Shown here: positions 1 through 41,608 of the stretch, piece by piece | Numbering within the stretch: the stretch's first letter is position 1 | Layout: every line of letters begins with the position of its first letter | Assembly: GCF_003113895.1 (NCBI RefSeq) | Contig: NZ_BDUD01000001.1 | Coordinates: 5,469,828 to 5,511,435, forward strand | Source of the DNA: Nostoc commune NIES-4072 | Lineage (GTDB): Bacteria; Cyanobacteriota; Cyanobacteriia; Cyanobacteriales; Nostocaceae | Direction: 5' to 3' | Length of the DNA: 41,608 bases | Position numbers and translations under genes: made by a program | Notes under the pieces: model-generated | What the model was told of the DNA's origin: nothing | Seen by the model: only the letters and a program-made list of their open reading frames with translations | The model's database searches: none

Positions 1-500
1 CAGTTCCTCCCTCTCCAGTTGATTCTTTAGAAGTGGAAGCTGAAATTCTTGCTCCATTTTGAATAGTCAATTGCCCAGTTTCAATCTTCAATTCTCCAGC
101 ATTTCCAGTAGCTTGAGTCCCAACAAATAAGCCGCTTCTACTCTCACCATTTGTTCCAATAAGTTGGATAGAGTCCCTGGCGTTGACAAATAAAGTTCCT
201 CCCTCTCCAGTCGATTCTTTAGAAGTGGAAGCTGCAACCTGCGCTCCATCTCGAACAATTAATTGCCCAGTTTCAATTCTTAATTCTCCGGCATTTCCAG
301 CACCTTGTGTTATGGTAAACAGTCCACTAGGCGTGGGTTTTTCACCTTCAATAATTAGGGAGGTTCCAATGAGTTGGATAGAGTCCCTGGCGTTGACAAA
401 TAAAGTTCCTCCCCCTCCTGTAGATTGTAGAGAAGTGGAAGCTGAAATCTGTGAACCATCTCGAACAATTAATTGCCCAGTTTCAATCCTTAAGTCTCCA
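1..500 (-). repeat. Long direct repeats inside the haemagglutination gene
   Basis: The coding strand repeats a unit of roughly 180-200 bp two and a half times. Each copy encodes ETGQLIVRDG, then S/A-ASTS..STG.GGT, then LFVNARDSIQLIGT and a more variable SGLF..TQ.TGNAGEL. Parts are identical at nucleotide level (for example the stretches encoding LFVNARDSIQLIGT at about 172-213 and 377-415), which points to recent duplication of beta-helix coils. The array continues past the left edge. Confidence 0.75.
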
Positions 501-1486
501 GCAGTTCCAGACCTTGTTGTCTCAGCCAAAAGACGGCTTCCTCGTAAGAGTTCTACTGACTCCGATGCGTTCACCCCTAATGTTCCTCCCGATTTTGAGA
601 CTAGGGCATTAACCGCAATATCAGAACTATCGAATGTAATGCGCCTGCCTTGTATTTGGATACCACCGCCGCCTTCACCACTAGCAGTTACTGTAGTGAA
701 ATTGGTAAGAGATACATCTGCTCGCGCTACACTCTCAGGAAAACTTAAGCGGAAATTGTTGTTATCAATATTCAACCCTACCGTTCCCCCTGCTGCCAAT
801 CCTCCTAATTCGATTCGACCATCTGGAGCCACCACGAACGCTCCTTCTAAATTCACATCGCCTCCCAATAGCACTAAATTCTGATTCTCAGGAACGAATA
901 GAACTGCTTCATTGACTTGAATCGGCGCAACAGGCTGGGATGAAATTTGATTGAATAGAAATGCAGAAGGATTCACTCTCAGCAAGGGGTTAAGCGGATT
1001 GACGGGTGAAGTCATGGAAAATTCTCCACCACCCGGAAACTGGATCGCATTAGCTGTTGTGCCAATAAATGAACCATTAACATTTAATGAGGCACTTTGT
1101 CCAAATATGATGCCGTTGGGATTCATTAAAAAGAAATTAGCATTACCTTGAGTTTGAAGTGTTCCCTGGATATCAGAGGGATTTCTCCCTGTAACTCGCA
1201 CCAAAATATTGTTGATGGTAGGGGCATTTTGAAAATTGACTACCTGCTCACTTGGAATACTAAAGTTGCTAAAACTATGGAATAAATTTGTATTGCCAAC
1301 GGTTGTACCCCCTGTAATATCCAAGGTAGTGTTGTCGATTCGCTGCACTTGAGTTCCCACAGAAGGATCAGCAGTGACCTGAGCGGATGTGCGTAAGCCT
1401 CCTTGTATTCCAATCGCACCCACTAGAATCACCAAGCAGGGCAACCCTAAGTGACAACCGTGACCAAACCAACTTCTTAAACTCAC
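1..1486 (-). CDS. Haemagglutination-domain (TPS-type) exported protein, C-terminus beyond the window
   Basis: Minus-strand reading frame open from a GTG at 1486 to base 1 with no stop, so at least 495 residues are visible and the C-terminus is missing. An AGGAG lies nine bases before the GTG. The first ~38 residues form a signal peptide (charged start, hydrophobic LPCLVILVGAIG stretch, cleavage near TSAQ). The TPS/filamentous-haemagglutinin N-terminal domain follows, with the motifs LFHSFSNFSI, ILVRVTGRNPSDIQGTL, NFFLMNPNGIIFG and NPSAFLFNQI, close to the complete paralogue at 3871-6585. A beta-helix-like region then carries ~60-residue repeats. Known for the family: export through an outer-membrane TpsB partner; no TpsB gene is visible here. 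Likely a surface adhesin or secreted beta-helix protein; substrate unknown. Confidence 0.88.
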   Translation of the reverse strand, partial: MSLRSWFGHGCHLGLPCLVILVGAIGIQGGLRTSAQVTADPSVGTQVQRIDNTTLDITGGTTVGNTNLFHSFSNFSIPSEQVVNFQNAPTINNILVRVTGRNPSDIQGTLQTQGNANFFLMNPNGIIFGQSASLNVNGSFIGTTANAIQFPGGGEFSMTSPVNPLNPLLRVNPSAFLFNQISSQPVAPIQVNEAVLFVPENQNLVLLGGDVNLEGAFVVAPDGRIELGGLAAGGTVGLNIDNNNFRLSFPESVARADVSLTNFTTVTASGEGGGGIQIQGRRITFDSSDIAVNALVSKSGGTLGVNASESVELLRGSRLLAETTRSGTAGDLRIETGQLIVRDGSQISASTSLQSTGGGGTLFVNARDSIQLIGTSLIIEGEKPTPSGLFTITQGAGNAGELRIETGQLIVRDGAQVAASTSKESTGEGGTLFVNARDSIQLIGTNGESRSGLFVGTQATGNAGELKIETGQLTIQNGARISASTSKESTGEGGT

Positions 1487-2312
1487 AGAACTTATCTCCT
1501 AACCCTTGATAGTTATTTCATTACAAGATAGAACACCACTTTAGTAATGCTTGTGCGAACCTTTCTTTGCCCGTGCCTCTCTCCAGGTAACTCTGCTGGA
1601 AGGTTAGGTTTTTGATTACTAATTCTGCTGTTGTCACTGTAATGACTGTATGAATTTTAAGACTTAAGGTGAGTTCGACAAACCTCTCTTTGCCTTGAAC
1701 TAAAGTTCAAAGCAGTCCCTCTCCGATAGGGGAGAGGGACGATTTTGCATAGTAAAATCAGGAACAGGTCTTTTTGATTAAGCTAATTAAGCAGACACTA
1801 TAATAAGGCGTAGAATTCACGTTAAGACTTACGCACTTTACCAAATAATCATCCTGCTTATCAACCGAAATAAGTTTTTTAGCCTTTGCAAATCACCCTT
1901 TATTGCTTGCGTAGGCTAGCTCAAATCACAGTAAAAAGTCGAGCTAGGCGCTAACAGATGGTTTCCCGACTTCCCTACTCTTAAAGCTTGCTCGCGTAGA
2001 GTCTCTGAACAGGAGAAGCAACTGGTGTCGGAGCGGCGGTTCTCCCTCGATAGCGTAGCCCAAAGCCTTCTCTACAACAGGCTTGTCTACGACACCCTAT
2101 GCGTAGCTTGCTTCTTTAAAAAAATATGCTCAGAGCAAGTCTGCAAGCGTCTGCTTGCGGTAACGCCAAAGGCGAATTGTTAGCGGTAGCGTCTCGTAGA
2201 GAGGAACGAGCTTCACTTTTCAATACAGGCATCGCAAAAAGGTAATTGAAAAATCTAATTAGAAGCCTTGAAAACTATACCTGCTATTTTCGTTTTTCTG
2301 TGACTGCGTAAG
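1487..2312. other. Repeat-rich intergenic region between two minus-strand genes
   Basis: No gene seen in 826 bases. It holds a 7-bp-arm palindrome TTGAACT-AA-AGTTCAA at 1695-1710, a 9-bp hairpin TCCCTCTCC/GGAGAGGGA at 1716-1739, and a block at about 1905-2240 packed with fragments of interspersed repeats (GCGTAGC, CTACGAG, GCAAGCG words). GACTTACGCA at 1826-1835 and its inverse TGCGTAAGTC at 2305-2314 bracket the block; these ten bases are also found in the terminal repeats of the small elements at 19018 and 24286. GTGAGTTCGAC at 1671-1681 matches the outer end of the IS at 16660. The promoter of the GTG-1486 gene should lie at 1500-1700 but no clear -35/-10 is picked out. Confidence 0.5.
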
Positions 2313-2936
2313 TCATACATTGTTAGCAAATTGAAGATTACAAGGTAGCCAAGCTAACTGCTGATCAACATAGAATAGAGCACCAGTATTTGCGTTATAG
2401 CTACAATAACTAGGCAATCCCACACCTCCACCAATTACTGTTATTTGTGGAGATTGATCTATAGGAGTAGGAAATCTTATGTCTTCACTCGGAACTTTTG
2501 TTGATCCTAAAACATCAGTTGTAGAGTTAGTCGATTGAATAGCAGGCAAGGTGTTACTATTCTTGCCACCAGTGAGAATGTCATTATCAACTCCTCCTGC
2601 TAAGGAGTCTTTACTGGATTTACCTATTAAAGTGTCATTGCCTGTAGAACTTTTAGAGATGGTGTTAGTACCGCTAATAGTAGGGGTATTAATTTTCAGA
2701 ATATCGTCGTTAACTGAGAAGTCTGTAATTGTATCTATACCGCCACCTGAGTAATATAAGACAAAGGTATCTTTACCACTACCACCAGTGAGTCTGTCAT
2801 TACCACTTCCTCCCTCTAAGTAGTCATTACCTGCCCCACCTATTAAAGTATCATTGCCTGCATAGCCGTATATTTGATCGTTTACTGAAGTTCCAGTTAA
2901 ATAGTCGTTTCCAGATGTGCCGTGAATAGTTGCCAT
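2313..2936 (-). CDS. Small RTX-type calcium-binding repeat protein (paralogue 1)
   Basis: A 207-residue protein with about seven nonapeptide RTX repeats near the N-terminus ([38 protein letters not shown]), then [25 protein letters not shown], the usual bridge after RTX arrays, a second short set ([26 protein letters not shown]), and a tail with [19 protein letters not shown] repeats bind calcium, and such proteins commonly leave the cell by type I secretion. Start: the frame extends upstream to 3026, but the ATG at 2936 has GGGAG eight bases before it, the same arrangement as its two paralogues, so it is preferred. No export genes are nearby. Function unknown; a secreted or surface calcium-binding protein is the safest description. 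Confidence 0.8.
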
Positions 2937-3027
2937 GTTCCTTACTCCCGAAGAAATTAGTGTTTCTACTGCTGATTTTAACTGGCAATTAGCATTACAG
3001 ATGACATTGGTCAAAAAACAAAACAAC
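2937..3027 (-). promoter_or_regulatory. Conserved leader of RTX paralogue 1
   Basis: About 90 bases directly upstream of the start align with the leaders at 3655-3747 and 7222-7311: a TTGTTTT-rich block, AATTGC-A-TTAA, an ACAGT/GCAGTAGAAA block, and the ribosome site GGGAG eight bases before the start. The conservation suggests a shared promoter and 5' untranslated region copied together with the gene. Confidence 0.55.
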
Positions 3028-3123
3028 GCGATCGCAGCTAGAACACCAATTCCGTGATCAAAGCGCGAACCCTATGAGGGGAGTTTGGCTCTCCTAAATT
3101 TAGTAGAAAACTTCGCTGGGGAG

Positions 3124-3654
3124 TTAGATTTCTGATGCATTAATATTATTATTAGCTGTCGAAGTTACTACATTAGTTGAACTCCAGTCAAGGTAACGAG
3201 GTAGCCAGGCTATCTGGGAACTTGAATAAAATAGAGCACCAGTACTTGGGTTATATGTAAAAATATCAGCAGATTGGGTAGCGGTACTCGTTCCGAGCGT
3301 TTGTGAACTAGTTGTAACCTTAGTAGAGTCAATAGCACCATCTTTATAATTGCTCAGAGATGATGGTGTACCTATAACAGACTGAGAGTAGCCAATAGTA
3401 GTTGAAGTAATTTTCAGAATATCCTCGTTAACTGAGAAGTCTGGAATTGTATCAATACCGCCACCTGAGTAATTCAGGACGAAGGTATCTCTACCACTAC
3501 CACCAGTGAGATAGTCATTATCACCTCCTCCCTCTAAGTAATCATTACCTAGCCCACCTCTTAAAGTGTCAGCGCCTCCATAGCCGTATATTTGATCGTT
3601 TCCTTGAGTCCCAGTTAGACTGTTGTTTCCAGAGGTGCCGTAAATAGTTGCCAC
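3124..3654 (-). CDS. Small RTX-type calcium-binding repeat protein (paralogue 2)
   Basis: A 176-residue protein starting at a GTG (VATIYGTSG). The frame extends upstream to 3705, but CGGAG sits eight bases before this GTG at the position used by paralogues 1 and 3. N-terminal RTX repeats: [44 protein letters not shown], followed by [25 protein letters not shown]. The middle is an S/T-rich low-complexity segment and the C-terminus has [22 protein letters not shown], the same tail motif as paralogue 1. The two genes are tandem duplicates on the same strand, and the leader of the first lies beyond the second gene's stop by about 90 bases. Function beyond calcium binding unknown; probably exported like other RTX proteins. 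Confidence 0.8.
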
Positions 3655-3747
3655 GTTTGTTACTCCGGGATAAATGGTATTTCTACTGTTAATTTTACCT
3701 AGCAATTCGCATTAAAGATGAGATTGGTTAAGAAATAAAACAAGGCG
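3655..3747 (-). promoter_or_regulatory. Conserved leader of RTX paralogue 2
   Basis: Matches the leaders of the two paralogues over about 90 bases. Closest to the 7222-7311 copy, sharing CCTTGTTTTATTT, AATTGCTAGGTAA and CATTTATCC, and ending in a GGAG site eight bases before the GTG start. Confidence 0.55.
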
Positions 3748-3870
3748 ATCAGTTAACAAAAGCCGGAATGTTAGCCACAAAAGTTGCAACCTTAGTTGCG
3801 ATCGCTTCTGTATTGAGGGTAATTTATAATTGATGATTTCAAAGCAATTACCCAGTTGGCAATCTCAAAT

Positions 3871-6585
3871 CTAAAAATTGCTACGGCAATTAGCTAGGTT
3901 CTGCCACGAACTATGAAGTGTGTTTGTGGGCGCATTAGCCGTGAGTACCACTTCACCTTTAGCATTTATCATCCACCCTTGCGCTTCCACAATCGGCGCT
4001 GGACTAGAATTATTTGCTTGAGTTGAAACAGTTGTACTAGAGTGGTTTTCACCCTTTGGCTTGAGACTTACCCAATCTACTTTAACTACATCAAGAATGA
4101 GAATGTCTTTGGTGGGGTTGGGTGGTAAACCGCCGCGTCCGGTGATCGTAAAACTGCTTTCATTTTCACCAGGACGCACTTCACAAATTTGAGACACTTG
4201 AGTATCAACTGGTACGGCTGGTAAGTTAATTAATCCTCGATAGGGGTCAACATTGAGAGTATTGATATCTACAATGCCGCTTAAATCAGGTCTTGTTTGG
4301 GAAATTGCCGTAATATCATTCGTATGAAGTTCACGCGGGTCTAAATCCGTAGGGCGCAATCTTTTAAGGTCTTCGGTAGTTAGTGGTGCAATTCCAAAAA
4401 TCTTAGTAGCGTTGATTTTGACTCTTCCACCACTACCACTAAATGCATTGGCGGTAATGTCGCTGTTTTCATTAGGTTTGGCGACGATGAAGCCATTAGG
4501 GGCATCGATGGTGATATTGCCGCCGTTTCCACCAGCCCCTTGAGTACCTGCGGTGGTGGATATCTGACTGCCACCGCCCATTAGCAAAAAGTCCTGCGGT
4601 TGCAACTCAATATTACCACCCTCGCCTAATGTGGTTGTAGCTGAAATCATTGCTTGGTTGTCTAAGCTGATAGAGCGAGCTTTTACTAGAATGTTACCTG
4701 CATTAGCAGTTTCCTGACCTGCTACGCGAGCAAGCAAACCACTGGCAGAACCATCATTATCAACTATAGTCGGATTCAATTGCTGCTGAAACCGATCAAA
4801 GTAAGTCGGATCGCTCCCAGAAATTTTTACTCTGTCATTGGCTGTCACCGTGATATCACCTGCACGTCCGGTGCCGAAGGTACTGGTGATGACTTGTCCG
4901 CCACTAGTAGCCTCAAAAGTGTTGACGTTAACAGTGATATTACCGCCTGGGGAGGCATTTCTAGTTCGCGCAATCAAAACTCCTCCGTCTGATACGCGCA
5001 ATTCTCCAGTCGTCACACTAATATTGCCACCCTGACCAGCGCCTTCTTTCTCAGTAGAAGTTACCAAGCCGCTAGAGAATGCATTATCTGGAATTGGATT
5101 AACCCCAGAAATGTTGACAGAGCTAAAAGCATTGACAGGATTGATAGTAATAGTGCCTGCATTTCCTTTTCCAGTGGTTCTGGACAATATTACACCACCC
5201 TTAGTTAAGGTAAGTTCCCCAGCCGTGATCTTGATACTGCCACCATCTCCCAACCCAAAAGTATCGCTGGATATAAGGCTATTCTCAACTGAGACGATAT
5301 TTTGAGCATCAATAATCACGTCCCCAGCACGCCCTTCTCTAGCAGTAGTGGTATCCAATTTAGAAACGTTGGTCAAGTATAAAGACCCAGTTTGAATATT
5401 GATATTACCAGAATTGCCAACGCCTGTCTCTTCATTTTGACTCGTAGTAAGAGAACTATTTGCAATAGATACAAACTTATTAGCTTGCACAAATATACCT
5501 TTAGTCTCTCCCTCGCCCAAGAGCCTGTTTTCGAGTTTAGCCCCATCGGTTAAGGAGAGCGACCCTGCCTTAATGAAGATACTGCCAGAATTACCTACGG
5601 CTTCAAAATCCACGTCATTCCTAATAAAGCTTTTGCCGGAAATTTTCATTTCTTCTGTAGCATCGAGCGTAATATCTCCTGCTGGAGTGCCGTCTGACTT
5701 TAAATCTCTTCCTATCCCAGCCTCAAGAGTACTTCGTTCCAAAACATCTAAATTTTGTGCGTTGATTGCAATACTACCTCCTCCTTTGTCAGTTACATTA
5801 ATTTGAGATCCATTCGTAAGTAATACATCTGCTCGTTGCACTTGTGTAGGGTAATTTGAACGTAGAGTATTACCCTCAACATTTAGCCCTATTGTTGTAG
5901 ATCCTGCGACTCCTCCCAACTCAATTCGGCCATCTGGTGCATCCAAAGTTGCTTTATCTAAGGTGACATTGCCGCCCACCAACAACAAATTCTGACCGTT
6001 ATCAACCGATAGAGATGCCCTATTTACTTGAATAGAATCTATCGGTTGATTGGCAATTTGATTGAATAGAAAAGCAGAAGGATTCACCGTCAGTAATTCA
6101 GGATTATTAGGAACAGAAGCACTGAAAAAGCCTTGATTCCTAAACTCGATAGCATTGGCTGTCGTCGCTACAAACGAACCACGAATGTCCAGTTGGGCAT
6201 TCTCACCAAAAACAATCCCTTTAGGGTTTATTAAAAATAAGTTGGGATTAGAAAGACCAGAGGTACTGAGAGTTCCCATAATCTGCGAACGGCTACCACC
6301 CGTCACTCGAATTAAAATATTTGCGATAGCCGCGCTAGGACTAACGAAATCGGCTGTTTGTCCTTCGCCAATATTGAATTGCTGAAAGCTGTGGAATAGG
6401 TTTTGACCCGCCACGGTTCCCCCAGTGATAGCGCTAATATTGTCTTTGGGGGGGTTAACCACGGAATTAACAGGCAAGGTCGTATCTGCAACCGGGACGT
6501 TTTGTGCTTGGGTAGAGCTGAACTCGGCTAGACATAAAAGAAAAATCCCGCCTGTAAGCCAGAATGTTTGAGTGTGCTGTTTCAT
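3871..6585 (-). CDS. Haemagglutination-domain (TPS-type) exported beta-helix protein, complete
   Basis: A 904-residue protein. Residues 1-27 are a signal peptide (KQHTQ, hydrophobic FWLTGGIFLLCLAEF, cleavage near STQAQ). Residues ~35-260 form the TPS domain (GGTVAGQNLFHSFQQFNIG, ILIRVTGGSRSQIMGTLS, NLFLINPKGIVFGENA, VNPSAFLFNQI, PDGRIELGGVAG). A long right-handed beta-helix-like region follows with repeated GDI/GNI-hydrophobic turns (AGDITLDA, GNSGSIFIKAG, GGNISVTTG, GGNITIDAPNG). The C-terminus has QICEVRPGENESSF, TGRGGLPPNP and EAQGWMINAKGEVVLTA, motifs recurring in cyanobacterial members. It is a paralogue of the gene at 1-1486. No TpsB-type transporter lies nearby, so the secretion partner must be elsewhere. 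No clear Shine-Dalgarno precedes the ATG. Role inferred: cell-surface adhesin or sheath component. Confidence 0.9.
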   Translation of the reverse strand: MKQHTQTFWLTGGIFLLCLAEFSSTQAQNVPVADTTLPVNSVVNPPKDNISAITGGTVAGQNLFHSFQQFNIGEGQTADFVSPSAAIANILIRVTGGSRSQIMGTLSTSGLSNPNLFLINPKGIVFGENAQLDIRGSFVATTANAIEFRNQGFFSASVPNNPELLTVNPSAFLFNQIANQPIDSIQVNRASLSVDNGQNLLLVGGNVTLDKATLDAPDGRIELGGVAGSTTIGLNVEGNTLRSNYPTQVQRADVLLTNGSQINVTDKGGGSIAINAQNLDVLERSTLEAGIGRDLKSDGTPAGDITLDATEEMKISGKSFIRNDVDFEAVGNSGSIFIKAGSLSLTDGAKLENRLLGEGETKGIFVQANKFVSIANSSLTTSQNEETGVGNSGNINIQTGSLYLTNVSKLDTTTAREGRAGDVIIDAQNIVSVENSLISSDTFGLGDGGSIKITAGELTLTKGGVILSRTTGKGNAGTITINPVNAFSSVNISGVNPIPDNAFSSGLVTSTEKEGAGQGGNISVTTGELRVSDGGVLIARTRNASPGGNITVNVNTFEATSGGQVITSTFGTGRAGDITVTANDRVKISGSDPTYFDRFQQQLNPTIVDNDGSASGLLARVAGQETANAGNILVKARSISLDNQAMISATTTLGEGGNIELQPQDFLLMGGGSQISTTAGTQGAGGNGGNITIDAPNGFIVAKPNENSDITANAFSGSGGRVKINATKIFGIAPLTTEDLKRLRPTDLDPRELHTNDITAISQTRPDLSGIVDINTLNVDPYRGLINLPAVPVDTQVSQICEVRPGENESSFTITGRGGLPPNPTKDILILDVVKVDWVSLKPKGENHSSTTVSTQANNSSPAPIVEAQGWMINAKGEVVLTANAPTNTLHSSWQNLANCRSNF

Positions 6586-6786
6586 TTATAACTGGTAATA
6601 ATTAAGAATTAGCCTAGTACCTGCCGTTTGTTTAGAGCGCACTACTAACAAGCAAATGGCTCTTTTTAAACCAACACAATTGCCTCAACTTTGCCTAAAC
6701 CTTGGATAGGTTAGTAGGCATTTTAATTGTTGACATTTCGTCCCACTGTGATGCTGTTTTCTAGTACTGCTCTATTTATGAATCCG

Positions 6787-7221
6787 CTATATGGCAGAGC
6801 TATTTGTAGGATTTACCAGAAATGTCAGCGTGTAGCTAGCTTTACGCTTGGTGAATGAGAGCGGACTGTCTCCAGAATTACTGACAGTTTCACGACCAAG
6901 CCTCTTAGACCCAGCAAATAGTTCTATGTCAGCTGTGCTATGAAAATTCTGGCTCCAAGGTGCGAGTGGGACATGCTGTTTAGGGAACATAAGAAAGTTC
7001 AAACTATTTTCATCGTTGCCTTGGATTATCAGCGATATTTGGTCGGGATTATCTCCGCCAGCAGCAGTGCTGTTGCACACAAGAGATTGTAAAATTAATA
7101 CTTTCTCCGTTGGGCTAGCGTTTAATTCTCCAGTGTCATTACTTTTATAGCCGTATATTTGATCGTTTTCTGGAGTCGCAGCTAGATAGTTGTTTTCAGA
7201 GGGGCCGTGGGTAGTTGCCAT
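6787..7221 (-). CDS. Chimeric protein: RTX-type start joined to an unrelated domain
   Basis: A 144-residue protein from an ATG with GGGAG eight bases before it. The first ~25 residues copy the RTX paralogues (MATTHGPSENN, ENDQIYGYKSNDT) but most calcium-binding Gly/Asp positions are lost and the repeats stop there. The remaining ~118 residues (SPTEKVLILQS, DQISLIIQGNDENSL, STADIELFAGSKRLGRETV, KASYTLTFLVN) look like a beta-rich domain that I do not recognise. Leader and first codons match paralogues 1 and 2 closely, so this is probably a promoter/N-terminus capture or a decayed duplicate. It lies just upstream of the 904-residue haemagglutination gene on the same strand (about 200 bases apart). 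It may or may not be functional. Confidence 0.55.
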   Translation of the reverse strand: MATTHGPSENNYLAATPENDQIYGYKSNDTGELNASPTEKVLILQSLVCNSTAAGGDNPDQISLIIQGNDENSLNFLMFPKQHVPLAPWSQNFHSTADIELFAGSKRLGRETVSNSGDSPLSFTKRKASYTLTFLVNPTNSSAI

Positions 7222-7311
7222 GTTTATTACTCCCGGATAAATGAGTGTTTCCACTGTTTATCTTACCTAGCAATTACCACCACCAATGAGATTAATTAAC
7301 AAATAAAACAA
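7222..7311 (-). promoter_or_regulatory. Conserved leader of the chimeric RTX-like gene
   Basis: Third copy of the ~90-base leader found before the RTX genes at 2936 and 3654, with CCTTGTTTTATTT, AATTGCTAGGTAA, CAGTGGAAACAC and CATTTATCCGGGAG. This copy is nearly as conserved as the others although the downstream coding region has diverged. Confidence 0.5.
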
Positions 7312-7502
7312 GGTGTTCTCGCGACCATTCACAAATTTTCTAACACCAAGCTCCAGCATAAACAGTGTCAATATTGAGTTATCCTCTGTTTATCCACCGC
7401 TTTAGCTGTATCGCAATTATTTTTCCACATAACGCAAAACAAAGGCGCACAGGGAAATTCTGATAAACCAACAGCTTTTAACAAATTAATTTAATCATCG
7501 GT

Positions 7503-7670
7503 TCAGGTGCGATCGCCTGAATTAGTGCGGCGCATATCAGCTAAACTAGTGACAGCATCATGCCAAATATAATTAACAGCATAGGCAACGTAATCCCTTA
7601 ATTTTGCCGTCTTTAATATAGGTGACTTTTAAGGCCGCTTTTTAGCAGAACCCGTTGTACCTGACTTTTC
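7503..7670 (-). pseudogene. Remnant of an unidentified gene (C-terminal fragment)
   Basis: On the minus strand a 41-codon open stretch ending at the TGA at 7503 reads PILKTAKLRDYVAYAVNYI, then WHDAVTSLADMRRTNSGDRT. Its composition is clearly protein-like. It has no start codon; a stop interrupts the frame at about 7629, and the neighbouring frame upstream continues plausibly (VQRVLLKSGLKS), suggesting a frameshifted, 5'-truncated gene. I do not recognise the family. Confidence 0.3.
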
Positions 7671-7857
7671 ACGTTATGTGGAAAAATCCACCAAAAACCT
7701 AACCCCCTAACCCCCAACTCGTCGCGGGAAGGGGAGGAAATTCAAAGTCTCTTTCCTAAAAAGAGAGAGATTTAGAGAGAAGTTTTGCAAATGACCCAGA
7801 ATGAATTTACCAGGTTTATAGCTAAAGTCTATCTATTAAAGACTAAGTAAGGGTTGT

Positions 7858-7918
7858 AGTCCACCCTTAGTGGACTTGGGCTATAAGAAAAGAGAATTTC
7901 TTCTCAAGCGGGATAGGC
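7858..7918. repeat. Interspersed repeat with a TAGTCCAC/GTGGACT hairpin
   Basis: Contains AGTCCACCCTTAGTGGACTT, a short-loop palindrome, followed by a second palindromic part (AGAATTTCTTCTC) and CGGG. The same layout occurs at 34258-34315 (AGTCTACTTTAGTAGACTTT then GAACTTTAGTTCCAGGCGGG). The two are diverged members of one dispersed palindromic family. Confidence 0.45.
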
Positions 7919-7976
7919 AGGTGCAAGATATAACTCACCCTAAATGCAGAAACTGTCCTGGCAACATCACGACTGA

Positions 7977-8206
7977 GTGACTCCCGTTAACTCTGAAGTG
8001 ACTCCCGTTAACTCTGAAGTGACTCCCGTTAGCTCTGAAGTGACTCCCGTTAACTCTGAAGTGACTCCCGTTAACTCTGAAGTGACTCCCGTTAACTCTG
8101 AAGTGACTCCCGTTAACTCTGAAGTGACTCCCGTTAACTCTGAAGTGACTCCCGTTAACTCTGAAGTGACTCCCGTTAGCTCTGAAGTGACTCCCGTCAC
8201 GACTGA
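7977..8206. repeat. 21-bp minisatellite, about 10.9 copies
   Basis: Ten full units and one partial unit of 21 bp, each beginning GTGACTCCCGTTAAC; units 3 and 10 carry GTTAGC instead. Because 21 is a multiple of three, the array is open in three frames (TPVNSEV on plus; VNGSHFR and GVTSELT types on minus), but none has a convincing start, ribosome site or non-repeat body. TCACGACTGA flanks the array on both sides (7967-7976 and 8197-8206). It lies about 250 bp upstream of fbp. Confidence 0.9.
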
Positions 8207-8452
8207 TATCATGTTCGCTTGATGATCTAGAACGTTTTGCTACCAATAAGAGGACTTTTCAAGCAACCTCTTAGACAAATTACTACGTATCTAGGCTATA
8301 AGTGCAAGAGCCACTAAAAATTCATTTCTTTAGTTTATCTAAAGTCGCATCTAAGTTATCAAATTACCTTTCTAAGATAGAAGCAGCAACCATAAGTTGC
8401 CATACACGACTAAAACCCAAATTAACAGCTAGTGGCTGCGGAGAACATAAAA

Positions 8453-9502
8453 ATGGCTAAAGCGCCAGATTCAATAGAATCGTCTATCAATGAAATTACA
8501 GACAAATCCTTAGATCGTGATTGTACAACCTTATCGCGTCACGTCTTACAGCAACTTCAAAGTTTTTCACCAGATGCACAGGATTTAAGTGCGCTGATGA
8601 ATCGCATCGCCCTGGCCGGCAAACTGGTTGCTCGCCGCATGAGCCGCGCTGGTTTAATGGAAGGCGTTCTCGGATTTACTGGGGAAGTTAATGTCCAAGG
8701 AGAATCCGTCAAAAAGATGGATGTTTATGCCAATGATGTATTTATCTCAGTTTTTAAGCAAAGCGGCTTAGTCTGTCGCCTAGCTTCTGAGGAAATGGAA
8801 AAACCCTACTATATCCCGGAAAATTGCCCGATTGGTCGCTATACCCTGCTGTATGATCCAATTGATGGCTCATCCAACACTGATAATAATCTCAGCTTAG
8901 GTTCCATTTTCGCCATTCGCCAACAAGAAGGAACTGATAGCGATCACAAAGCAACTGACCTCCTCACCAACGGACGTAAGCAACTCGCTGCCGGATACAT
9001 TCTATATGGCCCCAGCACAATGCTGGTTTATACTATAGGTAAGGGCGTTCATTCCTTTGTCCTTGATCCCAGCTTAGGAGAATTTATTCTCACAGAAGAA
9101 AACATTCGGATTCCTAACCACGGTTCTGTTTACAGCGTGAATGAGGGTAACTTCTGGCAGTGGGAAGAATCAATTCGAGAATACATCCGCTATGTTCATC
9201 GCACAGAAGGCTACAGCGCTCGTTATAGCGGCGCAATGGTGAGCGACATCCATAGAATTTTGGTTCAAGGCGGCGTGTTTCTCTACCCAGGCACAATTCA
9301 AAACCCAGAAGGGAAATTGCGCTTGCTTTATGAAACTGCTCCTTTAGCCTATTTGATTGAACAAGCAGGTGGTCGCGCCACTACAGGACTGATGGATATC
9401 TTGGATGTAGTACCGAAAAAATTGCATCAACGCACACCTTTAATTATTGGTAGCAAAGAGGATGTAGCAAAGGTGGAGTCTTTTATTCAAAACGGACACT
9501 AG
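8453..9502 (+). CDS. fbp: Fructose-1,6-bisphosphatase class I
   Basis: A 349-residue enzyme that removes the 1-phosphate of fructose-1,6-bisphosphate in the cytosol, for the Calvin cycle, gluconeogenesis and recycling of hexose phosphate into the oxidative pentose phosphate pathway. Visible motifs: [27 protein letters not shown], the metal/substrate motif DPIDGSSN (from about residue 135), VNEGNF near residue 225, [15 protein letters not shown] and GGVFLYPG, all typical of class I FBPase at full length. The frame could begin at a GTG (8432), but the ATG at 8453 has GGAG nine bases upstream and gives the usual cyanobacterial length. It is first in fbp-tal-zwf-opcA; a 450-bp gap with a possible terminator separates it from tal, so tal may also have its own promoter. 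Confidence 0.96.
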
Positions 9503-9954
9503 CACAGCAAGGCGGAAGTCAAAAATCAAAAATCAAAAGTCAAAAGTCACTCATGCTTTAATTTTCGGCTTTTTGGCTGTACTGAAATAGTAAGTTTATT
9601 TCTGCCGACCTTAATCAGTGTAAAAAGGCACAATTTAGGAGCAAATAAAGCTTGTAAATAAAGCTTTTTAAATTTTTTCAACTGGATAGTTATTTTTGCC
9701 ATGCTGCACTAGAAGACGGTAATAAAAGGATCAAGGATGCGTCTAGCATCTGGCATGAATTAAAAGTTAATCATGGTGATTTAAGATTGGCGATGCAGAA
9801 TAGCACTTCTTAAAGATGTATTAAAGATTATCTCAGCTGGCCGATGCGATAAGTGATTGGCAACGCCACAATTCAAAAGTAAGCATCAAATTTTGATGGG
9901 TTTTGCCAACTTACTTAGAAATATCACTATACAGGAGTGAAACAAATTAGAGCT
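9503..9954. other. Intergenic region fbp-tal
   Basis: No gene seen. It begins with short direct repeats (CAAAAATCAAAAATC, AAAAGTCAAAAGTC), then the hairpin at 9647-9667 described separately, and low-complexity AT-rich sequence. It probably carries the tal promoter. I looked for a GTA-N8-TAC (NtcA) site and did not find a convincing one. Confidence 0.4.
9647..9678 (+). terminator. Possible terminator or attenuator after fbp
   Basis: AAAGCTT (9647-9653) pairs with AAGCTTT (9661-9667) around the loop GTAAATA, followed by TTAAATTTTTT. The stem is A/T-rich and weak, so partial termination between fbp and tal is more likely than a full stop. Confidence 0.4.
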
Positions 9955-11100
9955 ATGTCTACCAATCATCTACTAGAAATTAAGCAATACGGTCAAAGTA
10001 TCTGGATGGATAATTTGAGCCGTGACATTATTCAATCAGGCGAACTCAAAGACCTGGTTGAAAATCAAGGGATCTCTGGGATTACCTCTAACCCAGCTAT
10101 TTTTGAGAAAGCGATCGCAGGTAACGTCATTTATGATGCTGATATAGAAGCCGCAGTTCGCGCTAACTTACCCACAGACAAAATTTACGAATCCCTAGTT
10201 TTTGCAGATATTCGTTATGCATGTGATATTTTACGCCCTGTTTATGAAGCCTCGAATAGACTAGATGGTTATGTGAGTATTGAAGTTCCACCAACTATCG
10301 CCCATGATACTGAAGCAACAATAACCGAAGCCCGGCGGTATTTCCAAGAAATTGGTCGGGAAAATCTGATGATTAAAATTCCCGGTACAGAACCTGGTTT
10401 GCCAGCAGTAGAGCAGGTAATAGCCGAAGGGATGAATGTTAATATTACGTTGCTGTTTTCTGTAGAAAGCTACGTAAACACAGCTTGGGCTTATATTCGT
10501 GGCTTAGAAAAACGGTTGGCTGAGGGCAAGGACATCAGTAGAATTGCTTCAGTCGCCAGTTTCTTCCTCAGCCGGATTGATAGCAATATTGACGCCAAAA
10601 TTGATGCTAAGTTGAAAAAAGGCGTTGATGATATTTCTGTGGAAGCAAAGCTAAGAGATGTTAAAGGGAAAGTAGCGATCGCTAACGCCAAGATTGCTTA
10701 CCAGGAATACAAGAAAATTATCCAGAGCGATCGTTGGAAAGCCTTAGCAGCAAAAGGGGCCACAGTACAACGGCTACTTTGGGCTAGTACCAGCACCAAA
10801 GACCCCCATTACAACGACGTAATGTATATCGAAGAGTTGATTGGGCGAGATACCGTTAACACCGTACCACCAGCGACGATTAAAGCTTGTGCCGATCATT
10901 GTAACGTAGGCGATCGCTTAGAAACAGATGTAGATAATGCCTACACCCTGATCAAAAACCTCAAAGATCCCGACATCAACATCGATCTTGATGCCGTAAT
11001 GGATGAACTGTTAGTTGAAGGTATTGACAAATTCATTCAGCCCTTCCAGTCCTTGATGAACTCTTTAGAAGACAAGATCAAGGTATTGTCACCAGTGTAG
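9955..11100 (+). CDS. tal: Transaldolase
   Basis: A 381-residue enzyme moving the dihydroxyacetone unit between sedoheptulose-7-phosphate and glyceraldehyde-3-phosphate in the pentose phosphate pathway. Motifs: QSIWMDNLSRDII at the start, GISGITSNPAIFEKAI, and MIKIPGTEPGL with the probable Schiff-base lysine at about residue 141, then VNITLLFSVESY and RVASFFLSRID-type sequence. The length fits the long transaldolases of cyanobacteria and actinobacteria. The ATG at 9955 is chosen because MSTNHLLEIKQYGQSIW is the usual N-terminus; a GTG at 9937 is in frame, but it overlaps the only strong AGGAG, leaving the ATG with a long 17-base spacing. Second gene of the opc cluster, followed by zwf after 148 repeat-filled bases. 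Confidence 0.95.
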   Translation: MSTNHLLEIKQYGQSIWMDNLSRDIIQSGELKDLVENQGISGITSNPAIFEKAIAGNVIYDADIEAAVRANLPTDKIYESLVFADIRYACDILRPVYEASNRLDGYVSIEVPPTIAHDTEATITEARRYFQEIGRENLMIKIPGTEPGLPAVEQVIAEGMNVNITLLFSVESYVNTAWAYIRGLEKRLAEGKDISRIASVASFFLSRIDSNIDAKIDAKLKKGVDDISVEAKLRDVKGKVAIANAKIAYQEYKKIIQSDRWKALAAKGATVQRLLWASTSTKDPHYNDVMYIEELIGRDTVNTVPPATIKACADHCNVGDRLETDVDNAYTLIKNLKDPDINIDLDAVMDELLVEGIDKFIQPFQSLMNSLEDKIKVLSPV

Positions 11101-11235
11101 GGACTAGGGACTAGGGACTGGTGACTGGGAACTGGGGACTGGTAAACAATTTTCCTAATACTAAACCCCCAATACCCAATACCCAATACCCAGTCCCTAA
11201 TACCCAGTCCCCAATCTCAAAATCCCTAATCCAAA
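11101..11235. repeat. Short tandem repeats between tal and zwf
   Basis: The intergenic space is mostly low-complexity repeat: GGGACTAGGGACTAGGGACT followed by variants (GACTGGGAACTGGGGACTGG), then AATACCCAATACCCAATACC, its approximate inverse, so the two halves could pair. Such heptamer-type STRRs are characteristic of heterocystous cyanobacteria. Confidence 0.75.
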
Positions 11236-11248
11236 ATCCAAAATTCCT

Positions 11249-12778
11249 ATGGTTAGTCTGCTAGAAAATCCCTTGCGCGTTGGTCTGCAACAACAAGGGA
11301 TGCCCGAACCCCAGATTATAGTTATCTTTGGCGCTTCTGGTGATCTCACCTGGCGCAAACTAGTGCCTGCACTTTACAAATTGCGGCGAGAACGGCGCAT
11401 ACCGCCAGAAACTACTATTATCGGCGTAGCGCGTCGAGAGTGGAGCCATGAATACTTCCGTGAACAAATGCAGAAGGGCATGGAAGAGGCACATCCTGAT
11501 GTCGATTTAGGGGAACTTTGGCAAGACTTCTCTCAAGGTCTGTTCTACAGTCCTGGGGATATAGACAACCCCGAAAGCTACAAGAAACTAAAAACCTTAT
11601 TGAGTGAATTAGACGAAAAACGGGGCACGCGAGGTAATCGCATGTTCTACCTCTCCGTTGCCCCTTCATTCTTTCCTGAAGCGATTAAGCAGCTAGGAAG
11701 CGGTGGGATGCTAGAAGATCCCTACAAACATCGTCTAGTAGTTGAAAAACCCTTTGGTCGGGACTTGGCTTCTGCCCAAAGTCTTAACCAAGTGGTACAG
11801 AAATATTGCAAAGAAAACCAAGTATACCGCATTGACCACTACTTAGGTAAAGAAACAGTCCAGAATTTGCTGGTGTTTCGCTTTGCCAATGCGATTTTTG
11901 AGCCCCTGTGGAATCGTCAATTTGTTGACCACGTACAAATTACCGTGGCAGAAACTGTAGGAGTGGAAGACCGGGCTGGTTACTATGAAAGCGCTGGCGC
12001 ACTGCGGGATATGTTGCAAAATCACCTCATGCAACTTTACTGCTTAACGGCGATGGAAGCACCCAACGCAATGGATGCCGATAGCATCCGTACAGAAAAA
12101 GTGAAGGTACTCCAAGCTACTCGTTTAGCTGATGTTCACAATCTGTCGCGGTCAGCAGTCCGTGGGCAATACAGTGCTGGCTGGATGAAAGGTCAAGCAG
12201 TGCCAGGGTATCGCACAGAACCAGGCGTTGACCCCAACTCCACCACACCCACTTATGTAGCGATGAAGTTTGTGGTGGATAACTGGCGCTGGAAAGGTGT
12301 TCCTTTCTACTTGCGAACCGGAAAGCGGATGCCGAAAAAAGTGAGTGAGATTGCCATTCACTTCCGCGAAGTTCCGTCTCGGATGTTCCAATCTGCTGCC
12401 CAACAAACAAACGCCAACATTTTGACGATGCGGATTCAGCCAAATGAAGGTATTTCCCTGCGTTTTGATGTGAAAATGCCGGGGGCAGAATTCCGCACCC
12501 GTTCCGTTGACATGGACTTTAGTTATGGTTCCTTTGGCATCCAAGCAACATCCGATGCCTACGATCGCCTATTCCTTGATTGTATGATGGGCGATCAAAC
12601 ATTGTTCACACGGGCGGATGAAGTAGAAGCAGCTTGGCAGGTAGTAACACCAGCCCTTTCCGTTTGGGATGCACCCACCGATCCAAATACTATTCCCCAG
12701 TACGAAGCCGGTACTTGGGAACCAGCAGAAGCAGAACTCTTAATTAATCAGGATGGCCGTCGCTGGCGCAGACTCTAA
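11249..12778 (+). CDS. zwf: Glucose-6-phosphate 1-dehydrogenase
   Basis: A 509-residue NADP-dependent enzyme oxidising glucose-6-phosphate to 6-phosphogluconolactone, the entry to the oxidative pentose phosphate pathway that supplies reductant in the dark and to nitrogenase in heterocysts. Visible: the nucleotide-binding motif [16 protein letters not shown] (from about residue 28), [10 protein letters not shown], the substrate/active-site motif RIDHYLGKE at residues 194-202, [12 protein letters not shown], and [11 protein letters not shown]. Full length for the family. The ATG at 11249 has no clear Shine-Dalgarno, probably because repeats fill the leader. Third gene of the cluster; its known activator OpcA is encoded 99 bases downstream. 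Activity in cyanobacteria is redox-regulated and OpcA-dependent (family knowledge). Confidence 0.97.
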
Positions 12779-12870
12779 ATATTAGTCATTAGTCATTAGT
12801 CATTAGTCACTAGTAAAAACAAATGACAAATGACAAATGACAAATGACAAATGACAAATGACAAATCTAA
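12779..12870. repeat. STRR between zwf and opcA
   Basis: About four ATTAGTC heptamers (12781-12807) followed by about six AATGACA heptamers (12823-12866). The second array contains in-frame ATGs that spuriously extend the opcA frame to 12851. Confidence 0.85.
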
Positions 12871-12877
12871 AACTACT

Positions 12878-14239
12878 ATGCCTACCCAAACTTCTACAAT
12901 TTTCTCACTCCAGGCACCGAAAGATATTTCGCTTAACGAAATAGATGCCGAACTCAATCAAATTTGGCAAAGTTACGGTATTACTGGCGAAGACGGTGGA
13001 CTTCCCAGTGCTACTAGGGCAACTACATTTACTTTAGTGGTTTACGAACCAGAAGAAACTCAGTATTTGTTGGCTGCTTTGGGATTTTACAACGGCCCAA
13101 TTGATGGGATTTTAGGGCCACAGATGGTGGCAGCATTGCGAGAAGTCCAAAAGAAACACAATCTACCAGAAACTGGAACAGCAACACCAGAAACTCTGAC
13201 TGTATTACGAGAAGAATTCGCTAAAGGTCAGCGAGGTGGATCTGGAAGTGAATATCCTGCTGCTGGGTTAAGTAGCGGTAGCCCCAGAATTGCCGATGAA
13301 ATCGCTCTTCGCAACCCCTGCCGCATCATTGCGCTATTTCCCATTGCTGGCGAAGATGAAGGGGTTAAGGCTCAAGTTTCTGCTTATTGCCCCATCCAAA
13401 AGCAATCGTCAAGCACACTCATCTGCTGCGAATACATCACTCTCAGTGGAACTGCTGCTGCTTTAGAACGCATCGGTGGTATGATTCCGGCCTTGTTGAT
13501 TGGCGGCTTGCCAAAGTTTCTCTGGTGGAAGGCAACACCAGACCCTAACAACGGTCTATTTAAGCGCCTAGCAGCAGTCTGCAATAATGTGATTGTAGAT
13601 TCTTGCAACTTTAACAACCCAGAAAGTGATTTACTCCACCTACAAGAGTTGGTAGAAACGGGTGTACCTTTAGCTGATTTAAACTGGCGTCGCCTCGCAT
13701 CATGGCAGGAATTGACAGCTGAGGCTTACGACTCACCTAACCGTCGCGCCGCTCTCAAAGAAATTGACCGCGTTACGATTGATTACGAAAAAGGCAATCC
13801 TGGCCAAGCTTTGCTGTTTTTGGGTTGGCTGGCAAGTCGGTTGCAATGGCAGCCAGTTTCTTATGAAAAAGAAAGCGGTGATTACGACATCACTCGCATC
13901 CGTTTTATTGCTCAAGAGCAGCGACAAGTAGAAGCAGAGTTAGCAGGAGTTCCGGTTGCTAATGTGGGCGATATTATCGGCGATTTGATTGCCCTGCGCC
14001 TTAGTTCGACAAATCCCCAGGCAGATTGTGGTACAGTTATCTGCTCAGAAACTGGTGGTTGTATGCGGATGGAAACCCACGGTGGCGCTCAGTCTGCCGG
14101 TCTGTTTCAACAGGTGACTTCACTTTCGGAACAAAAGGCGGAAGCTTTGCTGAGTCAGCAGGTGCAACGCTGGGGCCGCGAGTCACTTTTTGAAGAAAGT
14201 CTGGGAGTGACAGCAAATATTTTCAAATTGGCTCATTAA
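12878..14239 (+). CDS. opcA: OpcA, allosteric activator of glucose-6-phosphate dehydrogenase
   Basis: A 453-residue protein immediately after zwf, in the position of OpcA in Nostoc, where it is needed for full G6PDH activity. The first ~45 residues (SLNEIDAELNQIWQSYG) start the OpcA fold. At about residues 60-115 is a segment resembling a peptidoglycan-binding-type helical domain (LLAALGFYNGPIDGILGP, LREVQKKHNLPETG), apparently inserted. The rest is the OpcA domain: NPCRIIALFPIAG, CCEYITLSG, PALLIGGLPKFLWWK, NVIVDSCNF, FLGWLASRLQWQP. The ATG at 12878 is chosen because upstream ATGs lie inside an STRR. No clear Shine-Dalgarno. A terminator hairpin follows at 14262, closing the operon. Confidence 0.93.
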   Translation: MPTQTSTIFSLQAPKDISLNEIDAELNQIWQSYGITGEDGGLPSATRATTFTLVVYEPEETQYLLAALGFYNGPIDGILGPQMVAALREVQKKHNLPETGTATPETLTVLREEFAKGQRGGSGSEYPAAGLSSGSPRIADEIALRNPCRIIALFPIAGEDEGVKAQVSAYCPIQKQSSSTLICCEYITLSGTAAALERIGGMIPALLIGGLPKFLWWKATPDPNNGLFKRLAAVCNNVIVDSCNFNNPESDLLHLQELVETGVPLADLNWRRLASWQELTAEAYDSPNRRAALKEIDRVTIDYEKGNPGQALLFLGWLASRLQWQPVSYEKESGDYDITRIRFIAQEQRQVEAELAGVPVANVGDIIGDLIALRLSSTNPQADCGTVICSETGGCMRMETHGGAQSAGLFQQVTSLSEQKAEALLSQQVQRWGRESLFEESLGVTANIFKLAH

Positions 14240-14250
14240 TTCAGGTCTAA

Positions 14251-14293
14251 CCCCCCTACCTCCCTTCCCGACCCAGGAAGGGGGGAATTTTTA
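14251..14293 (+). terminator. Rho-independent terminator after opcA
   Basis: CCCTTCC (14262-14268) pairs with GGAAGGG (14276-14282) around CGACCCA; outer C and G runs (14251 onward, 14283-14285) can extend it. AATTTTTATAATT follows. It sits 12 bases after the opcA stop. Confidence 0.65.
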
Positions 14294-14451
14294 TAATTAT
14301 TTAAAGTGAATGACAAGGAAAGCTTTGCGAGTTGATAACGGTTTGAAGATGCGTTGGGCGATCGCGTAATCAAATTAGCAGAGAACCTTTGAACATATTT
14401 TACCTACTACGGTGGTCATTAGATATTTTGTTGTTACTTTTCCCAAATTTA

Positions 14452-15084
14452 TTAAAAAGATACGTCGTATTCGCCTCCACGCTCAAGTGCCTGTTTGTAA
14501 GCAGGTCGCCCATGAATGCGATCAATAAATTCTTTGATCTTTGGTCGGCTCTCCACCTCTTCGGGGAGCATAGCGACTAGTTCAAGAGGAAAGCTCATTT
14601 GGATATCGGCGGCGGTGAATTCCTCACCGACAAACCACGTACTTTTACGTAGTTCATCTTCTATGTAGTCAAAGTGAAGTTTGATCTGAGGTGCGACAAA
14701 TCCACTAACAACGCTGCTGTTCCCTGCCCCAAAATTGTTCAATACTACCCGCATTACCAGAGGTGGCATTGCAGAGCCTTCAGCGTAATGCAGCCAATAT
14801 GTATAGCGCAGATGCTCCGGTGTATCGGATGCTGGGACTAGCCGACCATTGCCGTAGCGATTAACGAGGTATTCGATGATAGCGCCTGACTCAGCGATGG
14901 TGAGGTCTGCATCTGTAATCACTGGTGACTTACCAAGCGGATGGACTTGGCGCAGCGACTCTGGTGCTAGCATCGTTTTTGCATCGCGTTCATAGAATTT
15001 GATCTCATATTCGATACCTAATTCCTCAAGCAACCACAGCACACGCTGCGATCGCGAGTTGTTAAGATGATGAACAACGATCAT
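14452..15084 (-). CDS. Glutathione S-transferase family protein
   Basis: A 210-residue cytosolic protein with the two-domain GST layout. The thioredoxin-like N-terminal domain (about 1-80) has NNSRSQRVLWLLEELGIEYE, HPLGKSPVITD with the cis-proline turn, and the glutathione-contact ESGAIIEYL. The helical C-terminal domain (about 90-205) has YWLHYAEGSAMPPLV, WFVGEEFTAADIQMSF with the N-capping box, and RPAYKQALERGG. GAGGA lies seven bases before the ATG. It faces opcA convergently and is divergent from the cobyrinate synthase gene. Probable role: conjugation of glutathione to electrophiles or peroxide detoxification; the substrate cannot be told from sequence. Confidence 0.92.
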   Translation of the reverse strand: MIVVHHLNNSRSQRVLWLLEELGIEYEIKFYERDAKTMLAPESLRQVHPLGKSPVITDADLTIAESGAIIEYLVNRYGNGRLVPASDTPEHLRYTYWLHYAEGSAMPPLVMRVVLNNFGAGNSSVVSGFVAPQIKLHFDYIEDELRKSTWFVGEEFTAADIQMSFPLELVAMLPEEVESRPKIKEFIDRIHGRPAYKQALERGGEYDVSF

Positions 15085-15225
15085 AAAACGTTCCTCTTTT
15101 GATGGCTCATTACTATCAGATGTCGGCTAATCTCTAGCTATATTATCAATCTTTTTCAGCATAACTCCCCTAATTGGCTGGTTTTCTTGTTTCTAACTGG
15201 TATAAAAATCTCATTTGTTTCATTT

Positions 15226-16647
15226 ATGGCTTTAATCATTGCTGGGGAACGTAGTGGGGTGGGTAAGACAACAGTCACGCTCACTCTTTTAGCATCTTTA
15301 CGCCGTCGCGATCGCCTAGTGCAATCTTTCAAGGTAGGCCCAGACTACATTGATCCGATGTTTCATCAACATGTAACTGGTCTTCCTTGTCGGAATTTAG
15401 ACCCAGTGTTGACTTCTGAAGGCTACGTTCAACAATGTTTTGCCCGTCACAGCCAACTGAGTGAATATGCCCTAGTCGAAGGGGTGATGGGATTATTTGA
15501 TGGAATTTCGTCATTAGTCATTAATCCTTTGTCATTTGCAAGTGACCAAGGACTAATGACTAATGACAAAGGACAAATTACTGATTTTGCAAGTACAGCA
15601 CATATCGCGCGGCTTTTAGATTTACCTGTGGTGTTGGTAATTGATTGCAGCCGTTTATCTGGTTCTGTAGCTGCGATCGCTCATGGCTACCAGTCTTTTG
15701 ATCCTCGAATTAAAATAGCTGGGGTAGTATTAAATCGCGTAGGGAGCGATCGCCATCTTTCTCTACTCAAAGATTCTCTAGAACCCCTACAATTACCGAT
15801 TCTCGGCGTACTGCGCCGTCAAGATAACATCACAATTCCCGATCGCCATTTGGGTTTAGTCCCCACAGCAGAACTTCCCGAACTCAACGCTTTAATTAAT
15901 CGCCTCGCCGATTTAGGAGATACCTGCTTCGATTGGCAACACTTATTACCCCTGTTAAAATCAAAGCCTCTCCCTTATCCCTTCTATCCCCTTGATCTCC
16001 CGTCATTCTCAGTCAGGATTGCAGTAGCCCGCGATCGCGCTTTTAATTTCTACTACCAAGACAATCTTGATTTGCTGCAACAGCTTGGTGCAGAACTGGT
16101 TTTTTGGAGTCCCCTAGAAGATGCTGCAATACCAAAAGATGTGCAGGGAATGTATTTTGGGGGAGGTTTCCCAGAAGTTTTTGCCCAGCAATTAGCAGAA
16201 AATACTAGCGTTCGTGATGCAGTGAAAACAGCAATTCTTCAAGGAATGCCGACAGTTGCCGAATGCGGAGGATTAATGTATTTATGTGAGCAAATTATCG
16301 ATTTTGAGGGAAAATCTTGGTCAATGACGGGAGTTTTACCCACATCTGCTGTAATGGGTGGGCGTTTAACTTTAGGCTATCGTCGTGCAATAGCTTTGCA
16401 AGATAATCTGTTAGTGAAGGCAAATACAACTGTTTACGGACATGAGTTTCATCGTTCCCATTTAACCTTACCTCCCACTCAGCCCCTATTTGAAACTTCT
16501 CGCTACGATTGTGACGAAAATATGGGATGCGAGGGATGGGGTTTACCTGCAAATATTCACGCTTCTTATATTCATCTGCACTGGGGGGAAAGTGAAGAAA
16601 TTCCCCAGCAGTTTCTTAAAGAATGTCTGAAAGTAGCACCTTCATGA
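15226..16647 (+). CDS. cobB/cbiA: Cobyrinate a,c-diamide synthase
   Basis: A 473-residue ATP- and glutamine-dependent amidase that converts cobyrinate to cobyrinate a,c-diamide in cobalamin synthesis. N-terminal synthetase domain: IIAGERSGVGKTTVTLTLL P-loop (residues ~4-22), FKVGPDYIDPMFH, LVEGVMGLFDGI. C-terminal glutamine amidotransferase domain: GGGFPEVFAQQLAEN, ECGGLMYL with the nucleophile cysteine, GYRRAIA and a late HLHWG motif. ATG 15226 is preferred to the in-frame TTG at 15187 because it begins right at the P-loop strand, as in the family. Odd feature: residues ~96-120, between GLFDGISS and ASTAHIARLLDLP, are encoded by a palindromic short-repeat insertion. The gene ends 12 bases before the IS element, which just missed it. 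Confidence 0.94.
   Translation: MALIIAGERSGVGKTTVTLTLLASLRRRDRLVQSFKVGPDYIDPMFHQHVTGLPCRNLDPVLTSEGYVQQCFARHSQLSEYALVEGVMGLFDGISSLVINPLSFASDQGLMTNDKGQITDFASTAHIARLLDLPVVLVIDCSRLSGSVAAIAHGYQSFDPRIKIAGVVLNRVGSDRHLSLLKDSLEPLQLPILGVLRRQDNITIPDRHLGLVPTAELPELNALINRLADLGDTCFDWQHLLPLLKSKPLPYPFYPLDLPSFSVRIAVARDRAFNFYYQDNLDLLQQLGAELVFWSPLEDAAIPKDVQGMYFGGGFPEVFAQQLAENTSVRDAVKTAILQGMPTVAECGGLMYLCEQIIDFEGKSWSMTGVLPTSAVMGGRLTLGYRRAIALQDNLLVKANTTVYGHEFHRSHLTLPPTQPLFETSRYDCDENMGCEGWGLPANIHASYIHLHWGESEEIPQQFLKECLKVAPS
15511..15590 (+). repeat. In-frame palindromic repeat insertion inside cobB/cbiA
   Basis: GTCATTAGTCATTA (15510-15523) is mirrored by TAATGACTAATGAC (15554-15567), with CTTTGTCATTT and GACAAAGGACAAAT around them. 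These are the heptamers of the intergenic repeats at 12781 and 36012. The reading frame stays open and adds about 25 residues (LVINPLSFASDQ, GLMTNDKGQITDF) to a conserved region that is normally much shorter. Confidence 0.75.
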
Positions 16648-16659
16648 ACGTGGATTTAA

Positions 16660-17747
16660 CGTGAGTTCGACGGAGCTAAAAAACGGCAGGAGGTAGTGCA
16701 GGTAAATCTTTTGGGTAAATATCAATCGACGGTTTTTTGGGCAAATAGGTGTAAGCAGCCAGTCCAGCCATCAGATTGACCAAAAAGTTAAAGACACTAC
16801 GATGTCGAGAGTGTTCTATTTGACACATATTTTTGAGATGGTCATTGACAGACTCAATTACCGCCCGTTTGCGTAAAAGAATTTTATCAATCAGTTTTAC
16901 CAAACGGTTTTTCATCTTCTTTTTAGATTTCGTAACTAACTCTAAACCTCGCTGATATAACTCCTCAAATAATTTTTGTGAGATATATCCTCGGTCTCCA
17001 AACAGTTTACCAATTAAGTCTTTGGTCATATCAGGTACTGGCTTACGGTCATCTACATTAGCTGGAGTTAGCTTGAATGCCAGTAATTCTCCACAATCGT
17101 TAATAATCAAATGAAGTTTAAATCCAAAATGCCAGCCCACAGAATTTTTACCCCATTTCACTAACCCCTTAAAAACTTTATGGGCGTGTGCGCGACAATT
17201 GTGACAAACGTCTATCGGGGTAGAATCAATAAAACTAATCCCTGTAACCTCTCCCGTGCGTGTATGTAAAAAACAACACAATAACATTAAACACCAAGGC
17301 ATTAGTTCCACAAACCTGGTGTAGCTCACCAAGTTGGGAAACGCTCCACGCCAACTTTGTAGCACGTGCAAGGTGTAGAACTCCTTGAAAGTCTTATAAC
17401 CACTACCGTGAAATGCGATCGCAATTGTCATCACCTCTGATAAATGCATTTTTGATTTGCTGCGGCGCTCTCCCTTTGTGGATGGTAACTGTGGCACTTG
17501 TTGCCACAAGTTCTCCCACTGATTGCAAAAATCATCTACGTCACAGAAGATTTGTACGATATCGAGGTGAGATACAATGGTAGACATAGCCGAGACCCTC
17601 ATTTTTCTTAGATATTTTTAGTCTCGGCGTTTTTTTGTGCCTTTTTTGCTCATTCTCAATCAATCTTAGCGATCGCACTTCGCCTGTCCAGTTAAGCAAA
17701 TTCATATCTAGCAAGCTTTTTGGGCTTTTCTATCCGTCGAACTCACG
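16660..17747 (-). mobile_element. IS982-like insertion sequence, apparently intact
   Basis: A 1088-bp element with terminal inverted repeats CGTGAGTTCGACGGA (16660-16674) and TCCGTCGAACTCACG (17733-17747), 15 bp and perfect. TGGATTTAA flanks it directly on both sides (16651-16659 and 17748-17756), a 9-bp target duplication. It contains one minus-strand transposase. Perfect inverted repeats, intact duplication and full ORF indicate recent insertion. A target duplication of 8-10 bp is equally compatible because bases at the edge are shared. Confidence 0.85.
16676..17587 (-). CDS. IS982-family-like DDE transposase
   Basis: A 303-residue transposase. DDE-type blocks: GISFIDSTPIDVCHNCR (first Asp), FGFKLHLIINDCGE, ANVDDRKPV, FGDRGYISQKLFEEL (second Asp), and a C-terminal E-containing helix RAVIESVNDHLKNMCQIEH followed by SRHRSVFNFLVNLMAGLAAY, the usual end of IS982-group enzymes. 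Start: an upstream ATG at 17602 exists, but the ATG at 17587 has GAGGG eight bases before it and begins STIVSHLD. The length is normal and no frame break is seen, so it is probably active. The ends GTGAGTTCGAC differ from those I remember for IS982 itself, so the family call is from the protein. Confidence 0.85.
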   Translation of the reverse strand: MSTIVSHLDIVQIFCDVDDFCNQWENLWQQVPQLPSTKGERRSKSKMHLSEVMTIAIAFHGSGYKTFKEFYTLHVLQSWRGAFPNLVSYTRFVELMPWCLMLLCCFLHTRTGEVTGISFIDSTPIDVCHNCRAHAHKVFKGLVKWGKNSVGWHFGFKLHLIINDCGELLAFKLTPANVDDRKPVPDMTKDLIGKLFGDRGYISQKLFEELYQRGLELVTKSKKKMKNRLVKLIDKILLRKRAVIESVNDHLKNMCQIEHSRHRSVFNFLVNLMAGLAAYTYLPKKPSIDIYPKDLPALPPAVF

Positions 17748-17837
17748 TGGATTTAAGCAAGCGCAAAACCCAGTTGAATGAATTTAAAAGTATCAGAGAA
17801 TGTTTTTATTATGGAAACCTACGCTTCAAAAAAAACC

Positions 17838-18356
17838 TCAGAAGGTCAAGCGGTAAATGAATTCATCAGAAGGTTTGTCTTTAACAAACTCTGCGTTTCG
17901 ATTGATTTTGTGCAATTGGAACCCAAGCCTCTCGACCACTTTACGGGAGGCAATATTGTACTGGTTTACCGACGCGTGTAGTGTGGATAAGCTAAAGCGT
18001 CGTTGGGTTTCGGCGATGGCTAGAGAATTGTAGATGTTAGCGTATCCCCGGTTCTGGAAACCAACAAATGTCATAAAGCCGATTTCCGCATATTGATCAT
18101 CAAAAATACCTATCTCGACAACACCAACGTGTTGGTTTTGGGGAGTTATCGCAACCCATTTCAGCCAGATCATAGTCTCGTTATCGGGTGATTTTTCTAG
18201 CGCGGCAAACTTGAATTTTTGTTTAACCTCCATGAAAGTCGGAATTTGATCCTCAAGATATTCGTACAGATGTGGGTTGCTTATACAGGAGTAGAGGATA
18301 TCGGCGTGCTGTTCCGTAACCTTTTCTAGGCGCAAGATTACCGCGTCTGCTGCCAT
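17838..18356 (-). CDS. GNAT-family N-acetyltransferase
   Basis: A 172-residue protein with the GNAT fold of the RimJ/RimL-like group: N-terminal ILRLEKVTEQHADILYSCI, a central pair of strands with HVGVVEIGIFDDQYAEIGF, the acetyl-CoA loop region FQNRGYANIYNSLAIAE (a GYA variant of the R/Q-x-x-G-x-G/A signature), LHASVNQYNIASRKVVERLGF (the classical N-x-x-S-x-x-v-x-x-k-x-G-F helix), and a C-terminal strand FIYRLTF. It transfers acetyl from acetyl-CoA to an amine of unknown identity. It is transcribed toward the IS, whose right target duplication lies about 80 bases beyond its stop. Only a weak GAGAA precedes the ATG. Confidence 0.82.
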   Translation of the reverse strand: MAADAVILRLEKVTEQHADILYSCISNPHLYEYLEDQIPTFMEVKQKFKFAALEKSPDNETMIWLKWVAITPQNQHVGVVEIGIFDDQYAEIGFMTFVGFQNRGYANIYNSLAIAETQRRFSLSTLHASVNQYNIASRKVVERLGFQLHKINRNAEFVKDKPSDEFIYRLTF

Positions 18357-18424
18357 GATTTTTCTGATTCTCTTCTATTAGTTTCGTTAGATTTACTTTC
18401 GACTGTTCAAGATTGACTTGATTA

Positions 18425-18865
18425 TTAACTGCGTAAAGAGGTTACATTCAGATCGTCATTCAACTTACGAATCAGACGGGATAACTCACGAATGATATTC
18501 ACTGCAATTTCAGGGGTTTCTTCGATCGCATCATACAACTGCTCTTGCGTCAGTTCTAAAAATTCACAAGGTTCTAAAGTCGTTGCACTGGCAGAACGAG
18601 GTTGAGTATCAAATACTGCCATCTCACCAAAGTATTTTCCCTGTTCCACCTCTGCCAACTGTTTATTGCCAATGTGAACTTTAACTCGGCCTGAAACGAC
18701 AATATAGAGCGATCGCCCTTCTTCTCCCTGGCGAAAAATCGTGTAATTAGCTGGAAATGACAATTCGTTCATTACTGAAGTGAGCCGCACAATAAAATCA
18801 TCCCGCAATTCCTTAAAAATTGGGACTCGCCGGACAAATAATAAACGGTCAACACTGGTTAGCAT
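18425..18865 (-). CDS. Cyclic nucleotide-binding domain protein (single domain)
   Basis: A 146-residue protein that is essentially one Crp-type cyclic nucleotide-binding domain: LLFVRRVPIFKELRDDFIVRL, NYTIFRQGEEGRSLYIVVSG, and the phosphate-binding cassette GKYFGEMAVFDTQPRSASA, in which the glutamate and arginine that contact the cyclic nucleotide ribose-phosphate are present. The C-terminal helices (ETPEIAVNIIRELSRLIRKL) resemble the dimerisation helix of Crp but there is no helix-turn-helix, so it is not a DNA-binding regulator by itself. Stand-alone CNB proteins of this size are common in cyanobacteria; the partner is unknown. It lies 68 bases upstream of the GNAT gene on the same strand, so co-transcription is possible. 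Confidence 0.88.
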   Translation of the reverse strand: MLTSVDRLLFVRRVPIFKELRDDFIVRLTSVMNELSFPANYTIFRQGEEGRSLYIVVSGRVKVHIGNKQLAEVEQGKYFGEMAVFDTQPRSASATTLEPCEFLELTQEQLYDAIEETPEIAVNIIRELSRLIRKLNDDLNVTSLRS

Positions 18866-19017
18866 AATTACAAGTTAAATATCAAACATTACTGTAAATT
18901 TTAAAACTGAAGCCACGCGATTAGTCATATTAACCGATGTTGAACGCTAGCGGTCAAGAATATCTTAAACTTTCCCCAGACCAAAAGAGAGATTATTGGG
19001 TTTATCCGAAAAGTATT

Positions 19018-19110
19018 TAGGACTTACGCACACTCTACGAATTCTCGGCGCTCTTGGCGTCTTGGCGGTTCGAGAAATTAAGCTTTTTAGCAATTTTTGC
19101 GTAAGTCCTA
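19018..19110. mobile_element. MITE-like element, copy A
   Basis: 93 bp with perfect 13-bp terminal inverted repeats TAGGACTTACGCA (19018-19030) and TGCGTAAGTCCTA (19098-19110). GTATT occurs directly outside both ends (19013-19017 and 19111-19115), a 5-bp target duplication. The interior (CTTGGCGTCTTGGCGGTTCG and GAAATTAAGCTTTTTAGC) is more than 90% identical to copy B at 24286-24377. It encodes no protein, so it must be mobilised in trans. Confidence 0.8.
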
Positions 19111-19173
19111 GTATTGAATGCCTACGGCGGTAAACTACGCAGAGAAACTCCTCAAACTCAGTATTAGTTTTCT

Positions 19174-19261
19174 CTCGTTCCCATGCTCTGTGACTGATTA
19201 GGGCTGCTGCTTCGGGTCAAACATTGAGTCAGAGTCTCAATGAATGCATTCCAGGAACGAG
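19174..19261. repeat. Hairpin repeat element with CTCGTTCC ends
   Basis: CTCGTTCC (19174-19181) pairs with GGAACGAG (19254-19261). Inside, CATTGAG and CTCAATG form another 7-bp stem. It resembles the dispersed 'ctcgttccc...ggaacgag' palindromes frequent in Nostoc genomes (from memory). Confidence 0.5.
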
Positions 19262-19555
19262 GAAACGAGGCAAACATAATCGTTAAGTTATGAATCACTT
19301 TTATTTATCGTTTTAAAAAACAAGAGTATTTGCTCTTATTTGGGTGAAAGCCATAATATTAACTTCATGAGCTCCCAAGGTACCTTGCTGAGAAAAAATC
19401 ACCAATCTGATTAGAGGCGATAGCTTCTGAAAACTGGGGAACTAGCGATCGGTGGTCGTTAGGTAAAACAGTCATAAAATCTCCTGAACTGCCCTGACAT
19501 CAAGGAACAGAGAAGGACTAGGACAAACAGCATTGAATTATCGTGAGCAGCAATT

Positions 19556-20230
19556 ATGAGTTGGCTAATTAGTACATTAATTATTGGAATCTCTGTCGCT
19601 TTTGCAACCACCTTTGACGACAATTTATATTTGACAGCTTTCTTCGGAAAAGTCAATCGCAGCTTTCGTCCTAAGCATATTATTATTGGTGAATTTCTGG
19701 GTTTCACTGCTTTAGTATGCGCTAGTCTCCCTGGTTTCTTCGGCGGTCTGCTTATTCCCAGCACCTGGATTGGATTACTAGGTTTGCTTCCCATCGCCAT
19801 TGGTATCAGTAATCTCATCAGTCGAGAAGAGGAAGGAGAGACAGTGCAAGCTGTGTCAGTTGACTTAACCTCTCCTGTTAAATCTGGACGCCAGAAGAAA
19901 TCATTATTAGCAACCATCCGCGATCCGCAAACCTACCGCGTTTCTGCTGTCACCATTGCCAATGGAGGAAACAACATTGGGATTTATGTACCATTATTTG
20001 CCAGTACCAATCTTCCAAGTTTAGGTGTAATTCTGTGCGTTTGCTACTTTACTGTTGGGGTGTGGTGTTTACTGTCTTACAACCTGACTCGTAATCCTCT
20101 CATGGCTCCCGTTTTAACTCGCTTCGGTCGCAAAATTTTCCCCTTTGTCTTAATTTACTTGGGACTCTCTATCTTAATTAAAAGTGAAACATATCGGCTT
20201 TTACCTAGTCTGGCAATGCTTTCTAATTAG
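19556..20230 (+). CDS. CadD-like (cadmium resistance family) membrane transporter
   Basis: A 224-residue integral membrane protein of the Cad/CadD family (LysE-related superfamily). Visible: an N-terminal segment TLIIGISVAFATTFDDNLYL with the family's F-DDN acidic motif, GEFLGFTALVCASLPGF, LLGLLPIAIGISNLI, a hydrophilic loop of about 35 residues (REEEGETVQAVSVDL), VTIANGGNNIGIYVPLFA with the family's NGxDN-like motif, and two final membrane segments. Six membrane segments are likely. Family members are linked to cadmium or other cation resistance, but the substrate here is unproven. The two asparagines in GGNN replace the more common D-N pair. It stands alone with a long leader; regulation is not visible. 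Confidence 0.82.
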   Translation: MSWLISTLIIGISVAFATTFDDNLYLTAFFGKVNRSFRPKHIIIGEFLGFTALVCASLPGFFGGLLIPSTWIGLLGLLPIAIGISNLISREEEGETVQAVSVDLTSPVKSGRQKKSLLATIRDPQTYRVSAVTIANGGNNIGIYVPLFASTNLPSLGVILCVCYFTVGVWCLLSYNLTRNPLMAPVLTRFGRKIFPFVLIYLGLSILIKSETYRLLPSLAMLSN

Positions 20231-20497
20231 GTATGAGGCGATGTCTACGAGGGGCGTAGCTGCGGCACCCGATCTGAAAACTCGAAATTATTGATGGGTG
20301 CTATCTCGATGATGTAACCAAAAAAATCAGCGATCGCTTCCCATCCAAAAATATTTTTAATCACTTGAATTTATCAATTGGAATCACAATAATATTTGAT
20401 GTTATCAATCAAGTTATCTAAAGTGAGAATAAAGCACATTATTGATGGCTGTTATAAAAGTAAGCCCACCACTACGAATCATCAAAGGAAGCAACTA

Positions 20498-21136
20498 ATG
20501 AATAAACCAAATCCAAAAAAATTAACTCAGTGGATCGTAACAGCAGTATTTCTGGTACTTGTAATAGGATTTTCGCTCCTTGACCAGCAAGCAGTTAAAG
20601 CTCAAACACTAACACCATCTGTACCTACAGAATCTGAGCTAGCTCCAGTAATATCTCCGGTTACATCGCCAACGGAGTCTGTTACTGCTCCAGTAATATC
20701 TCCAGTTACATCCCCAATAGTGTCTGTTGCAGAAAACGTTAGACGTTTATTACAAACCAATGAATGTGTTGGATGTAATCTGACTGGAGCAATGCTAAAG
20801 GACGCAAATCTGCAAGCGGCAAACTTGGAGGGTGCTAACTTACAAAATGCAGATTTAGAAAGGGCTAACTTACAGCAAACAAATTTACAAGGGGCAAACT
20901 TTCAGGGAGCAGATTTAGGTAAGGTAAACCTTTTAGGAGCAAACCTTGTGGGAGCAAACCTATTTGATGCAGACCTAGAGAAAGCTAACCTGTTGGGAGC
21001 AAATTTGCAAACCGCTAACCTACAGGGCGCAGACTTGGAAAAGACAAATCTTACAAATGCAAATATCCAAGGGGTTAACCTGATGGGGGTTGATTTAGAA
21101 GATGCAATCAGACCAGAAGGATTCACTGTTCAGTGA
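20498..21136 (+). CDS. Exported pentapeptide-repeat protein
   Basis: A 212-residue protein. ATG 20498 has AAGGA eight bases upstream, preferred over the in-frame start at 20396. Residues 1-36 are a signal peptide (basic start, WIVTAVFLVLVIGFSLL, cleavage near VKAQ). Residues ~37-85 are a Pro/Ser/Thr linker with a near-duplicate APVISPVTSP. ECVGCNLTGAMLKDANLQAA opens the repeat domain at about residue 89, followed by about 20 pentapeptides of the A(N/D)LxxA type forming a right-handed quadrilateral beta-helix to residue ~205. Such exported proteins are common in cyanobacteria, but their role is unknown. The ECxGC motif before the repeats recurs in these proteins. A terminator hairpin follows at 21181. 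Confidence 0.88.
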   Translation: MNKPNPKKLTQWIVTAVFLVLVIGFSLLDQQAVKAQTLTPSVPTESELAPVISPVTSPTESVTAPVISPVTSPIVSVAENVRRLLQTNECVGCNLTGAMLKDANLQAANLEGANLQNADLERANLQQTNLQGANFQGADLGKVNLLGANLVGANLFDADLEKANLLGANLQTANLQGADLEKTNLTNANIQGVNLMGVDLEDAIRPEGFTVQ

Positions 21137-21180
21137 TTAAGCTGAAGTTCTCCGTGCAAATTTAATAAAAAATTTCAATT

Positions 21181-21216
21181 GCCTGATTCAGTAATGAATA
21201 CAGGCTTTATTTTTTA
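21181..21216 (+). terminator. Rho-independent terminator after the pentapeptide gene
   Basis: GCCTG (21181-21185) with inner TTC pairs with GAA...CAGGC (ending 21205), followed by TTTATTTTTT. It lies about 45 bases after the stop. Confidence 0.65.
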
Positions 21217-21275
21217 AAATGTGAGTTCCACGGGTCAGATCGTGTCCGCTTGATTACTTGTTAAACCCTAATTTT

Positions 21276-21719
21276 CTAGGTTGTTTGATTTGCTTCCAAC
21301 CAGTTAAGTAAATCCTCAAGGGTTGTAAAATCCAATAAAGCCTCGCCAAGTGCTTCTAATTGCTCTAGGGAAAGAGTTTCAACGCGCCCCCGAACCTCTT
21401 GTGGTAACTCTCCTACCCGTTTTTGTAGTTGCCGTAGCACAAGTGTTTGTCCTTGCTCCTGTTTTCCCCGCTCGTAACCAATGCGTTCGCCTGTAGTAAT
21501 GTAGCTCATAGTCCGCTCCTGCTCAAATTCTTTAAACTCTTGCCAAAATTCTGCTTCTAAGGCTTTTGGTAAAATCATAACCCAATCAATAAATCGGTAA
21601 AGGTTACGAATATCTTTTTCTTGCAATCCTAATTCATACAATCGGCGAATCAAGCTAAATTTCCAAGCTTTACGTTCTCCTAGCTTTTTATTTGTTTGCT
21701 GTGTCTTCAAATGCGCCAT
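21276..21719 (-). pseudogene. C-terminal part of an Rpn/DUF4351-type protein, 5'-truncated
   Basis: The 147 codons encode the second half of the cyanobacterial proteins annotated as Rpn-family nuclease/putative transposase: the linker HLKTQQTNKKLGERKAWKFSL, RFIDWVMILPKALEAEFWQEF, the ERIGYERG turn, and a C-terminal DUF4351 domain LVLRQLQKRVGELP, LSLEQLEALGEALLDF. Family members normally have an N-terminal PD-(D/E)XK nuclease domain of ~150 residues, absent here. The frame opens at an ATG whose GGGAG site is the edge of the hairpin at 21724-21746, so the hairpin marks the breakpoint. It may still be translated as a small protein, but the catalytic part is gone. Confidence 0.72.
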
Positions 21720-21723
21720 TACT

Positions 21724-21746
21724 CCCGACTTCTTGGAGAAGTCGGG
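21724..21746. repeat. Perfect hairpin at the truncation point
   Basis: CCCGACTTC (21724-21732) and GAAGTCGGG (21738-21746) form a perfect 9-bp stem with loop TTGGA. CCCGACTTC-type hairpins are dispersed in cyanobacterial genomes and often mark ends of IS200/IS605-related elements (general recollection). It separates the truncated gene from recJ. Confidence 0.6.
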
Positions 21747-21815
21747 GATCTGAGGCTGGCGATTTTCATCAATATAGAAGGGATTTGCCCGAAAATAGCA
21801 GTCGAACTCAGGTTT

Positions 21816-24236
21816 TTAAAAGTTTGTACCCATGTAATTGTCGGAACTTGCGATCGCCACAATAGTAGATAAAGGAACTTCAGCAAAATACTCTCGCTGA
21901 AACTGTTCTTCTCTGATAGCATCTAAAAATCGTTCCACTGCTGCTTCAGCCAAGTTTTCTGCATTATCGCTGGGATGCCAGGTGATTTGCAAATAACGGT
22001 CTTGTCGTTTGACTGTAAACCCTAAATATTTTAAAGCTTTGATGCCTACAAGTAAGGTTTGGTCGGTAATGCCGATTTTCTCTAAAAGTTGGACGCGCGT
22101 AACTAGTTGATTTGTGCGACTAAGATATTTGGCAATTCCTACAAGAGTCAGCCAAATTTGATTGGGTGGTTGGAGGTTGGGTTTAGACCAAGCGATCGCT
22201 AATTGTTGTGAACTACTTATCGTTAGACATCGCCGCAACCACGCGCGTAAATCATCCCAGTTTGTAGGACAATCTTCGATAATCAGTGCTGAGTGCTGAG
22301 TGCCAAGTGCTGAGTGTTCTTGATTTCGCAAATCCAAGATGAGTGGTGTTAGCGATCGCGGGGCGTTTAGTCCATTCTGAGTCCTGTGTGCTGAATTAAC
22401 ACTGGGACGCACGGCAATTAATCTGATTTCATAACGTTTTTTGAAGGTGTTATAGTCTAATTCTGCTATGCAATCACACCTTCCTATGGGCAATTCATCT
22501 TTGTAGTGCCCCCACCATATACCAGGAAAAGCACTTCTGCTGGAATCATCCCGAATATCAAACTCGGTTTTAATGTACTGTACCTTTTTCCCTTGCCAAT
22601 CCTGCTGATTGCGATGCCAAGAATTTTCAAACCAGCAGTTTTGAATTAGCAATTTCGGAACAGGATTACCCATTCCACATGGTTCTAGCAATTTCATCTC
22701 CAAAAATAACTCTTTCCCCAAGTCTGCGACTGTTACCGTCAAGTCTGCTTGCACGGTAGGCGTTAAGGTTGTACTACCTAAAGATTGCCGCAACTGCTGA
22801 TTAATCGCTGCTGTAAATAAAGGAATATTCTCCACCAACAAACTCAAACCTGCTGCAAAGGGATGTCCGCCAAAACGATGTAACAAATGTGCTTGGTCTT
22901 TTACCAGTTGGTATAAATCAACTGAATTCACGGAACGGGCGGAACCACGGGCTAGAGATTGGGGATTAGGGATTGGGGATTGGGAAAATTCCTGTCCAGT
23001 CCCCAGTTCCCAATCCCCAGTTCCCAGTCCCTCTGTACTTAACAAAATAGTCGGGCGACCTGTTTCTTGTGCTACTTGTCCAGCGACTAAGCCTAAGACA
23101 CCCGCAGGCCATTGGGCATCTTCTAGGACGATGACGCTAGTGGTTGATAAGTCTAATTGAGTAAGTTTTTGTGCTACTTGCGCTTGCACATCTTTTTGCA
23201 AAGATTTGCGACGGGTGTTTGCGAGTTCTGTAACTTCGGCTAGTTCGTTACAACGCTTGGCATCTCGACTAGTTAATAATTCAACGCAAAAACTGGCATC
23301 GCCTTGGATGCGGCTGACGGCGTTAATTCTTGGCCCCAAACCAAAGGAAATATCTGTGGGGCGATCGCCACTTTTCTGACACAATTCTAATAATCGCCCC
23401 ACCCCCGGACGGCGACGCGCTGCTGCTGGCTGTTGAAAATCTGCTTGCAGTCGTTGAATTCCCATCTGTGCTAAATAGCGACAATCTCCACTTAACTGCA
23501 CTAAGTCGGCAATTAATCCTACTGCTACTAAATCTAATAAATCCTCTAACGGATGTTTTGCAATATTAGGCAGACTTTGATATAATCCTTCCACTAACTT
23601 ATAAGCTACCGCTACCCCAGAAAGATTGAACAGGTGATGTTCTCTGGGCAAATAACGAGGATTAATAATTGCTGCGACGGGTGGACGTTCGGCAGGTAAG
23701 GTGTGATGGTCTGTAACGATTACATCTATACCTAGTTGTTTGGCATAGATAATTTCCTCAATGTTTGTGCTGCCTGTGTCGCAAGTCACAATTAATTTGC
23801 AACCTTGTTTTGCGAGGTTATCAATCCCTTGATTATTGAGTCCGTGAGATTCTTTCAGGCGATTGGGAATATAGTAAATTAACTGAGTATTTTGTGTAAA
23901 AAATTGCCCTAATCCATCCCAAAGTAGAGATGTAGCGGTAATCCCATCAGCATCAAAGTCTCCCCAAATGGCAATTTTTTCTTTGATGTTATATGCTTGT
24001 TGCAACCGGGCGATCGCTAAGTGCATTTCTTGCCCAAACTCAAAGGGACTCGCTGGTTGATAAGCTTTGTGGTTGATAAAAGCTGTTAATTGTTGATGAT
24101 CTTTAATTCCCCGTTGCCACAACAATTGTGCTGCATATATTCCACTTGATGCGGGTGTATACTGTTTCACCGCTTGGATAAACCACTCTGGGGGTTGTTC
24201 GGTTGCTGCTATAATCCACTGTTGTTGTTCTGGCAT
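21816..24236 (-). CDS. recJ: Single-stranded-DNA-specific exonuclease RecJ
   Basis: An 806-residue 5'-3' ssDNA exonuclease of recombination and mismatch repair. DHH phosphoesterase motifs: IAIWGDFDADGITATSLLW (motif I), IVTCDTGSTN (II), VIVTDHHTLP (III, the DHH), NLSGVAVAYKLVEGL (IV). The DHHA1 domain follows with FGLGPRINAVSRI, WPAGVLGLVAG and HRFGGHPFAAGLSL, then OB-like and C-terminal cyanobacterial extensions. The length is inflated by low-complexity repeats read in frame: about 27 residues near position 405-430 (GLGTGDWELGTGQEF and SPIPNPQSL), a patch at about 610 (NSAHRTQNGL) and another at about 640 (EHSALGTQHSAL). All lie in expected loops, so the enzyme probably works. The right neighbour is MITE copy B, 50 bases upstream of the start. 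Confidence 0.93.
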   Translation of the reverse strand: MPEQQQWIIAATEQPPEWFIQAVKQYTPASSGIYAAQLLWQRGIKDHQQLTAFINHKAYQPASPFEFGQEMHLAIARLQQAYNIKEKIAIWGDFDADGITATSLLWDGLGQFFTQNTQLIYYIPNRLKESHGLNNQGIDNLAKQGCKLIVTCDTGSTNIEEIIYAKQLGIDVIVTDHHTLPAERPPVAAIINPRYLPREHHLFNLSGVAVAYKLVEGLYQSLPNIAKHPLEDLLDLVAVGLIADLVQLSGDCRYLAQMGIQRLQADFQQPAAARRRPGVGRLLELCQKSGDRPTDISFGLGPRINAVSRIQGDASFCVELLTSRDAKRCNELAEVTELANTRRKSLQKDVQAQVAQKLTQLDLSTTSVIVLEDAQWPAGVLGLVAGQVAQETGRPTILLSTEGLGTGDWELGTGQEFSQSPIPNPQSLARGSARSVNSVDLYQLVKDQAHLLHRFGGHPFAAGLSLLVENIPLFTAAINQQLRQSLGSTTLTPTVQADLTVTVADLGKELFLEMKLLEPCGMGNPVPKLLIQNCWFENSWHRNQQDWQGKKVQYIKTEFDIRDDSSRSAFPGIWWGHYKDELPIGRCDCIAELDYNTFKKRYEIRLIAVRPSVNSAHRTQNGLNAPRSLTPLILDLRNQEHSALGTQHSALIIEDCPTNWDDLRAWLRRCLTISSSQQLAIAWSKPNLQPPNQIWLTLVGIAKYLSRTNQLVTRVQLLEKIGITDQTLLVGIKALKYLGFTVKRQDRYLQITWHPSDNAENLAEAAVERFLDAIREEQFQREYFAEVPLSTIVAIASSDNYMGTNF
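22281..22318 (-). repeat. STRR insertion within recJ (site 1)
   Basis: Heptamer-type repeat AGTGCTG/AGTGCCA (AGTGCTGAGTGCTGAGTGCC on plus) read in frame as EHSALGTQHSAL. The same type of repeat normally sits between genes in these genomes. Confidence 0.7.
22371..22412 (-). repeat. Degenerate STRR insertion within recJ (site 2)
   Basis: CTGAGTCCTGTGTGCTGAAT on the plus strand is a diverged ACTCAGGACTCAGCAC-type repeat, read in frame as NSAHRTQN. It is weaker than the other two sites. Confidence 0.45.
22951..23032 (-). repeat. Palindromic STRR insertion within recJ (site 3)
   Basis: GGGGATTAGGGATTGGGGAT (about 22960-22981) is followed by its rough inverse CCCCAGTTCCCAATCCCCAG (about 23000-23022), so the insert can fold on itself. 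It is the same family as the repeat between tal and zwf. It interrupts the conserved RecJ stretch between ILLSTEG and ARGSARSVNSVDLYQ while keeping the frame open. Confidence 0.75.
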
Positions 24237-24285
24237 AGTTAAATCGGAGATTGATCCTCAGTTGTTTGAGATTCACCTGCTAGGG

Positions 24286-24377
24286 TAGGACTTACGCAAA
24301 CTCTACGATTCTTGGCGTTCTTGGCGTCTTGGCGGTTCGAGAAATTAAGCTTTTTAGCGCTTTTTGCGTAAGTCCTA
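24286..24377. mobile_element. MITE-like element, copy B
   Basis: 92 bp, with the same 13-bp terminal inverted repeats as copy A: TAGGACTTACGCA (24286-24298) and TGCGTAAGTCCTA (24365-24377). TAGGG flanks both ends directly (24281-24285 and 24378-24382). The element supplies the TAG stop (24375-24377) of the GNAT C-terminal fragment. Confidence 0.8.
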
Positions 24378-24653
24378 TAGGGGATTGAGAACTACTTCAT
24401 TGGCGACGCTATCAGGTTTACGGGCGCGAATTGCTGGACGCGTAGGCGTAGCCCGTCGTAGACATCGCTTGTAACCGGCTCTTTCAGCTTTTTGGTGTTC
24501 GTAATCAATCAATCTGCCATAATATTCATGCTTGCTTAAATTCATCGACAAGAAAATATGCTGGCGGATATTACCAAAACCTTTGTGGTTAAAAAACTTT
24601 AATGCTGAAGTATTGGTAGGATCAGTGTCTACCAGCATAAACCGTGCCCCATC
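24375..24653 (-). pseudogene. C-terminal part of the split GNAT acetyltransferase
   Basis: From the junction with the IS200/IS605 element the frame reads DGARFMLVDTDPTNTSALKF, FNHKGFGN, then FLSMNLSKHEYYGRLIDYEH. This is the second half of an acetyltransferase, with the N-x-x-A-x-x-F-x-x-x-G-F helix. It continues directly from the N-terminal part at 26618-26962 (…ARMIEQ | DGARF…). The last ~29 residues (CLRRATPTRPAIRARKPDSV) are encoded by a GCGTAGGCGTAGCCC-type interspersed repeat, and the stop lies in MITE copy B, so the original C-terminus was also altered. Confidence 0.8.
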
Positions 24654-24662
24654 TTGAACGCA

Positions 24663-24693
24663 CCCCAACTAATTGCTTGCAATATAGTTGGGG
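24663..24693. repeat. Subterminal hairpin, right end of the IS200/IS605 element
   Basis: Perfect 9-bp stem CCCCAACTA (24663-24671) / TAGTTGGGG (24685-24693), loop of 13. In this family such hairpins are recognised by TnpA on single-stranded DNA, and the region between tnpB's end and the hairpin would encode the 3' part of a TnpB guide RNA (inference). Confidence 0.7.
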
Positions 24694-24918
24694 ATTCTTT
24701 CGCTAGGAAACCCTAAGATTTCTCAGCGTATCCAGAGTTACTGGCGTTCTCAGTGTGTCGTTGGAACTTTTGCCTACGAACACTCTAGAAAAGTGCTTAT
24801 CTCCTACAATTAACGAGTACCAGTATCTAGCACCAATATTGTAAGAAGCAGAGAGATCAGCGTTGTACTGCTTATCATTTTTAAATACAGCCAAAGAGTA
24901 ATTAACAAACTTCGGCGG

Positions 24919-25020
24919 GTTGAAGTCCCCGGCTTCTAACAAGCCGCAAGTTTTGTGGCGGGGTCTAAATCCCCGTTACAAAACGTAATTGCGAATTGCG
25001 AATTGCGAATTGCGAATTGT
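24919..25020. repeat. STRR plus hairpin insertion in tnpB
   Basis: Five AATTGCG heptamers (24987-25018) lie next to a complex hairpin segment at 24925-24982 (CCCCGGCTTC, AACAAGCCGC, GGCGGGGTC and AATCCCCG can pair). The insertion separates TnpB residues GKVRRS and NYSLAVF, which should be nearly adjacent. Confidence 0.65.
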
Positions 25021-25799
25021 TTTAATCTTACTCCTTCTAACCTTACCACTTCCATCAAAAGCGTAAGCACTGGTGTATTTAGGGTTAATAAAAATTATTT
25101 TACCTCCCAATTCATTCCATCTTTGTTGTGTCAACTCAACTATTTTACAGTGACACCAAAGATGGAATTTTTGCTTTTGCAGAGAACCCTTTCTACCTGC
25201 CTTAGCTTTCCATCCAGATAAATTCTCAAACACAATTACTTTAACATTGTGAGTTTTCGCAAACTCCACAATGTCTCTCATAACCTTACGAGATATTTCT
25301 AAATTGATGTTGGCTGACTTGCGGTAAAGTCCTTTGCAAAAACCAGTAGGTAGTTTTCGTTTTGTTAGATTAGCTGTTTGTGATGATTTCTTCCTAATCA
25401 TCATTCTACGTTGATTTCTGCGGTCTATGTCTCTGGCAGGGTTAATGAACTTCCTTGCCTTTACAGTACCGTTTTTACCAACAATTGAGACTGTAGCAGC
25501 ATTGTTAATGCCCATATCAACACTGCATACAAAATCAGAGTCTTCTGTATCAACCTTCTTAATTTGAACGGGCATAGAAAGTTGACTTTTGTTTTTGCTA
25601 ACAACTAGAGCAGGTGATTGTATCTGATTACCATCAATTAGATGACGAGATCAACCATGCCTTTTGACTTGAATATTGTTAAGCCATACCCAATCAGTTC
25701 CACTCCACACTTTCATATCAACAGTTTGATAATTTAAACCATACTTTACCTGCTGACCTTTATATAAAGCAGGATAAGTTTTGCACGTTGCAGTTAGTC

Positions 25800-25923
25800 C
25801 AATACGGTTCGGTTAAAGGGCAAAGGGAAAAGGTATTGGTTTTCAATACATCCTTTACCCTTTACCCCTTACCCTTTCCCCAGACCACAAGGAAAGTGAA
25901 AAATGCTTATCCGAACCGTATTG
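25800..25923. mobile_element. MITE-like palindromic element inside tnpB
   Basis: 124 bp with perfect 13-bp terminal inverted repeats CAATACGGTTCGG (25800-25812) and CCGAACCGTATTG (25911-25923). The interior has pyrimidine repeats (CCTTTACCCTTTACCCCTTA). It interrupts the N-terminal TnpB coding sequence between VEVY and GLTATCKTYP. No clear target duplication is visible. The family differs from the copies at 19018 and 24286. Confidence 0.65.
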
Positions 25924-26112
25924 ATATACCTCTACTGTTAAAACCATTTGGCGTTTTTGCTCTTTATCCGCTACTAACTCCCAAACATCGGTTCTAACTT
26001 CCTGTATGGGTTTCTTTTTAGTTCTTGCTTTACTCATTGGCTTTGTCTCGACCTTGACAAAGATATACTACCAAGCTCCTGTTTAATTGTCAATATAGTT
26101 ATTGAATTAGTT

Positions 26113-26538
26113 ATGGATAATGATATCAAGCTAAAAACCCGTTCTAACAGTGCTTTTAGACTCATCTATCATTTAGTTCTGGTAACTAAATTCCGTCGCA
26201 AATCTTTAACGGCGGAAATACTCACCAGGATGAAATCAATCATCAATGAATTACTGTTTAAATGGGAATGTGAGTTAATTGAGTTTGGTGGAGAAGCAGA
26301 TCATCTGCATCTGTTGATTGAGACTCATCCCAGTGTTGACTTATCTAAATTAGTAAATAATATAAAAACTGTAACTTCTCGGAAGTTACGCTCTGAATTT
26401 TCTCAACATCTAAAAAAGTTTTATTGGGCAGAAAAACCTCAGTTTTGGTCTGGTTCTTATGCGTTAATTAGTGTTGGCGCACAAGCACCACTGGATAAAC
26501 TTATAGAATATGTGCACAACCAAGAGAAACCAGAATGA
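26113..26538 (+). CDS. tnpA: IS200/IS605 transposase TnpA (Y1, HUH)
   Basis: A 141-residue single-domain Y1 transposase that cuts and joins single-stranded DNA at the ends of IS200/IS605 elements. Visible: AFRLIYHLVLVTKFRRK at the N-terminus, the HUH motif HLHLL (His64, His66), and the catalytic tyrosine in LIEYVHNQ (Tyr133) followed by the QEKPE end. Length and motifs are complete, so it may still mobilise the element in cis. It is divergent from tnpB with 75 bases between the starts. The stop is about 80 bases from the left end of the element, where the 11-bp hairpin at 26574-26601 lies. Confidence 0.93.
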   Translation: MDNDIKLKTRSNSAFRLIYHLVLVTKFRRKSLTAEILTRMKSIINELLFKWECELIEFGGEADHLHLLIETHPSVDLSKLVNNIKTVTSRKLRSEFSQHLKKFYWAEKPQFWSGSYALISVGAQAPLDKLIEYVHNQEKPE

Positions 26539-26573
26539 ATCGTTGCGGGAGCATTTTATACTGGTTTCCCTAA

Positions 26574-26601
26574 CCCTACCTAAAACGAAGTTTAGGTAGG
26601 G
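26574..26601. repeat. Subterminal hairpin, left end of the IS200/IS605 element
   Basis: Perfect 11-bp stem CCCTACCTAAA (26574-26584) / TTTAGGTAGGG (26591-26601), loop ACGAAG. Its sequence differs from the hairpin at the other end. It lies 16 bases inside the inferred boundary. Confidence 0.7.
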
Positions 26602-26608
26602 ACTGCGC

Positions 26609-26962
26609 TCAACATTTTTGTTCAATCATCCGGGCAACGACTTTATCAACTAAGTCTGCTACTCCCCGACGCTGGAACCTCGGACTGACTCCCAACCATA
26701 AAATGTAACCGTAAGTCCAGGATGCTTTGGTAATGATGGTTCCCAAAATGAATCCTGCTAATTCTCCATCTGTTTCGGCCACAAGACAGTATTCGGGATC
26801 GGTGTTGTAAAGTCCAATCACCTCCCATTCGTCCCAGGTGCGGTATAAATAAGGATATAAATCGCTGGTAAATAACCCTTCTCCCAAGTGGTAAATGGGA
26901 GCAATGTCATCAATTCCTAATTCGCGGACATAAATCGCTTCAGTTTCGTCAAAGCTTGACAT
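26609..26962 (-). pseudogene. N-terminal part of the split GNAT acetyltransferase
   Basis: The 117 codons encode the first two thirds of a GNAT domain: YVRELGIDDIAPIYHLGE, LYPYLYRTWDEWEVIGLY, YCLVAETDGELAGFILG, YGYILWLGVSPRFQRRGVAD with the acetyl-CoA binding Q/R-R-x-G-x-A loop, and DKVVARMIEQ. The gene's sequence ends at 26618; the last codons (KC and stop) come from the inserted element. The missing last third is found at 24375-24653 and rejoins without a gap (RMIEQ-DGARFM), so one IS200/IS605 insertion split a working gene. A truncated protein lacking the last strands would probably be unstable. Confidence 0.85.
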
Positions 26963-27027
26963 AAATTTAGAAGTTGTAATTTCTTTATACCCTTATTGGA
27001 TTTTACAAACATCCTCTAATCTATCAA

Positions 27028-27195
27028 GTCGTGTTGAGGTACTTCAAAGTCGTGTTGAGGTACTTCAAAGTCGTGTTGAGGTACTCCAAAGTCGTGTTGA
27101 GGTACTCCAAAGTCGTGTTGAGGTACTTCAAAGTCGTGTTGAGGTACTTCAAAGTTGTTTTGAGGTACTCCAAAGTTGTTTTGAGGTACTTCAAA
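27028..27195. repeat. 21-bp minisatellite, eight copies
   Basis: Eight contiguous 21-bp units of the form GTCGTGTTGAGGTACTTCAA plus A. Units 3, 4 and 7 have TCC instead of TTC; units 7 and 8 begin GTTGTTTTG. Open in several frames (LRYFKVV on plus, LEYLNTT on minus) without a plausible gene. It lies upstream of the split GNAT gene and downstream of the nuclease gene. Same period as the array at 7977 but unrelated sequence. The flanks (26963-27027 and 27196-27309) hold no gene; a GGCTACGCCTACGC fragment of the interspersed repeats lies at 27234. Confidence 0.9.
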
Positions 27196-27309
27196 CTTTG
27201 TCGCACTGCGATCAAGTACACAGCACAGGTGCGGGCTACGCCTACGCTTGACTATTAAAACAGTCGCTACACCAGTTTTATTTTTTAGCCTTAACCCAAG
27301 CGTATTGCT

Positions 27310-28140
27310 CTAAAGTATAGGGTTTAGTGAGACTTCTTGAATGCTATCAAAATGTGTTAACGAATCTTTCACTGGTTCTTCAGTAACTTGTGTGCGTGGT
27401 TTACCGCCGTAGGCATCGCACCTTTTAGCAAACTGACAATAATCACAGGTTTTGCTACCCTCGACAACTTGAGGAAACTGCTGGTTATTTTGGTAATTTT
27501 CCAGCCAAATAGTTAACTGGCTTAATAGTTGATTAAGTTTCTTTGCTATTTGTGTATGTTGAACAGTATTGTAATTAAATTTAATATTTTGTGGTTTTCC
27601 TTCAGATTGGACAAACCAGTAAGTCATCGAAATATTTTCTGGCAAATAGTCGCTAGTTTCTGCCAATACATATAGATAAAGCCGTGTTTGCCAGTTGGAT
27701 TCTAACTTGCGTTTATTGGGTGGTTTAGGATAAGTTTTCCAGTCGAGAATTTGCGCTTGTTGGTTATCTGCAATTAATAAATCATAGACAACCGTCAGCA
27801 AATAATCCTGAACTTGCAGAGTTCGGTAGTGTTCACTCTCACGGAAAGTTTGATTATCAGATGCAGGCGTTAAAATTTCTGGGGCTGCATCAGCAAAAGC
27901 TAGCATCCAGCTTTGCAGTTTAGCATCTGCTTGCAGGAAACTATCAATTGGCAGACCCATTTCTCGCTGCTGCATTAACAAGTGAAAGCGACTACCCAAA
28001 GTTTGGCGTTCTTCTTGTTCTGGATTTGAGGGCGAATTGAGTTGTTCTAGGTAAGTGTGTTGGAATTTACGCGGACAAGTTTCTAGTAAGTTAAGTTGTC
28101 CTTGAGACAGTCGCAGTAGTTGAATGGGAGTTGACAGCAT
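27310..28140 (-). CDS. Stand-alone PD-(D/E)XK nuclease with probable Fe-S cluster (RecB/Cas4-like)
   Basis: A 276-residue protein of the PDDEXK_1 type. The N-terminus LSQGQLNLLETCPRKFQHTYL is the classical first motif with a cysteine. LGSRFHLLMQQREMG contains the catalytic-region histidine helix; a strand VVYDLLIADNQQAQILDWKTY gives the active-site Asp and D-x-K; WQTRLYLYVL is the conserved Q-x-x-x-Y helix. The C-terminus KTCDYCQFAKRC gives three more cysteines, so with Cys22 it can bind a 4Fe-4S cluster as in Cas4 and AddB. No cas genes, CRISPR or helicase are adjacent. Likely a DNA repair or processing nuclease; the exact role is unknown. Cyanobacterial homologues are usually also single-domain. 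Confidence 0.82.
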   Translation of the reverse strand: MLSTPIQLLRLSQGQLNLLETCPRKFQHTYLEQLNSPSNPEQEERQTLGSRFHLLMQQREMGLPIDSFLQADAKLQSWMLAFADAAPEILTPASDNQTFRESEHYRTLQVQDYLLTVVYDLLIADNQQAQILDWKTYPKPPNKRKLESNWQTRLYLYVLAETSDYLPENISMTYWFVQSEGKPQNIKFNYNTVQHTQIAKKLNQLLSQLTIWLENYQNNQQFPQVVEGSKTCDYCQFAKRCDAYGGKPRTQVTEEPVKDSLTHFDSIQEVSLNPIL

Positions 28141-28159
28141 TCTTCTATTTTAGCTTGAA

Positions 28160-28390
28160 CAGCAAGAAGCCTCACACTTACCGCGAAGCGGAAGTGTTGA
28201 GACGGCAGTTGCTTTAAGTCGGCAGAGCCGCCCAACGCACTGCCTCATGAATTGCGCGTGAGTTGACGACAGTTCTGTGACCCAGATGTAAGTCGGAGTA
28301 AGGGAGGACGCAAGAAATCCACTACTGCGCTTTCTGTTGGACAGGAAGCCTATACTGACTCTCGTTGAGTCAGTGTAGGTAGTTCACAAG
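28160..28390 (+). repeat. Orphan hairpin-rich segment, possibly an IS200/IS605 right end or PATE
   Basis: Non-coding. CACTTACCGC and GCGGAAGTGT form a hairpin near 28175-28197; several G/C-rich stems follow (GGCAGAGCCGCC region). It ends in a 13-bp stem CCTATACTGACTC (28349-28361) / GAGTCAGTGTAGG (28367-28379) with one G.U pair, then TAGTTCAC. This layout resembles the guide-RNA/right-end region of IS200/IS605 elements, but no tnpB is next to it. The resemblance is from memory, not a search. Confidence 0.35.
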
Positions 28391-28422
28391 CAAATTCTAA
28401 TCTGCAACTCACCTTTGGCAGG

Positions 28423-28476
28423 CTATCTGTAAAAAACAGTTATTTTTTACTGTCTTCACAGATAGTTCTCGTGTCT
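28423..28476 (-). terminator. Terminator of the small membrane protein operon
   Basis: In minus orientation ACTATCTGTGAAGACAGT is followed by AAAAAATA, ACTGT and TTTTTT, then ACAGATAG, giving a nested hairpin with a T-run. It starts directly after the stop at 28478. Confidence 0.6.
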
Positions 28477-28477
28477 G

Positions 28478-28702
28478 CTATTTCAACTCATCCTTATCTA
28501 CATCATCCTGGTTATTGGAATATTTAGTTTTTCCTTGGGACTTGATTGAGCCAAAGCTGTAGGCCATAGCTATTTTAACTATGTCAAAATATGCTGGGTG
28601 ATTAGCTTTGTTAACGATCGCCAAAGAGATTGACCCTGCCACTAAGATCACTAAAAGCGGCGAAAGTGCTTCTCCCCCAGAGGAGTTACTGTTGTTTGAC
28701 AT
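28478..28702 (-). CDS. Small single-membrane-segment protein, unknown function
   Basis: A 74-residue protein. The frame is open to 28837, but ATG 28702 has AGGAG with seven bases of spacing and starts a compact protein: a Ser/Asn/Gly-rich start (SNNSNSSGGEAL), one hydrophobic segment SPLLVILVAGSISLAIV, then a basic/polar tail ending in acidic residues (NNQDDVDKDELK). I do not recognise the family. It follows the other small membrane gene on the same strand after 115 bases and is closed by a terminator, so the two are probably co-transcribed. Confidence 0.6.
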   Translation of the reverse strand: MSNNSNSSGGEALSPLLVILVAGSISLAIVNKANHPAYFDIVKIAMAYSFGSIKSQGKTKYSNNQDDVDKDELK

Positions 28703-28817
28703 GATATAATCTCCTAGTGATAAGTCTTGGGCTAATTTGCACTTAACCCAAGAAAGTTGATTAAACTTCACTACGAACCTAAAATTGCAATCTTGGTACT
28801 GATGATTGGATGAGGAA

Positions 28818-29057
28818 TCAACTCCAAGACTCGACAATCATGGCGATCGCAAATAGACAAAACAGAGATACTGCTATCCTCACAAAGAGTATCCATAAAC
28901 TTGTGGATAACAGCATCCCAGCTATTGAGGCAGCGCCAAAAACGTGAGACAATACAAGAGCGATCGCCAAACCAAGCAGCGTCAGCAGAAAATACTTGAG
29001 TCCCTGACAAAACCACTTGAATAGTAGATTTTCATCATTTTTGTGATTGATTTTCAT
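28818..29057 (-). CDS. Small two-membrane-segment protein, unknown function
   Basis: A 79-residue protein with a polar start (KINHKNDENLLFKWF) and two hydrophobic segments (LKYFLLTLLGLAIALVLSHV and LWILFVRIAVSLFCLFAIAM) joined by a short loop with small residues (FGAASIAGMLL), ending ESWS. AGGA lies eight bases before the ATG. No family recognised. It is the first gene of a probable two-gene unit with the 74-residue protein downstream. Size and hydrophobicity would fit a holin-like, toxin-like or transport-accessory peptide, but nothing decides between them. Confidence 0.6.
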   Translation of the reverse strand: MKINHKNDENLLFKWFCQGLKYFLLTLLGLAIALVLSHVFGAASIAGMLLSTSLWILFVRIAVSLFCLFAIAMIVESWS

Positions 29058-29636
29058 ACTTTTTGTCCTGTTTTGATTGAATCTAAGCAGCAGTTAGGGC
29101 TACCTCGACTGTCCTAAAAAAGGAGTCAATAATTGCGTTGCTTTGAGCTAGTCAACGCACGTAGTAGTCCTACCAAACCTGAATCAAGTTTGAATACCAA
29201 TAACAGTGGCTTTGGTATTTACAAATGGTGAAAGTAAATTTTTAGTGAATTGCAAAGCTAATTTTGAATGAAATTAAAGTTAGGTGCTTAATGCTCGTGA
29301 TGATGCTGAACTCGCACTACGCGCATCAACCCCTAAAATGCAATTCCTACAGACTTTGAATGCTTGTCTTTTTCAAAATCGATTAAGATTCCAGCCTTTG
29401 CCTTTGCCTTTACCTCACTAAGTTTGAGTAATTCAACCGTAAACTTACTAAATTATTTGAGTTACCTGCGTAAAACTCACTATAAAGGTAACTTAGTTAC
29501 TTGTCAAGTAAAACTGAGAAAATTGAAGTACTGACTTAACAACGCATTTTTATCACCAGAAAATAGTTCAAGCGTCACTCTGGACACATTAACTCCTCAC
29601 CTAGTGAGGTAGTATTGGAGTGTAGTTTGTCTTGAT
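29058..29636. other. Divergent intergenic region upstream of the STAND-WD40 gene
   Basis: No gene seen in 579 bases. It must hold promoters for the small membrane genes (minus) and the STAND gene (plus). Dyads: GTAACTTAGTTAC at 29488-29500 (perfect 6-bp arms around T) and CCTCAC-CTA-GTGAGG at 29595-29609 (perfect 6-bp arms), the latter about 30 bases before the STAND start. GAGTTACCTGCGTAAAACTC at about 29459-29478 is a looser dyad. Confidence 0.45.
29595..29609. promoter_or_regulatory. Candidate operator before the STAND-WD40 gene
   Basis: CCTCAC-CTA-GTGAGG, a perfect 6-bp inverted repeat with a 3-bp spacer, 33 bases upstream of the ATG at 29643. Position and symmetry fit a repressor or activator site. 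That the HTH domain of the protein itself binds it is only a guess. Confidence 0.35.
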
Positions 29637-29642
29637 GTGAGT

Positions 29643-32600
29643 ATGAGTGAGATTTCCGAAGACTTTCTTTTGGCTTTAGCCCAAGAACGGAGTGTGTCTA
29701 GCAGTGAGCTAGAGGTGTTGTTATATGCCGTTCAAGACAAATCGCCAAATGCGATCGCCAAAGAATTGGGTATCAGCGCCGAGGCAGTACGCAAAAGATT
29801 GAGCGAGGTTTATAAGAAATTCCAAGTTAGTGGCAGTGGCCCTGGGAAGCTCACCAAGTTACAGCAAGTTATTGAAAGTGAGTATCGTGCATCTTCAGTT
29901 ACGATGAAACCCATTGTCAACAATCACCAAGATTGGGGCGAAGCACCTAGTATTCGTGATGTCTTCTATGGAAGGGAAGCAGAACTGTCTAAGCTCAAGA
30001 AGTGGATTGTTGATGATAGCTGCCGATTAGTAGCACTATTAGGCATGGGAGGAATTGGCAAAACCACTTTGTCTGTGAAGCTATCAGACGAGGTTCAGGA
30101 TAATTTTGAGTACTTTATTTGGCGAAGTCTCCGCAATGCTCCACCCATCCAAGAGATGTTAGCGAACCTGATTCTATTTGTATCTGATAAGAAGGAAACC
30201 GATTTACCAAAAACTGTAGACGGTCGAGTTACACTGCTAATTAATTATTTAAGAGAGCGTCGAAGTCTTTTGGTACTGGATAATGCCGAGACGATTATGC
30301 AAGGAGGGGATGCTTGCGGCAAGGATTTCGCCTTAGCGGTGGGGCATTATAGAGAAGGATATGAGGGTTATGGCGAGTTGCTCAGACGGGTGGGAGAAGA
30401 ACCTCATATTAGTTGCTTAGTGTTAACTTCTCGAGAAAAACCAAAAGAATTTGCACCTCTAGAAGGAGAAGCATCACCAGTCAGAACGCTATCATTACCT
30501 GGCTTGGGAAAAATAGAAGGACGAGAAGTTCTCAAAGATAAAGGCTTGTTTGGATCAGATCAAGAATGGGCAAAGCTAGTAAGGCATTATTCAGGCAACC
30601 CCTTGGCATTAAAACTAGTTTCTGAGCCGATTCGTGAGTTATTTGGCGGTGATATCGCTGCCTTTTTAAATGAAGGTGAGATAATTTTTGGTGACACCCG
30701 TAATTTATTAGATCAGCAGTTTGAGCGTTTGTCAGAGCTAGAGAAAGAAGTTATGTACTGGCTGGCCATTAAGCGTGAGTTTGTTTCCCTAGAGGAGTTG
30801 TTAAATGATATTGTGCGACCAATGCCAAAAAGGCGGTTACTGGAGGCTTTAGAATCGCTAAGACGGCGATCGCTAATAGAGAACAGTACTGCACTATTCA
30901 CACTTCAACCTGTAGTTATGGAGTACATGACTGAGGTATTGATTGAAAAGGTTAGTCAAGAAATTACAACGGGTGAAACTGCACTATTCATGAGTCATGC
31001 TCTAATTGAAGCCACTGCGAAAGATTATATTAGAAATACTCAAATCAACTTTATACTTAAGCCAGTTTTAGATAGGTTGAAAAGTAGTTTTAGAATTCCT
31101 GCAAATATTGAGTACAAGCTAAAAGAATTTTTATTGAAACTACCAAAAAAACTTCTGCCGGAAGCAGGATATGCAGTTGGAAACGTTTTGAATCTACTTT
31201 GTCAACTACAAATTGATTTGAGCAACTATGACTTTTCTCATCTGACTGTTTGGCAAGCTTACTTACAAGATGTAAATTTGCATCATGTAAATTTTGCTGG
31301 CTCCGACTTAGCTAAATCTGTTTTTGCTGAAACCTTGGGTAGTATTTCGTCGGTGGCATTTAGCCCTGATGGAAAACTTCTGGCTATAGCAAGTGTTGAT
31401 GGTAAAACTTACTTATGGCAAGTTGTAGATGGAGATGGTAAATCACTTTTGACCTTGACAGGACATATCAGCCCAGTATGGTCAGTTGCTTTTAGTCCCG
31501 ATGGTCAAATGGCTAGTGGCAGTGACGACCAAACGGTGAAATTATGGGACATCCATGATGGAAAATGCCTCCAAACCTTGCAAGAGCATAGCGATCGGGT
31601 ACGGTCAGTTGCCTTCAGTCCCGATGGTCAAACTTTGGCTAGTGGCAGTGAAGATCAAACGGTAAAATTATGGGATGTTCGTAATGGGAAGTGCCTCCAA
31701 ACCTTGCAAGGGCATACCAATTGGGTATGGTCAGTTGCTTTTAGTCCCGATGGTCAAACTCTGGCTAGCAGCAGTGACGACCAAACGGTGAAATTATGGG
31801 ATGTTCGTAATGGGAAATGCCTCCAAACCTTACAGGGTCATACTAATTGGGTGCGATCGGTTGCCTTTAGTCCCGATGGTCAAACTCTGGCTAGCGGCAG
31901 TGACGACCAAACGGTGAAGTTATGGGATATCCGTAACCAGAAGTGCCTGCAAACTTTGCAAGGGCATAGCAGCCGAGTATGGTCAGTTGCTTTTAGTCCC
32001 GATGGTCAAACTCTGGCTAGCGGCAGTGACGACCAAACGGTGAAGTTATGGGAATGGGATGTCCGTAACGCTAAGTGTCTCAAAACTTTGCAGGGGAATA
32101 CTAATCGGGTATGGTCAGTCGCTTTTAGCCTTGAGGGACACATCTTGGCCAGTGGCAGTGACGACCAAACGGTGAAATTATGGGACATCCGTAATGGGAA
32201 GTGCCTCCAAACTTTGCAAGGGCATACCAATTGGGTTCGGTCAGTTGCTTTTAGTGCCGATGGTCAAACTCTGGCTAGTGGCAGTGAAGATAAAACGGTG
32301 AAGTTATGGGATGTTCGTAATGGGAAGTGCTTCCAAACTTTGTCAGGGCACACCAGTCGAGTATGGTCAGTTGCTTTCAGTCCCGATGGTCAAACTTTAG
32401 CTAGTGGCAGTGACGACCAAATAGTGAAATTATGGAATGTCTCTAATGGGAAATGCCTCCAAACTTTGTTAGGGCATACCAGTCGAGTATGGTCAGTTGC
32501 TTTTAGTCCCGATGGTCAAACTTTAGCTAGTGGCAGTGAAGATCAAACGGTGAAGTTATGGGATGTCTCTAATGGGAAGTGCCTTCAAATTTTGCAAGGG

Positions 32601-33086
32601 CATACTAATTGGGTATGGTCAGTTGCTTTCAGTCCTGACGGCCACACTTTAGCTAGCGCCAGTGAAGACCAAACAGTGAAATTATGGGATGTTCGTAATG
32701 GGAAATGCCTGCAAACTTTGCAAGGATATACCAATCGGGTACGGTCAGTTGCTTTTAGTCCTGATGGTCAAATTCTGGCTAGCGCCAGTGAAGACCAAAC
32801 GGTGAAGTTATGGGATGTCCGTGATGGAAAGTGCCTTAAAACCTTACAAGGGCATACTCATTGGGTATGGTCAGTTGCTTTTAGTCCTAATGGTCAAACT
32901 CTGGCTAGTGGTAGCCAAGATGAAACGATTAGGCTTTGGGATGTATTGACGGGTGAGTGCCTAAAAACACTGCGATCGCCAAGACCCTACGAAGGAATGA
33001 ATATCACAGGAGTTACAGGGTTAACCGCAGCGCAGTTAATGACGCTAAAAGCTTTAGGCGCGGTGGAAGATGGAGAGCAAAAATAA
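29643..33086 (+). CDS. STAND NTPase: HTH - NB-ARC - WD40 (13 blades)
   Basis: A 1147-residue multidomain protein. N-terminus (about 18-60): a sigma-factor/LuxR-like helix-turn-helix segment, [20 protein letters not shown] and [20 protein letters not shown]. Residues ~105-440: NB-ARC/STAND ATPase with [17 protein letters not shown], Walker [13 protein letters not shown], Walker [19 protein letters not shown] and [10 protein letters not shown] helical linker with pentapeptide-like [18 protein letters not shown] follows. From about residue 565 to 1110 there are 13 WD40 units ([24 protein letters not shown]). STAND proteins act as ATP-switched signal sensors, with repeats recognising the trigger; many serve in defence or cell-death pathways (Kaur, Burroughs, Iyer and Aravind). 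A GTG at 29637 is an alternative start; GGAG at 29617 is far from both. Confidence 0.92.
31350..32975 (+). repeat. Near-identical 126-bp WD40 blade repeats
   Basis: GTCAGTTGCTTTTAGTCCCG and relatives recur every 126 bp (for example starting at 31605, 31731, 31983, 32493). One interval is 132 bp because of a 6-bp duplication (GAATGG) giving LWEWDV in blade 6, and one is 123 bp because blade 2 lacks a codon (GQMAS). Neighbouring units are often more than 90% identical at nucleotide level, including third codon positions, which indicates recent amplification or gene conversion. Confidence 0.9.
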
Positions 33087-33136
33087 AAGGTAAAAGAATG
33101 AATTTTGCCTTTTTACTTCATCCTTTTACCTTTTTT
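33085..33136. terminator. Bidirectional terminator between convergent genes
   Basis: AAAAGGTAAAAG (33085-33096) pairs perfectly with CTTTTACCTTTT (33123-33134); TT follows on plus and a T-rich stretch follows on minus. It overlaps the STAND stop codon and lies 14 bases from the stop of the minus-strand gene at 33150. Confidence 0.7.
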
Positions 33137-33149
33137 ATGTACCTGATGC

Positions 33150-33353
33150 TTATTTCATGTTAGCCCTTGCGTCCTTCACTGCGGCGAAAAAAAATAATCC
33201 TGTGAGTGGAATGCTCAATGCCAGGATAATCGCCGTGGCTGTGAAACCAAAATCTGGTCGTCCGTAACTGAGTTCAAAAATCGAACCGACAGCCGCGATC
33301 GCACTTACACAAGAACCACCCAGAAATAAACCGCTTTTTGGAGTTAAATACAC
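33150..33353 (-). CDS. Small conserved-type membrane protein
   Basis: A 67-residue protein starting at a GTG with AGGGGG six bases upstream. Two hydrophobic segments (GLFLGGSCVSAIAAVGSIF and ATAIILALSIPLTGLFFFAA) and a short charged tail (VKDARANMK). It follows def by only 10 bases, so it is almost certainly co-transcribed with it. I recognise the general look of a small cyanobacterial membrane protein but no named family. The close link to def may be only transcriptional. Confidence 0.7.
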   Translation of the reverse strand: MYLTPKSGLFLGGSCVSAIAAVGSIFELSYGRPDFGFTATAIILALSIPLTGLFFFAAVKDARANMK

Positions 33354-33363
33354 AACTAGCCCC

Positions 33364-33927
33364 CTATTTTATTGGTTTCACCGCTTGATACGAGAAGCCA
33401 TTCTTAGATAGCTCCTGGGCTAAAGTCAAGGAGTTTTCCACACGGTCTACAAATACCACGCCGTTAAGGTGATCCATCTCGTGCTGAATGCAGCGTCCTA
33501 GTAGGTCGTTAGCCTTTAATGTCCGGGGACGACCGTATTCGTCTTTATAGGCAATTTCTACGACTTCGGGGCGCTTTACGTCTAGATATACGTTGGGGAT
33601 ACTCAAGCATCCTTCTTGGGCTACGGAGATGTCGCGGCTTACTTGTTTAATGGTGGGGTTAATTAGCACCAAGGGCTGATTAGCTGCATTCTCTGGTTCC
33701 AGGTCGATGACAATTAGTTGTTTGTGAATTCCCACTTGGGGTGCAGCCAAACCAATGCCATCTTTGCTATACATAGTTTGCAACATTTCGCGCACTACTT
33801 GGCGGAGTTCGTCATCTATTTTTGCAACTCGCTTTGCAGCTTGACGTAGGACGCGATCGCCTAAATAATGAAGCTCCAAAGGTGGATTTTTTAACTTTTT
33901 TTTCTCTACAGCAATTTCAGAAGGCAT
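33364..33927 (-). CDS. def: Peptide deformylase
   Basis: A 187-residue metalloenzyme that removes the formyl group from the N-terminal methionine of new proteins. All three signature motifs are present: GIGLAAPQVGI (motif 1), EGCLSIP with the metal cysteine (motif 2), and QHEMDHLNG with the HExxH metal site (motif 3). The N-terminal extension (about 15 residues with KKKLKNPP) precedes LELHYLGDRVLRQAAKRV, usual for cyanobacterial enzymes. The tail GFSYQAVKPIK is short, fitting a type 1B-like enzyme. It leads a two-gene unit with the small membrane protein at 33150-33353. The upstream region is filled by interspersed repeats. Confidence 0.96.
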   Translation of the reverse strand: MPSEIAVEKKKLKNPPLELHYLGDRVLRQAAKRVAKIDDELRQVVREMLQTMYSKDGIGLAAPQVGIHKQLIVIDLEPENAANQPLVLINPTIKQVSRDISVAQEGCLSIPNVYLDVKRPEVVEIAYKDEYGRPRTLKANDLLGRCIQHEMDHLNGVVFVDRVENSLTLAQELSKNGFSYQAVKPIK

Positions 33928-34018
33928 GAGTCTTTATGGCTAGATGGTGAAAATTCCTACTACTTCAATTCTATAAGACTCATATTTGATTTTTGAAATA
34001 CATGTAGGGGAGCCAGTT

Positions 34019-34205
34019 TTTTGCGGAGGTTCCCGACGCTCGATAGGGTAGCGCAAAGCCAACTCTTGGAGACGCTGCGCGTAGCTTGCTTCCACGTTCG
34101 CGTAGCGTTCCGCTCTTAAGTGGTACGGCAAAGCTTCTCTACGAGAGGCTGCGCCAACGCTTAGAGCGACTGTGCGTAGCGTCTGACTTGCTCTAAGCAA
34201 ACGCG
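34019..34205. repeat. Block of interspersed GCGTAGC/CTACGAG repeats
   Basis: Dense run of the words GGCAAAGC, GCGTAGC, GCTTCTCTACGAGAGGC (self-complementary) and GACGCTGCGCGTAGCTTGC, matching the block at about 1905-2240 and fragments at 20245, 24440 and 27232. A minus-strand open frame (33940-34200) across it has repeat composition and is not considered a gene. From 34206 to 34410 there is one further palindromic repeat (34258-34315) and no gene. Confidence 0.6.
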
Positions 34206-34257
34206 AGTGTGTCTTTTAGAGAAAATGACTAAATAAAAAATATAGCCAAAAATCTTT

Positions 34258-34315
34258 AGTCTACTTTAGTAGACTTTAGCTGAAAGCCAAAGAACTTTAG
34301 TTCCAGGCGGGTGAG
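34258..34315. repeat. Palindromic repeat related to the copy at 7858
   Basis: AGTCTACTTTAGTAGACTTT forms a perfect short-loop palindrome, followed by AAGAACTTTAGTTCCAGGCG. The order of parts matches 7858-7918. Confidence 0.45.
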
Positions 34316-34410
34316 GAAGCCAAAAGTTGATTGCAACTAGGATTCCTATACAAAATTTTTCTTAGTAAAAAAACTTCTTCAATCTATTTTTTATTGATGA
34401 AAACCCATGT

Positions 34411-34698
34411 TTAGCAATATTTTCTTGCATCCTCACCACATTCATTGACTAAATATAATAAAGACTTAAAACGAAGACCAACTATTTGTTCATAGAGGGG
34501 GTTAATTTTACACAAAGGTGGAATTTGGAATAGAATCCGACCGAAAACTGTAACAGTTCTTTCAAAAGGGCAATTTGAGGGAATTACTTTGCACAATAGT
34601 TTGGCTAGATGATAATCACGTATTTCTATAGACTCAAGTTGATATCGGATCTGACTTAATAAGTTATTATCCAAATTGGCTTTAGTTAAGAAGTTCAT
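34411..34698 (-). CDS. Mo-dependent nitrogenase C-terminal domain (Mo-nitro_C) protein
   Basis: A 95-residue protein matching the small cyanobacterial family named for a domain found at the C-terminus of some Mo-nitrogenase-associated proteins: YHLAKLLCKVIPSNCPFERT, VFGRILFQIPPLCKINPLYE, QIVGLRFKSLLYL and an ending ECGEDARKYC with two cysteines. Four or five cysteines are regularly placed, which could bind metal, but that is not established. AAGGA precedes the ATG by ten bases. No nif genes are nearby, so a role in nitrogen fixation should not be assumed. The family recurs in many copies in Nostocales, often alone. Confidence 0.75.
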   Translation of the reverse strand: MNFLTKANLDNNLLSQIRYQLESIEIRDYHLAKLLCKVIPSNCPFERTVTVFGRILFQIPPLCKINPLYEQIVGLRFKSLLYLVNECGEDARKYC

Positions 34699-35079
34699 AA
34701 TTTAAAATTCCTTCAATCAATCTTGTTTGTTCCTTTAAAGTTACACCTCCCCTCAGATAGTAAACATCGTAAAATTACCAAATTATTTTCTCCCTTTTTT
34801 AAAGTCGGTTATAAAAACAGTAAAATTGCTTAGAAAGGAAAACAGGTAGCCAATTGTTATCAATAACTGTGGGAGCGACAGTGAGTCTATCTATAGGGAA
34901 TGGCACAAGGGCAAGGTAAATCGGCGAGACAGCAGGAGCAAAGAGGTAGAAATGTATAAAAGCTGATGTATTGGCAAACTTTGCACTATTGATTATAAAT
35001 AGTGATGTTATTGACACAAATACGTAAAAGCTTAACTTAGCGTGTTGACGCTAAGTTCATTCAAATTTTGAGGTGATGT
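34699..35079. other. Intergenic region upstream of ftsX
   Basis: AT-rich, divergent between the Mo-nitro_C gene and ftsX. A minus-strand open frame of 72 codons (34799-35017) has no ribosome site and no recognisable features, so it is left out. A perfect 9-bp hairpin lies at 35034-35057. Confidence 0.4.
35034..35057 (+). promoter_or_regulatory. Hairpin just upstream of ftsX
   Basis: AACTTAGCG (35034-35042) and CGCTAAGTT (35049-35057) form a perfect stem with loop TGTTGA, ending 22 bases before the GTG start. Without a T-run it is not a standard terminator; it could be an operator or an mRNA structure near the ribosome site. Confidence 0.4.
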
Positions 35080-35982
35080 GTGTTTAAATCTCTTACGAAA
35101 CTTGACTATCTGCTCAAAGAAACTTTTCTCGGTTTACTGCGGGGAGGTTGGATGAATTGGGCAGCTGTAAGTACTGTTACGGTTTTACTCTTTTTATTCG
35201 GCTTGAGTTTGCAAACCTCTTGGCAAGTTGAAAAACTCCTCTATCAGTTTGGTAGTCAACTAGAAGTTTCAGTTTATCTCGAACCGGATACGCAAGTCGA
35301 AACCATTGAGGCACTAATCGCAACAATGCCAGAGGTGGCGGCGATACAAAGTATTACCAAAGAGCAGGCTTGGACTAAGTTAGTTAAGGAAATGAGAATT
35401 TCTGATATTGAGGGAGCTACGCAGCAGCTAGGTGACAATCCTTTAGTTGATGAGATGAAGGTAAAAGCGCGTAATTCTCAAGTTGTACCAACTTTAGCAA
35501 CGCAATTGGCTAAATTGCCGGGAGTTGATACGGTGCAGTATGTGGATGAAGCAGTTAAACGCATTGCCCAATTGCATCAAGGTCTGAACTGGATTACTTT
35601 AACAATTACGATTATTCTGACTTTAACTGCGATCGCAGTAAATACTACGACAATTCGGCTGATTGTCATGGCGCGACGCCAGGAAATTGAAATTATGCAA
35701 CTAGTGGGAGCAACCAGAGCTTGGATTTACCTCCCATTTATTTTACAAGGGATTACCTTCGGTTTGGTTGGTGGTGCGATCGCTTGGAGTTTCATTTCTG
35801 TGATTCAACAGTTTCTCGGTAAGTTGCTAGCCAATCAACCTGAATTTATTCAAGCTATCACCAACGGGGTGCAACTCACTCCAGCCCAAATTTTACTATT
35901 ACCTCTAATTCTCTTAAGTTTCGGTGCAGCTGTAGGATTAATGGGAAGCTTATTCGCTGTCCGACGTTTTGCCAAAGGTTAA
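35080..35982 (+). CDS. ftsX: Cell division protein FtsX (permease-like)
   Basis: A 300-residue inner-membrane protein that pairs with the ATPase FtsE and couples cell division to peptidoglycan hydrolase activation. Topology as in the family: a cytoplasmic N-terminus (KLDYLLKETFLGLLRGGWMNWA), first membrane segment VSTVTVLLFLFGLSL, an extracytoplasmic domain (about 45-165, with LEVSVYLEPDTQ and NPLVDEMKVKA), then three membrane segments (LTITIILTLTAIAVNT, LPFILQGITFGLVGGAIAW, ILLLPLILLSFGAAVGLMG) with RRQEIEIMQLVGATRAWI between the second and third. Starts at GTG with GAGGTGATGT upstream. ftsE is not in the window, as in many cyanobacteria where the two genes are apart. Confidence 0.94.
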   Translation: MFKSLTKLDYLLKETFLGLLRGGWMNWAAVSTVTVLLFLFGLSLQTSWQVEKLLYQFGSQLEVSVYLEPDTQVETIEALIATMPEVAAIQSITKEQAWTKLVKEMRISDIEGATQQLGDNPLVDEMKVKARNSQVVPTLATQLAKLPGVDTVQYVDEAVKRIAQLHQGLNWITLTITIILTLTAIAVNTTTIRLIVMARRQEIEIMQLVGATRAWIYLPFILQGITFGLVGGAIAWSFISVIQQFLGKLLANQPEFIQAITNGVQLTPAQILLLPLILLSFGAAVGLMGSLFAVRRFAKG

Positions 35983-36039
35983 TCATTAATCATTGGACAT
36001 TGCAAAGGACAAATGACTAATGACTAATGACAAAAACTT
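35983..36039. repeat. Short repeats between ftsX and the next gene
   Basis: ATCATTAATCATT, then AAAGGACAAATGACTAATGA and another CTAATGAC. These are the same words found in the cobB insertion at 15511-15590. Confidence 0.7.
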
Positions 36040-36849
36040 ATGAAATCACAATGGGAATGTTTTCTGCAAAATCTCGGTGTATGGGAAGGTTCATTTACTA
36101 ACTTTTCTCCCGAAGGTACACTTCTGAACGATACTCCTAGCCATCTTTCTCTAGAAGGTTTAAACAATAACCAGACAGTGCGCTTAACTTTGTGCCGTTC
36201 GGGGCGAGATGATTTAGTCAAAGAATATAGTTCAGTGGGAGGGGGTCTACTGTTTTTTGAAAATGGTTCATTTTCTGAAGGTTTAATTCAACTAGGGCCA
36301 TTTTCAGAATTCGGTGCAGAACTCGCTTTTGTTCATGAAAATCGCCGCTTACGCCTAGTGCAACTGTTTGCTCAGACTGGTAATCTAACTAGACTAGTTC
36401 TAATTCGAGAGCATCTGGCTGGAACCCCAGCAACAGAACGTCCACCTTTGCAGATAAATGACTTGTTGGGAGAATGGCAAGGACAAGCAGTAACAATATA
36501 TCGAGATTTGCGATCGCCTGATATTTACTCTACAACTTTGAAAATACAACTTGATGATACTGGGCGATTAATTCAAAGTACCTCTTTTGGGGAACGTACA
36601 ATTACCTCAACTGCTACTATCAAAGGTTCCATCGTTCTTTTTGACCAAGATCCCCAAAAGCAAGTACAAGTATTATTGTTACCTGATGGCGCTTCTGCAA
36701 CTTCTCCTTTAAAGGTGCAATTACGTCAACCATTATTCTTGGAAGCGGGTTGGTTAATTCAGTCAAACCTGCGCCAGAGGATGATTCGCAGCTATAACGA
36801 TAAAGGCGAATGGGCTAGTTTGACATTAGTTACTGAAGAAAAAGTGTAA
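36040..36849 (+). CDS. DUF3598 family protein
   Basis: A 269-residue soluble protein. It begins SQWECFLQNLGVWEGSFTNF, the typical opening of cyanobacterial DUF3598 proteins, followed by an N-terminal barrel-like half (LSLEGLNNNQTVRLTLCRSG, SVGGGLLFFENGSFSEG, AELAFVHENRRLRLVQLF) and a similar C-terminal half (NDLLGEWQGQAVTIYRDL, FLEAGWLIQSNLRQRMIRSY, GEWASLTLV). Two lipocalin-like beta-barrel halves are likely; related proteins bind small hydrophobic ligands, but no function is established. It follows ftsX by 57 bases of repeat and may share its transcript. No clear ribosome site. Confidence 0.82.
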   Translation: MKSQWECFLQNLGVWEGSFTNFSPEGTLLNDTPSHLSLEGLNNNQTVRLTLCRSGRDDLVKEYSSVGGGLLFFENGSFSEGLIQLGPFSEFGAELAFVHENRRLRLVQLFAQTGNLTRLVLIREHLAGTPATERPPLQINDLLGEWQGQAVTIYRDLRSPDIYSTTLKIQLDDTGRLIQSTSFGERTITSTATIKGSIVLFDQDPQKQVQVLLLPDGASATSPLKVQLRQPLFLEAGWLIQSNLRQRMIRSYNDKGEWASLTLVTEEKV

Positions 36850-36884
36850 GGGATTTGAGAGTGCGATCGCTTATTTCCGGTAAT

Positions 36885-37074
36885 TTAGAGTAAATCTTCT
36901 TTAGATAACTGGGCTAGTTCTAACCTTAAAATCTTGATTGCGATGAATAGGAATTGACAGAATTTTATCTAATTCAAAGTTTTGAAAGATATGATGACTG
37001 TCAGTAATTCTTCGCAAAACCCAACCTTTTTGCTCTACAATCTTACAAAATCGAAAACTTAGCCTTCCTAATTT
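36885..37074 (-). pseudogene. hicA: hicA toxin remnant (frameshifted)
   Basis: On the minus strand the sequence reads KIVEQKGWVLRRITDSHHIF, then LSIPIHRNQDFK, the HicA mRNA-interferase fold with the catalytic-histidine segment (family consensus G-S-H-H) and the PVHGNKDLK-like strand. After DFK the frame breaks; the neighbouring frame continues LELAQLSKEDLL and stops at 36885, as HicA proteins end. The stretch that should encode the G-T-L-R segment is lost, so a small deletion with frameshift killed the gene. No start codon and no hicB are seen. It lies back to back with the ATPase gene at 37084. Confidence 0.65.
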
Positions 37075-37083
37075 GTAAACAGT

Positions 37084-38385
37084 ATGAGCAATAACAATTT
37101 TTGGCGAACTGCTTACCAGTTATTTAAACCAGAGGAACCTTTAGCGACACCTGAAGGCTTGAAAAGTTTTTACGTCCAGAGAGATAACAGTCCGGTGGAT
37201 AAGCTTATTAGCTTGCTAGAAATGGAAGATGACCCAGCCAAATTTTTACTAGCTGGTCATCGAGGTGGGGGTAAAACTACTGAACTGCGACGATTAGAAC
37301 AAAAATTAGCTGATAAGTACGCAGTAGTTTGGATTGATACACAAACATCTTTAGACAGATATAATATAGGTCATGCGGAAGTTGTAGTTTTAATTGGCTT
37401 ACAAATTGCACGTCAAGTTATTCAATCTAATTGGCTTTTTAAAAAGGATAAATTATTACAAGCTCTCTTGGAGAGCTTAAAAAGCGTGGTTTATCTAGAA
37501 AAAGGAAGTCAAACCGAAAGTTTGGGAATGCCAGAATTTATAGAAAAGGCAGGAATAATTCTCAAACGTGGTTTAACCACAGAAGTCACAAAAACTCTCA
37601 ATGTCCGTCCTTTGCTGAGTGAAATTATCACCATAGTCAATAATATTATCGAAGCTGCGGAAAAAGAACAAAAGCAAAAATTATTAATTATTGTTGATGG
37701 CTTAGATAGACATGACCAAATAACAGCTTTGGAAATGTTTTCTAGCTCTTTGTTAATAGAATTAAACTGTCATATTATCTATTCTATTCCCATTTCGCTG
37801 CGATACTCTCCCAGTTTCCGTCAGCCAATGGAAACCTTTCAAAAATGTTTGGATTTAAATAATCCTCCTGTTTTTGATTGTGATGATAACTTACGTCCAA
37901 CTCATAACCCTAATCACAAAGGTCGTGAAATTCTAATTAATGTCATTAACAAACGGATTATCAGTTTAGGCGATAGCCACAAAGGTTTATTTAATCCTGA
38001 TGCGCTGGAATTAATTTGCAAAAAAAGTGGCGGAGTGATGCGAGATTTAGTCCGATTAGCACGCACTACCTGTGAAATTGGATTGCGGAATAAATTGACT
38101 CTTATAACTTTAAAAACAGCAGAAGAGGCAGTACGAGAAGTGCGTAAGGAATATAACTTAAATGATTACCACTACCCTGAGCTTGATTTAATTCATCGGA
38201 CTGGAAAATTAACAACCAAGGCACATAGCTTGCCAAGTAAGGGTGAATTTATTATTTGTGACGAACTTTTACAAAATAAATTAGTTTTAGGTTATTATAA
38301 CTCAATGCAAGAGTCTTGGTTTGATATTAATCCTATTTTAATAGAAGATTTAGAACGTTGGCAAACTGCTAATAATCATATTTAA
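37084..38385 (+). CDS. P-loop ATPase, first gene of an NTPase pair
   Basis: A 433-residue protein beginning WRTAYQLFKPEEPLATPEGL, then FYVQRDNSPVDKLISLL, and Walker A AGHRGGGKTTELRRLEQKL (residues 57-75). GHRGxGKTTEL is the signature of AAA/STAND-type ATPases found next to repeat-containing NTPases. Walker B is KLLIIVDGLDRHD (about 199-210). FSSSLLIELNCHIIYSIPIS fits a sensor strand, and SGGVMRDLVRLARTTCEIG resembles the helical lid of the ORC/KAP-like group. The C-terminus (HSLPSKGEFIICDELLQNKL, VLGYYNSMQESWFDINPI) resembles a winged-helix tail. It overlaps nothing but is followed after 48 bases by the NACHT-TPR gene, so the two are probably one operon. Function unknown; the pair suggests a conflict or signalling system. 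Confidence 0.82.
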   Translation: MSNNNFWRTAYQLFKPEEPLATPEGLKSFYVQRDNSPVDKLISLLEMEDDPAKFLLAGHRGGGKTTELRRLEQKLADKYAVVWIDTQTSLDRYNIGHAEVVVLIGLQIARQVIQSNWLFKKDKLLQALLESLKSVVYLEKGSQTESLGMPEFIEKAGIILKRGLTTEVTKTLNVRPLLSEIITIVNNIIEAAEKEQKQKLLIIVDGLDRHDQITALEMFSSSLLIELNCHIIYSIPISLRYSPSFRQPMETFQKCLDLNNPPVFDCDDNLRPTHNPNHKGREILINVINKRIISLGDSHKGLFNPDALELICKKSGGVMRDLVRLARTTCEIGLRNKLTLITLKTAEEAVREVRKEYNLNDYHYPELDLIHRTGKLTTKAHSLPSKGEFIICDELLQNKLVLGYYNSMQESWFDINPILIEDLERWQTANNHI

Positions 38386-38433
38386 GTATGTGAATTTTCA
38401 CAATAGATTACTAATTATACGCTGGTGTTGTGT

Positions 38434-41400
38434 ATGCTTTTCCAAGATAGCTACTCTCTCAGTGAAGCTGACAAAGCAGAATTAAATAAATTAGTCAGCG
38501 TATTAGAAATTTCTAGTAATACGACAATTATCTTTGCTATTGCACCAGAGAGTAGTCCTCAGCATCCAGTTGTGAGACAGCTACAAGAATCTTTAGCAAC
38601 CAGCGATGAAAAATTTACATTTGATAAGTTTTTTTATAGTCAAAATTCCTTCCATAATTTTCTGTATAGCCTAGATGATCATCAGCAGCGCAATTTAGAA
38701 GCCGGACGCAGGTTGGTAATGGCATTTGGAATTGACCAATTACCGACACCGCGCTTGGTGAAAGAAATGAAGCAGTTAAATTTAGGAAGAGAAGAGCTAT
38801 TTGGTAGAAATTTAATCCTGATTTTGTGGCTAAATAATGCAGGTTTTTTAGATGAGTTTCGTCATCGTGCGCCAGATTTTTGGGATTGGCGAGAAAAAAT
38901 AGTGGAATTTGAAACGCGAAATCCTTTACTTTATCCCTATTTAGAGTGGCTGATTGCGGAAAATTCTTATCTAAAAATGAGCGGCGTGATGCAGGTAAAT
39001 CGCCAAGTTGATATTTTTCTCGACCAAATTTATGTTTCTCTACAAGCACAATGGCGACAACAAGTAACAGATACTTCTGAACGCAGTCAACGCGAACTTG
39101 AGATGCTGACTGTACGGCAAGTTCAAAGTAGTAGTAGATTGAAAGAGATGGGTTTTGGTAGTGATGATTGGGATGAACCTTACGATTACGAACCGCTACC
39201 AAAAGAACTAATATCAGCATCAGTTTCCAGCACTAAAACGGTTACACAAAAGGTAGATTTAGCTGATGCTGTGCGGGATAACTTATATAGTGTCATTTTA
39301 GGCGCTCCTGGTGCGGGTAAAACTACCCTGCTGCGTTATTTAGCACTACATTTTGCGATCGCAAAAAGAGATAATTTAGAAACAGTCATTGTTGATAATG
39401 ATGCAGTTGAGGATAATCAGAAGAAAGAGTTAGGTAAAACTGTGTTACCTATTTTCTTTCGGATTGCTGATTACGCAGAAAAATTAAAACAACAACCTGA
39501 GTTAACTTTACTTGAATATCTGCGTCAGTTTTACCGCCAGTGGGAAGTTCATTTTCAAGCAGAGGGAGAAATAGAAACCGAGGTGGCGGGGTTGCTGTTG
39601 GATGCTATGCGTCAAGGAAAGTGCTTGATGCTACTCGATGGCTTAGATGAGGTATTTGACCAAGAAAGCCGCAAACAGATTGTAGAACGTATTAACAAAT
39701 TTGTTGATGAGTTCCCTAGCAACAAATTTGTGATTACCAGCCGTATTGCTGGCTACCGTGATGTGCAACTCAGCAGTCGGTTTGCAGAGTTTACTATCGA
39801 AGATATGGACAGCATACAGGTAGAGCGGTTCTTGTATCGCTGGTGTCGAACAGTTGAAAAAGCACAGCAGCCAGATGCTAGCGAGGAGCAATGGCTAAAA
39901 AAAGGTACGGAACAAGCACAGGACATTTTACTGGCTATTCAAGGTAATCCAGGTGTAGAGCGATTGACAGCAAATCCCTTGTTGTTAACTATCTTGGCAT
40001 TAATTCACCGCAATGGCGATCAGCTACCTAACCGACGAGTCAAGCTGTATGAGTTGGCGGTGCAAACTTTGACAGAAGATTGGCAACTAAGTAAGAAGTT
40101 GCCTGATGCACCAAGGGTAGTTTTAAAAGAAACTGAGGTAGTGGAACTTTTAGCACCCCTGGCGTACTGGATGCACGAGGAGAAGCCTTCCGGTTTGGTA
40201 ACGCAAAGGGAAGTGGAGGAAAAATTAGCAGAAAAGCTGGCGGAATTCAACGATACCGAACCGGAATCAGACTCCGTGCGTCAAGCCGTAGGGGAGTTTT
40301 TGCGGAAGGTGCGGGAAACAACAGGTTTATTTGTGGAACGAATACCTGGTTTTTATGGCTTTATGCACCTGACCTTTGAAGAGTATTTTGCCGCGCGTTA
40401 TATTGCGGATAAAGAACAAAGTGAAATTCTGGAACTAATTCAAAAACATTTGAACGAGCCGCGTTGGAATGAACCGCTTTTACTGGCTTTGGGGTATTAC
40501 GGGAGTCATTTTTCAACGCAATTTAAGAAGTTAGCCGAGAAATTGTTTATTAATTTAGACAAATATCAACCTGTGCTGCAACATGGGGAAATAAAAATTA
40601 CTGCATCTAATAATGATACAACTATTATTTATTCAAAGGAGGATGAATCAGGAAATAATTTAAATAAATTAGAATTTAAGCTTAGAGATTTGCTGTTTGC
40701 AGGACAGGTAATTGCTGAAATTGAAATTAATAATATCGTTATTCGCAAAAAACCAATTTCAAAGTTAGTTATTACCTATCTTGGCATAGATAGGGATTAT
40801 GAGGATGATATTACTAAGCAACTACTGAGGCTGCTACGCAAAATTGAAATATTTTATCAAAAAGGTGAAGTCATAAATTTATTGAAAGAAGCAGCTAATG
40901 ACTTAACGTTGTCTGAAGAAATTCGGATTAAAGCAAAAACTGCTATTCTTTATGTTGCTTGCGGCGAATCAACAGGATTGGTTGATTGCGTAACAGAAAT
41001 TGCCAACCAATTAGAGCCTTTATTGTTTTGCGAGATGAGGGATTTGGTTCAAGAACTGGGTGATGAAATGACACCTGTTCTTGAAAATATTCATAATAAA
41101 AGTTGTCAAACAGCATTAAACTTTCTTATAGCTATCTCTTATCTTCGCAAAGATAAGTATGATAAAGCAATAGAAATGTTTGAATTGATAACTGATAAAT
41201 TAGATAGCAATTTAAGTGTTTATATTGCCTGGTGTTATGCTATCTGTTATCAAGAAAAAAAAGTATTTGAACAAGCATTTTCTTATTATCAAGAATGTTC
41301 TGAAAAGCTTGACCAATATAATATTGGATCATCTGCGTTTATAAGATTTTGGGAAAATCGAGGTATTTGTCATAGATTACATGGCAAGTTTGAGCAAGCT

Positions 41401-41608
41401 TTAAATTATTTTCAGCAAATGCTGAGTATTAGCAAAGAAATTAATAAACTTCAAAATGAATCATTAGCTTTATATCACATAGGTAGAACTTATCAAGAAT
41501 GGGGTAAATATGAGCAATCCATCAATTATTATCAACAAAGCCGCGACCTTTATCAAGAATTAGGCAAAGATAAAAATGTAGCTAATCAGTGGTACTGGCT
41601 AGGGATTT
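38434..41608 (+). CDS. NACHT-type STAND NTPase with C-terminal TPRs, cut by the window end
   Basis: Open from ATG 38434 to the last base: 1058 codons with no stop, C-terminus missing. Residues 1-~170 form an N-terminal domain with strands TTIIFAIAPE and NLILILWLNNAGFLDEFR and the motif APDFWDWREKIVEFE; it looks like a P-loop fold without Walker A, as in the inactive NTPase domains of bacterial TPR proteins (inference). Residues ~285-620: NACHT NTPase with Walker A ILGAPGAGKTTLLRYLALH (Gly290 region), Walker B CLMLLDGLDEVFD (about 396-406), VITSRIAGYRD, LTANPLLLTILALIH and FYGFMHLTFEEYFAARYIA. A helical region follows, then TPR units from about 890 (KYDKAIEMFELI, KFEQALNYFQQML, KYEQSINYYQQSRDLYQELG) continuing past the edge. 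A signal-sensing switch protein partnered with the upstream ATPase. Confidence 0.9.
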   Translation, partial: MLFQDSYSLSEADKAELNKLVSVLEISSNTTIIFAIAPESSPQHPVVRQLQESLATSDEKFTFDKFFYSQNSFHNFLYSLDDHQQRNLEAGRRLVMAFGIDQLPTPRLVKEMKQLNLGREELFGRNLILILWLNNAGFLDEFRHRAPDFWDWREKIVEFETRNPLLYPYLEWLIAENSYLKMSGVMQVNRQVDIFLDQIYVSLQAQWRQQVTDTSERSQRELEMLTVRQVQSSSRLKEMGFGSDDWDEPYDYEPLPKELISASVSSTKTVTQKVDLADAVRDNLYSVILGAPGAGKTTLLRYLALHFAIAKRDNLETVIVDNDAVEDNQKKELGKTVLPIFFRIADYAEKLKQQPELTLLEYLRQFYRQWEVHFQAEGEIETEVAGLLLDAMRQGKCLMLLDGLDEVFDQESRKQIVERINKFVDEFPSNKFVITSRIAGYRDVQLSSRFAEFTIEDMDSIQVERFLYRWCRTVEKAQQPDASEEQWLKKGTEQAQDILLAIQGNPGVERLTANPLLLTILALIHRNGDQLPNRRVKLYELAVQTLTEDWQLSKKLPDAPRVVLKETEVVELLAPLAYWMHEEKPSGLVTQREVEEKLAEKLAEFNDTEPESDSVRQAVGEFLRKVRETTGLFVERIPGFYGFMHLTFEEYFAARYIADKEQSEILELIQKHLNEPRWNEPLLLALGYYGSHFSTQFKKLAEKLFINLDKYQPVLQHGEIKITASNNDTTIIYSKEDESGNNLNKLEFKLRDLLFAGQVIAEIEINNIVIRKKPISKLVITYLGIDRDYEDDITKQLLRLLRKIEIFYQKGEVINLLKEAANDLTLSEEIRIKAKTAILYVACGESTGLVDCVTEIANQLEPLLFCEMRDLVQELGDEMTPVLENIHNKSCQTALNFLIAISYLRKDKYDKAIEMFELITDKLDSNLSVYIAWCYAICYQEKKVFEQAFSYYQECSEKLDQYNIGSSAFIRFWENRGICHRLHGKFEQALNYFQQMLSISKEINKLQNESLALYHIGRTYQEWGKYEQSINYYQQSRDLYQELGKDKNVANQWYWLGI

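Follow-up and report, generated by a model that had tools for sequence, protein, structure and literature searches.

The closest published concept to the gene pair described here is nSTAND2, which the available part of its description presents as a two-gene operon with STAND modules in both products, one of them with eroded NTP-binding motifs and placed on variable modules (PMC8195603). In the same part of that source, the two proteins are predicted to form a hetero-multimer, the inactive module is most often fused to GT4 or HEPN, and a conserved arginine finger is given for both proteins (PMC8195603). An inactive STAND protein, an active ATPase and variable modules are likewise combined in the iSTAND MoxR-vWA ternary systems, which, as far as the accessible text goes, occur mostly in multicellular bacteria (PMC7159879). 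A further point of reference are the bacterial NACHT and Avs antiphage proteins, NLR-like proteins with a NACHT domain, a helical part and C-terminal repeats.

Here, we analysed a stretch of 41,608 nucleotides (the window; contig positions 5469828-5511435 of the 8.2-Mb genome of Nostoc commune NIES-4072), at whose right end an ATPase gene (gene A) is followed by a gene for a large NACHT protein (gene B) with an N-terminal domain that we term BN. The resemblance to nSTAND2, which we could liken to the pair by description only, lies in the adjacency of an active ATPase and a partner that lacks a P-loop, is a putative STAND module and carries variable fusions. These fusions differ, however, being TPR, NACHT-TPR, NB-ARC-TPR, nSTAND1/WD40 and metallo-beta-lactamase here and mostly GT4 or HEPN in the available part of the nSTAND2 account (PMC8195603). 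The iSTAND MoxR-vWA systems comprise three genes instead of two (PMC7159879), and MoxR or vWA genes were absent among the scanned neighbours of the window pair, although one gene A copy elsewhere is fused to a SAV_2336 protein of a VMAP-type locus. Gene B shares the NACHT domain, the helical part and the C-terminal repeats of the bacterial NACHT and Avs proteins, but its N-terminal effector slot is occupied by BN, which matched no enzyme family, and the gene is accompanied by that of a separate ATPase. In the titles and abstract starts listed by searches of one open-access library no account of an ATPase-BN pair was found, most subscription papers lying outside this search.

The gene pair

Gene A (positions 37084..38385, plus strand) encodes a 433-aa AAA+ ATPase of ORC/Cdc6-STAND type. 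Gene B (38434..41608, plus strand) encodes a BN-NACHT-TPR protein and is incomplete, as it runs off the window at 41608; its ATG at 38434 lies 48 bases past the gene A stop, with a GTG at 38425 as alternative start. The product begins with BN, an alpha/beta domain of ~155 residues without Walker motifs, and continues with an NLR-like NACHT module and TPRs. The gene order, spacing and Walker motifs given in a preliminary description of this DNA were all present. The same description had read the locus as a two-part system whose genes should co-occur in other genomes, and the pair does in fact recur: members of the gene A family and BN are same-strand neighbours in 54/63 named loci and 87/99 profile matches (98 genomes). 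On balance, we lean towards the view that genes A and B belong to a near-obligate two-gene family, in which an active ATPase is combined with BN and an interchangeable sensor module and which would act as a signalling relay as proposed below.

Pairing of gene A with BN across genomes

One set of 98 genomes of the cyanobacterial phylum was searched with profiles of both gene A (A5, 39 rows) and BN (A4, 37 rows); as some of these genomes had also supplied profile rows, counts and profiles depend on each other. The gene A profile yielded at least 99 matches in 27/98 genomes and the BN profile at least 125 matches in 28/98, with part of the first-look candidates scored (per genome at most 17 for gene A and 38 for BN); the window genome alone holds at least seven gene A matches. 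A same-strand BN lay within 1 kb downstream for 87 of the 99 gene A matches, and for 85 of the 90 that were at least 1100 nt long. Where the two starts were less than 6 kb apart, BN was downstream of gene A in 91 cases, upstream in 3 and on the opposite strand in 0. Pairing with gene A was seen for 88/125 BN matches, while 37/125 were unpaired; conversely, 10/99 gene A matches had no BN within 4 kb, seven of these ten being shorter than 1100 nt. After refetching, 87 of 90 gene A ORFs had a downstream BN ORF (two of these partners more than 2 kb away, and one partner counted twice, as L203 and L244); the other three, of which one lies at a contig end, lacked it. In these 87 pairs the ORFs overlapped in 48 cases, which is an upper bound since each ORF was extended to its earliest possible start, lay 0-100 nt apart in 18 and farther apart in 21.

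The named loci gave a similar picture, with BN within 1.5 kb downstream in 54/63; the nine others comprise four contig ends as well as L017, L031, L036, L054 and L061. Ten of the 13 named non-cyanobacterial loci had BN within 1.5 kb, namely two from Phycisphaerae, two from Psychrobacter, two from Aminicenantes, one each from Desulfobacteraceae, Anaerolineae and Saprospiraceae, and a contig-edge Bacteroidales fragment. Of the 45 loci L010-L054, in which gene A shows at least 51% identity, 39 gave a tblastn match to approximately the first 200 residues of gene B no more than 1.2 kb downstream; among the exceptions, L017 retains the start of gene B only, L031 has the match upstream, and L036, L047, L053 and L054 are without it. 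Distant gene A relatives (~20-30% identity) are also followed by a gene with a similar N-terminal region. Homologue searches for gene A and gene B, with ~8000 candidates scored in each, give lower bounds.

The identity matrices of gene A and BN were correlated with r=0.87 over 86 pairs (the ORF joining gene A to TIR left out; best of 500 permutations 0.14), a value that is consistent with co-inheritance, although plain shared inheritance would yield the same. The pairing is real, but the part of it that stays constant is BN and not the NACHT module. On this point the preliminary description, which had presented the partner of the ATPase as a NACHT-TPR protein, has to be corrected: a regex assigned the NACHT type to 2/87 partners, one of which is the window's own.

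Pfam matches on selected partner proteins comprised TPR (L113, L058, L055), NACHT-TPR (the window), NB-ARC-TPR (L246), nSTAND1 (L203), WD40 (L230 and L219, among the matches listed) and metallo-beta-lactamase (L059, L065); L230 also has an nSTAND1-like P-loop by eye, and the BN-lactamase type is a small one, with ten proteins found. When the 87 partners were sorted by regex, 38 were of nSTAND1 type (23 of them with WD40), 2 of NACHT type, 5 short and 42 other, mostly TPR, in classes that miss degenerate motifs and count among the latter L246, which has NB-ARC, as well as some of the long proteins. As the C-termini vary, NACHT is one of several partners and BN the common part.

Gene A, the ATPase

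The Walker A motif of gene A (residues 57-68; 37252..37287, plus strand) is of the GHRGxGKTTEL type, with G58, H59, G61, G63 and K64 invariant in the 39-row alignment. In Walker B (residues 200-211; 37681..37716, plus strand) D205 is invariant, and L207 and D208 are conserved in at least 90% of the rows. Among 87 sampled gene A ORFs, GxxGxGK[STA] occurred in 87/87 and a stricter Walker B regex in 72/87. R291, likewise invariant in the alignment, is a candidate arginine finger. The SGGxxR motif at residues 315-320 (38026..38043, plus strand; G316 and G317 invariant, S315 and R320 at least 90%) we take to be sensor-2-like. In the AF2 model an AAA+ core is followed by a helical lid and a winged helix, and we read residues 363-431 (38170..38376, plus strand), whose DSSP order in this model is H-E-E-H-E-E-H, as a C-terminal winged-helix-like domain. 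By its Walker motifs and its succession of core, lid and winged helix, gene A is an AAA+ ATPase of ORC/Cdc6-STAND type. The best structural matches of the model were the DNA-binding proteins ORC/Cdc6 and TnsC. Compared with the AAA+ ATPases ORC/Cdc6, TnsC and CED-4/APAF-1, however, gene A has a different context, and no PDB chain resembles it strongly in sequence (best E 4e-4).

Assignment to known families was less successful. A plain KAP NTPase is a doubtful reading of gene A, since members of the family fall on both sides of the Pfam KAP_NTPase cut-off of 20 bits (window gene A 34.0 and L113 27.2 versus L055 12.1, L115 18.5 and L070 12.0). Neither did DS-41 antiphage protein 1 (NF053860) or the Sll1717 family (NF047389) fit: scores in the gene A proteins scanned reached at most 28 and 40 bits, far below the respective cut-offs (370 and 75 bits), reflecting weak similarity in the P-loop region, and the window gene A itself scored 22.2 bits with NF053860. 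A search with these two models in six genomes gave no match, with its positive controls silent as well, and PADLOC returned weak matches only for the pair (best 33 bits).

Gene B, the BN-NACHT-TPR protein

BN covers residues 9-164 of gene B (38458..38925, plus strand) and was delimited as a pseudo-P-loop alpha/beta domain by hhalign, the AF2 model and the P-loop motif count. The BN of window-type proteins and that of distant pairs align in pairwise hhalign with prob 98.9, E 3e-17 and 144 columns. A P-loop motif was found in 0/87 sampled partners, and the AF2 model, with pLDDT mostly 75-90, has an alternating beta-alpha order. Moreover, a Gly follows the Walker-B-like strand in 85/87 partners, with E or D two columns further in 79/87, and the APDFWxW motif has its Asp in 87/87 and its Trp in 82/87. 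Arg119 (codon 38788..38790, plus strand), a candidate trans-acting residue, is invariant in 37 rows and is Arg in 84/87 sampled partners. BN could represent the descendant of a P-loop NTPase, probably a dead ATPase, and a STAND module. The preliminary description had called this domain "P-loop-like" and apparently inactive; the P-loop count and the predicted alpha/beta alternation agree with this, whereas homology to P-loop NTPases is putative.

For residues 1-160 of gene B no Pfam family appeared among the 25 listed of 43 families found, and no N-terminal effector family among the matches listed in Pfam, PADLOC and NCBIfam. In NCBIfam, no family reached E <= 1 for residues 1-214 taken by themselves, and no model came near its cut-off for BN alone from ten proteins; in Pfam, the matches listed for scanned partners include no family over BN. 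An origin of BN as an inactivated duplicate of gene A was discarded, as hhalign was not significant in four comparisons (prob 0.6 to 13). In structure comparisons of the long gene B model NACHT matches dominate and few rows extend into BN; those to the tandem AAA+ chains of DRG1, Rix7 and p97 span residues 6-637 at rmsd 16-19 and were therefore not used as proof of the BN fold.

In window-type proteins BN is joined to NACHT by a linker (residues 165-210; 38926..39063, plus strand) that is conserved in 120 listed homologues. The NACHT NTPase domain (39289..39846, plus strand) scored 38.1 bits in Pfam at a cut-off of 26.7, with Walker A at residues 290-300 (39301..39333, plus strand) and Walker B at residues 398-408 (39625..39657, plus strand). 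The best TPR_12 (PF13424) stretch lies at 41347..41559 (plus strand; 56.7 bits, cut-off 30.1), in an array that runs past the window. Having a NACHT with Walker A and B as well as C-terminal repeats, gene B has the make-up of a NACHT/NLR-like STAND protein; in a structure search NLR folds match residues ~160-820, and the Foldseek matches include NLRC4, NLRP3, NOD2 and Avs4. Beyond the window the array consists of 240-bp tandem units with 89% matches (readable part, L008), and a C-terminal tail follows ~7.1 kb from the gene B start (20-kb stretch, parts of the array reading N). The readable part of this extension adds TPRs and the tail, with no effector by eye, in line with the earlier remark that none is visible in the stretch of gene B inside the window. 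A downstream gene was also considered as output in the preliminary description; the next gene encodes a DUF3368 protein on the opposite strand.

Genomic setting and links to conflict systems

At the window site the pair is accessory, being missing between the same flanks in the relatives examined. The DUF3598 gene to its left is present in 29/29 genomes of the genus. Among 20 loci, a nucleotide match to the pair downstream of this gene (1.5 kb; 0.5 kb in one) occurred at the window's own locus only, and in G401 and G411 the flanking genes meet where the window genome has ~8.8 kb extra. A window-type gene A (at least 69% identity) was found in 11/53 genus genomes; in the six of the other ten that the DUF3598 search also covered (G389, G392, G393, G399, G409 and G412) it lies on another contig than the DUF3598 gene or >0.5 Mb from it. 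Paralogues of 25-28% identity, by contrast, occur in 52/53 genus genomes. Judged by this distribution, their branch looks core rather than defence-like, which speaks against defence as its sole role.

The scan of the window neighbours, which covered the larger ORFs, revealed FtsX, DUF3598/BFA1 and a WD40 protein, and further deformylase, DUF3368, Leu/Phe transferase, HhH-GPD, M50, SerRS, DUF3611 and one ORF without match. These are housekeeping genes apart from the WD40 and DUF3368 proteins, and this setting counts against a conflict reading. A nuclease or other toxin domain was not among the Pfam families listed for the pair, and tblastn gave no match of the window gene A on phage records.

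Links to conflict systems came from one locus each. In G024, a gene A copy with a TIR domain (TIR_2 E 1e-31) is located between another gene A and a 1252-aa BN partner. A SAV_2336_NTERM protein (539 bits, cut-off 200) on plasmid p057_J of Nostoc sp. C057 has a gene A homologue (71% identity) as its C-terminal part and is encoded next to genes for a MoxR ATPase and for VMAP-M1/VMAP-C; we read SAV_2336 as the vWA component of a MoxR-VMAP locus, and BN was absent from the six plasmid proteins tested around gene A. Furthermore, on pREC1 of Acaryochloris marina, typed as conjugative, two tyrosine recombinases enclose such a pair together with HicAB genes, and a NACHT gene lies immediately outside this segment. 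A conflict role of the pair, unproven, is likely.

Proposed mechanism

In the relay that we propose, the TPRs would bind a ligand, probably a protein, and the NACHT module would switch with ATP and cluster as in NLRs, so that the BN domains are brought together. BN, which has no P-loop and a nearly invariant Arg, could then dock on the gene A product, which in turn may oligomerise or alter its ATPase state. The response might finally be delivered by the gene A product itself or by an attached enzyme, e.g., the TIR domain of one relative. The contact between gene A product and BN, the direction of signalling, the ligand, the output and an antiviral role are putative elements of this scheme. More tentatively, and with less than even confidence, BN and gene A could constitute a general relay for NACHT, NB-ARC and nSTAND1 receptors. 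BN would here occupy the N-terminal effector or adaptor slot, offer its Arg in trans to the gene A product upon clustering and play the role of the Death-like domain of apoptosomes, with the gene A product as a shared second ring able to carry TIR.

If the proposed relay holds true, the pair would represent a recurrent two-gene core with several paralogous copies in cyanobacteria and members in several other phyla, and could be a two-gene switch in wide use among the alarm or immune proteins of bacteria. NLR-like sensors without visible effector would gain a concrete partner ATPase, and the role of effector-less bacterial NACHT and TPR proteins would become testable via one small adjacent ATPase gene.

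Alternative explanations

The pair could belong to the described two-gene nSTAND2 counter-invader system, and since the two were compared by description only, nSTAND2 may be the existing name of this family. The available part of that account has the same plan in print, i.e., two adjacent STAND genes, one of them eroded and variably fused (PMC8195603); gene A and BN are likewise adjacent, one with and one without P-loop (the STAND identity of BN being deduced), and the Arg of BN (84/87) and R291 of gene A (39 rows) are putative counterparts of its arginine finger. GT4 or HEPN were, however, unseen among the matches listed in 11 Pfam-scanned partners, one of them scanned in part; the nSTAND2 account, which gives these two as the most frequent fusions, leaves room for others. 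We consider this identity unlikely. Similarly improbable appears a BN that is another Rossmann-like binding domain instead of a degenerate P-loop NTPase, its pairing with gene A reflecting mere co-regulation of neighbours. The non-significant hhalign comparisons with gene A and a BN profile that had no convincing match among PDB sequences (best E 0.27) would suit such a domain, but the alternating beta-alpha order predicted by AF2 and the Walker-B-like strand with its Gly and E/D columns speak for an NTPase ancestry, and many of the gene pairs overlap or abut, which argues against co-regulation only. As a further option, the pair might serve regulatory or stress signalling and not immunity, the winged helix of gene A binding DNA in a STAND-type transcription switch, as such switches are known from MalT/AfsR-like proteins, with BN-NACHT-TPR or BN-TPR as signal receiver. 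The winged-helix-like domain read from the model, the DNA-binding top matches, the distant gene A copies in nearly all genus genomes and the lack of nuclease or toxin domains among the Pfam families listed would be compatible with this role. Fusion of gene A to TIR and its presence in a VMAP locus are nevertheless ill-suited to a plain regulator, and with the patchy distribution of the window-type pair (11/53) they render it a rather unlikely solution.

Finally, the window copy itself could be a decaying pair with a frame-broken gene B that is no longer functional, which we regard as doubtful but conceivable. Past the window, those stretches of the TPR array that can be read fall into different reading frames, provided that the runs of N keep their length, and the database protein P0121 (1058 aa) stops where the window does, at its last codon. 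On the other hand, gene B is open throughout the window, the runs of N in the TPR array leave its frame undecided, and several listed relatives are longer, e.g., 1377 to 1816 aa. One of them, P0122 (1377 aa), is 98% identical to gene B over the first 480 residues and has, by eye, a tail in common with it; as N-terminus and tail agree, a comparison in partly unreadable sequence suggests a change in repeat number between the two.

Among the partners, i.e., the BN proteins encoded downstream of the AAA+ ATPase gene A, the N-terminal alpha/beta domain BN also occurs joined to a metallo-beta-lactamase fold domain; the search for this type turned up 10 proteins. Two of these adjoin gene A in Aminicenantes (L059, 4681-6234; L065, 11089-12621), and at both loci the fold provides BN with a C-terminus of enzymatic type. 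Short stand-alone BN proteins of ~165-215 aa were further seen in the window genome (G000:C1:2165134-2165544) and at similar places in other genomes; comparison of BN and gene A profile matches revealed no adjoining gene A match for them.

Gene A itself is found in fused forms. On plasmid p057_J of Nostoc sp. C057, a gene A homologue constitutes the C-terminus of a SAV_2336_NTERM protein (L123, 6354-9278) in a MoxR-VMAP locus, and an XcyI restriction enzyme is annotated ~7 kb from this fusion. Another copy is fused to a TIR domain as well as to a C-terminal region that is uncharacterised (L244, 92-2182, equivalent to L203, 1454-3544), and it stands in tandem with a further A gene and one partner, in which the BN profile search gave two matches.

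Near-identical internal repeats were present in five of eight partners tested, with self-identities over 120 aa of 0.96 (L171), 0.92 (L246), 0.89 (L162), 0.88 (L183) and 0.87 (L184); the remaining three reached 0.59, 0.58 and, for the window copy, whose sequence bears X, 0.17.

Directly downstream of the window pair lies a DUF3368 gene (L008, a stretch running past the window, 9710-10204, minus strand), whose product is of a PIN-like family; in G401 and G411, two relatives without the pair, it follows the DUF3598 gene, the pair's left neighbour. A second NLR-like gene is located 4 kb upstream of the window pair (window 29637-33086, plus strand), and its 1149-aa product combines WD40 repeats (Pfam) with what by eye resembles an HTH-like N-terminal part and an NB-ARC-like P-loop.
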